Shown here: piece after piece, positions 1 through 64,000 of the stretch
How the letters are laid out: every line of letters begins with the position of its first letter
How positions within the stretch are numbered: position 1 is the first letter of the stretch
From: an uncultured Bacteroidales bacterium
GTDB taxonomy: Bacteria; Bacteroidota; Bacteroidia; Bacteroidales; Muribaculaceae
Direction: 5' to 3'
NCBI GenBank assembly: GCA_902776435.1
Contig: CACYQB010000007.1
Span: 124,001 to 188,000 of the forward strand
DNA length: 64,000 bases
The notes under the pieces: model-generated
Database searches by the model: none
What the model saw: the letters and a program-made list of their open reading frames with translations, nothing else
Told to the model about the DNA's origin: nothing
Position numbers and translations under genes: made by a program

Positions 1-45
1 ACTTAACAATAGCAAAACAATAGATATAATTGACTTATTCATAGT

Positions 46-3000
46 TTAGAACCTTACTTTTATTGCTTTATCTTTGAAATGAATGATGTAAATGCCTTCC
101 ACATCAGTTGGATATACATTATGACCAACTTGAACAAAATACTCATCTACGATTCTACCGTCAACTGCTATGAGTTGTACATAACCCTCAACAGGAGTAT
201 CAACAATAATGTTGCTATTCTCAACATAGATACGAATGTCATCAATCAACTCATACACTGAACTCGGTTCAACATATTCTATGCATGAGGCATCAAAGCT
301 TTGACTATTCAAGTTGCGCTCTGCAAATAGGATGTCTGAGAATTCAATATCAGTGCCCGGGAGATAGTATCTGTCTGCTTTAAGCCTTAATTTCAACAAT
401 TTTGGGCAAACGCCATCCACCTCGTCATCAGAGAAAGAAGTACCTAGCAAACGGATTTTACCATCAGGCATCAAAGCAGTTACTAGTCCAAGATTAGCAG
501 CATCTTCTCCTAATGAGGCTTCAATAAGTTCCAAACCACGAGGCAACTGCAAATCCATCTGGAATCCAGCAAAATTGAAGTCACCGACAATTCCAAGATT
601 GATTTCCCTCTCGTCACCAGCATTCAATCTCAACACTTCACAGAATATACGGTTTTCCACCCCTCCTCGGATGGGTGCTTGCCTTATTGTTATCGGTTTT
701 AACTCAAGTGCAATATTGGTGATGCCCACAAGATCAACTACATCAAGTGAGTAATTGTTATCGACATTAGCGGCATCAGAATAGAACGGTGACGGGGACT
801 TACCTAGAATCTTACTTGCTGTAGCTGCGTGGTCTGCAATATCGACAATCGCATTTGCATCCGCATCACCTACTATGTAATAGAAGCGAACTGATGTGGA
901 AGTATTATTCAATGCATGTCGTGTCTCATCTGCCTCAGACGCAATTATATTTGAAATACCAATAGTGTAATTTCCAACATTGTGTAATTGTGGTAATAGC
1001 ATATTCATGTGAACGAGAACCCCATCATTGCCTTTTAGGTCCTTTGCCGACGACGAAGTAACAAGTACACGGTATTTCCCATTGCTCAACTGGCTCACAG
1101 AAACACTATGGGTTCGTGTTTTACGGGCATCATCCAACCATACATCAGGCACACCATCAACGAAATTAAACGACACATCATTAGGCAACGACACGTCAAA
1201 TTGAATACCAGAAATCAAATTTTTGTTGATTAATGTTACTGGGAGATCAACAACTTGAGTTGACGAACCCCTGATATGTGACAAGGTATCGAGTGTGATA
1301 TAATAATCAGGCAACACTTCTACCGTACAATTAGCATAAACATTACTGCCATCAGTTGCTCTAGCCCTGATGTAAGTTGTTCCATCAGAAATAGCTGTAA
1401 CCAAACCATTATTATCAGCTCGAGCTATAGATGTATTACCCGAGCTCCACGATAATACCTTATTGGATGCATTGTAGGGCTCCACGTCAGCTATCAATTG
1501 TGCCGTTTCTCCTAAGTGCATAACAAGTTTGCTTTCGCTGAGTGTGATTGATGTGACATATTGCTTGATCACCGTCACTTGACACGTTGCGCTTAAGTTA
1601 CTACCATCGGTTGTTGTTGCCTTAATCGTGGCCGTTCCTGGATTAACAGATGTGATATATCCATTACTATCAACTGCAGCAACATCCGTGTTGCTGCTGG
1701 TCCAATGTAATGACTTGTTCGTCGCATCACTTGGAGTAATCGTTACAGTTAATTGTACTGATTCCGGCAGCACGAGAGATATGTTGCTCTCATTCAGCGT
1801 AATACTCTTCACTTTCCTGAGAACGGTTACCTCACATGATGCACTAAGGTTCGTGCCATCAGTAGTAGAGGCTTTGATGGTCACAGAACCAATAGATACA
1901 GGTGTCACAAGACCATCATCATCCACTATAGCAACAGATGTGTTACTTGAGGTCCATGTCACATTTTTATAGGAGGCATCAATAGGCGATATAGATGCTA
2001 TAAGTCTGAAGGTTTCATTGACATCTAACGTTAAACTCGTTTTATTCAAGGAAATTGACGTAACAGGAATTAATAACACTGTAATCTCGCAAGAAGCACT
2101 CAAATTAGTTCCATCAGTTGTCGTTGCTTTTATTGTTGCATTCCCCTCCTTCTTAGCTGTAACAAGTCCCTCATTATTTACAGTTGCAACACTATTATCA
2201 CTTGAAGACCATTGTACTGTCTTGTTTGTTGCAACGCCAGGTAAAACTGTTGCAGTCAGCATAAAATATTCGCCAACATTTAGATTCTTATATGTCGCAT
2301 TAAGACTTATACCGTCGGCCAAAATATTACCTTCTGAATCTAGTCCGTATGCTCTAGAAAACTTATTCCAATAATTAGTAGTTTTATAAGTTTCAAGAGA
2401 CTGATATGGGACAAAAAGAGTAGAGCTGTTATACGTGGACGAGTTGAAACAGTTACTCTCCTCCATCACGGGTGGCAATTCAGCAAAACAATAGACTGAC
2501 TGCAATCCAGTGCAATAATTGAAAGCATTCTTACCAATTGTCCTCAAAGAATTTGGTAATGATATAAATTTTAATGCAGAACAATCATAGAACGCAGAAC
2601 TCTCTATAGATATCACTGAATTTCCCATACTTAATTCAGTCATACAATTACATCCATAAAAAGCGAAGCCTCCAATTGAATTGACAGCATTTCCTATAGT
2701 GACCGTTCTTAGTGTAGTTAAGTCCTTCGCGAAATAAGCAGGAATTCTTTGGACTTCATCACCAATTTGAATGGACGATATAAAAGTTCGCGTAAAAGGA
2801 AGATAAGATGAATTAAAATCAGTACAGGACATTGCATTAAAGTGAAGTTCTGTCAATGATGAGCAATATGCAAAAGCATGTCTACCGATGGATGAGACAG
2901 TACTAGGGATAGTAATACTTGTCAATTGAGTCAAACCATATACGAAATAGTTTGGAATCGTTCTAACACCATCTCCAATGTTTATTATTTTGATATTGAG

Positions 3001-3921
3001 ATCGTTAAAGGGGCGATCACTATCAGTTCTACTAAAACCATCACAAGATATTGCATTATAATTAAGAATATTTAATGATGTACATCTTTGGAATGCAGCA
3101 TTGCCAATGGATGTTACCGAATTGGGTATAGTCATCGTCGTTAGTCCTGAGCAGTTATAGAATGCCGAACGACCAATTGATGTGACGGAATTGGGAATAG
3201 TCACATTCGTTAGTCCTGTACAGTCCGAGAATGAGAATTCGCCAATGGAAGTCACTGAACTATTAAAGGAAATATCGGTAAAATTACTACATCCAACAAA
3301 TGCGTAATCCTTAATTGCAGTTATAGTACTAGGGATTGCTAAAGACTTTATTTCTTCACCATTCAAAGTTAAATGATGAGCAATACTACAAGGGTTTGAG
3401 TATTCACCTTCAAAGGAAATCCTACACCAAGCTTCAAGGTCATCGATATTTACGTTCGTCAATCCAGAACACCCATAAAAAGCGTACGTGCCCATATAAT
3501 TCACCGAGCTAAGAATATGGATTGAAGTTAATGCACTACAACGAGCAAAAGCCTCGAATTCGATTGACCGTATCGAGTTTCCAAAAGTCACACTAGTCAA
3601 ACTTGTACAACCATCAAATGCATTAGTCCCGATGTATTCAACGTTATCGTCGACTAATATACTTGTTAGATTTGTACAATTTCTGAATGCTTTGGATCCA
3701 ATTCCAGTAACTTTATAAGTAGTGAAATTTTTATTGACTGTGTAAGGAATTCTCACAGAACCAGAATACGGGTTAGAACTCGGAGCGGGAGCAACTACAA
3801 CTTCACCACTATAACCTGAACGGTAATTATAATATATGCCATCTACCTCAAAATCAAATGCAAATAATGGTGTGGCACACAATACCATCAGTAGAAAAAA
3901 TAGATTTTTGATTATTCTCAT
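46..3921 (-). CDS. Large secreted BspA-like LRR protein with Ig-like, cohesin-like and dockerin-like domains
   Basis: A 1291-residue protein with an N-terminal signal peptide (hydrophobic run ending near residue 22). Residues about 50-510 are BspA/LRR_5-type leucine-rich repeats with recurring 'IPNSVTSIG..AF..C..L' units. Four Big_2 (bacterial Ig-like) domains follow at roughly 535-870, each with 'W.SS..SVA.V...G.V' signatures. Next come a cohesin-like beta segment (about 875-1000), a dockerin-like pair of EF-hand loops ('VGDADANAIVDIADH', 'AANVDNNYSLDVVDLVG', about 1015-1075), a second cohesin-like segment (about 1085-1230) and a C-terminal segment with 'VDGRIVDE' and 'GIYIIHFKDKAIKVRF' that resembles a type IX secretion sorting domain. 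It probably acts at the cell surface in adhesion or assembly; this is inferred from family. Its ATG overlaps the stop of the upstream hydrolase (ATGA), so translation is coupled. The gene is visibly AT-richer than the later genes. Confidence 0.85.
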   Translation of the reverse strand: MRIIKNLFFLLMVLCATPLFAFDFEVDGIYYNYRSGYSGEVVVAPAPSSNPYSGSVRIPYTVNKNFTTYKVTGIGSKAFRNCTNLTSILVDDNVEYIGTNAFDGCTSLTSVTFGNSIRSIEFEAFARCSALTSIHILSSVNYMGTYAFYGCSGLTNVNIDDLEAWCRISFEGEYSNPCSIAHHLTLNGEEIKSLAIPSTITAIKDYAFVGCSNFTDISFNSSVTSIGEFSFSDCTGLTNVTIPNSVTSIGRSAFYNCSGLTTMTIPNSVTSIGNAAFQRCTSLNILNYNAISCDGFSRTDSDRPFNDLNIKIINIGDGVRTIPNYFVYGLTQLTSITIPSTVSSIGRHAFAYCSSLTELHFNAMSCTDFNSSYLPFTRTFISSIQIGDEVQRIPAYFAKDLTTLRTVTIGNAVNSIGGFAFYGCNCMTELSMGNSVISIESSAFYDCSALKFISLPNSLRTIGKNAFNYCTGLQSVYCFAELPPVMEESNCFNSSTYNSSTLFVPYQSLETYKTTNYWNKFSRAYGLDSEGNILADGISLNATYKNLNVGEYFMLTATVLPGVATNKTVQWSSSDNSVATVNNEGLVTAKKEGNATIKATTTDGTNLSASCEITVLLIPVTSISLNKTSLTLDVNETFRLIASISPIDASYKNVTWTSSNTSVAIVDDDGLVTPVSIGSVTIKASTTDGTNLSASCEVTVLRKVKSITLNESNISLVLPESVQLTVTITPSDATNKSLHWTSSNTDVAAVDSNGYITSVNPGTATIKATTTDGSNLSATCQVTVIKQYVTSITLSESKLVMHLGETAQLIADVEPYNASNKVLSWSSGNTSIARADNNGLVTAISDGTTYIRARATDGSNVYANCTVEVLPDYYITLDTLSHIRGSSTQVVDLPVTLINKNLISGIQFDVSLPNDVSFNFVDGVPDVWLDDARKTRTHSVSVSQLSNGKYRVLVTSSSAKDLKGNDGVLVHMNMLLPQLHNVGNYTIGISNIIASEADETRHALNNTSTSVRFYYIVGDADANAIVDIADHAATASKILGKSPSPFYSDAANVDNNYSLDVVDLVGITNIALELKPITIRQAPIRGGVENRIFCEVLRLNAGDEREINLGIVGDFNFAGFQMDLQLPRGLELIEASLGEDAANLGLVTALMPDGKIRLLGTSFSDDEVDGVCPKLLKLRLKADRYYLPGTDIEFSDILFAERNLNSQSFDASCIEYVEPSSVYELIDDIRIYVENSNIIVDTPVEGYVQLIAVDGRIVDEYFVQVGHNVYPTDVEGIYIIHFKDKAIKVRF

Positions 3922-5078
3922 TTGGATGTGATTTTAAACGTGTTAATATCAAATAATAGTACAAGCATCGAACTCCTATCTTCGCATACAATCCTTATAC
4001 TATGTTCCTCAAAAAAGTTATTATGATGAATAATAGGCATACATTTACGTGTGTCTAGAAATAATGAACAGTTTGTTATTACCATAGGAGACGGATGTCC
4101 ATATCTATTGTAATTTCCACAAGAAAGGAACATAATCGGATAAACCGATTCATTCTTAAGCAACTGGAATAAAGTATCATGAAATGAATATCCAGAACCA
4201 TGGTGAGGAATTTGAATCATAAGAATATTATAACATCTTTTACCTAAATGATTCGAAATGCGCCCAACAATATCATTATTAAATGATGCATCTCCAGTAT
4301 AAAAACAACCATTGGGAGAATGACTACCTTCACTACGGTTTATTCCTGTTTCATGAAGTCCTGAATAAACCATCAATGAGTTAGTATTAATTGATTCTAT
4401 GGGTGTTCTTGATTTGAGCATATTCTGAAAATCCTTGTCTCCAATCCTACTATTTAATTCAGATTCACTTATTTGAAATGTATTCACAATACATTTCAAC
4501 CTCTCATCATAAAAAAGATTATATGGAATGTACTCCCACATTAAAGACATTCTACTCAATGACTTCATTGTAATTAATGTACCACTGTCAATAATAGGCT
4601 CCGACTCTTCAACATTTACAGGCGTACTCATTTGTTTTATGCCTTTATCGATACTCTTTACACAAATGACATGTGAACCTGAGAAATATGTCTCAGGACT
4701 TTCAATAAGTTTTTCAAGATTACCACCTTTATTCCTTGGTCTTAATGCTGCTAATAGAAGTAATCTTGTATTATCGTTGTACAAAGGAATCACCACATGC
4801 TTAATATTTGTCAGTTCTTTTAGTTTTGCAATGCCATTAATGTGATCTTCATGGAAATGAGATATAAATAAGATATCAATATCTTGTTTGCCTTTAGTGC
4901 AATCGAACATATTATCAACTTCACGTATAATTCCTTTCATATTTGAAGTTGAGCCACAGTCATAGACAACTGTAGCAATTCTTTGATTATCTTCATCGAA
5001 GAATTGCTCCGTATAGAAAGCACCTTGACCTATCGGATGTATATACCGAATGAGTTTCATACAATTCTCTTGACGCAA
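3918..5078 (-). CDS. Metallo-beta-lactamase-fold hydrolase, ComEC-like
   Basis: A 386-residue protein without a signal peptide, so probably cytoplasmic. The metal-binding signature 'HFHEDHINGI' lies near residue 95. A later 'YTGDAS' aspartate and the 'IPHHGSGYS' block are the usual arrangement of the ComEC/Rec2 C-terminal hydrolase and related nucleic-acid-acting MBL enzymes. There are no ComEC membrane segments, so this is a free-standing hydrolase. The reaction is unknown; nuclease or phosphodiesterase activity is a family inference. A start at the second Met (5060, MKLIRYI) is equally possible. Its stop codon overlaps the ATG of the giant LRR protein, which makes the two a coupled operon. 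A TATATTTG box lies upstream at 5141-5148. Confidence 0.75.
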   Translation of the reverse strand: MRQENCMKLIRYIHPIGQGAFYTEQFFDEDNQRIATVVYDCGSTSNMKGIIREVDNMFDCTKGKQDIDILFISHFHEDHINGIAKLKELTNIKHVVIPLYNDNTRLLLLAALRPRNKGGNLEKLIESPETYFSGSHVICVKSIDKGIKQMSTPVNVEESEPIIDSGTLITMKSLSRMSLMWEYIPYNLFYDERLKCIVNTFQISESELNSRIGDKDFQNMLKSRTPIESINTNSLMVYSGLHETGINRSEGSHSPNGCFYTGDASFNNDIVGRISNHLGKRCYNILMIQIPHHGSGYSFHDTLFQLLKNESVYPIMFLSCGNYNRYGHPSPMVITNCSLFLDTRKCMPIIHHNNFFEEHSIRIVCEDRSSMLVLLFDINTFKITSK

Positions 5079-5140
5079 TAAATATTAATTCACTTTCGGT
5101 TAAGCAATTACCCTTATAGAAAAAACGTTTGTACTTGCCT

Positions 5141-5148
5141 CAAATATA
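5141..5148 (-). promoter_or_regulatory. Putative -7 box of MBL-LRR operon
   Basis: TATATTTG on the minus strand matches the Bacteroidetes TAnnTTTG -7 consensus, about 60 bases before the hydrolase start. No clear TTG -33 element is visible. The rest of 5079-5281 shows no gene. Confidence 0.45.
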
Positions 5149-5281
5149 AGACCTATACGCCATATCTTATCACTTATCAAGTAACGCATATCAACATTAC
5201 TAGGTTCATCAACTAGATTGCTTCTTTTCAAGATAACTTCACCTTAATTTCTATGATTGTTCAGAGACTAGATTAGTTCTT

Positions 5282-5440
5282 TCATGAATAGGACTTTATG
5301 ATGGCTTCTCCCGAAGCCTTATTATTGGGAACAATTACCATCTCATGCAAATCATTTATTCTGTTTTTTACCCAATCGATATATTCTTCGTCACTCATGT
5401 TCATTTTTGCTTTGTTCCAGCGGCTCCCATGCTGGTTCAT
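5282..5440 (-). CDS. Small hypothetical protein downstream of the structured RNA
   Basis: A 52-residue ORF beginning MNQHGSRWNK and rich in charged residues ('MSDEEYIDWVKNRINDLHEM'), with a helical, soluble character and no signal peptide. The frame stays open upstream to a TTG at 5548, but that extension runs through the helices of the RNA candidate, so I prefer the ATG at 5440. It begins about 38 bases after the last predicted helix of that RNA and may be the gene the RNA controls. No family recognised. The CCAGC...GCTGG hairpin at its own start codon region could instead mean that this segment also belongs to the RNA. Confidence 0.4.
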   Translation of the reverse strand: MNQHGSRWNKAKMNMSDEEYIDWVKNRINDLHEMVIVPNNKASGEAIIKSYS

Positions 5441-5477
5441 TTTACAATAAAATATGGTATGAGCATAAAAATAAGCG

Positions 5478-5761
5478 CGGGAGTCTGTTATTGTTACTCG
5501 TCCCGCTCTCAGGGGCTCTCGCATTGCCCATCGAAGTTGAACGAGCAACGCAGAAACCCACGCAGAATATGGCTTTGCCTAATCTGACAAATAATCATAT
5601 TCAGCATTGGGCATCTACCGTTGCTTCATCCTTGACTTCGATTTAGAATTTGCGAGATTCCTGAGAGCCAAGTACAAAGCGCCAATAAACGCCTTTCTTT
5701 ATGTCATGTGTTCTCTGCTATGCGTCCGACTCCATCAAAGAGCGGACTACCGACAAAGAAC
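5478..5761 (-). ncRNA. Candidate structured RNA or structured leader with nested helices
   Basis: Read on the minus strand from about 5761. Perfect complementary arms are nested in order: 5505-5513 with 5660-5668, 5518-5523 with 5651-5656, 5530-5537 with 5635-5642, 5544-5550 with 5619-5625, and 5565-5571 with 5596-5602. Short internal loops of similar length lie between them, giving a rod. A 5' hairpin pairs 5724-5728 with 5743-5747, plus 5730-5732 with 5740-5742. A 3' hairpin pairs 5478-5482 with 5501-5505. A TATATTTG promoter sits at 5767-5774, so the start of transcription would be near 5761. 5525-5530 can also pair with 5608-5613, as a pseudoknot or alternative fold. Not recognised as RNase P, tmRNA, 6S or SRP RNA. 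Whether it is a free ncRNA or the leader of the 52-residue ORF is open. Confidence 0.5.
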
Positions 5762-5766
5762 AACTG

Positions 5767-5774
5767 CAAATATA
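5767..5774 (-). promoter_or_regulatory. Promoter of structured RNA
   Basis: TATATTTG (TAnnTTTG) on the minus strand with a TTG about 22 bases upstream. The predicted start falls at the first base of the folded region. Confidence 0.55.
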
Positions 5775-5847
5775 GTCATTATTTCACAATTTCACCCAAC
5801 TTGCATGCATTTATTACAATTAAAATTGAAACGATATGATTTTTTCG

Positions 5848-5855
5848 TATTTTTG
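5848..5855 (+). promoter_or_regulatory. Orphan plus-strand promoter
   Basis: TTG at 5826-5828, 19-base spacer, then TATTTTTG. It points to the right into the 3' end of the minus-strand ATPase gene, with no plus-strand gene behind it. It may drive an antisense RNA or be left over from a lost gene. No gene is visible in the rest of 5775-5956. Confidence 0.35.
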
Positions 5856-5956
5856 CTTAATTAATAGGAAAACGACAGAACTGAATGGTCCATAATGATT
5901 CTATTTTCCATCTTTCTCACTCGATTGATTCTGTCTTCTCTTAGGTTGGCATTATG

Positions 5957-7279
5957 TTATACCTCAGTCAGCAGGAATGCCATGTACAATGGCAAGGTCA
6001 ACAGCAATCCATCGCGGCCCACATTGTAGTCTCCAACCTTAATGGCAGAATCGACATGGTAATGCTCAGGATGCTTCAATACGGTCTTCAAGGACTTGGC
6101 GTTGCCTGTGGTTGCTTTGCATTCCAATGGGCAGCACTTGCCTTTGTAGCGAATTAAGAAATCAAGTTCCAAACTCTCACCTTTCTGGAAATAATAAAGT
6201 GATCGACCCATCTTCCCAAGTATATCAGCAACCAGGTTTTCAAAGATGGCACCTTTATAGTCGAGCATATCACCCTGCAGAATGCTCCATGCCGTTCCCT
6301 GTTCCAACATAGAGACAAGCAAACCAATGTCAGCCATATATACCTTGAAGCAATCAGGAATAGCATTCCCTGCAAGGGGCAACTCGGTAATTCTGGTATT
6401 GTGACACCGACGAATGATTCCTGCGTCCTCTATCCATTGTAAACTGCTCCGATATTGAGCTGAACGCGCACCCTTTTTGATAACAGAATACTGGAATTTT
6501 TTGTTATCCTTTGCAAGTTGAGCAGGTATTGACTCAAAACAATCCCTAATGCGTGCTTTATCTTCTGTTAGAGCATATTTCAACATATCTGCTTTATAAT
6601 TTTCGATAATACTATGCTGAACAGCAAGCACATCATTCATATTATTCGTTTCAAAAAAGGTACTGACTGCTTCAGGCATACCACCGACAACAACATATCG
6701 CAATAATAGTTCACGCATTCGATGATGTATTGCCTCATTAACTGGTTCTTCTCGTTCCAAGCATCCTTTCAAATAGTCAATATGTTGCTGCTGAACACCA
6801 TTGGCCCACAACCATTCTTCAAAATCCATTGGGTACATATCGACGATATGTTCAAATCCTACTGGAATTGAAGCATTAAGATCCTCATTTCTGTATCCAT
6901 TAACACCTAAAAGAGACCCAGTGCATATTACATCGAAACGACCATCTATTTTGAAAAACTTGAGTGAGGCCCTGGCCCTAGGGCATTCTTGTATCTCATC
7001 AAAGACGATGCAGGTTTTTCCTGGAATAAATTTAGTACCAGGAATGCCAACACTCATGTTCAGTGTTAAGGTGCCTACATCAAGGGCTCCAGCAAAAAAA
7101 GCACAATACTCGTCATGTTCATGGAAATCAAGATAAACTACACATTCATAGTGTTTGCTAGCAAAATCCATGACCGAACTAGTCTTGCCACACTGACGAC
7201 ATCCCTTGATTACCAATGGTTTTCGTTTAGAATTCTCTTTCCAATGTAAAAGTATATTTTCTATCTTCCTTCTATACAT
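5957..7279 (-). CDS. AAA family ATPase with DUF4143
   Basis: A 440-residue cytoplasmic ATPase. The Walker A motif is 'IKGCRQCGKTSS' near residue 25 and the Walker B is 'CIVFDEIQECPRAR' near 90-105. A sensor-like 'FDVICTGSLLGV' follows, which is the AAA_14 layout. The C-terminal half has the DUF4143 pattern, ending with the nuclease-like 'LDFLIRYKGKCCPLECKAT' (E-x-K), which resembles a restriction-endonuclease fold. Members are very common and multicopy in Bacteroidetes, often called archaeal-type or 'ATP-binding protein', and their physiological role is not established. A 33-bp tandem repeat array carrying promoter-like boxes lies immediately upstream. A second, more distant ATPase of this general type sits at 43895-45100. 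Confidence 0.85.
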   Translation of the reverse strand: MYRRKIENILLHWKENSKRKPLVIKGCRQCGKTSSVMDFASKHYECVVYLDFHEHDEYCAFFAGALDVGTLTLNMSVGIPGTKFIPGKTCIVFDEIQECPRARASLKFFKIDGRFDVICTGSLLGVNGYRNEDLNASIPVGFEHIVDMYPMDFEEWLWANGVQQQHIDYLKGCLEREEPVNEAIHHRMRELLLRYVVVGGMPEAVSTFFETNNMNDVLAVQHSIIENYKADMLKYALTEDKARIRDCFESIPAQLAKDNKKFQYSVIKKGARSAQYRSSLQWIEDAGIIRRCHNTRITELPLAGNAIPDCFKVYMADIGLLVSMLEQGTAWSILQGDMLDYKGAIFENLVADILGKMGRSLYYFQKGESLELDFLIRYKGKCCPLECKATTGNAKSLKTVLKHPEHYHVDSAIKVGDYNVGRDGLLLTLPLYMAFLLTEV

Positions 7280-7310
7280 TGCTGATTGTCAAATATTTAT
7301 TATAATATTT

Positions 7311-7464
7311 ACACTTTTTACGGCGACTTTTTGCCACAAAGACACACTTTTTACGGCGACTTTTTGCTACAAAGATACACTTTTTACGGCGACTTTTTGC
7401 CACAAAGATACACTTTTTGCGGCGACTTTTTGCTACAAAGATACACTTTTTGCGGCGACTTTTT
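7311..7464 (-). repeat. 33-bp tandem repeat array with promoter-like boxes upstream of AAA ATPase
   Basis: Four full units and one partial unit start at 7311, 7344, 7377, 7410 and 7443, with an exact 33-bp period and only a few substitutions (ttacgg or tttgcgg, gccac or gctac). On the minus strand three units contain TATCTTTG (7370-7377, 7403-7410, 7436-7443) and one the variant TGTCTTTG (7337-7344). All point at the ATPase gene that starts at 7279. There are no variable spacers, so it is not CRISPR. Because 33 is a multiple of 3, 11-residue repeat peptides appear in several frames; these are by-products. Confidence 0.9.
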
Positions 7465-7580
7465 AAAAAACTTCGTACTTAAAGGCGAATACAGTAAAAT
7501 AGAATCTGAAAATATTTGTGTACTGTTGTAAAAAACACATTGAGTTTTGAACCTTTTATTGCCATTATGCCCAAAAACGT

Positions 7581-7588
7581 TATCTTTG
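7581..7588 (+). promoter_or_regulatory. corA promoter
   Basis: TATCTTTG with TTG at 7559-7561 and a 19-base spacer, 34 bases before the corA ATG. Confidence 0.7.
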
Positions 7589-7621
7589 CACTTCGGAGTA
7601 GAACTTTGAAACGATGAGGTC

Positions 7622-8551
7622 ATGATCAGTTATTGGAAATGCAAGGATGGATTTGGGGAGATTAATCAGTGGAAATCGGGGTGCTGGATCAAGGTTACCA
7701 AGCCGACTGCTGATGATCTGGCGTTATTGAAGGAACGCTTTGCGGTGCCCAACTTTACCCACGATGCCGAGGACATCGAGGAGCGCCCCCGTGTGGATCA
7801 CGAGGACAACTGGACCCTGGTGTTTGTACGCGTGCCAAATAAGAGCATTGACGAGGATGGCGAGACCATGTTCTCGACCGCGCCAATAGCCATCCTGATA
7901 CGCGACGATGTGTTTATCACGGTCAATTATTATGATAATAAGGTGCTTGACGATTTCATCCGTTGGAGCAACCAACGCCGCATCAACAACTGCAAGGGCT
8001 ATGACCTGTTGCTGTCGCTGATGCTGTCCACGTCGGTGTGGTACTTGAAGTACCTCAAGCAGATGAACGGGATGATGAGTGCCGCCGAGGAGCGCTTGGA
8101 ACGGAAGATGGACAATGATGAACTGATGCGCACGATGGGCATGGGCAAATATCTGATTTACTTCATGACCTCCATCAAGGGCAATGCCACTGTACTGGCT
8201 CGCCTCAAGATGCGACTCCGCACTTTGCCCCATGACCAGGACCTGCTCGAAGACGTTGAGATTGAGACGCAACAGGCCCTTGACACTGCCAGCATCTATA
8301 GCGACATCCTCAAGCGCCAGCAAGAGGCCTATTCGTCGGTTATCGGCAATAACCTGAACCGCATCATGAAGACGCTCACCGTAGTGACCATCCTGCTGAT
8401 GATTCCCACCGTGATTGCAGGCTACTACGGCATGAATGTGCCCAACGGCATGGAGGAATGGGGGCTAGGATTCCCATGGGCACTCGGCATCTCGATCGTG
8501 CTGATGGCGCTCGTTTACTTTTTCATCCGTCACAGCAAGTTCTTCAAATAA
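7622..8551 (+). CDS. corA: CorA-family divalent cation transporter
   Basis: A 309-residue inner-membrane protein of the CorA/Mg2+ channel family. It has a long acidic N-terminal cytoplasmic domain, then two C-terminal transmembrane segments. The hallmark 'YYGMNVP' pore motif is at residues 270-272 (GMN), followed by a short acidic loop and a last helix ending in basic residues 'RHSKFFK'. Length and layout fit the family. It would import Mg2+ and possibly Co2+ or Ni2+. It is monocistronic, with a good promoter at 7581 and a shared terminator hairpin after the stop. Confidence 0.9.
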   Translation: MISYWKCKDGFGEINQWKSGCWIKVTKPTADDLALLKERFAVPNFTHDAEDIEERPRVDHEDNWTLVFVRVPNKSIDEDGETMFSTAPIAILIRDDVFITVNYYDNKVLDDFIRWSNQRRINNCKGYDLLLSLMLSTSVWYLKYLKQMNGMMSAAEERLERKMDNDELMRTMGMGKYLIYFMTSIKGNATVLARLKMRLRTLPHDQDLLEDVEIETQQALDTASIYSDILKRQQEAYSSVIGNNLNRIMKTLTVVTILLMIPTVIAGYYGMNVPNGMEEWGLGFPWALGISIVLMALVYFFIRHSKFFK

Positions 8552-8555
8552 CCAA

Positions 8556-8589
8556 TTAATCCAGATAAGCCTATGCTTACCTGGATTAA
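8556..8589. terminator. Bidirectional terminator hairpin
   Basis: TTAATCCAG pairs with CTGGATTAA, with an inner TAAGC/GCTTA helix and a CTAT loop. It lies between the convergent corA and DUF3332 genes. Confidence 0.6.
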
Positions 8590-8614
8590 CTATAGGTGGA
8601 TTATCAATGACTAT

Positions 8615-9172
8615 TTAACGCAGCGCAAACGCGGTGCCACCCACGCCCACGAGTTGCTGATAAGCCAGCACGCCAGGCTGTGAGAGCTCGACACGGGTAT
8701 AGCTGCCGTCACGGGTGAGGATGTCGACGTGGGTGTCGTCGATAAAGTTGAACAACTTCACCTCTTCGCCGTTGTTCTCTATGGACCAGGAGTTGTCTTC
8801 AGCATCAAAGTTGAAGCGGGTCACCTGCTTGGTCGTCATGTTAGTGATGGTGTAGCCCTGCTCATTGCTTGCGACAAGATACTGGGCATTCTTTCCATCC
8901 ACTACCTGGGTCTTGTTCTGAGCCAATGCGGGATTGGAGCCTGACCAGAATTCAATGCTGTTAAGGATGAGCAAGTCTGCAGCAAAACTCAACTCATAGA
9001 CAGGAAGAATCCACATGGCCACAAACACAAGCTCGTTGACGAACTTGTCGCCCACATTGTCGTTCCAGTTTTTTACCTTATTGAAGAGGGCAAAACTGCC
9101 AATACATGACTGCATCATCATTGACGCAGAAAGAGCCACTACGGTGGCAATGATAAATTGTTTCTTTCTCAT
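8615..9172 (-). CDS. DUF3332-type lipoprotein
   Basis: A 185-residue protein with a lipoprotein signal ending 'SMMMQSC' (lipid Cys at residue 23), so it is anchored in the inner or outer membrane. A second hydrophobic stretch ('ELVFVAMWILPVYELSFAADLLIL') follows near residues 45-75, a typical DUF3332 arrangement. The remainder is a beta-rich domain with 'YTITNMTTKQVTRF'. Function unknown in the family. It is the last gene of the cdsA-mltF-DUF3332 run, 29 bases after the transglycosylase, which suggests an envelope role. Confidence 0.75.
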   Translation of the reverse strand: MRKKQFIIATVVALSASMMMQSCIGSFALFNKVKNWNDNVGDKFVNELVFVAMWILPVYELSFAADLLILNSIEFWSGSNPALAQNKTQVVDGKNAQYLVASNEQGYTITNMTTKQVTRFNFDAEDNSWSIENNGEEVKLFNFIDDTHVDILTRDGSYTRVELSQPGVLAYQQLVGVGGTAFALR

Positions 9173-9201
9173 GACATTTATCTCATTAATTGGTTACACT
9201 A

Positions 9202-10581
9202 TTATTTCTTGTAATTTTTCTTATATAGATCGTAACAGTTGAGCACCTTGACGACATAGTCAACCGGCTCAGTGCCTCGGCAATAACCATTGGAGCAAAC
9301 GGAGTCATTGTAATACTCGGGATCCATCTTCCACAACATCGCCTGCTCCACATTTTCATTCCACACGCGTGGATTGAGTTCATACTTGCGTGCCAAGGCG
9401 ATGGCATCGGTCACATGGCCCGAACCCGCGTTGTAGGCCGCTAGGACAAATTTGATGCGGTCACCAGGTCCCGTCTTGCTGCGCATGATGCCATCCAGTT
9501 CCCGCAAGATCTTGGAAGCTATGCGGATGCTCACCTCCGGGTTGCCAAGTTCGTTTTCCTGCGCGCCAAAGGATTTGGCCGTGCGAGGCATGACCTGCAT
9601 CAGACCACGGGCACCCATCCACGAGGTCGCGTCAGGATTAAAGCCTGATTCAGAATAGGCGATGGCAGCCAAGAGTCGCCAGTCCCACCCGATTTCCTTG
9701 GCATACTGCTTGAAAATGGGATCATAGGGCGAAATGGCGCCTGGAGGAGTGATGGCCAGCGTGTCTACCTTAACCGAGTCGGGTTTGGGACCACGGTTCA
9801 TCTCGAAGTAGTGTTTCAAGGCCTGCTTGGAGTACTCCTGGGCATTGCTGCTTGCGGCCCACAGGTTGATGCTATCGGCCAGCCACTGTTCATGCTTGGA
9901 AACTGCCCATGACGAGCGTTGCTCAAATCCCACCCTCAGCTGGATATTGATGCTGTCATAGTAAGTCAGATTCATCTGGGCAATATCACTATCCACGATG
10001 GTAAAGTCTATTTCACGCCTCGAGACACGCTGTATCAGCTCGGTGGGAAGGGCCTGCTCGCCCTCGACCACATGGATGTTGATTCCGCCGCCCACCTCGT
10101 TATCAAGGTTACGGAGACGCGATTCATACTTGGAGCCCTTCTCGACATACACCTCGCGTCCGATGAGTTGTGTCACATCATGTATCATCCCCACGCCACT
10201 GTGCTGCACCAGCACCTGATGGGTCTCGTTAACGGCGCCACAGTGCAGAACCCGTGACTTATACTCGGCCGTGACAGGAATCTCGCAAGCGAGCACATCG
10301 ACCATCTTTTTGTCGAGCATTTTCAACAGGTCGGGCATGCTGCGCGCCACCTTGAAACGCAGCATGATGCCATGGGAACGCGCAAAGTCACAAATGCGGT
10401 CATAGTCATAGCCCATTGTGTCACCCTTGAGAATAAAGAAACCCGTAGGGCTATAAAGCGTACCCACATTCAGTGTGTCGGGCAGCTGATGCTGCGGCAC
10501 CGCAGGCTGCCTGTTGCCGCCACAAGACAAGGTCAGTGACAGCATGATCACTAAGGTCAGTAAGGGTATGATGCCGCGCAT
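9202..10581 (-). CDS. mltF: MltF-like membrane-bound lytic murein transglycosylase
   Basis: A 459-residue lipoprotein (lipobox 'LTLSC', Cys 20). The N-terminal part, about 35-265, is a periplasmic solute-binding SBP_bac_3 domain ('LNVGTLYSPTGFFIL', 'GYDYDRICDFA'). The C-terminal part, about 290-420, is a goose-lysozyme-like SLT domain with catalytic Glu in 'AYSESGFNP' and the 'GARGLMQVMP' motif. This two-domain order is specific to MltF, which cleaves the MurNAc-GlcNAc bond of peptidoglycan and forms 1,6-anhydroMurNAc ends. It starts 6 bases after cdsA, so the two are cotranscribed. Confidence 0.88.
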   Translation of the reverse strand: MRGIIPLLTLVIMLSLTLSCGGNRQPAVPQHQLPDTLNVGTLYSPTGFFILKGDTMGYDYDRICDFARSHGIMLRFKVARSMPDLLKMLDKKMVDVLACEIPVTAEYKSRVLHCGAVNETHQVLVQHSGVGMIHDVTQLIGREVYVEKGSKYESRLRNLDNEVGGGINIHVVEGEQALPTELIQRVSRREIDFTIVDSDIAQMNLTYYDSINIQLRVGFEQRSSWAVSKHEQWLADSINLWAASSNAQEYSKQALKHYFEMNRGPKPDSVKVDTLAITPPGAISPYDPIFKQYAKEIGWDWRLLAAIAYSESGFNPDATSWMGARGLMQVMPRTAKSFGAQENELGNPEVSIRIASKILRELDGIMRSKTGPGDRIKFVLAAYNAGSGHVTDAIALARKYELNPRVWNENVEQAMLWKMDPEYYNDSVCSNGYCRGTEPVDYVVKVLNCYDLYKKNYKK

Positions 10582-10587
10582 GACACT

Positions 10588-11436
10588 TTACTGGATATTG
10601 GGAACTATAAACAGCAGATAGATGAGTACTGCAGGCGCGACGAGCAGCAGACTATCAATACGGTCCAGAATGCCTCCATGGCCAGGCAGAATATTGCCCG
10701 AGTCCTTCACACCGACAGTGCGCTTGATCAGAGATTCCACCAAATCGCCGAAGGTGGCGAATACCGCCACAATCACACTCATGCCCACCCATGTTGCCAA
10801 GTCCGGCACCTGGAAGAACTCGTCAAACCAGTTGTGGGTAATATAGGCGCCAGCGACACAAGCGATGATGCCGCCGATGACACCCTCCCATGATTTTTTA
10901 GGCGAAATGCGCTCGAACAGCCGGTGGCGACCGAATAGCATGCCGAAGCAATAAGCGCCCGTGTCATAGAGCCAGATGAAGATGAACACGCCCAGCAGCA
11001 ACCGCGGCGCGGTAATACTCATGATACAGTTGAGCATCGAAACGGGTAACGCAATATAACCTAATGCAAAGAATGAACGCTCGAGACTACGGACGGCATT
11101 CTGCTGCGGACGATAAAGCTGCACGATGGTACGTATCAGCAGATAAGAGGCAATGGGCAACAGCCACATGGCGCGGGATTGCACGGTTGTCCCCTCGTAG
11201 TGCATATAGAAGGAGACAAACAGGCCCACACCACCCAGCATGTCGATGATATTCACGAGCCAAGACTGGGGAGCGTCGTCCTTAGCCATCGTCACCATCT
11301 CACCCATTCCCAACACAATCAGGAGAGGAAACACCAGCAGATACATCACTGGCGAATTATCGAGCAGCAGGATGGCTCCGACAATCAGGGCAATGTAGGC
11401 AGCTCCCGAAATGATGCGTTTAATCACATTTATCAT
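10588..11436 (-). CDS. cdsA: Phosphatidate cytidylyltransferase
   Basis: A 282-residue integral membrane enzyme that makes CDP-diacylglycerol from phosphatidate and CTP. It has multiple transmembrane segments and the CdsA signature near the C terminus: 'KRTVGVKDSGNILPGHGG' followed by 'ILDRIDSL'. The frame is open to a TTG at 11460, but the promoter -7 box at 11458-11465 covers that codon, so the ATG at 11436 is the start. First gene of the cdsA-mltF-DUF3332 operon. Confidence 0.93.
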   Translation of the reverse strand: MINVIKRIISGAAYIALIVGAILLLDNSPVMYLLVFPLLIVLGMGEMVTMAKDDAPQSWLVNIIDMLGGVGLFVSFYMHYEGTTVQSRAMWLLPIASYLLIRTIVQLYRPQQNAVRSLERSFFALGYIALPVSMLNCIMSITAPRLLLGVFIFIWLYDTGAYCFGMLFGRHRLFERISPKKSWEGVIGGIIACVAGAYITHNWFDEFFQVPDLATWVGMSVIVAVFATFGDLVESLIKRTVGVKDSGNILPGHGGILDRIDSLLLVAPAVLIYLLFIVPNIQ

Positions 11437-11457
11437 GAGTGTAATCTTTATTGGGTG

Positions 11458-11465
11458 CAAATGTA
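11458..11465 (-). promoter_or_regulatory. cdsA operon promoter
   Basis: TACATTTG on the minus strand with a TTG 20 bases upstream. It decides against the TTG start codon at 11460. Confidence 0.65.
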
Positions 11466-11546
11466 CAATTTTATCATGAATTGAGCAACATCACAACAGC
11501 GTGTTGAGAAAAAAACCGCCCAATGTGGATGCCGCACCTTAAACAG

Positions 11547-11582
11547 GAAACCTCCCCACAGCACACATGGCGGGAAGGTTTC
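11547..11582 (-). terminator. Hairpin after the 49-residue gene
   Basis: On the minus strand GAAACCTTCCC pairs with the later GGGGAGGTTTC across a 14-base loop. It lies 28 bases past the stop of the small ORF. The T-run is weak. Confidence 0.45.
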
Positions 11583-11610
11583 AATTTCCTTGGAGAGGGG
11601 GCGACTCGTC

Positions 11611-11760
11611 TTAATTGACAATCATCGACTCTAAGCCTCTCGGTAACTCGGCGTTAAACTCGTAAGCGCGGGCGAACTGTTTGATGAATTCAATCGTTGA
11701 CCTCTTGGGGCGCTTTACTGTAGTCAGAACGTCATTTTCATTGTTAGTCGAAGTAGTCAT
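11611..11760 (-). CDS. Small basic hypothetical protein
   Basis: A 49-residue ORF beginning MTTSTNNEND and ending 'ELPRGLESMIVN'. The central part 'VKRPKRSTIEFIKQFARAYE' is basic and predicted helical. It has no signal peptide and no recognised domain. It is supported by an ATG, a hairpin terminator after the stop and a protein-like composition unlike the surrounding spacer. A nucleic-acid or ribosome-associated role is only a guess from charge. It is too short for most gene callers. Confidence 0.5.
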   Translation of the reverse strand: MTTSTNNENDVLTTVKRPKRSTIEFIKQFARAYEFNAELPRGLESMIVN

Positions 11761-11873
11761 TTTATGCATAGGCAGTCCATTTTTTATTTGTTACAATTTC
11801 ATAACGCAATGAGACCGCCTAATATTATATCGATAGCGAGTTTTTAGATTTTTTTTCTTTTTCCAACAAAAAA

Positions 11874-11902
11874 GCCTTGCGGCTAACCAATAGCGGCAAG
11901 GC
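11874..11902 (-). terminator. Terminator of the nucleoside phosphorylase gene
   Basis: GCCTTGC and GCTA arms pair with TAGC and GCAAGGC around a short loop, followed on the minus strand by TTTTTT. A standard intrinsic terminator. Confidence 0.8.
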
Positions 11903-11940
11903 TCAGACATAGTTATGAAAAAAAACTACTAATTACCCCT

Positions 11941-12822
11941 TTATTCTGTCAAGCGGTCAAGGACGGTTCTTACCAGGTCCTCGACGGCTGTCTTGTAGTT
12001 CGGATTGACGTCGGTGGCCACACGGTTGGCAATAATGGAGCAAACGGTCATCGCACGATGGCCCAGCATGAGGGCCATACCCTGCAAGGCACTGCTCTCC
12101 ATCTCATAGTTGGTAATGTGACCTCCGTTGTATTCAAATGTCTCAATGCGGCTGTTCAGTTCGGGCTCGGCAAGGTCAAGACGCACACGCCTTCCCTGGG
12201 GGCCATAGAATCCCACTGCCGAAATCGTATAGCCACGCACCATGTCGTCACGGCCGATTCTCTCTACGAGCCAGGGATCGGCATCGACAACGTAGGGCTT
12301 TGCAAACAACTTGTTCCACTTGACGTACTCGCAGAACTTTTGCTCAAAGTCAAGGTCGGCGACCTTGTTGCGGTCAGCATAATAGTTGATGACGCCATCA
12401 AAGCCGATGGCCTTAGAAGCAATCACGGGAGTGCCTACGGGAACGTAGGGCTGCAAGCCGCCAGAGGTGCCGATGCGCACGATGTTAAGGGTGCGGTGCT
12501 CAGGCTTGGGGGTGCGTGTCTCAAAGTCGATATTAGCCAGGCCATCAAGCTCAGTCATCACGATGTCGATGTTGTCAGGGCCGATGCCGTGGGAAATCGC
12601 CATGATGGGCTTGCCGTGATAGGTGCCACCGATGGCGTGAAACTCGCGGCTGGAAGTCTCCCAGTCACGGGTGTCGAAATAGGATGCGATCATGGTCACA
12701 CGGCCAGGGTCGCCACAGACGATGATATTGTCGGTCAGTTGTTCGGGCTTCACATGGATGTGAAACGCTGAGCCATCATCATTGATGATAAACTCTGAAT
12801 CGGGGATTCTGTCTGTATTCAT
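11941..12822 (-). CDS. Nucleoside (uridine-type) phosphorylase
   Basis: A 293-residue cytoplasmic enzyme of the PNP/UDP family that splits nucleosides with phosphate into base and (deoxy)ribose 1-phosphate. Visible motifs are the phosphate-site 'CGDPGRV', the 'VRIGTSGGLQPYVPVGT' block and 'TNYEMESSALQGMALMLGH', which carries the ribose-contacting Met-Glu pair. The exact base preference cannot be told; uridine is likely from the family. The frame is open to a TTG at 12897, but that TTG is the -33 element, so ATG 12822 is the start. Confidence 0.85.
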   Translation of the reverse strand: MNTDRIPDSEFIINDDGSAFHIHVKPEQLTDNIIVCGDPGRVTMIASYFDTRDWETSSREFHAIGGTYHGKPIMAISHGIGPDNIDIVMTELDGLANIDFETRTPKPEHRTLNIVRIGTSGGLQPYVPVGTPVIASKAIGFDGVINYYADRNKVADLDFEQKFCEYVKWNKLFAKPYVVDADPWLVERIGRDDMVRGYTISAVGFYGPQGRRVRLDLAEPELNSRIETFEYNGGHITNYEMESSALQGMALMLGHRAMTVCSIIANRVATDVNPNYKTAVEDLVRTVLDRLTE

Positions 12823-12867
12823 ATCGTTGTGTAATTTAGAACTCGTTTTTGATAATAAAAGAAAATG

Positions 12868-12875
12868 TAAAGGTA
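12868..12875 (-). promoter_or_regulatory. Promoter of nucleoside phosphorylase gene
   Basis: TACCTTTA, a one-base variant of TAnnTTTG, with TTG at 12895-12897 and a 19-base spacer on the minus strand. Confidence 0.5.
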
Positions 12876-12935
12876 CAACATTATTCTGGATTCGCAATGC
12901 AATGTGGCTTAAAAAAGATTAAAACGACACAAAGT

Positions 12936-14054
12936 CTAGAGAATGGCGTACCTGCAGCCGGGAAGCGTAGTGATGACTTTTTTACAATCGAGCTCGACAA
13001 GGGTACTCATGAGTTTATAGACCGGGAGGTGGAGCACCTCGGCAAGCGTATTGAGATGGATCTCGCCCTGGTCACGGATGACATCAACCACAGCCTGCTC
13101 CTCCTGGGTCAAGTCAGGGAAGAGGTTCAGTTGTTGAGGCTCTGGATTGAGGGCCTCCCAGCGCATGGTGGACAAGAGGTCGTCGGCACAGGTGATGAGT
13201 GCCGCCTTATTGGTAGCGATGAGTTTATTGCACCCCATCGAGAATTCATCACCGCAACGGCCTGGGACAGCCATCACGTCGCGGTTGTAACTCATGGCCA
13301 GCGACGCCGTAACCAAGGCGCCGCCCGAGCCTGCCGACTCAACAACCACGGTGCAGTCACTCAACGCGGCCACAATGCGGTTGCGTGCCAGGAAGTTGCT
13401 CTTCTGCACCACGTCCTGACTGGTATAATCGGTCACGAGCATGCCTCCGTGCTTGACAATGGCGATAGCGTCTGAACGGTGCATGGCGGGATAGATGCGG
13501 TTGAGGCCCCGGGGCAAGACCGCCACCGTGGATACACCATGCTTGAGTGCAGCACGATGAGCAGCGATGTCGATGCCATAGGCCAAGCCACTGACCACGA
13601 CCAAATCGGGCAGGCGCTGAGCCAGTTCCCCGATGAGCGTGTCACAGAAGCGGATGCCATATTGCGTCGCATGACGGGTGCCGACAACACTAATGATATG
13701 CTTTCCCTCCAGGTCACACTTACCGAGAGAGTAGAACAAGGCCGGTGCATCGGGTGCCTCCAGCAAGCGGTGCGGATAGCCTTCGTCAGCAAAATAAGTA
13801 ACATTGATGCCATGCTCCCGCACGAAGGCCTCTTCCTTCACGGCCCGTTGCAGACACTCTTGACGGTAGTCATCACCATAGATCTTACTGCGTCCGTGAG
13901 TCAGCGCCCGCAGGTCCTTCTCCTTCATGTCAAAGAACTGCTTCTCGCTGCCCACCACGTCAAGCAGCTTGCGCGCCACGTCCACCCCCATGCCTTGCAG
14001 GTTGGCAAAGGCGATGCGGTACGTCAGTTGGGTATATCCGTTTGTGTCAGCCAT
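12936..14054 (-). CDS. dprA: DNA-processing protein DprA
   Basis: A 372-residue cytoplasmic protein that binds incoming single-stranded DNA and loads RecA during transformation. A short N-terminal HhH-like domain is followed by the Rossmann-like core with 'ISVVGTRHATQYG', 'VVSGLAYGIDIAAHRAAL' and 'AVLPRGLNRIYPAMHR'. A C-terminal winged-helix (DprA_WH) with 'IHLNTLAEVLHLPVYKL' completes the family layout. I start at MADTNGYTQ (14054). The longer frame to 14099 would run deep into the thioesterase gene, whereas this start gives the compact 8-base overlap with its stop. Confidence 0.92.
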   Translation of the reverse strand: MADTNGYTQLTYRIAFANLQGMGVDVARKLLDVVGSEKQFFDMKEKDLRALTHGRSKIYGDDYRQECLQRAVKEEAFVREHGINVTYFADEGYPHRLLEAPDAPALFYSLGKCDLEGKHIISVVGTRHATQYGIRFCDTLIGELAQRLPDLVVVSGLAYGIDIAAHRAALKHGVSTVAVLPRGLNRIYPAMHRSDAIAIVKHGGMLVTDYTSQDVVQKSNFLARNRIVAALSDCTVVVESAGSGGALVTASLAMSYNRDVMAVPGRCGDEFSMGCNKLIATNKAALITCADDLLSTMRWEALNPEPQQLNLFPDLTQEEQAVVDVIRDQGEIHLNTLAEVLHLPVYKLMSTLVELDCKKVITTLPGCRYAIL

Positions 14055-14472
14055 TCTGCCCGAAATATTTGGCCAGACGTGCCGCCAGGTCATCCCCACG
14101 GTTGATGCGTCCGTTCTGCTCCATGCACACGATGGTCACCACCGCACTCACGACAAGCTCGCCACTCCCCTTCTTGAAAATATCCTGATGGAAAATGAAG
14201 CGGGCGCCCTCACGTTCAATCCACAGGGCGCTCAGCATGACGTCGCCACTACGCAGGGGGACGTGATAATCGATGGTCATGCGACGGACCACAGGCACGA
14301 GGCCCTCGCTGGTCAAGCTGCCGAAGGGGATGCCCTCCTGCTTGACAAAGGCGTGCCGCGTGTGTTCCAGATAATGCAGATATATGGCATTGTTGACAAT
14401 GCCCTCGCTGTCGAGTTCATAGTCACGCACGGCAATCTCAAGCGTGAAGAAATATTTGTCCTGATTCATCAT
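14047..14472 (-). CDS. Hotdog-fold acyl-CoA thioesterase, YbgC-like
   Basis: A 141-residue cytoplasmic hotdog enzyme. The 'VRDYELDSEGIVNNAIYLHYLEHTRH' region contains the catalytic-type Asp and the GxVNNxxYxxY pattern of the 4-hydroxybenzoyl-CoA thioesterase/YbgC family, and the length is typical. It would hydrolyse acyl-CoA or acyl-ACP; the substrate is not predictable. First gene of an operon with dprA, which it overlaps by 8 bases. The start may be Met 1 or Met 2, which are adjacent. Confidence 0.82.
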   Translation of the reverse strand: MMNQDKYFFTLEIAVRDYELDSEGIVNNAIYLHYLEHTRHAFVKQEGIPFGSLTSEGLVPVVRRMTIDYHVPLRSGDVMLSALWIEREGARFIFHQDIFKKGSGELVVSAVVTIVCMEQNGRINRGDDLAARLAKYFGQNG

Positions 14473-14494
14473 TGGTCGATGCGGTTTAGGGTGA

Positions 14495-14502
14495 CAAAGG
14501 TA
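14495..14502 (-). promoter_or_regulatory. Promoter of thioesterase-dprA operon
   Basis: TACCTTTG on the minus strand with a TTG 20 bases upstream, 22 bases before the start codon. Confidence 0.65.
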
Positions 14503-14566
14503 ATGAAAAAGCTTTAATCGCCCAAAACCCGCGAGGGCGTCTTTTGCGCTATCCCCCGAAAATGAA

Positions 14567-14603
14567 GCCTGCCCGCGGGCTCTTGTCGAGCGGGCGGGCA
14601 GGC
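14567..14603 (-). terminator. Terminator of rpmB-rpmG-DUF4295 operon
   Basis: GCCTGCCCGC pairs perfectly with GCGGGCAGGC, with a GC-rich loop between. It lies just past the DUF4295 stop and is followed on the minus strand by TTCATTTTC. Confidence 0.7.
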
Positions 14604-14631
14604 AGTGTTATTGTTGATTGGTCTCAGTTGA

Positions 14632-14781
14632 TTACTTCAACCAGTCCTGTACCTTGTCGTTGGGGACCATGCGCTCCTCAAACACGTAAGCGCCAGTCTT
14701 CTCGGAGCGGACCATCTTGATCACCTTGCTCCATGAGCGTCCTTCACCAGTCTGAAGGGTTGCAACTACTTTCTTTGCCAT
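14632..14781 (-). CDS. DUF4295 ribosome-linked small protein
   Basis: A 49-residue basic protein, MAKKVVATLQTGEGRSWSKV..., ending 'VPNDKVQDWLK'. It matches DUF4295, a small Bacteroidetes family that is regularly encoded directly after rpmG, as here (30-base gap). The position and basic composition suggest a ribosome-associated protein; its exact role is not something the sequence shows. Last gene of the rpmB-rpmG operon. Confidence 0.82.
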   Translation of the reverse strand: MAKKVVATLQTGEGRSWSKVIKMVRSEKTGAYVFEERMVPNDKVQDWLK

Positions 14782-14811
14782 AAAATTATATAGTCGATTA
14801 AAGGGTTGTTA

Positions 14812-15000
14812 TTACTTGATCTCCTTGTGAACGGTCATGCGTTTCAGATAAGGATTGTATTTCTTGAGCTCCAAACGCTCGGTGGTGTTCTTGCGGTTCT
14901 TGGTCGTGATGTAACGGCTGATGCCGGGAACGCCAGTGCCCTTCTGCTCGGTGCACTCCAGAATGACTTGCACGCGGTCGCCTTTTGCTTTCTTTGCCAT
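14812..15000 (-). CDS. rpmG: 50S ribosomal protein L33
   Basis: 62 residues, [20 protein letters not shown]..., with the L33 pattern '[23 protein letters not shown]' and 'HKEIK' end. A zinc-less type: only one Cys is present. Component of the large subunit near the E site. Middle gene of the operon, 18 bases after rpmB. Confidence 0.95.
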
Positions 15001-15018
15001 AATACTGTTACTCCTTTT

Positions 15019-15276
15019 TTACTTGTTGATAACCTGGATTTCGGTGAGGTGACCCTCCTCGGCAGCCTTCTTGAGCGCTGCGTCGAGACCCATCTTGTTA
15101 ATGTTGCGCAAGCCTGATGCTGATACGGTCAAGCGAATCCACTGTCCCTGCTCGGGCCAGAAGAACTTGCGGTTGAAGACGTTAACGTTAAATTTACGTT
15201 TCGTCCTGCGCTTGGAGTGCGATACGTTGTTGCCCGTGATCGCCTTCTTTCCGGTGATTTGACAAACTTTAGACAT
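15019..15276 (-). CDS. rpmB: 50S ribosomal protein L28
   Basis: 85 residues, [20 protein letters not shown]..., followed by '[12 protein letters not shown]' and '[20 protein letters not shown]'. All are L28 hallmarks and the length is typical. First gene of the rpmB-rpmG-DUF4295 operon. A long leader of about 340 bases separates it from the promoter at 15628. Confidence 0.95.
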
Positions 15277-15622
15277 AGTTTCTCTAGTTTTGTTTAGTTA
15301 TTGTTCTTGTTTTACATTTTCTCGTTCTGGACTCGCGCTACATGCCTGCCTGCACACAAAAAACACAGGCGCAGCACAATATACCGGGTGTGGACATCCC
15401 AACGTGGAGAGGGCGCTCATCCCCACCGGTGTGAGAAGCCCACCGGCATAAAAGGGTTGAACAACAGTTAGGTGTCTCGCTCGTTTAAATATCGTCCTAC
15501 GCTTGAGTGTCAGGCACTTAGCATCATAGCCTTGACATCGAAGTTTCAACGATCAAGTGTCACACTCTTGACTTGACTAACGCATGAGCATCAATGGTCA
15601 GCAAGACATGTGCCGCGAAATC
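15277..15622 (-). promoter_or_regulatory. Long 5' leader of rpmB operon
   Basis: No convincing gene lies between the promoter at 15628 and rpmB. An 83-residue open frame (15298-15549) has an unlikely Cys/Arg-rich composition and I treat it as untranslated leader. A leader this long before a ribosomal protein operon may hold an attenuator or autoregulatory site. I could not draw a single clear fold for it by eye. Confidence 0.35.
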
Positions 15623-15627
15623 GGCTG

Positions 15628-15635
15628 CAAAGATA
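15628..15635 (-). promoter_or_regulatory. rpmB operon promoter
   Basis: TATCTTTG on the minus strand with TTG 20 bases upstream, an excellent match. Confidence 0.7.
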
Positions 15636-15712
15636 GATACATTTTTTGAACTACACAACACATTTACAACACTTTTTGCCGATTTTTATCCAAATACCCC
15701 TTCCTGAGCCGC

Positions 15713-15748
15713 TAAAAAAATGCGCTCCGCCGGCAGGACGAAGCGCAT
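15713..15748 (-). terminator. Terminator of the secreted dockerin gene
   Basis: ATGCGCT pairs with AGCGCAT across a GC-rich loop, followed by seven T on the minus strand. It lies 37 bases after the stop codon. Confidence 0.85.
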
Positions 15749-15784
15749 GGATGAATCTCCTCGAGTCAGTGCTCGGGCTTGCGG

Positions 15785-16702
15785 TTACTCCCCGCCCAAC
15801 AGCACGTCGATCAGGCGGGTGACGTCGGTGATGGTCAGCATGTGGTCGCCGTTCATGTCGGCCGATCCTCTCACTCCACCTTCCATCAGCAGCGCGTCAA
15901 TCATGTTGGTCACATCATTGATGGCAACCAAGCCATCAGCATTGGCGTCGCCATTGGGCTGGTCGGCTGAGCCATTGAGGTGAACCACGATCAGGGGCAC
16001 ACCCGCATCAGGGCAATAAAGGTTGAGCGTCGCATGATGCGTGCCGCTGGTCAAAGGTGTGTAGCTGATGCGCACGTTACAGGTGTTCACAATACCGCTT
16101 GACTTCACTATCATGGCACGGAAACAGTTATCGCCCTCTATCGTCACATCATAATTGCCCAGAAGAAGGCCATCAAGCCCAACTAAGTCCACCATCGCGC
16201 CTCTATCTACAGGGAGATTGGGATCGGTCGGCACTTCAACGTCAGCAAAGTAGGCAATCTCGACGGATGAGTCGGTCCCGCCCACACTGGCTGCATAATA
16301 ACGCTGATTGTTGTAACCATAAATCGTACTCTGCATTAGAGGATCGGCAGTAATCGGTATCACGAGGTCATCAGCATTGCCGCTGGTCAATACCAGGTTG
16401 GCACTACCCGACCACTTGGACGTGGGGCTATACTTCACCGTCACGGAAACACCGCTAGCCGCTTTCTCGGGTGTGATGGTCTTGGGATTCACATCATATT
16501 GGCTGGCATATCGGCCATCGATGGCAAGAGTGATGTTATCCTGGAGGTCTGTGCCTGTTACCCTAACCGTCTTGGACACGGGGTAGCCCACATTCACCTG
16601 TCCGAAATCCAAGGCATCGACATTGGCTTCAATAACAGGGTTAGCCCATGCAAACAGGCCGGCGAGCATCATCGTCAATAAAAGTAAAAAGCTTTTTTTC
16701 AT
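15785..16702 (-). CDS. Secreted protein with C-terminal dockerin-like repeats
   Basis: About 305 residues with a signal peptide (MKKSFLLLLTMMLAGLFAWA). The first domain, about 25-115, has the beta pattern 'LDFGQVNVGYPVSKTVRVTG' seen in ASH/HYDIN-type or choice-of-anchor Ig-like folds. A second beta domain follows to about residue 235. The C terminus is a dockerin type I-like pair, 'GDANADGLVAINDVTNMIDAL' in the first half and 'DMNGDHMLTITDVTRLIDVL' in the second. Likely surface or periplasmic; function unknown. A Met four residues earlier (16714) is possible, but MKK is a more usual signal start. -7 box TATATTTG at 16793-16800 on the minus strand; strong terminator downstream. Confidence 0.75.
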   Translation of the reverse strand: MKKSFLLLLTMMLAGLFAWANPVIEANVDALDFGQVNVGYPVSKTVRVTGTDLQDNITLAIDGRYASQYDVNPKTITPEKAASGVSVTVKYSPTSKWSGSANLVLTSGNADDLVIPITADPLMQSTIYGYNNQRYYAASVGGTDSSVEIAYFADVEVPTDPNLPVDRGAMVDLVGLDGLLLGNYDVTIEGDNCFRAMIVKSSGIVNTCNVRISYTPLTSGTHHATLNLYCPDAGVPLIVVHLNGSADQPNGDANADGLVAINDVTNMIDALLMEGGVRGSADMNGDHMLTITDVTRLIDVLLGGE

Positions 16703-16792
16703 AATTGTAAACATTAAATATTAATAGCCCCGCCTTACCGAATAACCGTTTACGGAGCGGGTACCCATGAATCAATCGTTGACTTCTCGATG

Positions 16793-16800
16793 CAAATATA
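16793..16800 (-). promoter_or_regulatory. Putative -7 box for the dockerin gene
   Basis: TATATTTG on the minus strand, about 90 bases upstream of the start; no clear TTG -33. Confidence 0.45.
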
Positions 16801-17067
16801 ACATTATTCCTCAATAACATGACATGATTGGGACAAAAATTTACACAAATGCCCGTTTTAGTAAATAATGGTGTCAAAAAAATTTACAATTCATCTCCTT
16901 TCAGCAGTTTCATGAAGACTATGGCCCTTCAGTCTGTCCATGCGCCCTAAGCCAACTATGCGGCCTTCAAAACCTTAAGAGATACATCAAAAAAGTTATT
17001 TACAGAATGAAATAAATTTTTTTTTGAAAATTTTATCATTTTGTTTTGTAAATTCAAAAAATGTGTT

Positions 17068-17075
17068 TACCTTTG
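17068..17075 (+). promoter_or_regulatory. Promoter of sRNA candidate
   Basis: TTG at 17046-17048, 19-base spacer, then TACCTTTG. It points rightwards with no ORF behind it. Confidence 0.65.
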
Positions 17076-17081
17076 TGCACT

Positions 17082-17212
17082 CAAGCAAATTCATGAGCTA
17101 TGGAATGTAAAATTGTTTATCGCAAGCTGTGAAGCCGCGAATGACTTTAAGTGCTTAGTAATGGTTTGTTTTACAGAACGATAACCCAGACTAATTAGTC
17201 TGGGTTTTTCGT
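17082..17212 (+). ncRNA. Candidate free-standing small RNA (~130 nt)
   Basis: A complete transcription unit without a gene: a consensus promoter at 17046-17075 and an intrinsic terminator at 17183-17206 followed by T's. Between them TGTAAAA (17106-17112) pairs with TTTTACA (17169-17175). Inside is a small hairpin with CGC/GCG and GCT/AGC steps closed by a GTGA tetraloop of the GNRA type, around 17121-17139. The only ATG-led frame is five codons long. The family is not recognised. The rest of 16801-17343 holds no gene. Confidence 0.55.
17183..17212 (+). terminator. Intrinsic terminator of sRNA candidate
   Basis: AACCCAGACTAA pairs with TTAGTCTGGGTT with no spare bases, followed by TTTCGTTT. 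Confidence 0.8.
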
Positions 17213-17254
17213 TTACATCAAGGACAATATTGCCGAGGGACGGTTGAAACGGAT

Positions 17255-17298
17255 AATAACAATGATGGCGTGGAAGTTTCCACGCCATCATTGTTATT
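17255..17298. terminator. Perfect 21-bp inverted repeat, probable terminator of DUF2582 gene
   Basis: Arms 17255-17275 and 17278-17298 are exact reverse complements around a 2-base centre (GGCGTGGAA...TTCCACGCC core). It lies 45 bases after the stop of the minus-strand gene. Longer and more perfect than a usual terminator. Confidence 0.6.
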
Positions 17299-17343
17299 TT
17301 TAGGGATTGATTTCTTTGTTTAATCCGGGAACTGTTTGTGGGA

Positions 17344-17547
17344 TTAGCGCAGTGATACTACGATGTCATCCTTACCCTCTTCGAAGTTGAGCTTGCCTTC
17401 CTTAGCGAGCCAACCCAGGGCGCAATGCATTTCGTTCACTTTGAGCTTAGCAACCTTGCGAAGGTCCTTCAGAGCGAGACCCTTCTTTGCATCGTTCAGG
17501 GCGTTCCACACGAGACCAGCCCAGTTACCAATGTTTTCTACGTTCAT
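17344..17547 (-). CDS. Winged-helix DUF2582 protein
   Basis: 67 residues: MNVENIGNWAGLVWNALNDA... then 'ALKDLRKVAKLKVNEMHCALGWLAKEGKL'. This is the compact winged helix-turn-helix family PF10771 (DUF2582), common in Bacteroidetes and archaea. A DNA-binding role is expected from the fold; targets are unknown. Monocistronic, with a promoter at 17606-17613 and a long inverted repeat after the stop. Confidence 0.82.
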   Translation of the reverse strand: MNVENIGNWAGLVWNALNDAKKGLALKDLRKVAKLKVNEMHCALGWLAKEGKLNFEEGKDDIVVSLR

Positions 17548-17605
17548 AAATTTAAACCTTTAATAAAACAATCAATAATATTAATATAGATTTCAAAAAT
17601 CGCGA

Positions 17606-17613
17606 CAAAGGTA
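17606..17613 (-). promoter_or_regulatory. Promoter of DUF2582 gene
   Basis: TACCTTTG on the minus strand with a TTG 21 bases upstream. Confidence 0.6.
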
Positions 17614-17696
17614 GTTTATTTTTGATTTACAACACAAAAAATCATGCAAAAAGTTATGCAAACTGCCGAAAATAGTTATGCAAATTGTTGCATAGC

Positions 17697-18566
17697 TTAC
17701 AAATTGCCACCCAACAGGCGGTACAAAGCCCAGACATGGGCAAAGTCGTCCCGCTGGCCATCGGTCAGCATTTTCACATGAGAGATACCATGATCTCCCT
17801 TGAGCTTGATCATGGCCCAATGGCTGTGGGCAAGCGCATAGACCAGATCCTTGTGAGCGGGTTTCAACTCATCCTCACTGGACTCCCAATAGAGTTTACT
17901 GTCCAACTTACCGCGCTGCGGGTCGGCAGGGAAGAACGGGTAATCAAAGCCATCGACGTTGAAGGTCAACTCGTCGTAGTTGAGCGGATCATCGGCACAG
18001 TATTGCACACAGAGGCGCAAGGGGCCAGGCACACTGTCTTGGAAATCAAAAATGAAATAGACCTCATTGCTGCCCTTCTCACGGTTGACATACTTGGACA
18101 AACACTCGTTGCCATCGGTGGTGATGTAAGGCATCAAATCATCGATAGTGGCAGTGACCGGCTCATCGTGCCAGGTCATGCGACGGAGGCCCATGCCATA
18201 TTCCTTGATAGAGTAGTCAGTATTGATCAATTCATCGACCAGGGCTTGCTCTTCAGGAGTCTTAGTGGTGGCATTCAAGCGATGCCCCTCGACGGCGGCA
18301 TCATCCTTGACAGCGACAGGAGGCACATCGACAGTCCCCCACACCTCATCGCTGGTGTCCCAGGGGTCGGCCTTGACTTCGGCCTTGCGGGACATCTGCT
18401 CTTGCAGTTTCTTTCTCGCCTTGGCGCGTTCACGCTCGGGGTGCAGACGACGAATGCCCGGCTTGATGCTCGGGTCCTTGTCATTATCGTCAGGCATGAT
18501 ACCTGCCAGCCCTATCGGTGCGGCCATCAGTGCGGCCATCAACAGTAATATGAATCTCCTCATCAC
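17697..18566 (-). CDS. Secreted hypothetical protein
   Basis: 289 residues with a signal peptide (MMRRFILLLMAALMAAPIGLA). A charged Arg/Lys-rich stretch 'RRLHPERERAKARKKLQEQM' follows at about 38-60. The second half is a globular domain containing 'NEVYFIFDFQDSVPGPLRLCVQYCADDP' and 'FNVDGFDYPFFP'. No family recognised. It follows cinA by 15 bases and is likely cotranscribed. Localisation is periplasmic or outer-membrane by signal only. Confidence 0.65.
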   Translation of the reverse strand: MMRRFILLLMAALMAAPIGLAGIMPDDNDKDPSIKPGIRRLHPERERAKARKKLQEQMSRKAEVKADPWDTSDEVWGTVDVPPVAVKDDAAVEGHRLNATTKTPEEQALVDELINTDYSIKEYGMGLRRMTWHDEPVTATIDDLMPYITTDGNECLSKYVNREKGSNEVYFIFDFQDSVPGPLRLCVQYCADDPLNYDELTFNVDGFDYPFFPADPQRGKLDSKLYWESSEDELKPAHKDLVYALAHSHWAMIKLKGDHGISHVKMLTDGQRDDFAHVWALYRLLGGNL

Positions 18567-18581
18567 AAGTGAGTCTAAAGT

Positions 18582-19817
18582 CTATAACAATGATAATAGC
18601 AGCAGTTGGGCTTCAAGGGTGGCACGGGTGATGACACGGTCACGGTCGCCCGGCAACTGCTTGAGTTGCGTAACGACACGGTCACCACACTTGGCGGCCA
18701 TCCACACGGTGCCCACAGGCTTGGTGGGGGTTCCGCCTCCAGGGCCAGCAATGCCGCTTGTGGCGATGGCGCAATCAGTTCCCAGGGCCTTGCAAGCGCC
18801 CTCGACCATCTGTCGCACAACGGGCTCACTCACCACGCCATGGTCAATAATATCCTGCTGCTTGACGCCCAGGAGCGACATTTTCACCTCGTTGGCATAG
18901 CTCACCACCGCGCCCTTGAAATAGTCGCTGCTGCCTGCAATGCTGGTAATCTGGTGGGCGATGTTGCCGCCCGTGCAACTCTCGGCAGTGGAGAGGGTAA
19001 GCCCACGTTCACGCAGACGCTCACCCAGTATCTCCGGCAGGCGCTTGTCGCCGTCGGCAATGATGTGACCACCCAGGATATCGTGCAACTGCCGCGACAG
19101 GCGGTCCATATCTTCATTGATCTGGCGGGCATCGGTCGATGAACCGGTCAAGCGCAGGCGGATGATGCCACCCTCGGGCAGGTATGCAAGATGGATCCCT
19201 TCAGGCAGGTTGCGCTCAAACTCATCGAGCTGCATTGCCAACGCCGATTCGATGATGCCTGTAACGACAAAGGTGCGGAACTCGATGTCCTCGCCATCGT
19301 TGAAGCGAGCTAACAGCTGCGGGATGACAGCACGTTCCATCATCGCCTGCAACTCAAAGGGCACGCCAGGCATGCTCACCAGCACCTTGCCATCACGCTC
19401 AAACCACATCAGGGGCGCCGTGCCCACCTCGTTTTGAATCACACGGCACGACGAGGGCACCATGGCTTGCAAACGGGTGTATTCGTTGAGCTTCAAGTGA
19501 CGGCGTTCCATCACCTGCATGACGTTGCGTTCCACGTCCTGATTGAGCACCATCTCACCGCCAAAGTAGCGGCACAGCGTCGGCTTGGTGATGTCGTCCT
19601 TGGTCGGACCCAGGCCGCCTGTCATCAGCACGACATCAGTCTGGGCGAAGGCGCGGTCGATGGCGAGTTCAATCTGACGGGCATCGTCGGGCACAACCTG
19701 CACCGTGTGCACATCCCACCCACGAGGTGTCATGTGCCGGGCGATCCAGCCCGAATTGGTGTCGGTGACCTGGCCGATGAGCAGTTCATCACCGATGGCA
19801 ATAATGCTGTATTTCAT
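18582..19817 (-). CDS. cinA: CinA-family competence/damage protein
   Basis: 411 residues. The N-terminal MoaB/MogA-like domain (about 1-170) begins 'YSIIAIGDELLIGQVTDTNS' and has 'LMTGGLGPTKDDITK'. The C-terminal CinA/PncC domain (about 255-411) has 'LSTAESCTGGNIAHQIT' and 'AIATSGIAGPGGGTPTKPVG', the NMN deamidase signature. It is expected to recycle nicotinamide mononucleotide and ADP-ribose. The start codon is preceded immediately by a nine-copy 7-bp repeat tract (19818-19879). Confidence 0.92.
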   Translation of the reverse strand: MKYSIIAIGDELLIGQVTDTNSGWIARHMTPRGWDVHTVQVVPDDARQIELAIDRAFAQTDVVLMTGGLGPTKDDITKPTLCRYFGGEMVLNQDVERNVMQVMERRHLKLNEYTRLQAMVPSSCRVIQNEVGTAPLMWFERDGKVLVSMPGVPFELQAMMERAVIPQLLARFNDGEDIEFRTFVVTGIIESALAMQLDEFERNLPEGIHLAYLPEGGIIRLRLTGSSTDARQINEDMDRLSRQLHDILGGHIIADGDKRLPEILGERLRERGLTLSTAESCTGGNIAHQITSIAGSSDYFKGAVVSYANEVKMSLLGVKQQDIIDHGVVSEPVVRQMVEGACKALGTDCAIATSGIAGPGGGTPTKPVGTVWMAAKCGDRVVTQLKQLPGDRDRVITRATLEAQLLLLSLL

Positions 19818-19879
19818 TTTTAGTTTTTAGTCCTTAGTTTTAAGTTGTTAGTCCTTAGTTGTTAGTTTTAAGTTTTAAG
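19818..19879 (-). repeat. 7-bp periodic tract upstream of cinA
   Basis: On the plus strand the units are TTTTTAG, TCCTTAG, TTTTAAG, TTGTTAG, TCCTTAG, TTGTTAG, TTTTAAG and TTTTAAG after a leading TTTTAG. The period is exactly seven, with each unit ending in (T/A)AG. It starts at the base next to the cinA ATG. Confidence 0.85.
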
Positions 19880-19936
19880 TATGGTTACTGTCGCCTGAAA
19901 AAACTCTAATCTCTAATCTTTAATCAGTGCGAAGCA

Positions 19937-20542
19937 CTACTTAACGGGAATTTTCCTGGCAGGCCAACCGTAATCCTGATAGAACTTGACGGGCAGTTTA
20001 TTGTCCTTGACATACTTGGCAATGAAGATTGAGCGCGCCTGCTCACGAGTCTCCTCGTCGCTATTGATGCCATGGAATGCCATGTACATGTCGCCAAAGA
20101 TGCGCTTGGCGCTCGACAAGTAGTTGCTACCATCCTCTACTTGCTCAAACGAGGTGACCACATAGCCTTTATCGGTTTTCTTAAGAATCATCGCGCCAGG
20201 ATGCGAACCGCCGGAAACCGTCTTCAGCGTATCGCCAACCACATTGTAGTTAAATACCCAAAAGTCACCCAGCACACGCATGCTTTCATTATCTTGTGGG
20301 GTACTAGCGACGACTGTGGGGCAGGGAATGCACACCTCACCTGGAGCATATTGCGAGCCAATAGAATCAACCAGATAGCTACTCAGAGCAGCGAAGAACT
20401 CAGGATTCTTCTCAATCATGGCAATAAAAGCGTTATCCGATTCCTCTCTGGTAATGGGAGGTACGGCCTTTCCATTTTTCATACACGTCATGCTAGTGCA
20501 CAAAAAGAGAGCGATAATCATCAAGAATTTTACCTTTTTCAT
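19937..20542 (-). CDS. Secreted or lipoprotein hypothetical protein
   Basis: 201 residues, MKKVKFLMIIALFLCTSMTC..., a signal peptide with possible lipobox Cys 15 or 20. The domain has the look of a small nutrient- or NTF2-like fold ('ILKKTDKGYVVTSFEQVEDGSNY', 'SIFIAKYVKDNKLPVKFYQDYGWP'), but I cannot name the family. First gene of a run with cinA and the 17697 gene. Promoter at 20575-20582. Confidence 0.65.
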   Translation of the reverse strand: MKKVKFLMIIALFLCTSMTCMKNGKAVPPITREESDNAFIAMIEKNPEFFAALSSYLVDSIGSQYAPGEVCIPCPTVVASTPQDNESMRVLGDFWVFNYNVVGDTLKTVSGGSHPGAMILKKTDKGYVVTSFEQVEDGSNYLSSAKRIFGDMYMAFHGINSDEETREQARSIFIAKYVKDNKLPVKFYQDYGWPARKIPVK

Positions 20543-20574
20543 GTCTCTAAAGTTTAGTTAATAAAGCGATTCTG

Positions 20575-20582
20575 CAAAGGTA
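20575..20582 (-). promoter_or_regulatory. Promoter of the 19937-20542 gene
   Basis: TACCTTTG on the minus strand, 32 bases before the ATG; -33 element not clear. Confidence 0.55.
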
Positions 20583-20664
20583 CTGTATTTTTTGCGAATT
20601 CATCGGGAAACGGGGACATATTGTTACATGATTATTCTAGAATTGCCTCTCAATATGCAGTTCC

Positions 20665-22455
20665 TTATCGTCCCCAACGGATTTTGTCATAGTCCTGTTT
20701 GTTAATCAGCCGCTGCTTGCAGTTATAGCGTGGGCTGAATAAATCCAACGAATCGCGGTAATACACCGTATTGATGCCTCCCACCGTGAAAAGCAGGTGG
20801 CAGAGGTTATCTATCATGAACGGGCGATTCACGGCCTGGCGTATTCTGGAAACGACTTCAGGATGCTTATGCTGGAATTGATCGGAGCACCAGACTATGA
20901 ATGGGATGTCATATTGGTATTTAAGTTTATTGGACGACAACGGGCCGTGGTCTCTGGCACACTGGTCACGCCAATCATACACTTCTTCGCCATGGTCGCT
21001 CAGATATACCAGAAAGGTATTATCCTGACTCAGGTGGTCAATAATCTTGTTTATCACATAGTCATTGTAAAGCGTCGCATTGTCATAGCTTGCGATATAT
21101 GCTTTCTTCTCCTTGGTAATATATGCTTCGTTTCGGTCAATGCTGTCAGCCGTGAAATGGGCAAACCCGTCATGCGGGAAGCGGTTGCTCGCGTCATGAT
21201 GTTGCCCAAACAGGTGGAAGATCATCAGGTTATGTCTGTTCTGGAGATGACCGACGTTTTCAAAAAAATCCTCGATGAAATCCCCATCCATCTCAAAGGA
21301 TTTGGTATTGGTCCGGCTATAAGCTATCTTGCTCAGATCAGGATCATAGAGAAAGAAACGCGGAGAGATTTCAAGTTGATTATCCCAGAAGAACACATCA
21401 TAGCCCGCCTGCTTGAACAATGCGGGGAAATAGGGATATTGATACCATTGCTCCCCTTCGCTCGTATTGTTGCAGCACAACAGGTCACGCAGCACAAGGC
21501 TGGTATTATTAGAAGGTGTCACAACATCATTAAAGACAAACAAGCGCCCTTGTTGGGCTTCCCACATCAGATGAGGTGTCGTATTCAGCCGATAGCCATA
21601 AAGCCCTGCATGCCACTTGATATAGGACTCTCCTATCACCAAGACCACATTCAAGGAATCGTCCACCTCTCCAGACAGTGACGGGCGTGCCATTTCACTC
21701 GTGGTTTGTACAGCCTGCCGCATGTGACTCTCCATGATTGAATTGATGATGACTGCAGCGTAGGTGTTGGTGAACGGGTCAATCGGGTGCTTCATGTAAG
21801 GGATATCATCGGGCGATGTTGACTTGCAGATGTCCACATAAACCCTGGCGGAGTAAAGCCCAAAGGCCAGAATCGGCACAATCAAGGCAGCAAGTGGCTT
21901 ATAATGAGCAGAAAGGAATCTCGTATTGAAGAAGGCTTTAAGCCGTTTCCATACATATTCCAGGATGATGATAAGCGCCACATACAGCACAACATACTTG
22001 ATGGTCGGAATGGCGGCATCGGACAACAGGTACTGATGAACAAACTCACTGGTTTCTTTACTATTGGTCTCGGACAGCAGGCCTAAATAGGTGGCACAGA
22101 TGCGTTGGCCAAAATTGTGCAACAAGAAGTGCTGAGTTGCAGCGGCAGCCAGCGATAGGAGATAAAACAGATATTTCAGGAACCTCTTTTTGCAAATAAG
22201 GGCCGCACAGACATAGGCCATGGTGAACCAGATCGCGAGATGCCCTAATGAACACATCAACGAAGGAGCATGCGGGTCCAAACTGTTCACGAGACGCACA
22301 TGCATCATGTGAATCGCATTAACGGCCCCCATCAGAAAAATAAAAATCAAGATAAAAGGCAACTCTTCAACCACGGGAGTGGCCAAAGAGCGGACAAACT
22401 GTGAGAACTTGCCCCCGATACCTTGTAATCTTGATTTTGTCGCCTTCTGCATCAA
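20665..22455 (-). CDS. Phosphoethanolamine-transferase-like sulfatase-fold membrane enzyme
   Basis: 596 residues. The N-terminal ~215 residues hold about five transmembrane segments. The periplasmic alkaline-phosphatase-like domain follows, with 'VVLVIGESYIKWHAGLYGYRL' (metal site), 'DVVTPSNNTSLVLRDLL' (the Thr region that becomes phosphoethanolaminated in EptA/MCR enzymes) and 'FLVYLSDHGEEVYD' (metal site). This is the layout of lipid A or core phosphoethanolamine transferases. In Bacteroidales it would modify lipid A phosphate; the acceptor is inferred, and another cell-envelope glycan is possible. Divergent from the Ste24-like gene, with facing promoters. Confidence 0.82.
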   Translation of the reverse strand: MMQKATKSRLQGIGGKFSQFVRSLATPVVEELPFILIFIFLMGAVNAIHMMHVRLVNSLDPHAPSLMCSLGHLAIWFTMAYVCAALICKKRFLKYLFYLLSLAAAATQHFLLHNFGQRICATYLGLLSETNSKETSEFVHQYLLSDAAIPTIKYVVLYVALIIILEYVWKRLKAFFNTRFLSAHYKPLAALIVPILAFGLYSARVYVDICKSTSPDDIPYMKHPIDPFTNTYAAVIINSIMESHMRQAVQTTSEMARPSLSGEVDDSLNVVLVIGESYIKWHAGLYGYRLNTTPHLMWEAQQGRLFVFNDVVTPSNNTSLVLRDLLCCNNTSEGEQWYQYPYFPALFKQAGYDVFFWDNQLEISPRFFLYDPDLSKIAYSRTNTKSFEMDGDFIEDFFENVGHLQNRHNLMIFHLFGQHHDASNRFPHDGFAHFTADSIDRNEAYITKEKKAYIASYDNATLYNDYVINKIIDHLSQDNTFLVYLSDHGEEVYDWRDQCARDHGPLSSNKLKYQYDIPFIVWCSDQFQHKHPEVVSRIRQAVNRPFMIDNLCHLLFTVGGINTVYYRDSLDLFSPRYNCKQRLINKQDYDKIRWGR

Positions 22456-22499
22456 AATGGTCCGGTTATGCCTCTGAACATTATATTAATGTGATGCCA

Positions 22500-22507
22500 C
22501 AAAGGTA
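22500..22507 (-). promoter_or_regulatory. Promoter of the transferase gene
   Basis: TACCTTTG on the minus strand with TTG 19 bases upstream. Confidence 0.65.
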
Positions 22508-22555
22508 GTATTTTATTGCGGAGGGACAAAATTTTGCGGCTCTGCAATAATGGTG

Positions 22556-22563
22556 TAACTTTG
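22556..22563 (+). promoter_or_regulatory. Promoter of the Ste24-like protease gene
   Basis: TTG at 22534-22536, 19-base spacer, TAACTTTG; 24 bases before the ATG. It is divergent with the promoter at 22500. Confidence 0.65.
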
Positions 22564-22586
22564 CAGAGCAAAACAGGATTCATATT

Positions 22587-23837
22587 ATGGCAAAGACATT
22601 ATTATTGCTGATTATAGCGTTTGTAACACTTGAGTTTATAGTAAGCAGTGTGTTATCGTGGCTGAACACCAAGTGGATGACGCATCCCGTTCCACCGGAG
22701 TTGGAAGGGCTGTATGATGACGAGAAGTATCGCAAACAGCAAGACTACATGCGTACCAACAAGCGGGTGTCGCTCATCGCACGCTGTGTGTCGTTTGGCT
22801 TGACGCTTGTCATCTTGGGCTACGGGCTGCTCGGATGGTTGGACAATCAGTGCAAGTCATGGACCGACATTCCTGTGCTGCAAGTAATCCTTTTCTTGCT
22901 GATTTACAACCTGTTCAACACCATTATCGCCTTGCCGTTCAGTTACTACTCGACCTTTGTCATCGAGGAACGTTTCGGATTCAACCGCACGACGCACAAG
23001 ACGTTTTGGCTCGACACGCTGAAGTCTTTCCTTGTCTCTACCGCATTGAGCGCTGTGCTGATGGCTGTAGTCTATTGGCTGTACCAGACCTTCGGACAGC
23101 AATTCTGGATTTGGGCGACACTGGTGTGTGCTGTGTTCATCATTTTCTTCTCGATGTTCTACAGCAACCTCATCGTGCCCTTGTTCAACAAGCAGACGCC
23201 GTTGCCCGAGGGCGAGTTGCGCGATGCCATCACTGGTGCGCTGGAGAGTTTCGGTTCAAAGTTCAAGGACATTTACATCATCGACGGCAGCAAGCATTCC
23301 ACCAAGGCCAACGCCTATTTCACGGGCTTTGGTCCCAAGAAGCGCATTGTGCTCTATGACACCCTGCAAGATCAGATGACCAACGACGAGATTGTCGCCG
23401 TGCTCGCCCATGAATTCGGACACTACAAGCACCGCGACACCTTCAGGAACATGTTCATCTCGATTGCGATGGTGGCCGTCAACCTGTTTATCTTCTCTCT
23501 GCTGGTAAGCAACCCCGACCTGCCTGCAGCGCTGGGCGGTACAGCCCCGTCATTCATCCTGGCGCTGGTAGCGTTCTCGCTGCTGTTCTCACCCATCGAC
23601 CTGTTGCTTAACCCCGCCAGCAACGCCATCTCGCGCCATGCCGAATACCGCGCCGACGCCTTTGCGGCCAGCCACGGCCATGGCGAAACCCTCATCAGCG
23701 GCCTCAAGAAACTCGCCGCCCACGGCCTGAGCAACCTCACGCCCCACCCTCTCGTCGTGTGGTTCAGCTACAGTCACCCCACCCTGGCCCAACGCATCCG
23801 CGCCATCCGTTGTTCAAACAACAAGGACAACAACTAA
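22587..23837 (+). CDS. M48-family membrane zinc metallopeptidase, Ste24-like
   Basis: 416 residues with several membrane segments in the first 190 residues. The zinc-protease motif 'VLAHEFGHYKHRDTF' (HExxH) lies near residue 280, and the third ligand region 'RHAEYRADAFAASHG' near 350. This order and length match Ste24/CAAX-prenyl-protease-1 type M48A peptidases. In bacteria the role is probably membrane-protein quality control; no prenylation is implied. Confidence 0.88.
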   Translation: MAKTLLLLIIAFVTLEFIVSSVLSWLNTKWMTHPVPPELEGLYDDEKYRKQQDYMRTNKRVSLIARCVSFGLTLVILGYGLLGWLDNQCKSWTDIPVLQVILFLLIYNLFNTIIALPFSYYSTFVIEERFGFNRTTHKTFWLDTLKSFLVSTALSAVLMAVVYWLYQTFGQQFWIWATLVCAVFIIFFSMFYSNLIVPLFNKQTPLPEGELRDAITGALESFGSKFKDIYIIDGSKHSTKANAYFTGFGPKKRIVLYDTLQDQMTNDEIVAVLAHEFGHYKHRDTFRNMFISIAMVAVNLFIFSLLVSNPDLPAALGGTAPSFILALVAFSLLFSPIDLLLNPASNAISRHAEYRADAFAASHGHGETLISGLKKLAAHGLSNLTPHPLVVWFSYSHPTLAQRIRAIRCSNNKDNN

Positions 23838-23917
23838 ACAACTGGGAAAACTATCATAAAAGGAAAACAATAAATACAATAAAAACAATTTATTGCCTCA
23901 ACTCCACATCGTTATAA

Positions 23918-23937
23918 AACCATGTGTCATCACATGG
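23918..23937. other. Small inverted repeat between convergent genes
   Basis: ACCATGTG-TCAT-CACATGGT, an 8-bp stem without a T-run, in the 235-base spacer 23838-24072. It may assist termination. Nothing else is seen in the spacer. Confidence 0.3.
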
Positions 23938-24072
23938 TCGCCACATCTTTTCTCGCCCCCAAAAAGTTGCGGAACAACTTGTGCATCTTGCTCATAAACA
24001 ACAACTTTGTGGCATCAAAGCAATTAGCCAGTAGCGTTAAACAAATCTCGCCATACGGAGAAATATAGTCAT

Positions 24073-24852
24073 TTAAATCCCTTCTTCTGCTTCTTTTATT
24101 TTCGTAATGATTTCAGCACGTGTTTCCGGGCTTGTGCCATGAACGGCATGGCGGACAATTCCCATTTTATCGACAACCACTGTAAAGGGAAAGCCTTCGG
24201 TCCCAATCCAAGACATCATATCCTTGGCTTCAACGAGGTGTGTCCAAGTGAAGTGGTGTTTTTCGGTTATCTTTTGTACAACCTCGGCATCATGGTAGGT
24301 GGCAGAAAAAAACATGACATCAGGGAACTGTTCTTTCCACGTTGACAGTTCAGGCATTTCGGCACGGCACGGTCCACAACCGGAATACCACAGGTTGAGC
24401 ACCATCACATGACCTCTGACACTGTCGTTGGTCCATCTGCGTCCTTCTAAATCTATTTCATTAAATGGCGGAAATGGCTCACCTGCCTTAGGCGAGTAGA
24501 AAGTGCCATCATCCTTAACGCCTGCTTGAGCCAATTCCAACATTGTTGCCATCATATTGGCACCATTCAGGAACTGATTGGCATTGCGCACCTGTTCCCG
24601 AGGTATCGCCTGGCTGATGACAGATTCGGGTAAATCGATATCAAGTCCAATGGCAAGTATCTTGTTTCCTTCTGAATCTTTCAGTCGTGTGTAACTTGGA
24701 TTGGCATTCTCGGGGAGTTTTGGTAACTCACGAAAAAAATAGCCATTGATCAAGAACTTCGGGATAATTATATCTGTTCTCTGCTCTTGCGCTATTGCCA
24801 TGAGAGATATTAGAGCAACAAGAGCGATTATTACAAACCTAAGTGCTTTCAT
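24073..24852 (-). CDS. TlpA-like secreted thiol-disulfide oxidoreductase
   Basis: 259 residues with a signal peptide (cut near residue 21). The C-terminal thioredoxin domain has 'VLNLWYSGCGPCRAEMPELS', with the active-site CGPC at 159-162 and the cis-Pro region in 'GTEGFPFTVVVDKMG'. An N-terminal ~110-residue extension precedes it. Expected to act in the periplasm on disulfides or in cytochrome maturation. It follows tsaD by 32 bases and ends the tamB-like operon. AT-richer than tsaD. Confidence 0.82.
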   Translation of the reverse strand: MKALRFVIIALVALISLMAIAQEQRTDIIIPKFLINGYFFRELPKLPENANPSYTRLKDSEGNKILAIGLDIDLPESVISQAIPREQVRNANQFLNGANMMATMLELAQAGVKDDGTFYSPKAGEPFPPFNEIDLEGRRWTNDSVRGHVMVLNLWYSGCGPCRAEMPELSTWKEQFPDVMFFSATYHDAEVVQKITEKHHFTWTHLVEAKDMMSWIGTEGFPFTVVVDKMGIVRHAVHGTSPETRAEIITKIKEAEEGI

Positions 24853-24884
24853 TTCAGCAGATTACTATTTAATTGGAGGTTTTT

Positions 24885-25901
24885 TTAGATGATGACGCGC
24901 TGGAAGGGGGGGGCGGTGATGTCGCAGAATTCCTTATTCAGAAACTTGTAGTGGCCGGCGATGGCTATCATCGCGGCGTTGTCGGTCGTGAAGACGCGTT
25001 TGGGGATGAAGGCCTTGAGGCGATGACGGCGGGCATAATCCTCGACGGCGGCACGCATGCCGCTATTGGCCGATACGCCGCCTCCAATGGCGATGGTCTT
25101 GATGCCCGTGGCCTTGATGGCCTTGCCGAATTTATCCATCAATATCTCAATAATCGTGCGCTGCAACGATGCGGCCAGGTCGGCCTTGTTCTCCTCGATG
25201 AAGTTGGGATTCTCCTTGAGCGCGTCACGCAGTGTATAGAGAAACGACGTCTTGAGTCCGCTGAAACTGTAGTTGTAGCCATCGACATGGGGTTTGGCAA
25301 ACTTGAAGGCCTGATTGTTGCCCTCTGAGGCCAGGCGGTCGATGAATGGGCCTCCGGGATAAGGCAAGCCCATAATCTTAGCGCACTTGTCAAAGGCCTC
25401 GCCCGCAGCGTCATCAATCGTCTGTCCCAGGACTTCCATGTCCCGTGGTGAATTGACCTTGATGATCTGCGAATTGCCGCCGCTGATGAGCAAGCACAAG
25501 TAAGGGAACTCAGGGACCTCGGCATCAGGTTCCTCCTTGACAAAATGGGAGAGGACATGTCCATGCAGATGGTTCACATCCACGAGGGGAATGTCAAGGG
25601 CAAGAGCCAGCCCCTTGGCAAACGAAGTACCCACATGGAGCGACCCGGGCAAGCCGGGGCCACGCGTGAAGGCAATAGCATCGATATCCTTGCGTTCAAT
25701 ACCCGCCTGGCGGATGGCCTCGCTGACCACGGGCACAATGTTCTGCTGATGGGCACGCGATGCCAACTCGGGCACCACGCCACCATAAGCCTCATGCACC
25801 CGCTGGCTGGCAATCACATTACTGAGCAGCACCGTGTCACGCAACACCGCTGCCGACGTGTCGTCGCACGACGACTCTATTCCTAATATCGTTACACTCA
25901 T
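24885..25901 (-). CDS. tsaD: tRNA N6-adenosine threonylcarbamoyltransferase
   Basis: 338 residues of the Kae1/TsaD ASKHA fold. It begins 'ILGIESSCDDTSAAVL'. The metal-binding His pair is in 'DVNHLHGHVLSHF', with later blocks 'LCLLISGGNSQI' and 'TIAIGGGVSANSGMRAAV'. It transfers threonylcarbamoyl to A37 of ANN-decoding tRNAs with TsaB/TsaE. It lies in the tamB-like-DUF4421 run, 57 bases after DUF4421. A 7-bp periodic tract fills that gap. Confidence 0.95.
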   Translation of the reverse strand: MSVTILGIESSCDDTSAAVLRDTVLLSNVIASQRVHEAYGGVVPELASRAHQQNIVPVVSEAIRQAGIERKDIDAIAFTRGPGLPGSLHVGTSFAKGLALALDIPLVDVNHLHGHVLSHFVKEEPDAEVPEFPYLCLLISGGNSQIIKVNSPRDMEVLGQTIDDAAGEAFDKCAKIMGLPYPGGPFIDRLASEGNNQAFKFAKPHVDGYNYSFSGLKTSFLYTLRDALKENPNFIEENKADLAASLQRTIIEILMDKFGKAIKATGIKTIAIGGGVSANSGMRAAVEDYARRHRLKAFIPKRVFTTDNAAMIAIAGHYKFLNKEFCDITAPPFQRVII

Positions 25902-25906
25902 TATAG

Positions 25907-25955
25907 TTGTTAGTCTTTAGTTTTTAGTCCTTAGTTTTTAGTTGATAGTTTTTAG
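25907..25955 (-). repeat. 7-bp periodic tract upstream of tsaD
   Basis: Seven plus-strand units in strict register: TTGTTAG, TCTTTAG, TTTTTAG, TCCTTAG, TTTTTAG, TTGATAG, TTTTTAG. Same unit family as the tract before cinA. Confidence 0.85.
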
Positions 25956-25958
25956 GGG

Positions 25959-27161
25959 CTAGAAGCGGAAGCCGGCAGTAACCTCAAGGTTGCTGTAGCT
26001 GTTGTAGAAGCTGTGGTTGGTGCTAGTGTACCAATGCCCCTCGTGGCTGAAGGTAAGGGCATAGAAGAAATTGCCAGCGGTACGGACAAGCGCCATGCGA
26101 CCATTAAGGTTGGTGGACAACAGCGACCTCTTACCGTCGATAGAATTGGGGAAACTGTGGCGATAGCCGATACTGGGGACAGCGGTGACGTTGAAGAGCC
26201 ACCCGTGATGGAATACCCAACTGTAGCCATAGCCAATCATGAACCCGAAGTCGCGATAACGGAAGCGGTAGTCGGTCACTTTGTCGGGGAGAAAATTTCT
26301 CAGCGTATCGTTGAGATGGCTCATGTCCATGACCACATCCTGGTGGCTCAGGTAGATGCCTGCCATCAGCGAACCGGCGCTACGTTTCTGGTACTTGGAG
26401 AAACAGTAGGCCGCCGCTTGGGAATAGTGGGTGTGGTTAAAGATGTAATAGGCATCCAAGCCATAGCTCTCACGCTTGAGACCATAGAAAATCTCATCAC
26501 CCATCCACTTGCCCAACCGATGCAGGTGGACGGAACTCTCATCGTTCTTGCGGTAGTAGCCTTCGATAAAGATGCGTGATGTGGTGAACGAGAACTGCAG
26601 TCGGCGGTTGTGGATGAATTTTCCCGCCAATAGGTCACGAACGTTAATCATATAGGTAAAACTAAGGCCCATGCCGCTGATGTGGAATCCGAACAGCGAT
26701 GTAACGTCACTGTTAAGTTGCACAGGTGTTTCCCACTTGCCCAGATGTCCCGAGTAGAAGTCCAGCCAGTTACTGTTCTTGAGCATGATTTTGAACTTCT
26801 TTCCTTTCGTCTTGCCGGGATTGACAACGTAGGTCGTGTCATAGTAGTTGAGCGCATGATTGAGCCAACGATAGGCCTTCACGCCAAAATCCAACACGGG
26901 AGGATACTTGATTGTCGTGTCATTAATGCTCCAGCCGTGACGAAAAATCTTCTGTTTCCAGGCATCTTTGGCATCCACTACACTCGTATCAACGACACAG
27001 CAGGTATCAAGGACACAGGTATCAGCAGGCATGCCTCCAAGGGTGGTCGTCATATCCTTGATCGACAAGGTGTCGCCGGACATCCCATCAGCACGGGCCT
27101 GCATCCAGAAGCAAGCCAACCATGCCATCAGCAATAATATGGCTACTCGCTTCATCATCAT
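25959..27161 (-). CDS. DUF4421 outer-membrane-type protein
   Basis: 400 residues with a signal peptide. From about residue 110 it has alternating beta strands with aromatic girdles ('SGMGLSFTYMINVRDLL', 'FGFMIGYGYSWVFHHGWLFNV') and ends 'SYSNLEVTAGFRF', a C-terminal Phe as in outer-membrane beta barrels. Matches the Bacteroidetes DUF4421 family; function unknown. Its ATG overlaps the tamB-like stop by 4 bases (ATGA), so translation is coupled. Confidence 0.78.
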   Translation of the reverse strand: MMMKRVAILLLMAWLACFWMQARADGMSGDTLSIKDMTTTLGGMPADTCVLDTCCVVDTSVVDAKDAWKQKIFRHGWSINDTTIKYPPVLDFGVKAYRWLNHALNYYDTTYVVNPGKTKGKKFKIMLKNSNWLDFYSGHLGKWETPVQLNSDVTSLFGFHISGMGLSFTYMINVRDLLAGKFIHNRRLQFSFTTSRIFIEGYYRKNDESSVHLHRLGKWMGDEIFYGLKRESYGLDAYYIFNHTHYSQAAAYCFSKYQKRSAGSLMAGIYLSHQDVVMDMSHLNDTLRNFLPDKVTDYRFRYRDFGFMIGYGYSWVFHHGWLFNVTAVPSIGYRHSFPNSIDGKRSLLSTNLNGRMALVRTAGNFFYALTFSHEGHWYTSTNHSFYNSYSNLEVTAGFRF

Positions 27162-30100
27162 TCGGTCAATTGAAGCGTATCACGATGGACTGAACGCATA
27201 GTCACCATGGGCACAGGCTTGCGCAGGTCGGCTTCGCTACTGTCTGGAGAGGATGGGGTTCGCCTTGGAATGTTATCCTGGGACGGGGCCAAAGTAGGCG
27301 ACTTCTTGTTCTTGCGGAAGAACTTGTCAAAGTCATGCTTCCACACGATGCCTACGCCCTGAGTCGTGAGAGCATTGCGCAGATAGTAATTTTGGTCGTT
27401 GAAGTGGTTATAGGCCTTGAGCCTGAAAGTGCCCTTGTTGTTCAGCAGATACTCGATGTCAAAGTCTCCGATGAAGTTGGTGTTACTCGTGCGGTAGGTA
27501 TTGTCGCGGTAGCCGAAGTTGCCGTTGAGCAACAACCTGTTGTTGAGCAACTGGCTGGAAAGCATCACATCCACCTCCACGTCGCTGAAGTCGCCCTTGT
27601 TGGAGCGGAAATTAGGCGCAATCGACAGATTTTCGGTCATCTTGCCAAGGATGGAACTCAACTGGGCCGAAATCGTGGACGAAGCCACCGACGAAATGAG
27701 TTGCCCGTTCTGGTTAACCTCTGTATTCAAGTACTCAGGCGTGTAGAAACGGTTCAACGCCAACAGGTAAATAATCTGCTGGTTCATCATTTCATCAGTA
27801 CTGATGATGCTCTTGACCTTACGATAATTGTCAGCGGTGAGCGTCGGGAACTCCAAGTCAAACGAGATTTCGGGCTGGCTGATGATACCTTTGGCACGCA
27901 GCAGAGCATGAACAGGAACGCTAGTACGGTTCAATTCCTTGTCTGCTCCAAAAGATTCATCCAGGTCGCTGATGTTGGCATTGAGTGAATAGAATGCCTC
28001 CAAATCCAGCATGGCGGCATAGGGGTCGCCCTGGAAACTGATGCTGCTGCCGTCACGAATGGTGAAATCCTTGAGAATCAAATCCTGGAGCGTAAAGTTA
28101 TAGACACCCTTGTCGAGGGTATACTTACCGTACGTCTCCAACTCGCCATTGTTATTGTAGGTCATGCGCAAAGAGCCGTTTCCTGTTGCCTTAATCTGGT
28201 CACCACCGACGGGATCCATCACCACTGTGAGGGCCAGGTCTGGTGTGATATCACCCTGCAGGTCGATATTGTAAGCGCTGGGCTCAGCATTTTCCTCTGG
28301 ACTATCCTTCTTGGTAAGCATGCTCTTGATAAGAGCCAACGAATCCACTTCCTCGACAACAGGAGGCGCTAACGCAGCATTCCTGTCACGGAAGGTGATG
28401 AAATCGTAATGGTCGGCCTGCTTGTTGTCACTCATCACAAAAGTGAACTTGCTGTGGGGCGCCGACGTCATGTTCACCCTGATGTTCACGATGCCCGGCC
28501 CGCCATCGACAAAGCAGGCTCCATTACCATAGATGGTACCGTACCAGTCGGGGTTGATTGACGGGTTGGTGTCATAGGAAAGGAAATTGTGGGCATCGGT
28601 AATGGCGAAACTGAATTCCGGATCATGGAAAGCGTCGTGCTTGAGCCATCCACCGAATTTCGCCTCATGTCCCTCACGGTCATGAATGGGCACATCCTTA
28701 AACTCTATCAAGTCAGGGACGATGTGAATGGGCACGTTAGAGCACGTGTAGTAACAATTCACATAATCGATAAGGAAACGCAACGAGTCGGCAACAACAT
28801 CACCCTTCAGGTTGATGGTGTGGAAATTACCGAACAGGATGGCCTTACCCGACATCTCGCCCTCGACATCACCGGTAAATGCCTCCATATAGGGTTTGAG
28901 GAACTCGACGTTGGCGTGGTCGGTGTCAAACTCGATATAGAGCGAATCGTCAGCGATGTAGATGCCTCCGTCGAGGAGACTGTGACGGCCATTGGCCTGA
29001 GCGATATCACCTTGAACCAACACACCACGAGACTCATTATCAAACGATGCCTTGATGTCAATGTCACCCATCACTGATCCGTTATAAGAGATGTCCTTGA
29101 TAAACAGGCTGGGTGTATATAATCGAGGAGCGCCGGACAACAAGTCACTCGCATAGCACTTGCTTGTAGCCCTACCGCCAAAGTCCACATGGTCGATGGC
29201 TAAGGTCTCAAAGACATAATCCAGGTTCATATCCTGCAACTCAAGGCACAATTCATCGTCGGGGTCATGCGACACCTTGCCATTGATACGGATAAACTGT
29301 TCTCCGCGTCCACCTGCCACGTTGTTCACATCGATAACCCCATTGTCAATGTTGATGTGGCCTTTCTCCACGGCCCAGATGGTGTCATTGAACACCAGTT
29401 CTGAAGGGTTCACGTCGATGTCGGCTTTTATCTTTCCGTTTTCTCCCTTGTCCAGCAAGGCGTTCAAGTTCAGATTTCCGTGGAAGTCGTGAACGCCTGG
29501 CATGCGCCATGACAGGTTTGCGTCGATACGGTTGTTCTGTCCGCTGGCATCCAGATTGATGTCAATCATGCCGTTCTTGGAGGGATAACGCGACTGGGCA
29601 TTCAGCACTATCCTATTGGCCGCGCTGTCCAGTTCGGCCAGCAAGCGCGTCTGCTCAATGAGTTTGCTACCCTTCATCAGCAAGGGGGCGTCAACTACCA
29701 GGTTGAATGTTGAATCCACCTCACTGAGGTTACCCTCGACAATTGTGCGGTAAGCCAAGTCAACGGGCAGTTTGAGTATATCATGCAACTCATCGTCGGG
29801 ATTGATGACCAGGTTAAACCTCACATCGTTGGGGCTGCCGCCATGATGGTAGTCGGCATAGTCACCGAAGTATTCCGGGAAAGTACCGGCTAACATGTGC
29901 TTGACGGTAGGCACAATCGTCTTGAAGTCGTATTGTCCCGATATGAAGCCATCGATGTGGTCACTATTGATGCTGATAATCTTTTCATCACCGTTATTGT
30001 CGGCATTCACTTCCAACTGGTTGAAGTGCACACCCTTGTCGTTGTTATCGGCAAACCTGAAATGATCGATCTGCACATGACCGGTAGCATTGTCAAGCGA

Positions 30101-31777
30101 ATTGCCCCAGAACGATGCAGTGGCTTCCATGCTTAACTTGTGGTCAGGATACTTGTTCAAGAGGCCCAGATGAGCAAGATTCAAACCTTGAGTCGTGACA
30201 TTCACGTCGTAGGTTGAATTGATGCCGTCAAGTAATGCATTGCCTTCAATATTAACCCGGCCATTGGGATCATTCATCGCCACAGTGCCGGTGAAATTGT
30301 TGCCTTGCTTGTCAATATTGGCAACGATGTCATGATAACGCCTGCCCTTGAAGTCCACAAAGGGGATTTGTCCGTCCAAATGACCAGACACGTCACCACC
30401 CTGCATAATAGCGTCAATTTGAGCATCCAGCGCGACTTGGTCGATCAGGTCATTCTTAGCAAGCAACGGGCCGATATTTAAGCCTGGAGTCTTGACATGG
30501 CCGGTAAAACGAGTGGCACCTGGCTGTCGCGTCAATGTACCGTCAAGGTCGGCATTACCCAGCGAAGTCCCCAACTTGCCATTAAAACTCAACCGTCCAG
30601 GCGTACCATGCAAGCCACCATCGATACTCACATTACCACACTTAGCGATGAGGTCCTTTGCCTGCGGAGTGAGGCCGGGGATGGCACTCGCCAACTGGGA
30701 CAACTCTCCAGCAGTAGCATCCAGATTGACACGGTCCAGGTCAAACGAAGTGTAGCCGCCCTGAGTCGGCATCGTAAAGCCACCCTGGGCGTTTAATGCG
30801 AGACTGCCACGGTTGGTGCGAACGTTGAAGACAGGGAACTCGATGCGGTTGCCATCACGCACTACAGTAGCCGCAACCGACAAGGGATCGGTAAACTTGG
30901 ATAACTGAGGGACAAAGGGAGCAAAATCGGCCGGAGTGATCGTGCTGCCCGGTGTGCTCACACGCAGGGGCATTTGAGCCAACTCAGTGCCCAGATTCTT
31001 GAGTGAAGAATATTCCAGATGCAGGTCGTCCAACACAATATTGCTGCCCGACAGTTGCACCTTGATGTCCTGGACATCGAGAGCATTGTCGGTGATATGA
31101 ACGTTTGATGACAACCGCTTGAGCGACAACCCGCTACGTTCGTCAAACGAGAGGCGCTTGACACGGATGTCAAAGTCATTGTTCTTGAGACGAGGCAATG
31201 ACAAGTCGGCTCGCAGGTTGCTCACTGCCAGGTGATTGACATCAAATTTACCAGGCTTATTGGGTTGGTCTAGCACATCATAGGACAGGGCGGACTTGCG
31301 CACCACAATAGTCTTGACCTCGACATCAAAAGGTTTAGGCGGCTTGTCGTCCTTGGGCTTGAAGGCATCGATGATGAACTGCATATTGGTCGGACTGTCC
31401 TTATCGGGACGCGTCACATGCCCGTCCAGACCGACAATTTCGCCATAGGTAACGACGATGCGGCGGTCGGCAAGCAACTGCTTGAGGCTGATGCCGGCAC
31501 CCAATTTATCAATGACAAGCAGAGAATCACCCTGTTGGTCATTGATCAGCACATCATTGAGTTCCAACTGATTGAACGGTGTTATCGACACCGAACCGAT
31601 ATTGACTTCGGTATTGAGGTATTCGCTAAGGGCCTTCTCCCCCTTGTCGCACAAGCGCTCCTGTACTGAAGGCAAGAGCAACAACAGATAGAGCAGCGCC
31701 ACAACAGCAACGACAGTCACCAGCGCGGTCACTACCACACTGCGAAGCACGTTATATGTCCCCTTAGGGATGTTCAT
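27158..31777 (-). CDS. tamB: TamB/DUF490 translocation and assembly module protein
   Basis: 1539 residues. One N-terminal membrane anchor (about 10-35) is followed by an AsmA-like start ('VQERLCDKGEKALSEYLNTEV'), a very long repetitive beta structure and a C-terminal DUF490/TamB domain ('YTLDKGVYNFTLQDLILKDF', then 'FDLEFPTLTADN' and 'NGNFGYRDN'). TamB-like proteins bridge the periplasm and move phospholipid or support outer-membrane protein assembly. First gene of the operon tamB-like, DUF4421, tsaD, TlpA-like. Promoter at 31815-31822. Confidence 0.88.
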   Translation of the reverse strand: MNIPKGTYNVLRSVVVTALVTVVAVVALLYLLLLLPSVQERLCDKGEKALSEYLNTEVNIGSVSITPFNQLELNDVLINDQQGDSLLVIDKLGAGISLKQLLADRRIVVTYGEIVGLDGHVTRPDKDSPTNMQFIIDAFKPKDDKPPKPFDVEVKTIVVRKSALSYDVLDQPNKPGKFDVNHLAVSNLRADLSLPRLKNNDFDIRVKRLSFDERSGLSLKRLSSNVHITDNALDVQDIKVQLSGSNIVLDDLHLEYSSLKNLGTELAQMPLRVSTPGSTITPADFAPFVPQLSKFTDPLSVAATVVRDGNRIEFPVFNVRTNRGSLALNAQGGFTMPTQGGYTSFDLDRVNLDATAGELSQLASAIPGLTPQAKDLIAKCGNVSIDGGLHGTPGRLSFNGKLGTSLGNADLDGTLTRQPGATRFTGHVKTPGLNIGPLLAKNDLIDQVALDAQIDAIMQGGDVSGHLDGQIPFVDFKGRRYHDIVANIDKQGNNFTGTVAMNDPNGRVNIEGNALLDGINSTYDVNVTTQGLNLAHLGLLNKYPDHKLSMEATASFWGNSLDNATGHVQIDHFRFADNNDKGVHFNQLEVNADNNGDEKIISINSDHIDGFISGQYDFKTIVPTVKHMLAGTFPEYFGDYADYHHGGSPNDVRFNLVINPDDELHDILKLPVDLAYRTIVEGNLSEVDSTFNLVVDAPLLMKGSKLIEQTRLLAELDSAANRIVLNAQSRYPSKNGMIDINLDASGQNNRIDANLSWRMPGVHDFHGNLNLNALLDKGENGKIKADIDVNPSELVFNDTIWAVEKGHINIDNGVIDVNNVAGGRGEQFIRINGKVSHDPDDELCLELQDMNLDYVFETLAIDHVDFGGRATSKCYASDLLSGAPRLYTPSLFIKDISYNGSVMGDIDIKASFDNESRGVLVQGDIAQANGRHSLLDGGIYIADDSLYIEFDTDHANVEFLKPYMEAFTGDVEGEMSGKAILFGNFHTINLKGDVVADSLRFLIDYVNCYYTCSNVPIHIVPDLIEFKDVPIHDREGHEAKFGGWLKHDAFHDPEFSFAITDAHNFLSYDTNPSINPDWYGTIYGNGACFVDGGPGIVNIRVNMTSAPHSKFTFVMSDNKQADHYDFITFRDRNAALAPPVVEEVDSLALIKSMLTKKDSPEENAEPSAYNIDLQGDITPDLALTVVMDPVGGDQIKATGNGSLRMTYNNNGELETYGKYTLDKGVYNFTLQDLILKDFTIRDGSSISFQGDPYAAMLDLEAFYSLNANISDLDESFGADKELNRTSVPVHALLRAKGIISQPEISFDLEFPTLTADNYRKVKSIISTDEMMNQQIIYLLALNRFYTPEYLNTEVNQNGQLISSVASSTISAQLSSILGKMTENLSIAPNFRSNKGDFSDVEVDVMLSSQLLNNRLLLNGNFGYRDNTYRTSNTNFIGDFDIEYLLNNKGTFRLKAYNHFNDQNYYLRNALTTQGVGIVWKHDFDKFFRKNKKSPTLAPSQDNIPRRTPSSPDSSEADLRKPVPMVTMRSVHRDTLQLTE

Positions 31778-31814
31778 TCCTCCTCAATAATCATTAATTG
31801 TTGACACCCATGTG

Positions 31815-31822
31815 CAAATTTA
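31815..31822 (-). promoter_or_regulatory. Promoter of tamB-like operon
   Basis: TAAATTTG on the minus strand with TTG 18 bases upstream. Confidence 0.5.
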
Positions 31823-31864
31823 ATGCCACAATCCCTGTCTCAAAACAACTGATGCCATTTCACG

Positions 31865-33853
31865 TCATTCAGGCAGGCTGTCACACTGCGCCAACCACAA
31901 TCGTGATGACGCATCACTGGGCATACGCCAATCGCCACGAGGCGAGAGCGACACACTACCCACCTTGGGGCCATCGGGCAGACATGAGCGCTTAAACTGC
32001 TGAGCGAAGAACCTCCGGCAGAAGGTGCGCAGCCACTTCTTGATGGTTGCACTATCATACACTCCCTTGAAAGCCTTGCGGGCCAACAGATAAAGTTTAG
32101 CGGGCGTGAAACCATAGCGCAGCATGTTGAACAGGAAGAAATCATGCAACTCATAGGGACCCACGATGTCCTCGGTCACCTGCAAGATGGTGCCATCACC
32201 TGCTGCAGGCGTCAATTCGGGACTAATGGGCGTGTCGAGCACGTCGAGCAAGGTGTCATGAATGGCCCTGCCGCCAGGAGTGCCGTCATTCAACGACGAG
32301 GCAAACCAGCGCACGAGGTGACGCACAAGCGTCTTGGGGATGCTCACATTGGCATTATACATCGACATGTGGTCGCCATTATAGGTCGCCCAGCCCAGCG
32401 CCAACTCGGACAAGTCGCCTGTACCCAAGACGAGACCGTTCACCTTGTTGGAGAAGTCCATCAAAATCTGGGTACGTTCGCGGGCTTGGCTGTTCTCGTA
32501 GGTCACATCGTGATTAGCCGGGTCATGCTCGATGTCCTTGAAATGCTGGGTCACGGCAGCAGCAATGCTGATTTCGTGCAGAGTCACACCCAGTGAACGC
32601 ACCATCGCACAGGCATTGGTATAGGTGCGGTCGGTGGTGCCGAAGCCAGGCATCGTGATGGCGTGGATATCCTTGCGGTCACGACCCATGCGGTCAAACG
32701 CCCGTACGGCGACCAACAGGGCCAACGTTGAGTCCAAACCTCCCGAAACGCCCACTACAATCGTGGGGATTCCAGTAAAGTCGAGACGGCGCATGAGGCC
32801 CTCGGTCTGGATAGCAATAATTTCCTCACAACGCGAATTCAAGCGGTCGTCCTCGGCGGGGACGAAGGGGAGGCGGCGCACGGGGCGCATCAGTTCTTCA
32901 CACTCGTAATCCACGAGGTCTGCCACTGTCATGCCCACATGCTCAAACTGCGTGCCGAACTGTACCATGCTATCGGCAAAACTACCATTGACGCGTCGTT
33001 CATTCTCGAGTGCGGCCACATCGATATCGGCTATAGACATCTGAGGCTGAGTGGTAAAACGCTGCCCCTCGGCAAGCATCTTGCCATTCTCCGCAATGAC
33101 GGCATTACCGCCAAAGACGAGGTCGGTTGTCGACTCGCCATAACCACAAGAGGCATAAACATAGGCAGCAATGCAATGGGCACTCTGATGCTTGATGAGG
33201 TCCATCAGGTAAGTGTGTTTGCCGATGAGTTCATTGCTGGCCGAGAGGTTCACAATCACATTGGCACCATTGATGGCGGCAATGCTGCTCGGAGGAGCGG
33301 GCACCCACAGGTCCTCACAGATCTCGACAGCCACACGAGCGCGTCCGGCGTCAAAAATCATGTGGGTGCCAAAGGGCACTTCTTCACCTCCCACCATGAT
33401 CGTATCCTTGCCAGCGATAGCAGTGATATTGCTCGTGGTGAACCAGCGTTTCTCGTAAAATTCCTTGTAGTTGGGGATATAGGTCTTGGGAACTACCCAC
33501 ATCTCGCCATGATTGATCACCACCGCACAGTTGAACAAGTGACCGCTGCAACGCAAGGGGGCTCCCACCACAAGCATGACGGGAGTGTCCTTGTAATGGT
33601 CACACAGCGAGAGCAACGCCTGTTCGGCCGCGTCCAGCAGCAACTCGTTGCCGAACAAATCGGCACACGTGTAGCCCGTGACACACAATTCCGGGAACGC
33701 CACGACGTGAGCGCCCGCCTTGACAGCCTTGTCCAGACTCTCGATGATATGCGTCAAGTTACCCTCAACGTCAGCCACATTGACCTGCGGCACAACAGCT
33801 GCCACACGCACCAGACCATAATCGGTCACAACCTTGTTATTTATTTTAGCCAT
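31865..33853 (-). CDS. nadE: Glutamine-dependent NAD+ synthetase
   Basis: 662 residues. The N-terminal nitrilase-type glutaminase domain carries the Glu-Lys-Cys triad in 'VAFPELCVTGYTCADLF', 'VVPKTYIPNYKEFYEKRW' and 'RVAVEICEDLWVP'. The C-terminal ATP-pyrophosphatase domain has the P-loop 'VVGVSGGLDSTLALLVA'. It makes NAD+ from deamido-NAD+, glutamine and ATP. The frame is open to 33889, but that lies inside the promoter -7 box, so ATG 33853 (MAKINNKV) is the start. Confidence 0.93.
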   Translation of the reverse strand: MAKINNKVVTDYGLVRVAAVVPQVNVADVEGNLTHIIESLDKAVKAGAHVVAFPELCVTGYTCADLFGNELLLDAAEQALLSLCDHYKDTPVMLVVGAPLRCSGHLFNCAVVINHGEMWVVPKTYIPNYKEFYEKRWFTTSNITAIAGKDTIMVGGEEVPFGTHMIFDAGRARVAVEICEDLWVPAPPSSIAAINGANVIVNLSASNELIGKHTYLMDLIKHQSAHCIAAYVYASCGYGESTTDLVFGGNAVIAENGKMLAEGQRFTTQPQMSIADIDVAALENERRVNGSFADSMVQFGTQFEHVGMTVADLVDYECEELMRPVRRLPFVPAEDDRLNSRCEEIIAIQTEGLMRRLDFTGIPTIVVGVSGGLDSTLALLVAVRAFDRMGRDRKDIHAITMPGFGTTDRTYTNACAMVRSLGVTLHEISIAAAVTQHFKDIEHDPANHDVTYENSQARERTQILMDFSNKVNGLVLGTGDLSELALGWATYNGDHMSMYNANVSIPKTLVRHLVRWFASSLNDGTPGGRAIHDTLLDVLDTPISPELTPAAGDGTILQVTEDIVGPYELHDFFLFNMLRYGFTPAKLYLLARKAFKGVYDSATIKKWLRTFCRRFFAQQFKRSCLPDGPKVGSVSLSPRGDWRMPSDASSRLWLAQCDSLPE

Positions 33854-33886
33854 ATCCTCAATTACTTTGATAGACGTTTTAACTTG

Positions 33887-33894
33887 CAAAGTTA
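33887..33894 (-). promoter_or_regulatory. nadE promoter
   Basis: TAACTTTG on the minus strand, 33 bases before the chosen ATG. Confidence 0.6.
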
Positions 33895-33968
33895 CGCATT
33901 TTCACTGGAAAGCACGCATTTTTTAAGCATTTTCACAATAAAATCTTGCACATTTCATCACGCTTCCC

Positions 33969-33976
33969 TAACTTTG
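33969..33976 (+). promoter_or_regulatory. Promoter of first paralogous lipoprotein gene
   Basis: TAACTTTG with TTG 20 bases upstream, 31 bases before the ATG. Confidence 0.6.
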
Positions 33977-34007
33977 TAGCCTTGAGAAAATACTAAATAG
34001 ATTGATT

Positions 34008-34478
34008 ATGAAAAATAAACGCATGCATTTGTTTTTGCCATTGCTCATCATCTCACTGGTGACAATAGCCTCGGCTGTAATCTTCAGTTCGTGTGAACGT
34101 GACGATGAGATGGCCCTTATCGACTATTACCTGAACGTCAGTTCCACTGAAAGTATCGGCGTCACTGACGAGGATGAGGAACAGGGTACAATGGGTCAGC
34201 CCAACAGCAATGTATTGGCCAACACCATCTGGAAAATGAAGAAAGCCCTGCGCGACATCTACCCCGAGGCTACAGTCCAGGGCAACGACAAGGATGTAGT
34301 CACCAGCATCGCCAACATATATAACGAGTACAAAGCCATGTATGGCCACCTCGAGCGCAACACAATTTGCGTTGTCAAGCTCTATCGTGTGAGAAAAGTC
34401 GATGGCATCATCCGAGATAGCACCCCACTGCAAGTGTACCATTTCGGCGCCATACCTCCGGCCCAGGAACAGCCTTAA
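34008..34478 (+). CDS. Lipoprotein, paralog A
   Basis: 156 residues with a lipoprotein signal ending 'VIFSSC' (Cys 29). The body has 'ALIDYYLNV', a variable acidic linker, 'ALRDIYPEATVQGNDKDVV' and 'KLYRVRKVDGIIRDSTPLQVYHF'. The same series of motifs occurs in the lipoprotein at 35104-35553, so the two are paralogs. No named family recognised. An upstream in-frame TTG at 34002 is less likely than ATG 34008. Confidence 0.7.
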   Translation: MKNKRMHLFLPLLIISLVTIASAVIFSSCERDDEMALIDYYLNVSSTESIGVTDEDEEQGTMGQPNSNVLANTIWKMKKALRDIYPEATVQGNDKDVVTSIANIYNEYKAMYGHLERNTICVVKLYRVRKVDGIIRDSTPLQVYHFGAIPPAQEQP

Positions 34479-34504
34479 GCTCTAGGCTTACCGCTGGGGT
34501 CGAA

Positions 34505-34539
34505 AAAGAATCATCACGTCGTAAAAACGACAATTCTTT
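34505..34539 (+). terminator. Putative terminator after lipoprotein A
   Basis: AAAGAAT pairs with ATTCTTT around an inner GTCGT/ACGAC helix; the tail is only mildly T-rich (TTTCTT). Confidence 0.5.
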
Positions 34540-34563
34540 CTTGCAAATGTGATTTTCATGAAT

Positions 34564-34571
34564 TACCTTTG
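34564..34571 (+). promoter_or_regulatory. Promoter of the small dockerin gene
   Basis: TACCTTTG with TTG 20 bases upstream, 45 bases before the ATG. Confidence 0.65.
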
Positions 34572-34615
34572 CAACTGGAAATAATTAAAGACTAACTCAA
34601 TAAAACAAGAACAAT

Positions 34616-34975
34616 ATGAAGAAAATCTTTACTTTACTGTTTTGTGTTGCAGCCTTCTCGTTTGCGACCAGTGCCAACACCAACGTTGAATTGGTTGAGC
34701 AGTGCATCAACGTGCTGCTGAACAACAATGGTCCCAGCAGGGTTCAGGCTACCGAGGTAAATCCCGTCTTTGACGCCAACCACGACGGCGTCATCACGAT
34801 TGCCGATGTAACCACCCTCATCGACCAGGGTCTTGAGCAGGAAATGGCTAACCACGCTCCTTCTCAGAAGATGGATGTCGATGCCATCATCGATGAAATC
34901 CTCACGAGCGACAAGCCCAAGGCTAACATCGGCGATGTGAACAAGGCCATCGAGCACAACCTGAAACAGGAATAA
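34616..34975 (+). CDS. Small secreted dockerin/EF-hand-like protein
   Basis: 119 residues with a signal peptide (MKKIFTLLFCVAAFSFATSA). One good calcium-loop unit, 'FDANHDGVITIADVTTLI' (residues about 51-68), is followed by a degenerate second unit, 'MDVDAIIDEILTS...NIGDVNKAI'. It is little more than a dockerin-like module with no attached enzyme. It sits between two paralogous lipoproteins on the same strand. The function is unknown; a calcium-dependent adaptor is one option. Confidence 0.7.
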   Translation: MKKIFTLLFCVAAFSFATSANTNVELVEQCINVLLNNNGPSRVQATEVNPVFDANHDGVITIADVTTLIDQGLEQEMANHAPSQKMDVDAIIDEILTSDKPKANIGDVNKAIEHNLKQE

Positions 34976-35103
34976 ACGCATCTTGCCCAACGACGGCACA
35001 GCATTCCTCTAATGGCACATCCGCGGCAGCGGCATAACGCTGCGCGAGATGTGTTATTGTGGTTTGTTGTCAGTGCTCCAGGCATAACAAAAACGACAAA
35101 ACA

Positions 35104-35553
35104 ATGAAGAGATTGACGAAACGATTTGGTCTGCTGTTATCCATCATGATAATGGCTGGGGCATTGTGTACCCTGACCTCATGCGGTAACGATGAGCCTG
35201 CTAATGGATTGATAGACTATTATTTGGAGGTTGAAGAGCAATTTCTCGTGAATGGGTCAACAGACGGCACGTCGCGTTATGACAACCCCATCAACCTGAT
35301 GAAGGAAGCGATTCAGAAAGCCTACCCCACAAAAACGGAGCAGGGCAATGACCAAGCCGTGATGGCAGCCTGTGACAAAGCCTATGAGGATTATGTGAAC
35401 CTCTACGAGGGAGACTTGCGCGATGAGAATCTGACAGCCCTGGTTCACCTCAAGCGCGTGGTCCGTCGTGGCGGTATCATCAGGGAGAGCGAGATTCTTA
35501 AGTCCTATCAGTTCAACATCAATTACCACGAGGAAGAAGAACCCTCATCGTGA
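35104..35553 (+). CDS. Lipoprotein, paralog B
   Basis: 149 residues with lipobox 'CTLTSC' (Cys 27). It shares 'GLIDYYLEVEEQF', 'AIQKAYPTKTEQGNDQAVM' and 'LKRVVRRGGIIRESEILKSYQF' with the lipoprotein at 34008, indicating a local duplication with divergence. The frame extends to 35059, but ATG 35104 starts a proper signal (MKRLTKRFGLL). Likely periplasm-facing; no function assigned. Confidence 0.7.
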   Translation: MKRLTKRFGLLLSIMIMAGALCTLTSCGNDEPANGLIDYYLEVEEQFLVNGSTDGTSRYDNPINLMKEAIQKAYPTKTEQGNDQAVMAACDKAYEDYVNLYEGDLRDENLTALVHLKRVVRRGGIIRESEILKSYQFNINYHEEEEPSS

Positions 35554-35574
35554 CATCATCACCTGATAAGACAC

Positions 35575-35609
35575 AAAAGTCGCGGCAGATTTGGCTTGCC
35601 GCGACTTTT
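35575..35609. terminator. Bidirectional terminator
   Basis: AAAAGTCGCGGCA pairs exactly with TGCCGCGACTTTT around a 9-base loop, between convergent genes; T-runs on both sides. Confidence 0.85.
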
Positions 35610-35617
35610 AATTTTAG

Positions 35618-35917
35618 TTACTTGATGAAGGCCAGCATGATGACCCAGCAGAGGGCTAACAGGGCAAACAGCGACGAGAGCATGTAGAGTTGGCGTCGGA
35701 TGTAGCGGCGCTCAGGACGCTGGAAACTGCCGTGAGCAAACGTGAATGCTGCCATAAACACCATGAAGTCATCCACATAGCCAACTATGCCCTTCTCGTC
35801 AAAATCGCCCCTCCAGATGACATAGGCTATGGCTGCCAGAACCAGCAAAACACCAATCACTCGGCAAGCCTTCATGCCTGTCCCCACTTCCACCTGATTC
35901 TTCTCTTTCTTGTCCAT
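35618..35917 (-). CDS. Small two-helix membrane protein, DUF1232/YkvA-like
   Basis: 99 residues starting MDKKEKNQVEVG. Two hydrophobic segments flank 'GIVGYVDDFMVFMAAF', which resembles the DUF1232 core (membrane-proximal 'DD' motif). A Met 11 residues earlier (35950) would overlap the tex stop codon, so I prefer 35917. Function unknown. Confidence 0.55.
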   Translation of the reverse strand: MDKKEKNQVEVGTGMKACRVIGVLLVLAAIAYVIWRGDFDEKGIVGYVDDFMVFMAAFTFAHGSFQRPERRYIRRQLYMLSSLFALLALCWVIMLAFIK

Positions 35918-35946
35918 ATTCTTGACGTTTGACGTTAATTTACAGT

Positions 35947-38085
35947 TCATTTCGGTTGCTCGATGCCACGCATCGAGAGCGCGATGCGGCCACGTTCCAT
36001 ATCAATGCCCGAAACCACAACACGGACGTGCTGATGGACGTGCACCTGCTTGGCAGGAGGCAAGCCACGCTTGGGCATCTGAGAGACATGGACGAGGCCG
36101 TCCTTGTGGATTCCCAGATCGACAAACGCGCCAAACTGCGTCACATTGGTAACGATGCCGTTAAGCTCCATGCCCTCACGCAAATCCTTGATGTCGTTCA
36201 CATTGTCATCAAATTCCCACACCTGAACAGTTGAGCGCGGGTCTCGACCAGGCTTTTCCAACTCGCTCATGATGTCACGCAAGGTGGGCTCGCCCACGTC
36301 CCGGGACAGATAACGGGACAAGTCAATCTTATCGCGCTGCGACTTGTCCTTAATGAGGTCGCCGATGCTACAGCCACAATCACGCGCCATCTGCTCCACC
36401 AGGGCATAACGCTCAGGGTGTACAGCACTGTTGTCCAAGGGATTTTCGCTCTCCGGCACTCTCAGGAATCCTGCAGCCTGTTCAAATGTCTTAGGCCCCA
36501 ACTTGGGAACCTTCAACAGTTGCTGCCTTGAGCTGAAATGGCCGTTAGCGGCACGGTAATCGACGATATTTTGGGCCAAGGTGGGACCTAAGCCGGCAAT
36601 ATAGGTCAGCAACTCCTTGGAAGCCGTGTTGACGTTCACGCCTACACTGTTCACACAACTCTGCACAGTGAAGTCGAGCGCCTCCTTGAGTCTTGTCTGA
36701 TCCACGTCGTGCTGATACTGGCCCACGCCGATGGATTTGGGATCAATTTTTACCAGTTCGGCCAAGGGGTCGAGCAATCGGCGGCCAATAGAGACGGCAC
36801 CTCGCACGGTCACGTCCTTGTCAGGGAATTCGTCGCGAGCAATCTTGCTGGCGCTATAGATAGATGCTCCGTTCTCGCTCACCACATAAACATTCACCTC
36901 GCGGCGGTAGCGAATCTTTTTCAAGAACCGCTCCGTCTCACGACTGGCTGTACCGTTGCCCAGGGCTATGGCGTCAATCTTATAGGCCTCGGTGAGCGAC
37001 TGGATTTTCTTGGTGGCACCCGCGATATCGTTGTGTGGTGCGGTAGGATATATCACATCGTTGTGCAACAGGTTGCCCTGTTCGTCCAGGCACACGACCT
37101 TGCAGCCGGTGCGGAAGCCTGGGTCAACAGCCAGCACACGCTTGCGGCCCAGCGGTGGAGCAAACAACAGTTGGCGCACATTCTGGGCAAAAGTCTCAAT
37201 CGCCTCATCATCGGCTTTTTCCTTGGCAGAGGCCGCAAACTCCGTCTCAATCGAGGGTTTGATTAATCGCTTAAAACTGTCCTCGGCGGCTTCCTCGACC
37301 AGTTGAGAGGCCTCACTATTGCCCTTGACGACTATGCGGGCGATATTGTCCAGCGTACGGTCATCGTTAATCTCGATACCCACCTTGAGAAAGCCCTCCT
37401 TCTCGCCACGGCGGATGGCGAGCAGTTGATGAGACGAGACACGCTTGAGCGGCATCGAGTACTCGTAATAGTTCTCATAATTACGTCCCTCAATCTCCTT
37501 ACCCTTCACAAAATGGGACACCAAGCGGGCATCATACTTGAAACCACGCCTAACGGCACCACGCACCGCTTCGTTCTCGCTCACCCACTCGGCAATGATG
37601 TCTTGGGCTCCAGCAATGGCGGCATCGATATCGGGCACCTTGTCCCCATCCACAAACCGACGCGCCCTGTCCTCGATATCATCGCCGCGCTGTGACATGA
37701 TGATCTTGGCGAGCGGTTCGAGGCCCAATTGACGGGCTGCCTCGGCACGCGTCTTGCGTTTGGGCTTATACGGCAAGTAGATATCCTCGAGGGTGGTGGC
37801 ATCCCAGCAGTTGTTGATACGGTCGGCCAGTTCGGGCGTCAGTTTCTCCTGGGCCTCGATGGTCTTGAGAATCGTGGCACGCCGTTTTTCGAGTTCACGA
37901 TAATAGCGCAAGCGCTGGTCTATTGACTGGATAGAGAGTTCGTCGAGGTCACCAGTCGCCTCCTTACGGTAACGGCTGATAAACGGGATTGTAGCCCCGT
38001 CGTCAAGCAGATTGACGGTTCCTGCCACCTGATTGATGGGAATGTTAAGCTCCTGGGAAATGAGTGTCGAGAGTTGAGTTGCCAT
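35947..38085 (-). CDS. tex: Tex-family RNA-binding transcription accessory protein
   Basis: 712 residues in the full Tex layout. The N-terminal helical region is followed by a YqgF/RNase H-like domain ('RVLAVDPGFRTGCKVVCLD', about 320-450), a helix-hairpin-helix ('LTYIAGLGPTLAQNIVDYR', about 500) and a C-terminal S1 RNA-binding domain ('GIVTNVTQFGAFVDLGIHKDG', about 645-710). It binds RNA and influences transcription in other bacteria. A short 7-bp periodic tract lies between its ATG and the upstream phosphoesterase. Confidence 0.94.
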   Translation of the reverse strand: MATQLSTLISQELNIPINQVAGTVNLLDDGATIPFISRYRKEATGDLDELSIQSIDQRLRYYRELEKRRATILKTIEAQEKLTPELADRINNCWDATTLEDIYLPYKPKRKTRAEAARQLGLEPLAKIIMSQRGDDIEDRARRFVDGDKVPDIDAAIAGAQDIIAEWVSENEAVRGAVRRGFKYDARLVSHFVKGKEIEGRNYENYYEYSMPLKRVSSHQLLAIRRGEKEGFLKVGIEINDDRTLDNIARIVVKGNSEASQLVEEAAEDSFKRLIKPSIETEFAASAKEKADDEAIETFAQNVRQLLFAPPLGRKRVLAVDPGFRTGCKVVCLDEQGNLLHNDVIYPTAPHNDIAGATKKIQSLTEAYKIDAIALGNGTASRETERFLKKIRYRREVNVYVVSENGASIYSASKIARDEFPDKDVTVRGAVSIGRRLLDPLAELVKIDPKSIGVGQYQHDVDQTRLKEALDFTVQSCVNSVGVNVNTASKELLTYIAGLGPTLAQNIVDYRAANGHFSSRQQLLKVPKLGPKTFEQAAGFLRVPESENPLDNSAVHPERYALVEQMARDCGCSIGDLIKDKSQRDKIDLSRYLSRDVGEPTLRDIMSELEKPGRDPRSTVQVWEFDDNVNDIKDLREGMELNGIVTNVTQFGAFVDLGIHKDGLVHVSQMPKRGLPPAKQVHVHQHVRVVVSGIDMERGRIALSMRGIEQPK

Positions 38086-38091
38086 ATTCAG

Positions 38092-38105
38092 TTTCTAGTG
38101 TTTAG
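38092..38105 (-). repeat. Short 7-bp tract upstream of tex
   Basis: TTTCTAG then TGTTTAG (plus strand), followed by TCTTGCG. Only two clear units of the 7-bp family; weak alone, included because position and unit match the others. Confidence 0.45.
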
Positions 38106-38127
38106 TCTTGCGACCAAAGTTTCCTGT

Positions 38128-39303
38128 TTATTTCTTTTTCTTGAGTGTGATGACGGTAATCTCGGGAGTAGCACCGATGCGCATGGGTGGGCCGACCATA
38201 CCTGTGCCTATATTGACATAGAGCCAACGGTCTCCCTCGTTGTACGCACCGCCCCACTCGGGATAATGGATACTCGCAGGTGACCACCGCCAGTTGCCTA
38301 TCTTTATCATGAATTGCCAGGCGTGGGTGTGACCCGACAGCATCAGGTCGATGTTGCTGTTGGTCAACGTATTGGCGCGCCAAGCGTAAGGATTGTGCTG
38401 CAACAGTATCTTGAAATTGCGGTCATTCAGGCCACTATAAGCACGGGCCAGGTTGCCCCGTTTCTCGCCAACGCGGTCCCCAAAATTCTCGGTACCAATC
38501 AGCACCATCTGCTCTTCACCACGCTTGATGAGGGCGTAGTCATCGTTGAGCAAATGCCAGCCTGCTGCCTTCTGCAAGTCACACAAGGCTTTGCGGTCTG
38601 CGAGTTTGGCCTGCTCATCATCCCACGTCACATAATTGTCATAGTCGTGGTTGCCCAGAACGGAGTAAACGCCATCAGGAGCATGCAAGGCCGCCAACAA
38701 ATCGCGATAGGGAAAAGCCTCATTGGTCTCACGACTCACCAGGTCACCCGTGAAACAGATCATATCGGGGTTCAAAGCATTGATGGCATCGATCTGTTTC
38801 TCAACAATAGCAGTACGGCCGTTATAGGTGCCCAGGTGGGCGTCACTCCACTGCACAATGCGGTAACCGTCAAAGGCCTCGGGCAAACGGTCGAACTCCA
38901 ATTCCACCTCACGCACCTCGAGCGTGCCAGGAGTGACAATCGCACCCCACCACATCACGCCGAAGGCTAATGTGGCGACCAGCATGCTGCACACTGCCGC
39001 CCAGCGGCGCTTCAGCCATCGCCCAATGCCATACACCACCATGCCCAATGCCTTGGGCACAAAGATGGCAAAGAAGGTATAAAGCATATACTGGCAGGTG
39101 ACAAAAACGCCATTAGACAATGACGCTTTAGACATGGGCAACACACCGATAGCGATGACCAACGCACCCGCCAACAGAGCCAGAAATGCGTTGAAACGCA
39201 TGGCCCAGCGATAGCCATTACGACTCAGTCGACGGCAGATGTATATATCCATGGCGATGCAAAGCACCGCCATGATGATGAGTCCGACCCAACTGATTTT
39301 CAT
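38128..39303 (-). CDS. Membrane-anchored metallophosphoesterase
   Basis: 391 residues. About four transmembrane segments occupy the first 125 residues. A calcineurin-like phosphoesterase domain follows, with 'VQWSDAHLGTY', 'FTGDLVS', 'LGNHDYD' and 'LSGHTHAWQ', which are the standard metal-binding blocks. The YaeI/LpxH-like layout suggests a phospholipid or lipid A related substrate, but this is not certain. Confidence 0.85.
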   Translation of the reverse strand: MKISWVGLIIMAVLCIAMDIYICRRLSRNGYRWAMRFNAFLALLAGALVIAIGVLPMSKASLSNGVFVTCQYMLYTFFAIFVPKALGMVVYGIGRWLKRRWAAVCSMLVATLAFGVMWWGAIVTPGTLEVREVELEFDRLPEAFDGYRIVQWSDAHLGTYNGRTAIVEKQIDAINALNPDMICFTGDLVSRETNEAFPYRDLLAALHAPDGVYSVLGNHDYDNYVTWDDEQAKLADRKALCDLQKAAGWHLLNDDYALIKRGEEQMVLIGTENFGDRVGEKRGNLARAYSGLNDRNFKILLQHNPYAWRANTLTNSNIDLMLSGHTHAWQFMIKIGNWRWSPASIHYPEWGGAYNEGDRWLYVNIGTGMVGPPMRIGATPEITVITLKKKK

Positions 39304-39358
39304 TCTCCTATAATCTTTTAGCTTAAGGTAATGGGAATAAGGCGGTTTTCCAAAAATC

Positions 39359-39423
39359 CTAACGTCTAAAACCTTAGTTGTTAGTCTTCGGACACCTAAC
39401 GCCTAAAACCTAATGCCTAAAGC
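39359..39423 (-). repeat. 7-bp periodic tract upstream of the phosphoesterase
   Basis: Plus-strand units CTAACGT, CTAAAAC, then after a TTGTTAG segment CTAACGC, CTAAAAC, CTAATGC, CTAAAGC. The period is seven within each part, in the reverse orientation to the cinA and tsaD tracts. Confidence 0.75.
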
Positions 39424-39424
39424 C

Positions 39425-40606
39425 TTACTTGGTGGCTTCGAGGTAGTTGGTGAGGGGGTTGCTGTACATCTGCAACATCTTGTTGTACATGTAGAAGCGG
39501 TCCGCCTCGCTCAGTTTGATACCCTCGGTCTTGTCAATCTGGCTCGAGAGGTATTGCTCAAACGCCTCACGGTCCTCCTGGGTATATTGGTCGGCAAAGT
39601 GCTTGTCATCGAACAGGATGTCATGGGCGATGTAGTTGGTCTTGAAGATCTTGTAGTTCTGATGGATGGCATGGTCGATGATGGCGCACACACGATCCAC
39701 TTCCAGGAACTTGTCAAGGCCCTCAGGAATCTTGTCGAGCGCCTCGTTGATACAGGGCGTGAAGGCATAGTGTACCTCGCCCTTGTGGCCGATGATACCC
39801 GTTTTCATGCTGATAAGGTCATCCTCGGGAGCCTTGCGCCAATTAGGATTCTTGCTCTTGCACAAGAACTCCTTGGCCTTGAGGTAATCATTGGGATCAT
39901 ACTCATAACTCAGGGAGATGGGTGCGATATTCAGTTCCTTGAGACTCTCGATAAAGGATTTGTCGCGGTTGCCATAGGCGAGCATCTTAATCAGACTCTC
40001 CTGGGTGCGGTCGTTGCTGTCCTTGCAGCGGCCTTCACGCTGGGCGATCCATAGCGAGGCATGTTTCTGCTGAACAGCAAAGTGCATATAGCCCGACAAC
40101 TGCACTGCGGCAGTCAGCGTCTGGATGCGGCCCAGGTTGCGCTTCACGATGAAACTCTTGTTCAAGCGCACGAGTTTGGTAATCCAGTCATAGATGAGCA
40201 GGTTGTTGCCGATGGCGATTTCGCACGCGTCACGCCCTCCTTTTAGGAGCAGATAGCTGAGTTGTGCCGAGTCGAGCACAATGTCACGATGGTTGGTGAC
40301 AAAGGTATAAGGCATCTCCTTGTCCAGATTCTCGATGCCGCTCAGGGTGAGCGTGGTGCCAGTCTTGGCCATCAGTCCTTCTATAAAGGGCCTCATTACC
40401 TTGACTTGGAACTCATGCTTGGAATTCAGGCCCAGCAGCACATTCTTTAACTGTGAGTACTTGTAGTTAGGCAATGCCATGGCCACAATCTTCTGGAAAC
40501 CTGGTTCCTGAACCAGGATAGTCATTGCAGTCTGGAAATCCTTGTCAGGAATCGGGCAAATGTCCTGATACTCCACTGGAATGGGTATGTTCTCGTTCTC
40601 TATCAT
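39425..40606 (-). CDS. PlsC-like acyltransferase
   Basis: 393 residues without a signal peptide. 'YTFVTNHRDIVLDSAQL' (His 106, Asp 112) resembles the glycerophosphate acyltransferase NHX4D block, with one extra residue of spacing. Later regions 'KSFIVKRNLGRI' and 'LWIAQREGRCKDS' resemble blocks II and III of the family. Expected to transfer an acyl chain to a lysophospholipid or aminolipid acceptor. Promoter at 40676-40683. Confidence 0.8.
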   Translation of the reverse strand: MIENENIPIPVEYQDICPIPDKDFQTAMTILVQEPGFQKIVAMALPNYKYSQLKNVLLGLNSKHEFQVKVMRPFIEGLMAKTGTTLTLSGIENLDKEMPYTFVTNHRDIVLDSAQLSYLLLKGGRDACEIAIGNNLLIYDWITKLVRLNKSFIVKRNLGRIQTLTAAVQLSGYMHFAVQQKHASLWIAQREGRCKDSNDRTQESLIKMLAYGNRDKSFIESLKELNIAPISLSYEYDPNDYLKAKEFLCKSKNPNWRKAPEDDLISMKTGIIGHKGEVHYAFTPCINEALDKIPEGLDKFLEVDRVCAIIDHAIHQNYKIFKTNYIAHDILFDDKHFADQYTQEDREAFEQYLSSQIDKTEGIKLSEADRFYMYNKMLQMYSNPLTNYLEATK

Positions 40607-40675
40607 AGTGGTTTGAGTGATTTAGTGGAGACGCATGGCGCCCCGCAGGTTTATTGTCTATTCTTCTTCAAACCA

Positions 40676-40683
40676 CAAAGATA
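40676..40683 (-). promoter_or_regulatory. Promoter of acyltransferase gene
   Basis: TATCTTTG on the minus strand with TTG 20 bases upstream. Confidence 0.65.
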
Positions 40684-40776
40684 GTAAATCTCTCAGAAAA
40701 CGCCAATTTTCTCTTTGCTTTTTCTAAATAATTACTTCGTATCAAGATTGTGTGAGCAGTTTAACACCTTCAACGG

Positions 40777-41160
40777 TCAATACTCGTGGTATTCCCATCG
40801 ATCCAAGTATTTGTCCCACTTGTAGTACATGGTCATTTTCCCGTTCTTGTCATACACTTCCCAGCGTTCCAGATATTTATCCCATTTTTTATATCCTATG
40901 CGGTTATAATTCTTGTCAGTGATGTCAATCCGGTGAAGATACGGGTCTTCTTTTTCATATTTCACAATGTTCCCGCTATTGTCATAATACACGGTACGCC
41001 CCAAGTATTTGTCATACTTGGCATAGCCGATTCTGGTCCTGCTACGGTCAAAGAACTCGTCCCTGTCCAAATATTTATTATATTGCCGATAAGCCACCTG
41101 GCTCATCATCGACAATGAGGCACACAACGCTATCAACCAGATTATCAACCTTTTCATCAT
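40777..41160 (-). CDS. Secreted protein of 22-residue Tyr/Lys/Asp repeats
   Basis: 127 residues: signal peptide (MMKRLIIWLIALCASLSMMSQ), then almost nothing but repeats. Units are 'YRQYNKYLDRDEFFDRSR', 'YAKYDKYLGRTVYYDNSG', 'YEKEDPYLHRIDITDKNY', 'YKKWDKYLERWEVYDKNG' and a partial 'YYKWDKYLDRWEYHEY', with a 22-residue period and a Y-x-K-W/Y-D-K-Y-L-x-R core. The pattern recalls beta-hairpin repeats that describe 'YDKNGK' turns. No named family recognised. It follows rluD by 79 bases. Confidence 0.65.
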   Translation of the reverse strand: MMKRLIIWLIALCASLSMMSQVAYRQYNKYLDRDEFFDRSRTRIGYAKYDKYLGRTVYYDNSGNIVKYEKEDPYLHRIDITDKNYNRIGYKKWDKYLERWEVYDKNGKMTMYYKWDKYLDRWEYHEY

Positions 41161-41239
41161 TTATCTGCAATTATTTTTTCTTCAAGATGTCCATTCCCCC
41201 GAATTTTTTTGGCTAAAATGTCCTATTTCTCCGAAATTT

Positions 41240-42343
41240 TTATGGTTTTGCAGCGAGATTGCGGGCGTAGTCTTCCCACTTGGTGATGAGGGCGGCCATG
41301 TCGGCGGGGAGGTCGCTGTCGAAGTCCATCTGCTCACCCGTTTCAGGGTGGACGAAGCCCAGAGTCTTGGCATGCAGGGCTTGGCGGGGACACAACTCGA
41401 AACAGTTGTGGATGAACTGGGCATAGCTCGATGAGCGGTTGCCTCGCAGAATCTGGTCACCGCCATAGCGGGCATCGTTGAACAGCGGATGTCCGATGTG
41501 TTTCATGTGGACACGAATCTGGTGGGTGCGGCCTGTTTCCAACTGGCAGCGCACGACGGCCACATGGGCGAGGTTTTCCACGGTGTGCCAGTGGGTGACG
41601 GCGTGTTTGCCCTGGTCGCCGTCAGGGAATACCTTCATCAACACACGGTCGCGCGGGTCACGTCCGATATTGCCCGTCACGGTACCGTCCTCCTGCTTCA
41701 TCTCGCCCCACACCACGGCGATGTATTGCCGCTTGGTGGTCTTCTTGAAAAACTGGGCACCAAGCGAAGTTTTGGCATTAGGCGTCTTAGCAATGACGAG
41801 CAGGCCGCTGGTGTCCTTGTCAATGCGGTGCACGAGACCCAATCGGGGGTCGGTCACATCGTAGTCGGGGTTATCCTTGAAGTGCCATGCAAGGGCGTTG
41901 ACCAGGGTGCCGTCAAAGTTGCCGTGACCGGGGTGCACCACCATGCCAGCAGGTTTGTTGACCACCATCAGGCTAGCGTCCTCATAGACGATATTCAATG
42001 GAATGTCCTGGGCAACAATCTCGCACTCATAGCGCGGGCGGTCCATCACCACACTGATGACGTCGCCAGGATGCACACGGTAGTTGCTCTTGACGGGGCG
42101 GCCGTTGACGCGTATGCACTGCGCCTCGGCAGCGTTCTGGACACGGTTGCGGCTGGTTCCCTTGATGCGCTCTACCAGGTACTTATCGATGCGCAGCAAC
42201 ACCTGGCCAGGCTCCACCACATAGTGATAGTGCTCCCAGTAGTCACGCCCATCCTCGGTAAAGTCGGGCTCGCTGTAGTCATATTGAATTTCATGGCCGC
42301 CTGCCTCAAGTTCGGCGTCAAGCAGCTCGTCGTCCAGCGCCAT
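41240..42343 (-). CDS. rluD: RluA/RluD-family pseudouridine synthase
   Basis: 367 residues. An N-terminal S4 RNA-binding domain ('RIDKYLVERIKGTSRNRVQN', about 50-110) precedes the catalytic domain with 'LGLVHRIDKDTSGLLVIAKT', which carries the active-site Asp. 'HQIRVHMKHIGHPLFND' follows. It isomerises uridines in 23S rRNA. An acidic ~40-residue N-terminal extension is present. It is 9 bases after the PASTA gene, so cotranscribed. Confidence 0.92.
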   Translation of the reverse strand: MALDDELLDAELEAGGHEIQYDYSEPDFTEDGRDYWEHYHYVVEPGQVLLRIDKYLVERIKGTSRNRVQNAAEAQCIRVNGRPVKSNYRVHPGDVISVVMDRPRYECEIVAQDIPLNIVYEDASLMVVNKPAGMVVHPGHGNFDGTLVNALAWHFKDNPDYDVTDPRLGLVHRIDKDTSGLLVIAKTPNAKTSLGAQFFKKTTKRQYIAVVWGEMKQEDGTVTGNIGRDPRDRVLMKVFPDGDQGKHAVTHWHTVENLAHVAVVRCQLETGRTHQIRVHMKHIGHPLFNDARYGGDQILRGNRSSSYAQFIHNCFELCPRQALHAKTLGFVHPETGEQMDFDSDLPADMAALITKWEDYARNLAAKP

Positions 42344-42352
42344 GGTGCAGTT

Positions 42353-43186
42353 TTATTTCTTCTTGTCCTTATCAGACTTTTTATCTTGCTCCTTCTTTTT
42401 ATCCTGGTCTTTCTTCTTGTCTTGGTCTTTTTTCTTATCCTTGTTATCGTCTTTTCTCTCTTGATAAGACTGTTCCTTGCGCTCCTGCTCAGCACGGGCC
42501 TGGGCTTCCTTCATCTCCTGCTCGTAGGTTTCCTGAGCATCCTTATAATTGGCTTCGTCGATAGAGTCCATCAATGCGGGGTCAATGACCTGTTCAGGAT
42601 TGAGGTCCACGATTGAGCCGTCGCCCACGGTAATTTTGATCTGGCTGTTGACGCTGACGGGACTACCTGGAGCGACATGGTGTCCGTCAACCGTCACTTC
42701 CAGAATCAGACCGCTCATTTCGCTCTCGATACTATCCATCGTCACATGCTTGAAGCCCATGGCCTTCAGTGTCGCCATTCCTTGTCGTCCAGGCAGTTCG
42801 ACCAACTTTGGCAACGGGATGATGGGCGCATGCATCGCATTCACACTCAGATAAATAATACGGATTTTCTTGATATAGGACTTGGCCTTGGGATCCTGGT
42901 CAATCACCGAGCCGGGCTTGTAGTTCTCATAGAACGTAGTGGAGTCACTGATTTCCCAACGCAGGCCGGCGTCCTCGAGAATCTCAACAGCCTTTTCCAG
43001 TGGCATGTTGCGCACATCAGGCACCTGCACTTGCTGGCCATGGGAAGTAAACACGTCAATAAACAGCAAGGCGATATAGCCTAATGCCACCAGCGCCAAC
43101 GCCATCAAGGCAGAGTTCACCAAGATGGGATGACGGTCACGAAAGCGGTCAAATCCGCCCGTATTCTTGTCGTTATTATTGCTCAC
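42353..43186 (-). CDS. PASTA-domain membrane protein with charged tail
   Basis: 277 residues. It has a short cytoplasmic N terminus, one transmembrane helix at about 24-45, then periplasmic PASTA domains: 'VQVPDVRNMPLEKAVEILEDAGL' (about 53-120), a second around 125-190, and likely a partial third. The C-terminal ~75 residues are a coiled, highly charged tail with 'DKKKDQ' repeats. Such stand-alone PASTA proteins are usual beside rluD in Bacteroidetes. PASTA modules bind muropeptides in Gram-positives; here a peptidoglycan role is inference. Confidence 0.85.
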   Translation of the reverse strand: MSNNNDKNTGGFDRFRDRHPILVNSALMALALVALGYIALLFIDVFTSHGQQVQVPDVRNMPLEKAVEILEDAGLRWEISDSTTFYENYKPGSVIDQDPKAKSYIKKIRIIYLSVNAMHAPIIPLPKLVELPGRQGMATLKAMGFKHVTMDSIESEMSGLILEVTVDGHHVAPGSPVSVNSQIKITVGDGSIVDLNPEQVIDPALMDSIDEANYKDAQETYEQEMKEAQARAEQERKEQSYQERKDDNKDKKKDQDKKKDQDKKKEQDKKSDKDKKK

Positions 43187-43214
43187 GGTAATTCTATTGA
43201 TTGGTTACAACCTG

Positions 43215-43222
43215 CAAAGGTA
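43215..43222 (-). promoter_or_regulatory. Promoter of PASTA-rluD operon
   Basis: TACCTTTG on the minus strand, 28 bases before the PASTA start; divergent with the promoter at 43284. Confidence 0.6.
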
Positions 43223-43283
43223 GTGAAAAATGAAGGCAAAACAATAATCAGCGACCTGTTTTTTTCAGATTTGAAAAAAATGC

Positions 43284-43291
43284 TAACTTTG
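43284..43291 (+). promoter_or_regulatory. Promoter of the 43307 gene
   Basis: TAACTTTG; transcription should begin near 43297, which favours the later ATGs as start. Confidence 0.55.
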
Positions 43292-43306
43292 CAGATGAAT
43301 ATGGCA

Positions 43307-43738
43307 ATGAATTTTGATGAAATAACTGAGCGATTACTGGAAACGCCCTATTGGGTCATCGACTTCCTGCCAATGCAAGTGCCGCAGGATGCACGTGGGC
43401 AGTTTTTCGCTGTGGAGCGGTATTACCTGGAGGAACCACGTCTTGAATGCTTGAGCCACCAGTTTGCCGATGTGTTGCTGAAACTGAACTGCTACCACGA
43501 CTTAACAGTGAGCCGCGGCGATGAGTGGGTCAAGAACCCCGAACCGGAGGCCATGGTCGCCTGGCTCAACGAAGCCATGCAACACGGCCACTTGTGCGCC
43601 CTGATTGACGATGGCGATGCCCTCGTCACCGCCAGCAGTGGCAACACCAATCTGACCCTCTACAACCCCTCCCCCGCCCTGCTCGAACTGATCCGCAAAC
43701 TGGCATCAGCCTCAGGTCTATTCCTGTGGAAGCCCTAA
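43307..43738 (+). CDS. Hypothetical cytoplasmic protein
   Basis: About 143 residues from MNFDEITERLLETPYWVIDF. The open frame continues far upstream through the promoter and the divergent PASTA start, so I start at 43307; ATG 43301 or 43295 are possible. It contains 'YWVIDFLPMQVPQDARGQFF' and 'PSPALLELIRKLASASGLFLWKP'. No signal peptide or recognised domain. It may be a Bacteroidales-specific family. Confidence 0.6.
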   Translation: MNFDEITERLLETPYWVIDFLPMQVPQDARGQFFAVERYYLEEPRLECLSHQFADVLLKLNCYHDLTVSRGDEWVKNPEPEAMVAWLNEAMQHGHLCALIDDGDALVTASSGNTNLTLYNPSPALLELIRKLASASGLFLWKP

Positions 43739-43773
43739 GGAAATCCATTAAAATGTTAAAGAATCACTCAAAA

Positions 43774-43873
43774 TTGTTGATTCAAAACAACAATTTTTCT
43801 TCATTTTTGTTGATTCCAACCCACAATTTTTACCCAATTTTGTTGTTTAGATTCAACAAAAGCAGTAATTTTG
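43774..43873 (+). repeat. 33-bp-spaced repeat array in the promoter of the second AAA ATPase
   Basis: Units begin TTGTTG at 43774, 43807 and 43840, exactly 33 bases apart. Units 1 and 2 are identical at about 26 of 33 positions; unit 3 is more diverged. Each unit ends in a TTTTG, and in the last one this forms a real -7 box, TAATTTTG (43866-43873), with TTG 20 bases upstream. Same period as the array at 7311-7464, different sequence. Confidence 0.7.
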
Positions 43874-43894
43874 CGCCATCAATATGGTTCAAAT

Positions 43895-45100
43895 ATGGAT
43901 ATTCAGGAATTATATACGAACAGTTACAGACTTGTTTCTCAGGTAAGCACGAAGAGAAAAAGGTATTTGTATCACCAACTACCATGGGATGTAAGAATGC
44001 TTTGCATTCGTGGATCCCGAGGCGTGGGCAAGACGACCCTATTGCTTCAACGCATAGCCGAAGCCTTTCCTGCAGGCAGTAATCAAGCCTTATATGTCTC
44101 ACTTGACGAACTCTGGTTCAACGAAAACCGCTTAATCGATTTAGCTGATTATCATTATACCCATGGCGGAACCCACCTGTTCCTTGATGAGGTGCATCGT
44201 TATCCACAAGAGAGTTGGGCTCAGGAAATCAAAAATATCTATGACCGCTACCCTGGCTTTCATGTAGTATTTACAGGCTCATCGATTCTTAAAATTGACC
44301 AGTCACAGGCCGACTTGTCGCGGCGATGCCTGTTTTTCACTATGCAAGGGCTCTCATTCAGGGAATATCTTGAGTTTAATGATATTGCCCAATTGGAACC
44401 CATTGCACTGAATCTAATTCTGACAAACCATGTGGCCCTTGCTATAGAGATTACTCGACAAGTGCATGTACTGCAATATTTTGGAGAATATTTGCGCCAT
44501 GGCTATTATCCATTCTATAACGAATTGGCCGAAGGCTATGAGATGGCTTTACGTCAAATTGTAGTAAATGTCATTGAGCAAGATATTCCCCAAGCAGAAT
44601 CGATTGAGCAAAACACAGTCAATCGCATGAAACGCTTAATTGCATTGATTGCGCGTGTAACTCCCTTCACAGTTAACGTGAGCCGTATTGCCAACACACT
44701 GGAATGTGACCGCCAAACTGTGCATAAGCTTTTACGTACGATGCAACGTGCTTCCCTTATCAATTTGCTGTTTAAGGGCAAAAACAATATGCAACAATTG
44801 GTAAAACCTGAAAAAGTTTATCTCGAAAACACCAATTTGATTTATGCCCTTTCAAGTGATATCAGTATTGGCAACGTTCGTGAGACATTTTTTTCTAACC
44901 AGTTGTTTAATGATCATGAATTGGCGTTCAGTGGCAGCGGTGATTTCCTGGTTGACAATATTCACACAGTTGAGGTGGGTGGACATCGCAAGTCGTTTGA
45001 CCAAATTAAAGACATGCCCAACAGTTATCTTGCCGTTGATGATATTGAAATAGGAAATGGCAATAGAATTCCACTATGGCTTTTCGGTTTTATGTATTAA
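43895..45100 (+). CDS. AAA family ATPase
   Basis: 401 residues from MDIQELYTNSYRL. Walker A 'CIRGSRGVGKTTLLLQ' is near residue 40 and Walker B 'THLFLDEVHRYP' near 100. 'HVVFTGSSILKIDQSQADLS' and 'LSFREYLEF' follow, as in the archaeal-type/AAA_14 ATPases. A winged-helix-like region ('SRIANTLECDRQTVHKLLRTM') is near 270. The C terminus ends 'NTVEVGGHRKSFDQI...', a degenerate counterpart of the nuclease-like end. The frame opens at a TTG (43871) inside the promoter, so ATG 43895 is used. AT-rich relative to neighbours. Confidence 0.82.
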   Translation: MDIQELYTNSYRLVSQVSTKRKRYLYHQLPWDVRMLCIRGSRGVGKTTLLLQRIAEAFPAGSNQALYVSLDELWFNENRLIDLADYHYTHGGTHLFLDEVHRYPQESWAQEIKNIYDRYPGFHVVFTGSSILKIDQSQADLSRRCLFFTMQGLSFREYLEFNDIAQLEPIALNLILTNHVALAIEITRQVHVLQYFGEYLRHGYYPFYNELAEGYEMALRQIVVNVIEQDIPQAESIEQNTVNRMKRLIALIARVTPFTVNVSRIANTLECDRQTVHKLLRTMQRASLINLLFKGKNNMQQLVKPEKVYLENTNLIYALSSDISIGNVRETFFSNQLFNDHELAFSGSGDFLVDNIHTVEVGGHRKSFDQIKDMPNSYLAVDDIEIGNGNRIPLWLFGFMY

Positions 45101-45144
45101 TAAACAGCTGTAAATCAGCAGATAATTTATTGCGAAGATTTTCG

Positions 45145-45162
45145 TTGCGAAAAATTTCGCAA
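45145..45162. other. Inverted repeat upstream of CDF transporter
   Basis: TTGCGAAAAATTTCGCAA, an 18-base palindrome; a further GCGAA copy lies just before it. It could be an operator or weak terminator in the 95-base gap. Confidence 0.35.
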
Positions 45163-45195
45163 TAGCAAGAAAGATTAAAGGAAATAATTAAAAAT

Positions 45196-46299
45196 ATGGA
45201 TCGTTCTTCACAGATTATCAGGACCAGTTGGATTGGCATTATCGCCAACGTGTTGTTAGCCGCTTTCAAGGCTGGAGTAGGCTTGTTAGCAAGTTCGGTG
45301 GCCATCATTATGGATGCCGTGAACAACCTGAGTGACGCGCTCTCGAGTGTCATCACCATTGTAGGCACCAAACTATCGCAGCGACCCGCTGACAGGAAAC
45401 ACCCCTTTGGGTTCGGGCGCATCGAGTACTTCAGCGCCATCATTATCGCCGTGATTGTACTCTCGGCTGGCGTGACCTCGCTCATCGAGTCGATAAAAAA
45501 GATTATTGAGCCGACAACACCCACTTACACCACCGTCACACTCATTGTCATTATTGTGGCCATTGTGGTGAAACTGGTGCTCGGCCGATATGTCAAGTCA
45601 CAAGGAGAGAAACTCAAGAGTGACGCACTCATAGCCTCGGGCTCAGATGCTCTGTTCGACGCTATCATCACATTGGCGACGCTCATCTCAGCAGGCGTGA
45701 TGCTGTTGTGGAATGTCTCGCTTGACGGCATCCTGGGTGCCCTCATCTCGCTGGTCATCATCAAGGCCGGTATCGAGATGCTTGCGTCTCCTATCAATGA
45801 ACTGCTTGGTGCCAAGATTTCGCCCGAACTGCTCTCGCAGATCAAGAAGGATGTCTGCGGCTTTGACGGAGTTCACGGTGTATTTGACATCATCGTTCAC
45901 AATTATGGTCCTGACGTACAAATCGGATCCCTGCACATCAACGTCCTGGACACGATGAACGCCCATCAGATTCACGGCCTCACTCGTCGCATCAGCGAAG
46001 AAATGTTTGACCGTCATGGCATCATCATGACAGTCGGCGTATATGCAGTGGCCACTGGCGAGAACAAGCGCGCCCAGTTGCAGCACACCCTCATGAAAGC
46101 TGCAGCAGCCCATGAGCACGTCGAGCAAGTCCATGGCTTCTACTACTTTGAGGACGAACACCGCGTCTCCATCGATGTGGTGCCCGATATCTCCATCCAC
46201 GACGATGCCGCATTCATCGAAGAACTGAAAGCCGAACGGCAGCCCCTCGTCCCCGACGCCACTGTCTCCATCGTCATCGACCACAACTACAGCGAGTAG
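45196..46299 (+). CDS. Cation diffusion facilitator (CDF) transporter
   Basis: 367 residues. Six membrane helices cover about the first 210 residues, with the signature 'IIMDAVNNLSDALSS' in helix 2 and 'DRKHPFGFGRIEYFSA'. The helix 5 metal pair is in 'SDALFDAIITL'. A C-terminal cytoplasmic domain follows. CDF proteins export Zn2+, Fe2+, Mn2+ or Co2+ in exchange for protons; the Asn/Asp pattern alone does not settle the metal. Confidence 0.9.
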   Translation: MDRSSQIIRTSWIGIIANVLLAAFKAGVGLLASSVAIIMDAVNNLSDALSSVITIVGTKLSQRPADRKHPFGFGRIEYFSAIIIAVIVLSAGVTSLIESIKKIIEPTTPTYTTVTLIVIIVAIVVKLVLGRYVKSQGEKLKSDALIASGSDALFDAIITLATLISAGVMLLWNVSLDGILGALISLVIIKAGIEMLASPINELLGAKISPELLSQIKKDVCGFDGVHGVFDIIVHNYGPDVQIGSLHINVLDTMNAHQIHGLTRRISEEMFDRHGIIMTVGVYAVATGENKRAQLQHTLMKAAAAHEHVEQVHGFYYFEDEHRVSIDVVPDISIHDDAAFIEELKAERQPLVPDATVSIVIDHNYSE

Positions 46300-46861
46300 T
46301 AATGCTCGCTGCACTCGTAGTTTAGAGTTTAAAGAGGTATCCGCATTCCTTTAATTGTTACAACAACTGAACCATCTGATAGCACTGAGAATCAGACTCG
46401 GACTTTTCGGATAGTTCACTTGTTTATGCCAATCAGTAGGTTAAAATAAAACATTCTTTGATAAATATCAATCTCAGTGTCCACAACACAATAATTACAT
46501 GCCACAGTTATTTTATCGGACGCTTTTTTGGCTTTATGCGTTATTATCACTAATTTTGTCACCGTGCTTTTGAAGACATTCTATAAAGCACAAAAGACAT
46601 ATTAAAGAGCGAATTCTTTCGAGTAACGTTAGCTGCGTTATCCTTCTATTGAAATCTCGACAATTTCAACTTACTCTGGATAACAAGCATAGATGTTCGC
46701 ACCTGTATAGGTGTGGGCTGTTGGCTTGTATTGAGTAAGGGCAGTCGAGAGCCTCAATGGAGATACTAAGTGACAGATTCATACCTTTTTTGTGTCTTTA
46801 CATGAGAATGACATTTCATTTATTCACCTATTTATTAACAATTTAAAGACACAAAACAGTC
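46300..46861 (+). promoter_or_regulatory. 562-base spacer with structured leader-like segment
   Basis: No gene is seen. Near its 3' end CACCTGTATAGGTG (46700-46713) forms a short hairpin, and ATTGAG (46730-46735) pairs with CTCAAT (46753-46758) around a 17-base loop. A TACCTTTT at 46792-46799 is a near match to a -7 box. It may be a 5' leader or regulatory region of the LRR-dockerin gene. Confidence 0.3.
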
Positions 46862-49800
46862 ATGGTTTACAAGAAATTACTCTTTTTGTTCCTGCTGACA
46901 CTACTCATGCCAGCCACCGCCAACGCCTTGTACTTTACTGTCAATTACATCTCTTACAGTACCAACGGCACCAATGCCACAGTAACTGGCACTTCCCACA
47001 CGTCATCTACTACCAGTGGATACCTGACCATCCCTTCCACGGTCACCTATGAAGGAACGACCTATAATGTCACTGCCATCAGTGCTTCAGCCTTCAGTTC
47101 AAAATCGTGGCTTAAGTCCATATCCATCCCGGCCTCGGTAACCTCCCTGGGCACTAAAGCGTTCTATGCATGCTCAAATATAACAAGCATCACGCTCTCT
47201 ACCAGTGCCATCACTTCTATTGGAGAGTCCACCTTCCAGAACTGTAGCAGCCTGACAGGCATCACACTCCCCAACACCGTCAAGGAGATTGGAATTCGCG
47301 CATTCAGTGGTTGTTCAAGCATGACAACTGCCAATATAGGTAGTTCCGTGGAGACTATAGGCAATTATGCATTCTCTAATTGTTCGAAGCTGACGAGTAT
47401 CAACATCCCCAACACCACAACTTCCATCGGCACTAGCGCCTTCTCTTATTGCTCGGCAATGACAACCGCAACCCTTGGCAGTTCCGTGGAGACGATAGGC
47501 AATAGTGCATTCACCTCTTGCTCAAAGCTGACGAGGATTGACATTCCCAATGCCACGACGTCGATTGGCACCTACACTTTTTATAACTGCTCGGCATTGA
47601 CTACCGCGACTCTTGGCAATTCCGTGGAATCTATTGGATATTATGCATTCCAGGGTTGTGCGAAGCTGACAGGCATCAACATTCCCAACTCAGTCAAAAC
47701 CATTGATGGCTACGCATTTACCGGTTGTACCGCTCTGGCAACGGCTACCTTTGGCAACTCGCTCCAGAGCATCGGCAACAGCGCGTTTAAGGACTGCTCC
47801 AGCTTGGCTAGCATTTCTATTCCCAACACAGTCACGAGCATCGGACGATGGGCATTCGCAGGTTGCACCAGTCTGAATAGCGCAACTCTCTCAAATGCCA
47901 TCACCGTAATCAACGACTCCACATTTGCCCATTGCAGCCTCACGAGTCTGGTCATTCCCAACTCAGTTAAGACCATCGGCAAGAAGGCGTTTCTACAAAA
48001 TGAGAGCTTGGGTAGCGTGTCGTTTGGCAACTCTCTGGAGACGATTGGGGAACAGGCTTTCTATGGATGCTCTGGCTTGGCAAGCATCACAATCCCCAAC
48101 TCGGTGAAGACCATCGGCATCAATGCCTTTAGAGGCTGTTCACGTGCGACCACATTGACCTTGCCCAATTCCATCACCACTATTGGCAACTACGCATTCT
48201 ATGGATGTACGGGATTGACAAACGTGACCATTCCCAACTCAATGACGTCCATCAGCGCTGGTTTATTCTATGGTTGCACGGGCCTGATCAACATCAACAT
48301 CCCCAACACCATCGCCACTATCGGAGGATCGGCGTTTTATCAATGTACCAGTTTGACCGATTTGACCATTCCTAACTCCGTCACGGACATCGGCGCATCA
48401 GCTTTCTATGGCTGCACAGGACTGACGAGCGTCAATATTCCCAATTCGGTCACAAACGTCGGAAGCAGCGCCTTTGCCTATTGCTCGGGCTTGACCAGTG
48501 CGACCATCGGCAATAGCGTTGCAACCATCGGCAGTTATGCGTTCAGGGATTGTACGGGTTTGACGACCCTGTCGATTCCCAAATCGGTCACATCTATCGG
48601 GACTGGCGGTTTCTCGGGCTGCACAGGGTTAAAGTCGTTGTATTTTAACGCTCAGAATTGTGCTGACTTCACTGCCAATAACAGCAGTTACCAGTACTAT
48701 AGTGTCTTCTATAATTGTCCATTGGAAATCATTGTCACTGGCAATGAAGTGGCACGCATCCCCGCCTACATGACAGGATATGCCAAGAAAGCTTCCCTCA
48801 CCACACTGATTATCGGTAACCAGGTTGCCAACATCGGCGATTATGCATTCCAGGGTTGTACCAACTTGACAGGGCTGACACTGCCAAATTCCATTGCCAG
48901 CATGGGTGCTAACTCGTTCACGGGTTGCACCAAGCTCAAGACACTCTACATCTCGGGTAATGGTGAATGGATGGCAGGTAAATTGCCCATGAATACTGCA
49001 ATCGAGACCCTTTACATCGGTAGCGGTATTACCTTGCTGAGCGATATGCAAGTGAATCCGGCAAATGTTTATTCTTTTGCCGCCGAGCCTCCCACATGTC
49101 ACAGCAACGCATTCTCGGGCTACACGGGAGTGCTGCACGTCCCCGCCACCTCGTTTGCAGATTACTGCTTTGCCCCCACTTGGGAAAACTTTAACAACGT
49201 TGAGGCAAACGCCATTGAACCCAAGTCAATCGTCTTGAGCCAAACCAGTTTGGAATTGACACCGGATTCTCAGGCTACATTGACGGCTAACTTAACTCCA
49301 GTTGAGTCTAATCCCAACACGATTATGTGGTATACGAGTGATCCCAGTGTGGCTACCGTAGTCAATGGCGTAGTTACAGCAATTGCTTTAGGCGAATGTG
49401 ATATCGTCGCTTACTGCTATCCCGTGGTTAGTGTTTGTCATGTAGTTGTGGGTTCTAATGTCATCATCACGCTGGATAAGCACAAAATCTGGCTAATGCC
49501 CAACCATATGGAAACATTGACCGCTACCGTAACACCTGTTGCCACAGAGCTCGAAGTGACTTCGAGTGACCCCACTGTAGCCAACGCACGTATTGTAAAT
49601 GGTGCTATACGTGTTGTGGCCATCAAGTCAGGCACAACAATCGTTACCGTTGGCTCGGTTGATGGCACAGCCCAACCCGACACCTGCCAGGTTATTGTTT
49701 ACACCGAAGGTGGAGATGTTAATGGAGACGGCCGAATCAGTATCAGCGATGTCACCGCCTTGATTGACTTGTTGCTGGTAGGCGACAGCATTGAGAACCC

Positions 49801-49882
49801 CGTAGCCGATGTCAATGGTGATGGGAAAATCAGCATTTCAGACGTTACTGCCCTCATCGACAAACTATTAGCAGGAGACTAG
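46862..49882 (+). CDS. Large secreted BspA-like LRR protein with dockerin-like C terminus
   Basis: 1006 residues with a signal peptide (MVYKKLLFLFLLTLLMPATA). Residues about 60-770 are LRR_5 repeats of 22-24 residues ('IPNSVTSIG.SAF..C.GLT.V'), roughly 28 of them. Two Big_2-like Ig domains follow at about 785-940. The C terminus is a dockerin-like pair, 'DVNGDGRISISDVTALIDLL' and 'DVNGDGKISISDVTALIDKL'. Surface adhesion or protein binding is the usual BspA role; this is inferred. Related to the proteins at 46-3921 and 58468-60312. Confidence 0.88.
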   Translation: MVYKKLLFLFLLTLLMPATANALYFTVNYISYSTNGTNATVTGTSHTSSTTSGYLTIPSTVTYEGTTYNVTAISASAFSSKSWLKSISIPASVTSLGTKAFYACSNITSITLSTSAITSIGESTFQNCSSLTGITLPNTVKEIGIRAFSGCSSMTTANIGSSVETIGNYAFSNCSKLTSINIPNTTTSIGTSAFSYCSAMTTATLGSSVETIGNSAFTSCSKLTRIDIPNATTSIGTYTFYNCSALTTATLGNSVESIGYYAFQGCAKLTGINIPNSVKTIDGYAFTGCTALATATFGNSLQSIGNSAFKDCSSLASISIPNTVTSIGRWAFAGCTSLNSATLSNAITVINDSTFAHCSLTSLVIPNSVKTIGKKAFLQNESLGSVSFGNSLETIGEQAFYGCSGLASITIPNSVKTIGINAFRGCSRATTLTLPNSITTIGNYAFYGCTGLTNVTIPNSMTSISAGLFYGCTGLININIPNTIATIGGSAFYQCTSLTDLTIPNSVTDIGASAFYGCTGLTSVNIPNSVTNVGSSAFAYCSGLTSATIGNSVATIGSYAFRDCTGLTTLSIPKSVTSIGTGGFSGCTGLKSLYFNAQNCADFTANNSSYQYYSVFYNCPLEIIVTGNEVARIPAYMTGYAKKASLTTLIIGNQVANIGDYAFQGCTNLTGLTLPNSIASMGANSFTGCTKLKTLYISGNGEWMAGKLPMNTAIETLYIGSGITLLSDMQVNPANVYSFAAEPPTCHSNAFSGYTGVLHVPATSFADYCFAPTWENFNNVEANAIEPKSIVLSQTSLELTPDSQATLTANLTPVESNPNTIMWYTSDPSVATVVNGVVTAIALGECDIVAYCYPVVSVCHVVVGSNVIITLDKHKIWLMPNHMETLTATVTPVATELEVTSSDPTVANARIVNGAIRVVAIKSGTTIVTVGSVDGTAQPDTCQVIVYTEGGDVNGDGRISISDVTALIDLLLVGDSIENPVADVNGDGKISISDVTALIDKLLAGD

Positions 49883-49924
49883 CCAATATAATCAATAGGC
49901 TTCTACTGATGATTCTATAAGTTG

Positions 49925-49955
49925 AGAGCGCGCCTTTTCATCCTAGGCGCGCTCT
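49925..49955. terminator. Bidirectional terminator
   Basis: AGAGCGCGCC pairs with GGCGCGCTCT around an 11-base loop, between the convergent LRR and GH2 genes. Confidence 0.8.
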
Positions 49956-49969
49956 AACTTTGATAGACC

Positions 49970-53082
<3,113 letters not shown>

Positions 53083-53088
<6 letters not shown>

Positions 53089-53844
53089 GTTGCGTAGGTA
53101 TTCTTCGGCTCGGGCAAGGTCCTCAGGGGTGTCGATGCCAATGGTAACTGTGGTGGTGATACCCGCCTTGATGATATAACCGTTCTCCAGCCAGCGTAAT
53201 TGCTCAAGTGACTCAGCCAATTCCAGCGGCGACTGCGGCAGGCGTGTGATTTGGGCCAACACAGCAGCACGATAGGCATACATGCCCACGTGGGTATAGT
53301 ACTGAGTCATTTTGGGCCATTCGTCACGCTCTTTGCCCCTTATGAATGGGATCACCGAGCGCGAAAAATAACGGGCGCGCATCTGGCTATCCAGTACGAC
53401 TTTAGGGCTATTGGGGTTCTCCAACTCGCTGTAGGGACGACTGGCATCAAATGGGCGCACAAGCGTCGCAATGTCGGTCGTTTCATCCTCAAAGCATGCC
53501 ATAATAGCTTGCAACTGATCAGGTTGGATGAACGGCTCATCGCCCTGGATGTTGATAATCACATCCTCGCCGCCCCCATTCTTCAGGTAGGCTTCCTGAC
53601 AGCGATCAGTGCCGCTTCGATGCTCGGTACTCGTCATCACCGCTTTGCCTCCAAAGGCCTCCACCGCCGCCATGATGCGGTCATCATCGGTAGCGACCAC
53701 CACACGGTCGAGCGCCTTGCTCACCTGACGATAAACCCGCTCGATCATCGTCATGCCACCCAGCATCGCCAACGGCTTGCCTGGAAACCTCGTCGAGGCA
53801 TACCTCGCCGGTATAATCCCAATAAAACTCAATTTCTCGTTCAT
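53083..53844 (-). CDS. kdsB: 3-deoxy-manno-octulosonate cytidylyltransferase
   Basis: 253 residues. It begins 'SFIGIIPARYASTRFPGKPLA', the nucleotide-binding start of KdsB, and has 'VVVATDDDRIM' and 'IINIQGDEPFIQPDQL'. It makes CMP-KDO for the inner core of lipopolysaccharide in the cytoplasm. It lies 5 bases after the DUF1016 gene, an unexpected partner; its ATG is the family-typical start. Confidence 0.95.
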
Positions 53845-53849
53845 ATATC

Positions 53850-54983
53850 TTAATTCTTTGTATTAAATTCTCTCTCGTTCAGTTTTGCTTCTATCTCTTT
53901 GATTGTGGGTATTGTACCCTCAATCTTCTCTGGATAGAATTTCTCAAGTTCATATTCCGAAATCCCTATTGGCTGACTACTCGATTCCAGTGCATATTGC
54001 GCTTGAATACGGTCTTTCTCCTTGCAGATAAGCAATCCGATAGTTGGGTTATCGCGTCCTTCTTTGCGTAGTGTATGGTTGCAAGCAACAATATAGCCAC
54101 CCAATTGCCCCACATCGGCAAACTCAAATTTGCCGATTTTCACCTCAATGACCACATAACAAGACAAGTTCAGATTGTAAAACAGCAAATCAATCAAATT
54201 CTCAGTTGATCCAACTTGTATCCTATACTCTTTGCCCACATAGGCAAAGCCAGTGCCGAGTTCCACGAGAAACTGCGTGATGTTATTCAGCAGGCTATCT
54301 TTGAGCAGTCGCTCATTATACCTTCCAGTAATCCCTGTAAAAGCAAAATTATAAGGATCTTTGGTCAGTTCCTGAGCCAAGTCACTCGTTTCTTCGGATA
54401 AGGTTCTTGTGAAATTGGTCAGAGCCTTACCTTGTCGCTCATAGAGATCGGTATCCAGAAAATTAAGTAGCATATTACGGCTCCAGCCGTTGACTACCGT
54501 TTGATGAACAAAAAAAAGTGCCTTCTGTGGCTGGTCTTTACACTTGTCTATAATTCTTATATGGTGTCCCCATGGCACAGAAAACATGTCTTTTTGAATT
54601 TGCTCAACAACTTGTTGAGTAATTAAAGACTGATTCTGCTCAACAACTTGTTGTGTAATTTGCTCCTCAAATTGTGGAGTGATTTCAGTGCATGGTTGAT
54701 ATAGCTGATAAAAGTTTTTCATATACAGCAGGTTCGTCTGGGAAAAGCACGTCGCATCAGGATTCAGATCCTTCAAATCTTTACTCAGATTCTTCATGAA
54801 TCCACTTCCCCAGCGGCTTTCGGCTTTCATTTCAGTAATGTCCCTGCCTAACTCCCAATAGAAGCGCAACATTTCCTCGTTCACTTTCACAGCTGCCTTA
54901 ATCTGGCTCCTGTGGTAGCGACGGCTCAATTCTTTAATCCACTGGATGTAATAATTATCTAATATAGAAATCGATTTTCCCAT
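53850..54983 (-). CDS. DUF1016 / YhcG-type PDDEXK nuclease-domain protein
   Basis: 377 residues. The N-terminal DUF1016 part has 'SRRYHRSQIKAAVKVNEEM', 'WELGRDITEMKAESRWGSGF' and 'NLLYMKNFYQLY'. The C-terminal PDDEXK domain shows 'YRIQVGSTENLIDLLFYNLN' and the E-x-K core 'CYVVIEVKIGKFEFADVGQLGGY'. Homologues are linked to restriction-modification or other mobile defence loci; here no partner is present. A 36-base direct repeat (palindromic CTCAACAACTTGTTGAG at 54603-54619 and a near copy at 54639-54655) encodes a doubled 'ITQQVVEQ'. It is AT-rich and sits between kdsB and the LUD gene, suggesting insertion. Confidence 0.85.
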   Translation of the reverse strand: MGKSISILDNYYIQWIKELSRRYHRSQIKAAVKVNEEMLRFYWELGRDITEMKAESRWGSGFMKNLSKDLKDLNPDATCFSQTNLLYMKNFYQLYQPCTEITPQFEEQITQQVVEQNQSLITQQVVEQIQKDMFSVPWGHHIRIIDKCKDQPQKALFFVHQTVVNGWSRNMLLNFLDTDLYERQGKALTNFTRTLSEETSDLAQELTKDPYNFAFTGITGRYNERLLKDSLLNNITQFLVELGTGFAYVGKEYRIQVGSTENLIDLLFYNLNLSCYVVIEVKIGKFEFADVGQLGGYIVACNHTLRKEGRDNPTIGLLICKEKDRIQAQYALESSSQPIGISEYELEKFYPEKIEGTIPTIKEIEAKLNEREFNTKN

Positions 54984-55044
54984 TCTAAATACAAACCACT
55001 ATTGTTCAAGTTATCTTCTATCCGAAAGAGTTTGTGTTATAGTA

Positions 55045-55683
55045 TCAATAGCCCCAGGACTCTCCCACGAGGATGACGGCATGGCGATGAGCAGGGAAAC
55101 TGTTGCGGGTGAAGTGGACGTAGTTGCAGATGCATTGTGGACTGTTGCAGTTGTGGCACACGCCGTCCAGCCTGCAAGGCGTATCGCAACCCAGGCGGGC
55201 AGTGTTGATGGGTGCAGCCGTGTTGCGGGCACGGGCTAGGGCGGCCTCGATGGTGGGGGCTACCTTGTTCATGCCGATCACGTGGATCACGTTGTGCGGC
55301 CCCCAGGTGATGGCGGCAACGCGGTTGCCACGTCCGTCGATATTGACGATTACGCCATCCTGGGTGATGGCATTAGCGCTGGTAAGAAAGTAATCCACAT
55401 CCATCGCATCAAGGTAGCATTGGCGTTTTTGTTCGGGCGTTTCGGCTTTATCGCGGTCAATAACCTTATACTTACCACTCTCGATGAGTTTACTGGTCAA
55501 CCCCATCTCACGGATGGTCTGTGAGCCTCCCCAAGTGACACTACTGCCCTCGGGCATAAGTGACTTGACAAATGCGACAGCCTCGGCGGCGGTAGCGCAA
55601 TAGTGCGCCTTAAAGTTGCGACGTTCCAAATGCTTGATAATACGTCCAGCCAACAATTCATTATGGATTTCAACAGGAGTCAT
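55045..55683 (-). CDS. LUD-domain protein
   Basis: 212 residues of the LUD (LutC/YkgG, DUF162) fold: 'VTWGGSQTIREMGL', 'TSANAITQDGVIVNIDGRGN' and 'AITWGPHNVIHVIGMNKV'. A C-terminal cysteine cluster, 'CDTPCRLDGVCHNCNSPQCIC', may bind metal. Stand-alone members are common in anaerobes; lactate utilisation is the family label, but lutAB partners are absent here. A 7-bp periodic tract precedes the start codon. Confidence 0.85.
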   Translation of the reverse strand: MTPVEIHNELLAGRIIKHLERRNFKAHYCATAAEAVAFVKSLMPEGSSVTWGGSQTIREMGLTSKLIESGKYKVIDRDKAETPEQKRQCYLDAMDVDYFLTSANAITQDGVIVNIDGRGNRVAAITWGPHNVIHVIGMNKVAPTIEAALARARNTAAPINTARLGCDTPCRLDGVCHNCNSPQCICNYVHFTRNSFPAHRHAVILVGESWGY

Positions 55684-55691
55684 AGTTTATT

Positions 55692-55719
55692 AAGATAAAA
55701 GATAAAAGATAAGAGTTAA
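55692..55719 (-). repeat. 7-bp periodic tract upstream of LUD gene
   Basis: AAGATAA, AAGATAA, AAGATAA, GAGTTAA on the plus strand, between the LUD and DedA-like genes. Confidence 0.7.
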
Positions 55720-55746
55720 TAGATGATTTGGAATCAACTGATTCAA

Positions 55747-56214
55747 TTAGAACAGGTTGATGAGTTTTAGGGAGCCCCAAATGATGGCGGCATAGCGTAT
55801 CAGTTTGCCTATGGTCATCGTGAGGAGGACAATCCATGCATTGGAGCGCACATAGCCCAATGCAACGCTGATTGCCGTGCCCAACATGGGCACGAAAGCA
55901 AAGAATCCCATCCATGCGCCACGATTGTGCATGAAGTGCAGGGCGCGGTCGAGTTTTTCCTTGCTCACGCGGGCATATTTCTCAATCCACTCAATTTTAC
56001 CCAAATGCCCAATATAGTAGCACGTCATGCCACCACTCACATTACCCGCCAAGGCCACAAACAGGCTGGTGACGGGATCCATGTGTAGCGCTCCCACACA
56101 AGCGATGACCAACGCCTCGCTGCTGAACGGGACTATACTACCAGCCAGGAACGACCCCAGGAATAACCCGAAGAAGCCCCATTGGGTAAAAAAATGAATG
56201 AGCGCATCAAGCAT
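55747..56214 (-). CDS. YqaA/DedA-type membrane protein
   Basis: 155 residues, strongly hydrophobic, with three to four membrane segments. 'GLFLGSFLAGSIVPFSSEAL' and 'GNVSGGMTCYYIGHLGK' match the YqaA branch of the SNARE-associated/DedA family, as does 'GFFAFVPMLGTAISVALGYV'. Roles in lipid carrier or phospholipid flipping are known for some DedA members; here it is inferred. Confidence 0.85.
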   Translation of the reverse strand: MLDALIHFFTQWGFFGLFLGSFLAGSIVPFSSEALVIACVGALHMDPVTSLFVALAGNVSGGMTCYYIGHLGKIEWIEKYARVSKEKLDRALHFMHNRGAWMGFFAFVPMLGTAISVALGYVRSNAWIVLLTMTIGKLIRYAAIIWGSLKLINLF

Positions 56215-56262
56215 TTCTCTCTGATGGTTTTCTGTGCCGTGGCTCAGTCACGGCTATCTACA

Positions 56263-57387
56263 TTATTTGAACAACAGTTGCGTGAAAATAACCAAGTAGT
56301 CTCGCCAGTTGGCCCACTCATGGCCAGCGCCGCTCTCATGATAGGTGTAGCGCAGGTGGTTCTTGTCGAGCAATTTTCTGAATTCTGCATTGTCTTTATA
56401 CAAGAAGTCTTTCTCTCCGATACCCATCCAATAGACCTTGGGGCGCTGCTTAAACTGAGTAAGCAGTTTGGCTTCGAGGTCATCATAGATCTTGCTCTTT
56501 CCCTGGTCCATACGGCTGATAGCCGGTGAGAACAGTCCGACATAAGCGAAATCCTCGGGCTGATTGGCGCTGATATAGAGCGAGTGGTAACCGCCCATCG
56601 ACAGGCCCGCGATGGCGCGGTAACGCTTGGCGGCGCGTATGCGATAGTTATTCTCCACCCAGGTCATGATATCTTTAAAGGACTCTTCAAACGTGCCATC
56701 CATCCAATGCTTGTGAGCAAAGGTGGGCTGCACGTTATTGTCGGGCGTCATGCCTGCTGCCGCTTGCTCATCAATATTGCCATTGGGCATGACCACAATC
56801 ATCGGTTCGGCATTGCCTGTGGCAATGAGGTTGTCAAGAATCTGGGCAGTGCGGCCCTGCTCGAGCCATACAGTCTCATCACCACCCGAACCATGCAAGA
56901 GATAAAAAACAGGGTACTTCTGTCTGCTCAACTCATAGCCAGGAGGCAGATAAATCATCATGCGGCGCTTCATGCCCAGTGTGGGCGAATCATACCACAC
57001 CGCGCGCACCTCGCCATGAGGCACATCATGCACCGCCATCGGGCAATCGGCCTGCGGATCAAGAACAAAGGTATTCATCACGTTCTTGACATCGCGCAGC
57101 ACATGTGCATTGTCGTTATCGAGCACCTTCATGCCATCAACGATAAAATGGTACATATACAGATCCGGCTCCAAGTTGTTGAGAGTCAACTTCCACTTGT
57201 CGCCCTGCCGTTGCATCAACGTATCCATGCGCGAATCAATGATGAGGCGCACGGTGTCGGCTCCAGGAGCCGAGATACTAAAAGATACTGATCCATCCTT
57301 CCCTATAACGGGACTGTTGGTGAACTGGGCATTGAGCGACAAGGCCACAGTCACAATCATAAAGAGAAAACATAATCTTGATTTCAT
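56263..57387 (-). CDS. Secreted CE1-type esterase
   Basis: 374 residues with a signal peptide (MKSRLCFLFMIVTVALSLNA). The N-terminal ~100 residues are a CBM48/E-set-like beta domain ('VSFSISAPGADTVRLIIDS'). An alpha/beta-hydrolase domain follows, with 'YPVFYLLHGSGGDETVWLEQG', the nucleophile 'AIAGLSMGGYHSLY' (GxSxG) and a C-terminal His in 'YHESGAGHEWANWRDYL'. This layout is that of feruloyl/acetyl xylan esterases or Fes-like esterases. Possibly removes ester groups from polysaccharides ahead of glycosidases. Confidence 0.87.
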   Translation of the reverse strand: MKSRLCFLFMIVTVALSLNAQFTNSPVIGKDGSVSFSISAPGADTVRLIIDSRMDTLMQRQGDKWKLTLNNLEPDLYMYHFIVDGMKVLDNDNAHVLRDVKNVMNTFVLDPQADCPMAVHDVPHGEVRAVWYDSPTLGMKRRMMIYLPPGYELSRQKYPVFYLLHGSGGDETVWLEQGRTAQILDNLIATGNAEPMIVVMPNGNIDEQAAAGMTPDNNVQPTFAHKHWMDGTFEESFKDIMTWVENNYRIRAAKRYRAIAGLSMGGYHSLYISANQPEDFAYVGLFSPAISRMDQGKSKIYDDLEAKLLTQFKQRPKVYWMGIGEKDFLYKDNAEFRKLLDKNHLRYTYHESGAGHEWANWRDYLVIFTQLLFK

Positions 57388-57415
57388 AGCTATAAATGAT
57401 TTTGCTTAACAAGCG

Positions 57416-57423
57416 CAAAGTTA
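57416..57423 (-). promoter_or_regulatory. Promoter of esterase gene
   Basis: TAACTTTG on the minus strand with TTG 20 bases upstream. Confidence 0.6.
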
Positions 57424-57456
57424 ATACAAAAACCAAGCTACTCCAAATGATTAGAT

Positions 57457-58461
57457 TCATTTGATCAGATAATCCAGCAGTTTTTCAATCAAGCGCGGCA
57501 GGGCATAATTACCCAAATCCTGTTCATCTATCCAGATGTAATCGGTCGGCAATTCGGGGCGTACCTCAGGCTCAGCCAAATAAAAATCAGCAAGCAACAC
57601 ACGGTGAGTCAGGACGTGTTTCACGTTGTGAGCCAGCAAAGTGAGCGGGCATCCCAATTCGGGCAGCGGCTCGTTCTCGACCAGCAACGGTTCCCACAGC
57701 CCTTGCCAGATATCACCCGCTGGGCGCCGGCGCAAGGCGGTTTGTCCATCATGACGAATATAAACATAGGTTAAACGGCGCTCTTGCACCTTGAGTTTCT
57801 TCTCCTTGACCGGCAACTCATTGACACGACCTGTCCGCAAGGCCACGCAAGTCTCGGCAACGGGACAAACGATACATCGGGGGGACTTGGGAGTGCACCA
57901 GGTGGCACCAAAGTCCATCATCGCCTGGTTAAAAGCCGATGCCTTGTCCTCGGGCAACAATTCCTGGGCCAAAGCCTCGAATGTGTGCTTGCCACGCGTC
58001 GTATTGATGGGCACATCAATGCCATAGTGGCGGGAAAGCACCCGATAGACGTTGCCATCAACTGCGGCAGCAGGCAAGTTGAAAGCCATCGACCCCACAG
58101 CCGCTGCCGTGTAGTCCCCTACCCCCTTCAAAGCACGCAAACCCTCAATCGAACGAGGGAAGCCGCCCTGCTCGACAATCTGGCGTGCGGCAGCATGCAT
58201 ATTGCGGGCACGGCTGTAGTAGCCCAGTCCTTGCCACAGACGCAACACCTCGTCTTCACTGGTAGCGGCCAGCGCCTCGACGGTCGGGAATTGCTCCATG
58301 AATCGCAACCAGTAATCGCGTCCCTGCTCGATGCGCGTCTGCTGCAGGATGACCTCGCTCACCCAGATGCCGTAAGGGTCACTGATGCCACGCCACGGCA
58401 GTTCGCGCCCATATTGCGCAAACCACCTCAACAATGCCACTGTGAATGCCGATTTTTCCAT
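57457..58461 (-). CDS. mutY: A/G-specific adenine glycosylase
   Basis: 334 residues. The HhH-GPD glycosylase domain has 'WVSEVILQQTRIEQ' (catalytic Glu), 'LRALKGVGDYTAAAVGSMAF' and 'AAAVDGNVYRVLSRHYGID' (catalytic Asp). The 4Fe-4S loop 'CTPKSPRCIVCPVAETC' has C-x6-C-x2-C-x5-C spacing. The C-terminal NUDIX-like domain recognises 8-oxoG. It removes A opposite 8-oxoG. It follows the LRR gene by 6 bases, so the two are probably cotranscribed. Confidence 0.94.
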   Translation of the reverse strand: MEKSAFTVALLRWFAQYGRELPWRGISDPYGIWVSEVILQQTRIEQGRDYWLRFMEQFPTVEALAATSEDEVLRLWQGLGYYSRARNMHAAARQIVEQGGFPRSIEGLRALKGVGDYTAAAVGSMAFNLPAAAVDGNVYRVLSRHYGIDVPINTTRGKHTFEALAQELLPEDKASAFNQAMMDFGATWCTPKSPRCIVCPVAETCVALRTGRVNELPVKEKKLKVQERRLTYVYIRHDGQTALRRRPAGDIWQGLWEPLLVENEPLPELGCPLTLLAHNVKHVLTHRVLLADFYLAEPEVRPELPTDYIWIDEQDLGNYALPRLIEKLLDYLIK

Positions 58462-58467
58462 TCCTAA

Positions 58468-60312
58468 TTATTCGAGGGGAAGGATAGTCTTGAAGTTTTT
58501 CCAGTTCTTGGCGCTGCGGTAGGCGTTAATCGAAGTCTCGGGGACGCGGAGTTCAATCTTGCTATTGCTCTCCTTATCGAGCGTGGGCGGCAGGATGGCA
58601 TGGCTCTCGATGCGCGTCAGGCTCTTGCATTTCTCGGTGACTTTCTTGCCCAAATGGGTCATGCTATCTGGAAGGATGAGCGTTGTGATTGCCGTCTCGC
58701 GAAGGGCATTGTCACCTAATGCAGTGACACCATTACCCAAGTCAATCCGAGCAAGCGCTGTACACTCGCGAAAAGCCTCTTTATCTACAGTCTTGCAGGC
58801 ATCGGGCAGCGACACGCTGGTCAATCCACGGCAATTCTTAAAGGCACGTTCACCAATCAACTTTAATGCCGAGGGCAAATCAATAGCCGTCAAGGCTTTG
58901 CAGCCCTCAAAAGCCTCCTTGCCAATCTCGGCCAAACCAATCGGGAACTCCACATCTGCAATAGCAGGACAATTCTTAAAGGCCCGCATCATAATTGTGG
59001 TCACCGAAGCGGGCAACTTGACCGAAGTCAAACTCTTGCATTCCTCAAACGCCTCTTGCGGAATGACAGTGATGTCGGGACTGGTCACGAAGGACTTGAG
59101 TGCGCCACAATACTTAAATGCGCACTTGCCCATAGCCTTTACTCCAGGCATTTCGGCGCGTTGCAGGCGGGAACAGTTTTCAAAGGCAGACTCGCCCACA
59201 GACATTACGCTTGGAGGAAGAATAATCGATTCGATATCACTATCGGCAAAGGCCCTGTAGCCGATTGTACGGAGTGATGCAGGCAGATCGACGGCGGTGA
59301 TAGCGCTACCAGCAAATGCGTACTTTCCTATAGTTTCCACGTCATCGGGCACTACAGCAGCGCCATGACGCCCAGCAGGATAGAGTAACAGAGCAGTACC
59401 CGAATTGTCATAGAGAACTCCGTCCTCATAGGTATAGTATCGGCTGCCTTCCTCGACTCTGATGTCCTGTAACTTGGACATATAACCCAGGTAATCGTCA
59501 CCTATTTGGGTCGCTGCGGGAATATCGAGCGTCGTGAGCGGGGTTTTGTCAAATACACCTGAGCCTAACGAGGTCAGCCCGTAGGGCAAAGTGATATGTT
59601 GCAGCCCTGTGCCCTTAAATGCCTTGTCACCAATCTCGATCACACTACGCGGAATCATAATGTTACGCAGTTTCTCGCAGCCCGAAAAACACTCATTGCC
59701 GATTTCCTGCAAGCCTTCAGGTAGAATGATATACTCCAGATGATAACAACCCGAAAAAGCATCGTTGCCCAGTGAACGTACACCTGGTGGCATGATGACC
59801 TCCTCGAGTTGGCTGCATCCGTGAAGGGCATTATTACCGATACGTTTCAGGCGCTCGGGCAGCACTATGGAGCGCAGATGACTACTATAGGCCAAGCCAT
59901 CGTCAAGCACGTCGTGGGAACCAGTGCTGCCTAATAGACCAGTGCTGCCGGCACTCATGATGCGTACACGTTCCAACTCCACATCAATGTAGTTGTCCAC
60001 CGACTTATCACGGCCATCCACACAGCGCGAACGGTCACATATCTTTTTCAAGAACTTGAAATCCTTGGAATTCATGGGCCCCTCGATGTGAAGCAGGCGC
60101 ACACGGTTAATCATGTCAGGCGGCATCTTGGACTCCAAAGTACCTGGCTCACTGAGCCGGATTTCCACCACGTCGCCATAAGTGTTGGTGCGCACATAAC
60201 GGTCACGGTAACGCTTGTCCCCTCGACTGCCATACTGAGCACTGCCCGGCAAGACGGTCACAAGGGCAAGCAACAGGGCCACAGCCCATAGGATGAAATG
60301 ATTCCTGTTCAT
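58468..60312 (-). CDS. Secreted BspA-like LRR protein
   Basis: 614 residues with a signal peptide (cleavage near 'PGSAQY'). A basic stretch 'SRGDKRYRDRYVR' is followed by about 20 LRR_5 repeats ('LPASVTTIMMRAFKNCPAI', 'LPEGLQEIGNECFSGCEKL'). It has no dockerin, Ig or sorting domain, unlike the other two LRR proteins. Likely exported; ligand unknown. Immediately upstream of mutY. Confidence 0.87.
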   Translation of the reverse strand: MNRNHFILWAVALLLALVTVLPGSAQYGSRGDKRYRDRYVRTNTYGDVVEIRLSEPGTLESKMPPDMINRVRLLHIEGPMNSKDFKFLKKICDRSRCVDGRDKSVDNYIDVELERVRIMSAGSTGLLGSTGSHDVLDDGLAYSSHLRSIVLPERLKRIGNNALHGCSQLEEVIMPPGVRSLGNDAFSGCYHLEYIILPEGLQEIGNECFSGCEKLRNIMIPRSVIEIGDKAFKGTGLQHITLPYGLTSLGSGVFDKTPLTTLDIPAATQIGDDYLGYMSKLQDIRVEEGSRYYTYEDGVLYDNSGTALLLYPAGRHGAAVVPDDVETIGKYAFAGSAITAVDLPASLRTIGYRAFADSDIESIILPPSVMSVGESAFENCSRLQRAEMPGVKAMGKCAFKYCGALKSFVTSPDITVIPQEAFEECKSLTSVKLPASVTTIMMRAFKNCPAIADVEFPIGLAEIGKEAFEGCKALTAIDLPSALKLIGERAFKNCRGLTSVSLPDACKTVDKEAFRECTALARIDLGNGVTALGDNALRETAITTLILPDSMTHLGKKVTEKCKSLTRIESHAILPPTLDKESNSKIELRVPETSINAYRSAKNWKNFKTILPLE

Positions 60313-60339
60313 TGTTGATACAGTTTAGTTTCTTGACCG

Positions 60340-60347
60340 CAAATATA
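60340..60347 (-). promoter_or_regulatory. Promoter of LRR-mutY operon
   Basis: TATATTTG on the minus strand with TTG 20 bases upstream. Confidence 0.65.
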
Positions 60348-60486
60348 ATCAATACCGATGATAGTCACAAATCGCAAACCTATTTTCACCCTTTAACTCC
60401 CTTATAGAATCACTCAAGTCGCGGCACATATAACAAGAAAAGAATAAAAAAATGGCCAAAGAGGCTTATTTATTCAGTAAATTTTG

Positions 60487-60494
60487 TACTTTTG
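60487..60494 (+). promoter_or_regulatory. Promoter of porin gene
   Basis: TACTTTTG, 42 bases before the ATG; no clear TTG -33. Confidence 0.45.
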
Positions 60495-60536
60495 TCACGA
60501 ATGATAAATAATTAACCTCCAAAATTTAAAAAACGT

Positions 60537-61661
60537 ATGATAAAACGCTTACTACTGTCCCTTATTGGGATCGCTTCACTTTTCACCGCATTGGCAGCCG
60601 AAGGTGACGGCAATAACGCGATATTTACTAAGCCTAAGTTCAGTGGATTTGCCATGGCGTCCTATCAGGCGACGTTCCAGGATGGCAACAACAGTAACTC
60701 GTTTGACCTGAGGCTCGTCAGGGCGTCAATCGAAGGTCGCATCCTGAACGATTTCTACTATAAAATCCAGGGACAAATCAATGGCAACACGACCACGCTG
60801 GGTAGCAGTCCTCGACTGGTGGACTACTTCATGGAGTGGCAGAAACTAGACTTCTTCCGCATCAAATTAGGCCAGTTCAAACGACCGTTCACTTATGAAA
60901 ACCCAATGAACCCCATCGACCAGGGTTTCATGGGTTACTCACAGCCGGTCAGCAAGTTAGCAGGCTTCAGCGACCGCACGGGTATGCACGCTAGCAACGG
61001 ACGTGACATCGGTCTCCAGTTCCAGGGCGACTTCCTCAAGAACAAGAGCGGACGCAACCTCTTGCACTATCAAGTGGGTGTGTTCAATGGCCAGGGTATC
61101 AATGTGAAGGATGTGGACGAACGCAAGGACATCATCGGCAGCGCATGGGTCATGCCCATACCGGGAATGCGCATCGGTGCCTTCGGTTGGGAAGGCTCTT
61201 ATGCCCGCAAAGCAGGTGGCCAAACCGTTAGCCTGCGCCAGCATCGTTACGCCTTCAGTGCCGAATACAAGAAGGGTGACCTGCAACTGCGCACCGAGTA
61301 TATCCACTCGACTGGACGTGGATTTGCCACCACCTACCAGAACACCTCTAACGCCAGCGACCTATCCATCAAGACCTATACCGATAAGGACGGCAATGAA
61401 GTTGCCAATGACAAGTCTGATGGTGTCTATGCTCTCGCTATCGTTCCGGTAGTCAAGGACAAGTTAATGGCCAAGGCCCGTTACGACCTGTATCGCCCCA
61501 CCGCATCTTCAGTGGCCGCTAAGACCAACTATGAGGTCGGCTTGAATTACCGCTTCTGCAAGTACCTTGAGGTACAGACCGAGTATTGTTTCACTCACGA
61601 CAGCGCGCTCGCAAAACCCGACTACAGCACCGTCTTCGTGCAAGTTTCCATCCGCTACTAA
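60537..61661 (+). CDS. OprO/OprP-like outer-membrane porin
   Basis: 374 residues with a signal peptide ('LFTALAAEGD'). A 16-strand-type beta barrel of the phosphate-selective porin O/P family: 'FSGFAMASYQATFQDGN', 'FDLRLVRASIEGRILNDFYY', 'FFRIKLGQFKRPFTYENP' and a C-terminal strand 'YSTVFVQVSIRY' ending in an aromatic residue. Ion selectivity cannot be deduced. The dicarboxylate transporter follows on the same strand, so a shared role in anion passage is possible. Confidence 0.87.
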   Translation: MIKRLLLSLIGIASLFTALAAEGDGNNAIFTKPKFSGFAMASYQATFQDGNNSNSFDLRLVRASIEGRILNDFYYKIQGQINGNTTTLGSSPRLVDYFMEWQKLDFFRIKLGQFKRPFTYENPMNPIDQGFMGYSQPVSKLAGFSDRTGMHASNGRDIGLQFQGDFLKNKSGRNLLHYQVGVFNGQGINVKDVDERKDIIGSAWVMPIPGMRIGAFGWEGSYARKAGGQTVSLRQHRYAFSAEYKKGDLQLRTEYIHSTGRGFATTYQNTSNASDLSIKTYTDKDGNEVANDKSDGVYALAIVPVVKDKLMAKARYDLYRPTASSVAAKTNYEVGLNYRFCKYLEVQTEYCFTHDSALAKPDYSTVFVQVSIRY

Positions 61662-61671
61662 TTCGTAAGAA

Positions 61672-61751
61672 GTTAGAAATGAGAAGTGAGGAGTGAGAAT
61701 GCGGATGCCATCTCTTATCTCTTATCTTTTATCTTTTATCTCTTATCTCTA
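61672..61751 (+). repeat. Two adjacent 7-bp periodic tracts upstream of the dicarboxylate transporter
   Basis: GTTAGAA, ATGAGAA, GTGAGGA, GTGAGAA at 61672-61699, then ATCTCTT x2, ATCTTTT x2, ATCTCTT, ATCTCTA at 61710-61751. Both have an exact 7-base period. Confidence 0.85.
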
Positions 61752-61786
61752 TAACGCTGTAACTATTCACTAATAACTAAAAAGAT

Positions 61787-63250
61787 ATGTCGTTAATCAT
61801 GATTCTTCAACTCTGTATCGTGCTGGGCGCCTTGTGGCTCGGCTCGCGATACGGTAGCCTTGCCCTGGGTGCCATTTCGGGCATCGGCTTGGCCATCCTT
61901 GTTTTTGGCTTTGGCATGAAACCCGGAAACCCTCCCACCGATGTTATCTACATTATCATTGCCGCTGTAACCTGCGCCGGTATCATGCAGGCCTCAGGCG
62001 GTATGGACTGGTTGATTCAGCTGGCCGAGAAAATGTTGCGCAAGCATCCCGACCGCATCACGTTCCTCGCTCCTCTGGCCACATTCTTCCTGACGGTGCT
62101 TGTTGGTACAGGCCACGTGGTGTATACGCTGATGCCCATCATCTGTGATATCGCGATCAAGAAGGGCATCCGCCCCGAGCGTCCTTGCGGCATCGCCAGC
62201 ATCGCATCCCAGATTGGTATCACCTGCTCGCCCATCGCAGCAGCAGTAGTGGCCTTTATCACCATCTCGGGTGCGAACGGCTACACCGTTTCCATTCCTC
62301 AGGTGCTCATGGTGACCATCCCCGCCTGCCTGTTGGGTATTTTCACAGCCTCGGTCGCTTCCTACAAGCGCGGTAAGGATCTTGACAAGGATCCCGAGTT
62401 CCAGAAGAAGATTGCCGATCCCGCTCAGCGCGAGTACATCTACGGCAGCAGCGCCACTACGCTCGACAAGAAGATTGCTCCCGAGAGCAAGCGTGCCGTG
62501 TACATTTTCTTCGGAGCCTTGCTGGTCATCGTGTTCTTTGCCATCTTTCAGGATCTGTTGCCTGCTTATGACACCATCAAGGCCATTGACGGTGACGCTA
62601 CTGTCGAACTCATCGGCTCGCGTGTAACCATCACCGCCGACCAGTTGGCCAAGTTAGGCATTGCTGTTGAAGGCTTGACCAAGACGCATCCCACTCCGTT
62701 GAAGATGAACCTCGTCATCCAGATTGTAATGATTACCGCCGCAGCGCTGATGATTATCTTCTGCAAGGCGTCTCCCAAGAAGGCCATCGCTGGTCCCGTT
62801 TGGCAGAGTGGTATGGTTGCCGTTGTCGCTATCTATGGTATCGCATGGCTCGCCGACACCTACTTCGCCAACTATCTGGGAGAAATCCAACAAATGCTGG
62901 CTGGTATGGTTGAGAAATACCCCTGGTCGATTGCATTTGCGTTCTTCCTTGTTTCGGTGCTCGTCAATTCTCAGGGTGCCGTGGTTGTTGCCATGCTGCC
63001 GCTGGCTTATGGCCTTGGCATTGACGGTTGGGTTCTGCTGGGTGTATTACCCTCGGTATATGGTTACTTCTTTATCCCCAACTATCCTTCGGATATCGCC
63101 ACAGTGAACTTCGACCGCACGGGTACGACCGTCATCGGTAAGTACCTGTTGAACCACTCCTTCATGATGCCTGGCATGGTACACACCGTTGTCGCCTGCG
63201 TCGCCGGATACCTCATCGCGTTCCTTTACCACTCGATGGGCTGGATCTAA
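61787..63250 (+). CDS. Anaerobic C4-dicarboxylate transporter, DcuA/DcuB family
   Basis: 487 residues with about 12 membrane segments. 'LGAISGIGLAILVFGFGMKPG', 'GIMQASGGMDWLIQLAEKML', 'FLTVLVGTGHVVYTLMPII' and 'PERPCGIASIASQIGITCSP' are Dcu-family blocks. It exchanges fumarate, malate or aspartate for succinate in anaerobic fumarate respiration, which fits a succinate-producing Bacteroidales. A-type versus B-type is not decided. Strong terminator after the stop. Confidence 0.93.
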   Translation: MSLIMILQLCIVLGALWLGSRYGSLALGAISGIGLAILVFGFGMKPGNPPTDVIYIIIAAVTCAGIMQASGGMDWLIQLAEKMLRKHPDRITFLAPLATFFLTVLVGTGHVVYTLMPIICDIAIKKGIRPERPCGIASIASQIGITCSPIAAAVVAFITISGANGYTVSIPQVLMVTIPACLLGIFTASVASYKRGKDLDKDPEFQKKIADPAQREYIYGSSATTLDKKIAPESKRAVYIFFGALLVIVFFAIFQDLLPAYDTIKAIDGDATVELIGSRVTITADQLAKLGIAVEGLTKTHPTPLKMNLVIQIVMITAAALMIIFCKASPKKAIAGPVWQSGMVAVVAIYGIAWLADTYFANYLGEIQQMLAGMVEKYPWSIAFAFFLVSVLVNSQGAVVVAMLPLAYGLGIDGWVLLGVLPSVYGYFFIPNYPSDIATVNFDRTGTTVIGKYLLNHSFMMPGMVHTVVACVAGYLIAFLYHSMGWI

Positions 63251-63276
63251 ACCATAACTGAATAATCTTTATATAA

Positions 63277-63310
63277 CAGATTGCACGGACTATCAAGTCC
63301 GTGCAATCTG
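63277..63310 (+). terminator. Terminator of the dicarboxylate transporter gene
   Basis: CAGATTGCACGGACT pairs exactly with AGTCCGTGCAATCTG around an ATCA loop, followed by TTTGT. Confidence 0.8.
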
Positions 63311-63377
63311 TTTGTACTATGGGGAAAATCATAGCCTATAAATCGGCTCATTAGTTTTCACCAACAATCACTTATAT

Positions 63378-63476
63378 TATACCCTATCGGTTATATTTTG
63401 ATGATTTCTTCACAATACTATACCCGAAAGGGGCTATTTTATAGATTTTTCTCTAAATTATACCCGAAAAGGTGTA
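63378..63476 (+). promoter_or_regulatory. Three operator-like sites upstream of hipB
   Basis: TATACCCTATCGGTTATA (63378-63395), TATACCCGAAAGGGGCTAT (63419-63437) and TATACCCGAAAAGGTGTA (63459-63476) share a TATACC...GG.(T)TATA half-palindrome pattern. They are spaced 40-41 bases apart, about four helical turns. The third covers the -33 region of the promoter. Confidence 0.6.
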
Positions 63477-63495
63477 GAAATACTGAATAATTGAT

Positions 63496-63503
63496 TACAT
63501 TTG
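63496..63503 (+). promoter_or_regulatory. hipBA promoter
   Basis: TACATTTG, 20 bases before the antitoxin ATG; the frame-opening TTG at 63491 lies beside it and is not a start codon. Confidence 0.6.
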
Positions 63504-63523
63504 CGGCAAAAACTAAAACAGAA

Positions 63524-63742
63524 ATGATGACTAATCTATCAAAGCAAGTGAAAGCGATGCGCAAGCAATATGGCTTGACACAAGAAGACCTATCGGCAAA
63601 AGCAGGTGTCGGACTTCGCTTTGTGCGGGACTTAGAACAAGGGAAAAGCACCTTAAGGATGGACAAGGTGAATTGCATCCTTAATCTCTTTGGTTCTGAA
63701 CTAGGGATTGTCCCACAACAGAAGGGAGGTGATAAATCATGA
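63524..63742 (+). CDS. hipB: HipB-like helix-turn-helix antitoxin
   Basis: 72 residues (MMTNLSKQVKAMRKQYGL...), an XRE/HTH_3 DNA-binding domain: 'LTQEDLSAKAGVGLRFVRDLEQGKSTLRM', ending 'LFGSELGIVPQQKGG'. It would repress its own operon at the three TATACC sites and neutralise the kinase. The stop overlaps the next ATG (ATGA). A strong GGGAGGTGAT Shine-Dalgarno inside its 3' end serves the downstream gene, rare in this phylum. Confidence 0.85.
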   Translation: MMTNLSKQVKAMRKQYGLTQEDLSAKAGVGLRFVRDLEQGKSTLRMDKVNCILNLFGSELGIVPQQKGGDKS

Positions 63743-64000
63743 GACAGGCTAATGTTCTATATCGAGATACTATAGCAGGCTTACTAGTTGAAGATGAAAA
63801 CGGCTATACATTTACCTATGATGATGATTACCTTTTAGATGCCAGTGCAGAGCCCATTAGCCTGACGTTTCCACTCACAGCCAAGCCCTATCAGTCTAAC
63901 GTACTTTTTCCTTTCTTCGACGGATTAATACCAGAAGGTTGGTTGCTTGATATTGCTACCCATAACTGGAAAATCAACCCTAGTGACCGAATGGGGCTGT
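63739..64000 (+). CDS. hipA: HipA N-terminal domain protein (cut by window end)
   Basis: 87 residues are visible: MRQANVLYRDTIAGLLVEDE... then 'ISLTFPLTAKPYQSNVLFPFFDGLIPEGWLL' and 'INPSDRMGL'. This is the HipA N-terminal subdomain 1 ('couple_hipA'), including the FFDGLLPEG-type signature. In many Bacteroidetes this domain is a separate ~110-residue protein followed by the kinase. The window ends too early to tell a full HipA from a split HipS/HipT-like pair. Four-base overlap with hipB. Confidence 0.82.
   Translation, partial: MRQANVLYRDTIAGLLVEDENGYTFTYDDDYLLDASAEPISLTFPLTAKPYQSNVLFPFFDGLIPEGWLLDIATHNWKINPSDRMGL

Follow-up and report, generated by a model that had tools for sequence, protein, structure and literature searches.

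A large family of structured 5' leader RNAs in Bacteroidales with conserved, mutually exclusive pairings: a possible attenuator, often ahead of exported-protein genes

The minus strand of positions 5478 to 5761 of the DNA analysed here, a stretch of 64,000 nucleotides from an uncultured Bacteroidales bacterium that we call the window, raises the question of what a long, rod-like RNA would be doing in a spacer. An earlier note, made from the letters alone, had read there five nested pairs of complementary arms behind a promoter-like box, and had proposed either a structured non-coding RNA or a riboswitch-like leader for a small ORF of 52 residues. All five pairs of arms are present in the sequence, with coordinates that we recomputed for all but the apical pair, and so is the box TATATTTG, which we take to be a −7 box of the Bacteroidetes type (Table 1). 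Chance is an unlikely source of the fold, as had been argued: the minus strand from 5440 to 5765 folded at −134.9 kcal/mol relative to −87.3 ± 4.9 kcal/mol for 100 dinucleotide shuffles, none of which reached the native energy (z −9.8); the plus strand of the same interval gave a z of −5.2. The note could name no RNA class for this structure, which agrees with the absence of any Rfam match: Rfam 15 gave no match on the window at gathering score, two tRNAs only on 20 relatives, and for positions 5200-5900 two hits only, with E-values of 2.2 and 3.5, far below their gathering scores. No description of the RNA was found in openly licensed PMC papers, as searched through titles and the starts of abstracts with mostly indirect terms.

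Table 1. Features of the leader and other loci in the window (x/300, draws of the tree-aware null described in the text)
Feature	Position	Strand	Basis or remark
−7 promoter box TATATTTG	5767..5774	-	TAnnTTTG upstream in 118/131 copies
5' variable hairpin of leader	5709..5762	-	fold; variable in alignment
Hairpin P1loc, holding segment 1 (5684-5692; can pair with segment 2)	5678..5693	-	P1loc 95% canonical
Strand b, 5' side of H1, H2 and H3; alternatively local hairpin hpA	5635..5668	-	each 0/300
Segment 2, partner of segment 3 (rod) or segment 1	5609..5625	-	lower 2:3 97% canonical
Apical stem-loop, length and sequence variable across copies	5565..5602	-	sequence, alignment
Segment 3, partner of segment 2 (rod) or segment 4 (terminator-like)	5539..5563	-	pairing tests
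Strand b', 3' side of H1, H2 and H3; alternatively hairpin hpB	5505..5537	-	hpB 6/300
Segment 4, partner of segment 3 (3:4)	5475..5503	-	AT2 0/300, AT1 11/300
H1 arms	5660-5668/5505-5513	-	recomputed
H2 arms	5651-5657/5517-5523	-	recomputed
H3 arms	5635-5642/5530-5537	-	recomputed
2:3a arms	5620-5625/5544-5549	-	recomputed
Apical arms	5565-5571/5596-5602	-	read by eye
Hairpin T, smaller; 3' arm inside segment 4	5501-5506/5477-5482	-	0/300
Closing helix P0; 3' arm partly in segment 4; one mismatch in window copy	5689-5696/5471-5478	-	3/300
U-tract, immediately past 3:4 stem	5465..5474	-	at least 7 T in 10 in 106/123 parsed copies
Small hairpin, loop AUGGGAGCC, between U-tract and downstream ORF	5417..5435	-	by eye
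52-aa ORF	5282..5440	-	not conserved, probably not target
Metallo-beta-lactamase (MBL)-fold protein, next long downstream ORF	3918..5078	-	Pfam
BspA-type LRR / Big_2 protein; 4-base overlap with end of MBL ORF	46..3921	-	Pfam
Second, divergent RNA copy, compact	46644..46765	+	covariance model R1, 37.5 bits
Box TAATTTTG of second copy	46551-46558	+	
BspA-type LRR protein with dockerin domain, directly 3' of second copy	46862..49882	+	Pfam

The RNA is a member of a large family without an Rfam match. With the RNA as BLAST query, 45 of the genus's 101 genomes gave matches (E ≤ 0.001), and the approach suggested in the earlier note, a search of other Bacteroidales genomes by covariance model, recovered the family on a larger scale. 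The model, R1, covers the 183 positions of the rod, and its E-values are rough. Within the genus it matched 65 of the 101 genomes, a single genome carrying as many as 13 copies. Across the family, 342 of 397 genomes and 28 of 30 genera gave matches; at most six candidates were scored per genome here, and copy numbers are therefore lower bounds. At the level of the order, 37 of 295 genomes, in 26 of 184 genera, had a match. In a phylum sample of 247 genomes R1 matched the RNA's own genome only, and none of the 246 others. That genome has two copies, both inside the window, and the first is also matched weakly on its opposite strand; the second copy was missed by the genus and family genome scans and recovered in other R1 searches. 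When 29 related loci were compared with positions 4401-6800, homology was confined to about 5815-5441, and in most of the loci to about 5786-5463. A 20-base pattern matched at least 118 stretches in named genomes, and carriers among the matches listed include Prevotella denticola, Hallella mizrahii, Xylanibacter rodentium, Paraprevotella xylaniphila and Phocaeicola oris. Two Phocaeicola plasmids bear one copy, sense-oriented ahead of a hypothetical gene, and among viral contigs one matched the pattern. Over the R1 match and the sequence close to it, three copies from the window's genus (L005, L008, L009) do not differ from copies in records named uncultured Prevotellaceae bacterium. Three of the 80 listed pattern matches (L094, L147, L135) come from metagenome-assembled records labelled Pseudoflavonifractor, Clostridium and Clostridiales; these are probably mis-binned contigs, or may reflect transfer.

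Two sets of copies underlie the counts that follow. For the first, 140 of 147 model matches were carried on and eight duplicates were removed, leaving 132; the seven left out were two copies truncated where their contigs end (L096, L135), together with five weak matches, four of them on the opposite strand of known copies and one, at 28 bits, in L067. Removal of four more copies with short flanks or scores below 60 bits gave a 128-copy alignment. The 80 listed pattern loci had been picked because 20 bases of segment 3 matched exactly, so that conservation of segment 3 is inflated in this alignment. Because of that bias, we repeated the pairing tests on a second set of 132 copies found by BLAST or the model only; one of 133 had been dropped for its short flanks, and the order of de-duplication means that eight copies identical to pattern-scan copies are omitted.

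The orientation of neighbouring genes was strongly biased on one side of the RNA. Among the 132 distinct copies of the first set, the first downstream ORF of at least 100 aa was sense in 118, antisense in 4 and absent in 10 (nine of which have less than 600 nt of sequence left), and the nearest upstream ORF lay on the same strand in 65, on the opposite strand in 54 and was lacking in 13. The set without pattern-scan copies, partly made up of the same members and restricted to the 127 copies with 500 nt downstream, gave 125 sense versus 2 antisense for the first downstream ORF of at least 80 aa. This downstream sense bias, together with the random upstream strand, argues for a 5' leader rather than a stand-alone gene. 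The motif TAnnTTTG occurred 60-170 nt upstream of the R1 match, typically at about 100 nt, in 118 of the 131 copies with 200 nt of upstream sequence (shuffled mean 8.8, maximum 13), versus 10 of 127, near chance, in a control stretch 60-170 nt past the match. At the other end, at least 7 of the 10 bases past the last stem were T in 106 of 123 copies, these being the members of the 128-copy alignment with a parsable stem end. The ORF began a median of 87-88 nt past the R1 match, which we estimate to be roughly 40 nt past the U-tract; in the window copy the MBL gene begins about 390-405 nt past the U-tract, farther than usual. Small hairpins with a GGGAGCC-like loop were noticed ahead of the start codon, at 5417-5435 (minus strand) in the window and past the U-tract in other copies. 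Such hairpins, counted by a GRGAG or GRGTG loop, are enriched: of 107 copies that could be parsed, 31 had one (shuffled mean 8, maximum 12). We regard it as close to certain that the RNA is a structured cis leader.

By a crude hydropathy rule for exported proteins, 73 of 118 downstream proteins had a strongly hydrophobic N-terminus, whereas 48 did among 170 control ORFs taken from the upstream side (Fisher p 1.7e-8), and by this sequence measure the genes behind the leader are enriched for exported proteins. A Pfam scan of 116 of these proteins (L091 and L107 were left out) found LRR_5, the BspA-type LRR, in 12, Big_2 in 11 and dockerin in 9, and three members each of LytTR, glycosyltransferase 2 and ResIII. 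Small LytTR-like proteins were seen by eye behind the RNA at L013, L108 and L121, and are possible regulators under the same leader; a recurring 73-aa protein with the start MPRFIITTKQMKNANG stands behind the leader at L003, L005 and L008. One leader (L002) is 90% identical to that of the window over 254 bases, yet precedes a different gene, a mismatch suggesting that leaders and genes are reassorted. In the window, the first copy is followed by the 52-aa ORF, the MBL-fold ORF and then the BspA/Big_2 ORF; both copies stand upstream of a BspA gene, the second directly. The 52-aa ORF had no Pfam match, no relatives in viral contigs, and a match in its own genome only among the 101 genomes of the genus, whereas the leader is in 65 of these and precedes varied genes. 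The ORF is thus probably not the target of the leader, contrary to the earlier note; what stands of its riboswitch-like reading is a conserved 5' leader with mutually exclusive pairings.

The helices of the rod covary strongly. Model-free covariation in the 128 copies gave z values up to 48 for H1, H2 and H3. In 21 homologues, 92.7% of cells in the rod and P0 were paired, relative to 34-46% when the strands were slid by 1-3 columns, and 106 cells had changed on both sides, against 32.6 in shuffled alignments (reached in 0 of 500). This covariation and the fold beyond chance strongly support the claim of a structured non-coding RNA. As a further null we used one that keeps the tree and the changes per column, a simple custom procedure, not R-scape, run for 300 draws. 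It was reached in 0/300 draws for H1, H2, H3, 2:3a in the lower part of 2:3, AT2, T, L45 and hpA, and in 3/300 for P0, 6/300 for hpB, 10/300 for 2:3c at the top of 2:3, and 11/300 for AT1. The middle of 2:3 (2:3b) was without support against it (171/300), the 1:2 pairing, 90% canonical, failed to beat it (36/300), and P1loc gave 38/300.

Several of the conserved helices, namely 3:4 (AT1 and AT2), 1:2, L45, hpA, hpB, T and P0, are wholly or partly incompatible with the rod. When the set of 132 copies without pattern selection was ranked by near-universal runs (at least 7 pairs, each at least 85% canonical), the five longest were AT2 with 10 pairs, H1 and 1:2 with 9 each, and AT1 and H2 with 7 each; shuffles in blocks of 3 and 5 columns yielded 0.05-0.09 such runs on average, the longest of 8 pairs, and single-column shuffles none. 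In the window copy every pair of 1:2 and 3:4 can form. The switch pairing suggested earlier, 5525-5530 with 5608-5613, is also possible in the window copy, but the equivalent columns (104-108/202-206 of the 128-copy alignment) are essentially without covariation, with a summed z of 1 over five pairs and a mean of 91% canonical; better-conserved alternative pairings lie elsewhere. The state that combines 1:2 with 3:4 paired hardly better than shuffled in the 21 close copies, with 93.7% of cells versus 93.1% (3/500), and had only 7 double-changed cells (6/500). When the loops of P1 and T were compared for a possible contact, the mean longest complement was 4.23 versus 4.00 shuffled (0/500; 81 parsed copies), a small effect that we left aside. 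In one copy (L148, 5100-5195, minus strand) the base of the 3:4 stem has, by eye, changed on both sides and the smaller hairpin T is apparently lost, making this copy a natural test of which stem terminates. Conserved fold, cis position, promoter box and conserved mutually exclusive pairings are all computed properties of the family.

Predicted energies favoured the rod. With the RNA folded at equilibrium as far as the U-tract, the mean probability was 0.88 for 2:3, 0.01 for 3:4 and 0.08 for T, and 1:2 reached 0.04 even with the RNA ending before b'. When the two states were forced, the median gap between them was 2.3 kcal/mol, and the second state was the lower in 50 of 128 copies, pattern-chosen ones included; the forced folds lay a median of 17-20 kcal/mol above the free minimum. 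For the four segments overall, lower 2:3 and 3:4 are supported, 1:2 is widespread but does not beat the tree-aware null, and equilibrium favours the rod.

We propose that the leader acts in cis: transcription would start at its own promoter and run on into the following gene, and the leader would set how much of it passes the terminal stem and U-tract. Read from the 5' end, segments 1 and 2 flank b, the apical loop comes next, segments 3 and 4 flank b', and the U-tract and the gene come last. In the rod state, segment 2 would pair with segment 3 and b with b' through H1-H3, and the 2:3 pairing would make segment 3 unavailable to segment 4. In the second state, 1:2 and 3:4 would form, the latter as a long stem ending at the U-tract, a putative terminator, and b and b' would fold into small hairpins. 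One side of H2 lies in the loop of hpA and the other in that of hpB, so that the two loops could still pair with each other, and H2 may then persist from the loop contact of the second state to the helix of the rod. The second state would terminate transcription and the rod would allow readthrough; a metabolite, a protein or folding kinetics may drive the choice. Since equilibrium strongly favours the rod, the second state, if it forms, must be favoured by something, and because hairpin T might act as a terminator alongside the rod, it is uncertain which state is ON. A double pseudoknot with H1-H3 intact was rejected by reasoning on geometry, because 3:4 would then have to link the two ends of a helix some 25 pairs long. 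For conditional transcription termination as the mechanism, modelled on these pairings, we consider the odds about even. With one leader ahead of many genes, mostly for exported proteins, a common signal could set surface display. A bolder reading is that of an orphan RNA switch, a four-segment attenuator gated by the H2 loop-loop contact, which would co-ordinate exported and surface proteins on one common signal; we give it a probability of about one in three. Its targets, equally tentative as part of that reading, would be BspA-type LRR, Big_2 and dockerin proteins, together with glycosyltransferases, ResIII-domain proteins and LytTR regulators.

In the trp and his attenuators four segments follow in the order 1-2-3-4 upstream of a gene, 1:2 with 3:4 excludes 2:3, and 3:4 is followed by a U-tract. 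The leader has the same order of segments, a U-tract after 3:4 and the same position 5' of a gene. It differs in being far larger, in adding the b:b' helices and the H2 loop pairing, and in standing ahead of many different genes. If the switch were absent, the RNA would be a constitutive rod, which might shield the mRNA, serve as the binding site of a protein (an RNA chaperone, for example) or govern translation. The dominance of the rod in the equilibrium predictions is consistent with this, as are the double changes in the 21 close copies, nearly all of which fall in the rod, and the enrichment of the GRGAG/GRGTG-loop hairpin near the start codon (31/107 versus 8 shuffled). Such a rod leaves unexplained why segment 3 pairs near-universally with both segment 2 and segment 4 in the copies not chosen by pattern, and why a stem abuts the U-tract, and we consider it unlikely, though worth keeping in view.

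Riboswitches with transcriptional expression platforms combine a conserved fold and exclusive helices in a cis leader and may serve several genes per genome. The leader shares its conserved fold, exclusive helices, cis position and multiple genes per genome with them, and differs in having no Rfam match or known ligand. In the strict form of this reading, the conserved unpaired parts would bind one small molecule and the four segments would be the expression platform. Many near-invariant positions, the use of a single leader ahead of many genes and the mutually exclusive helices fit such a design; the downstream genes share no common pathway that would name a ligand, and this, with the missing Rfam match, leads us to doubt it somewhat more than the constitutive rod.

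The promoter box and the terminator-like 3' end would also suit a family of independent trans-acting sRNAs whose 3' ends lie at the terminal stem and U-tract; the gene behind would then be there by coincidence, or be transcribed through read-through. FopS and GibS of Bacteroides are described as a multicopy non-coding RNA family of Bacteroidaceae with a terminator-like 3' end, FopS being trans-acting with a single-stranded 5' stretch and a terminator hairpin (PMC11697453). The leader family likewise has a terminator-like 3' end, and with as many as 13 copies in one genome it resembles the FopS sRNAs of B. thetaiotaomicron in being multicopy; on a comparison of described architecture, its long rod in a 5' leader sets it apart from FopS (PMC11697453). 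The 118-to-4 downstream sense bias with a random upstream strand, and a promoter box past the RNA at near chance only (10/127), make this reading improbable. A mobile, MITE-like palindromic element whose RNA structure is a by-product would account for up to 13 copies per genome, for the lack of homology outside the unit in the loci compared and for the 90% identical leader ahead of a different gene, but is very improbable given the compensatory changes in 132 divergent copies, the promoter box and a sense orientation at odds with independence of orientation. Retron and 6S-like readings were dropped on the sense-strand bias, the promoter box and the absent Rfam match.

A survey of structured RNAs in human microbiomes reports thousands of candidates, listed in supplements, and a fragment of the leader RNA may be among them (PMC8040213). 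If our proposal is right, the leader would be a very common regulatory RNA, so far unlisted, in the Bacteroidales of gut, rumen and mouth. It would then tie surface-protein display to a shared signal at the RNA level, and the conserved alternative pairings make this link directly testable with mutants and reporters.
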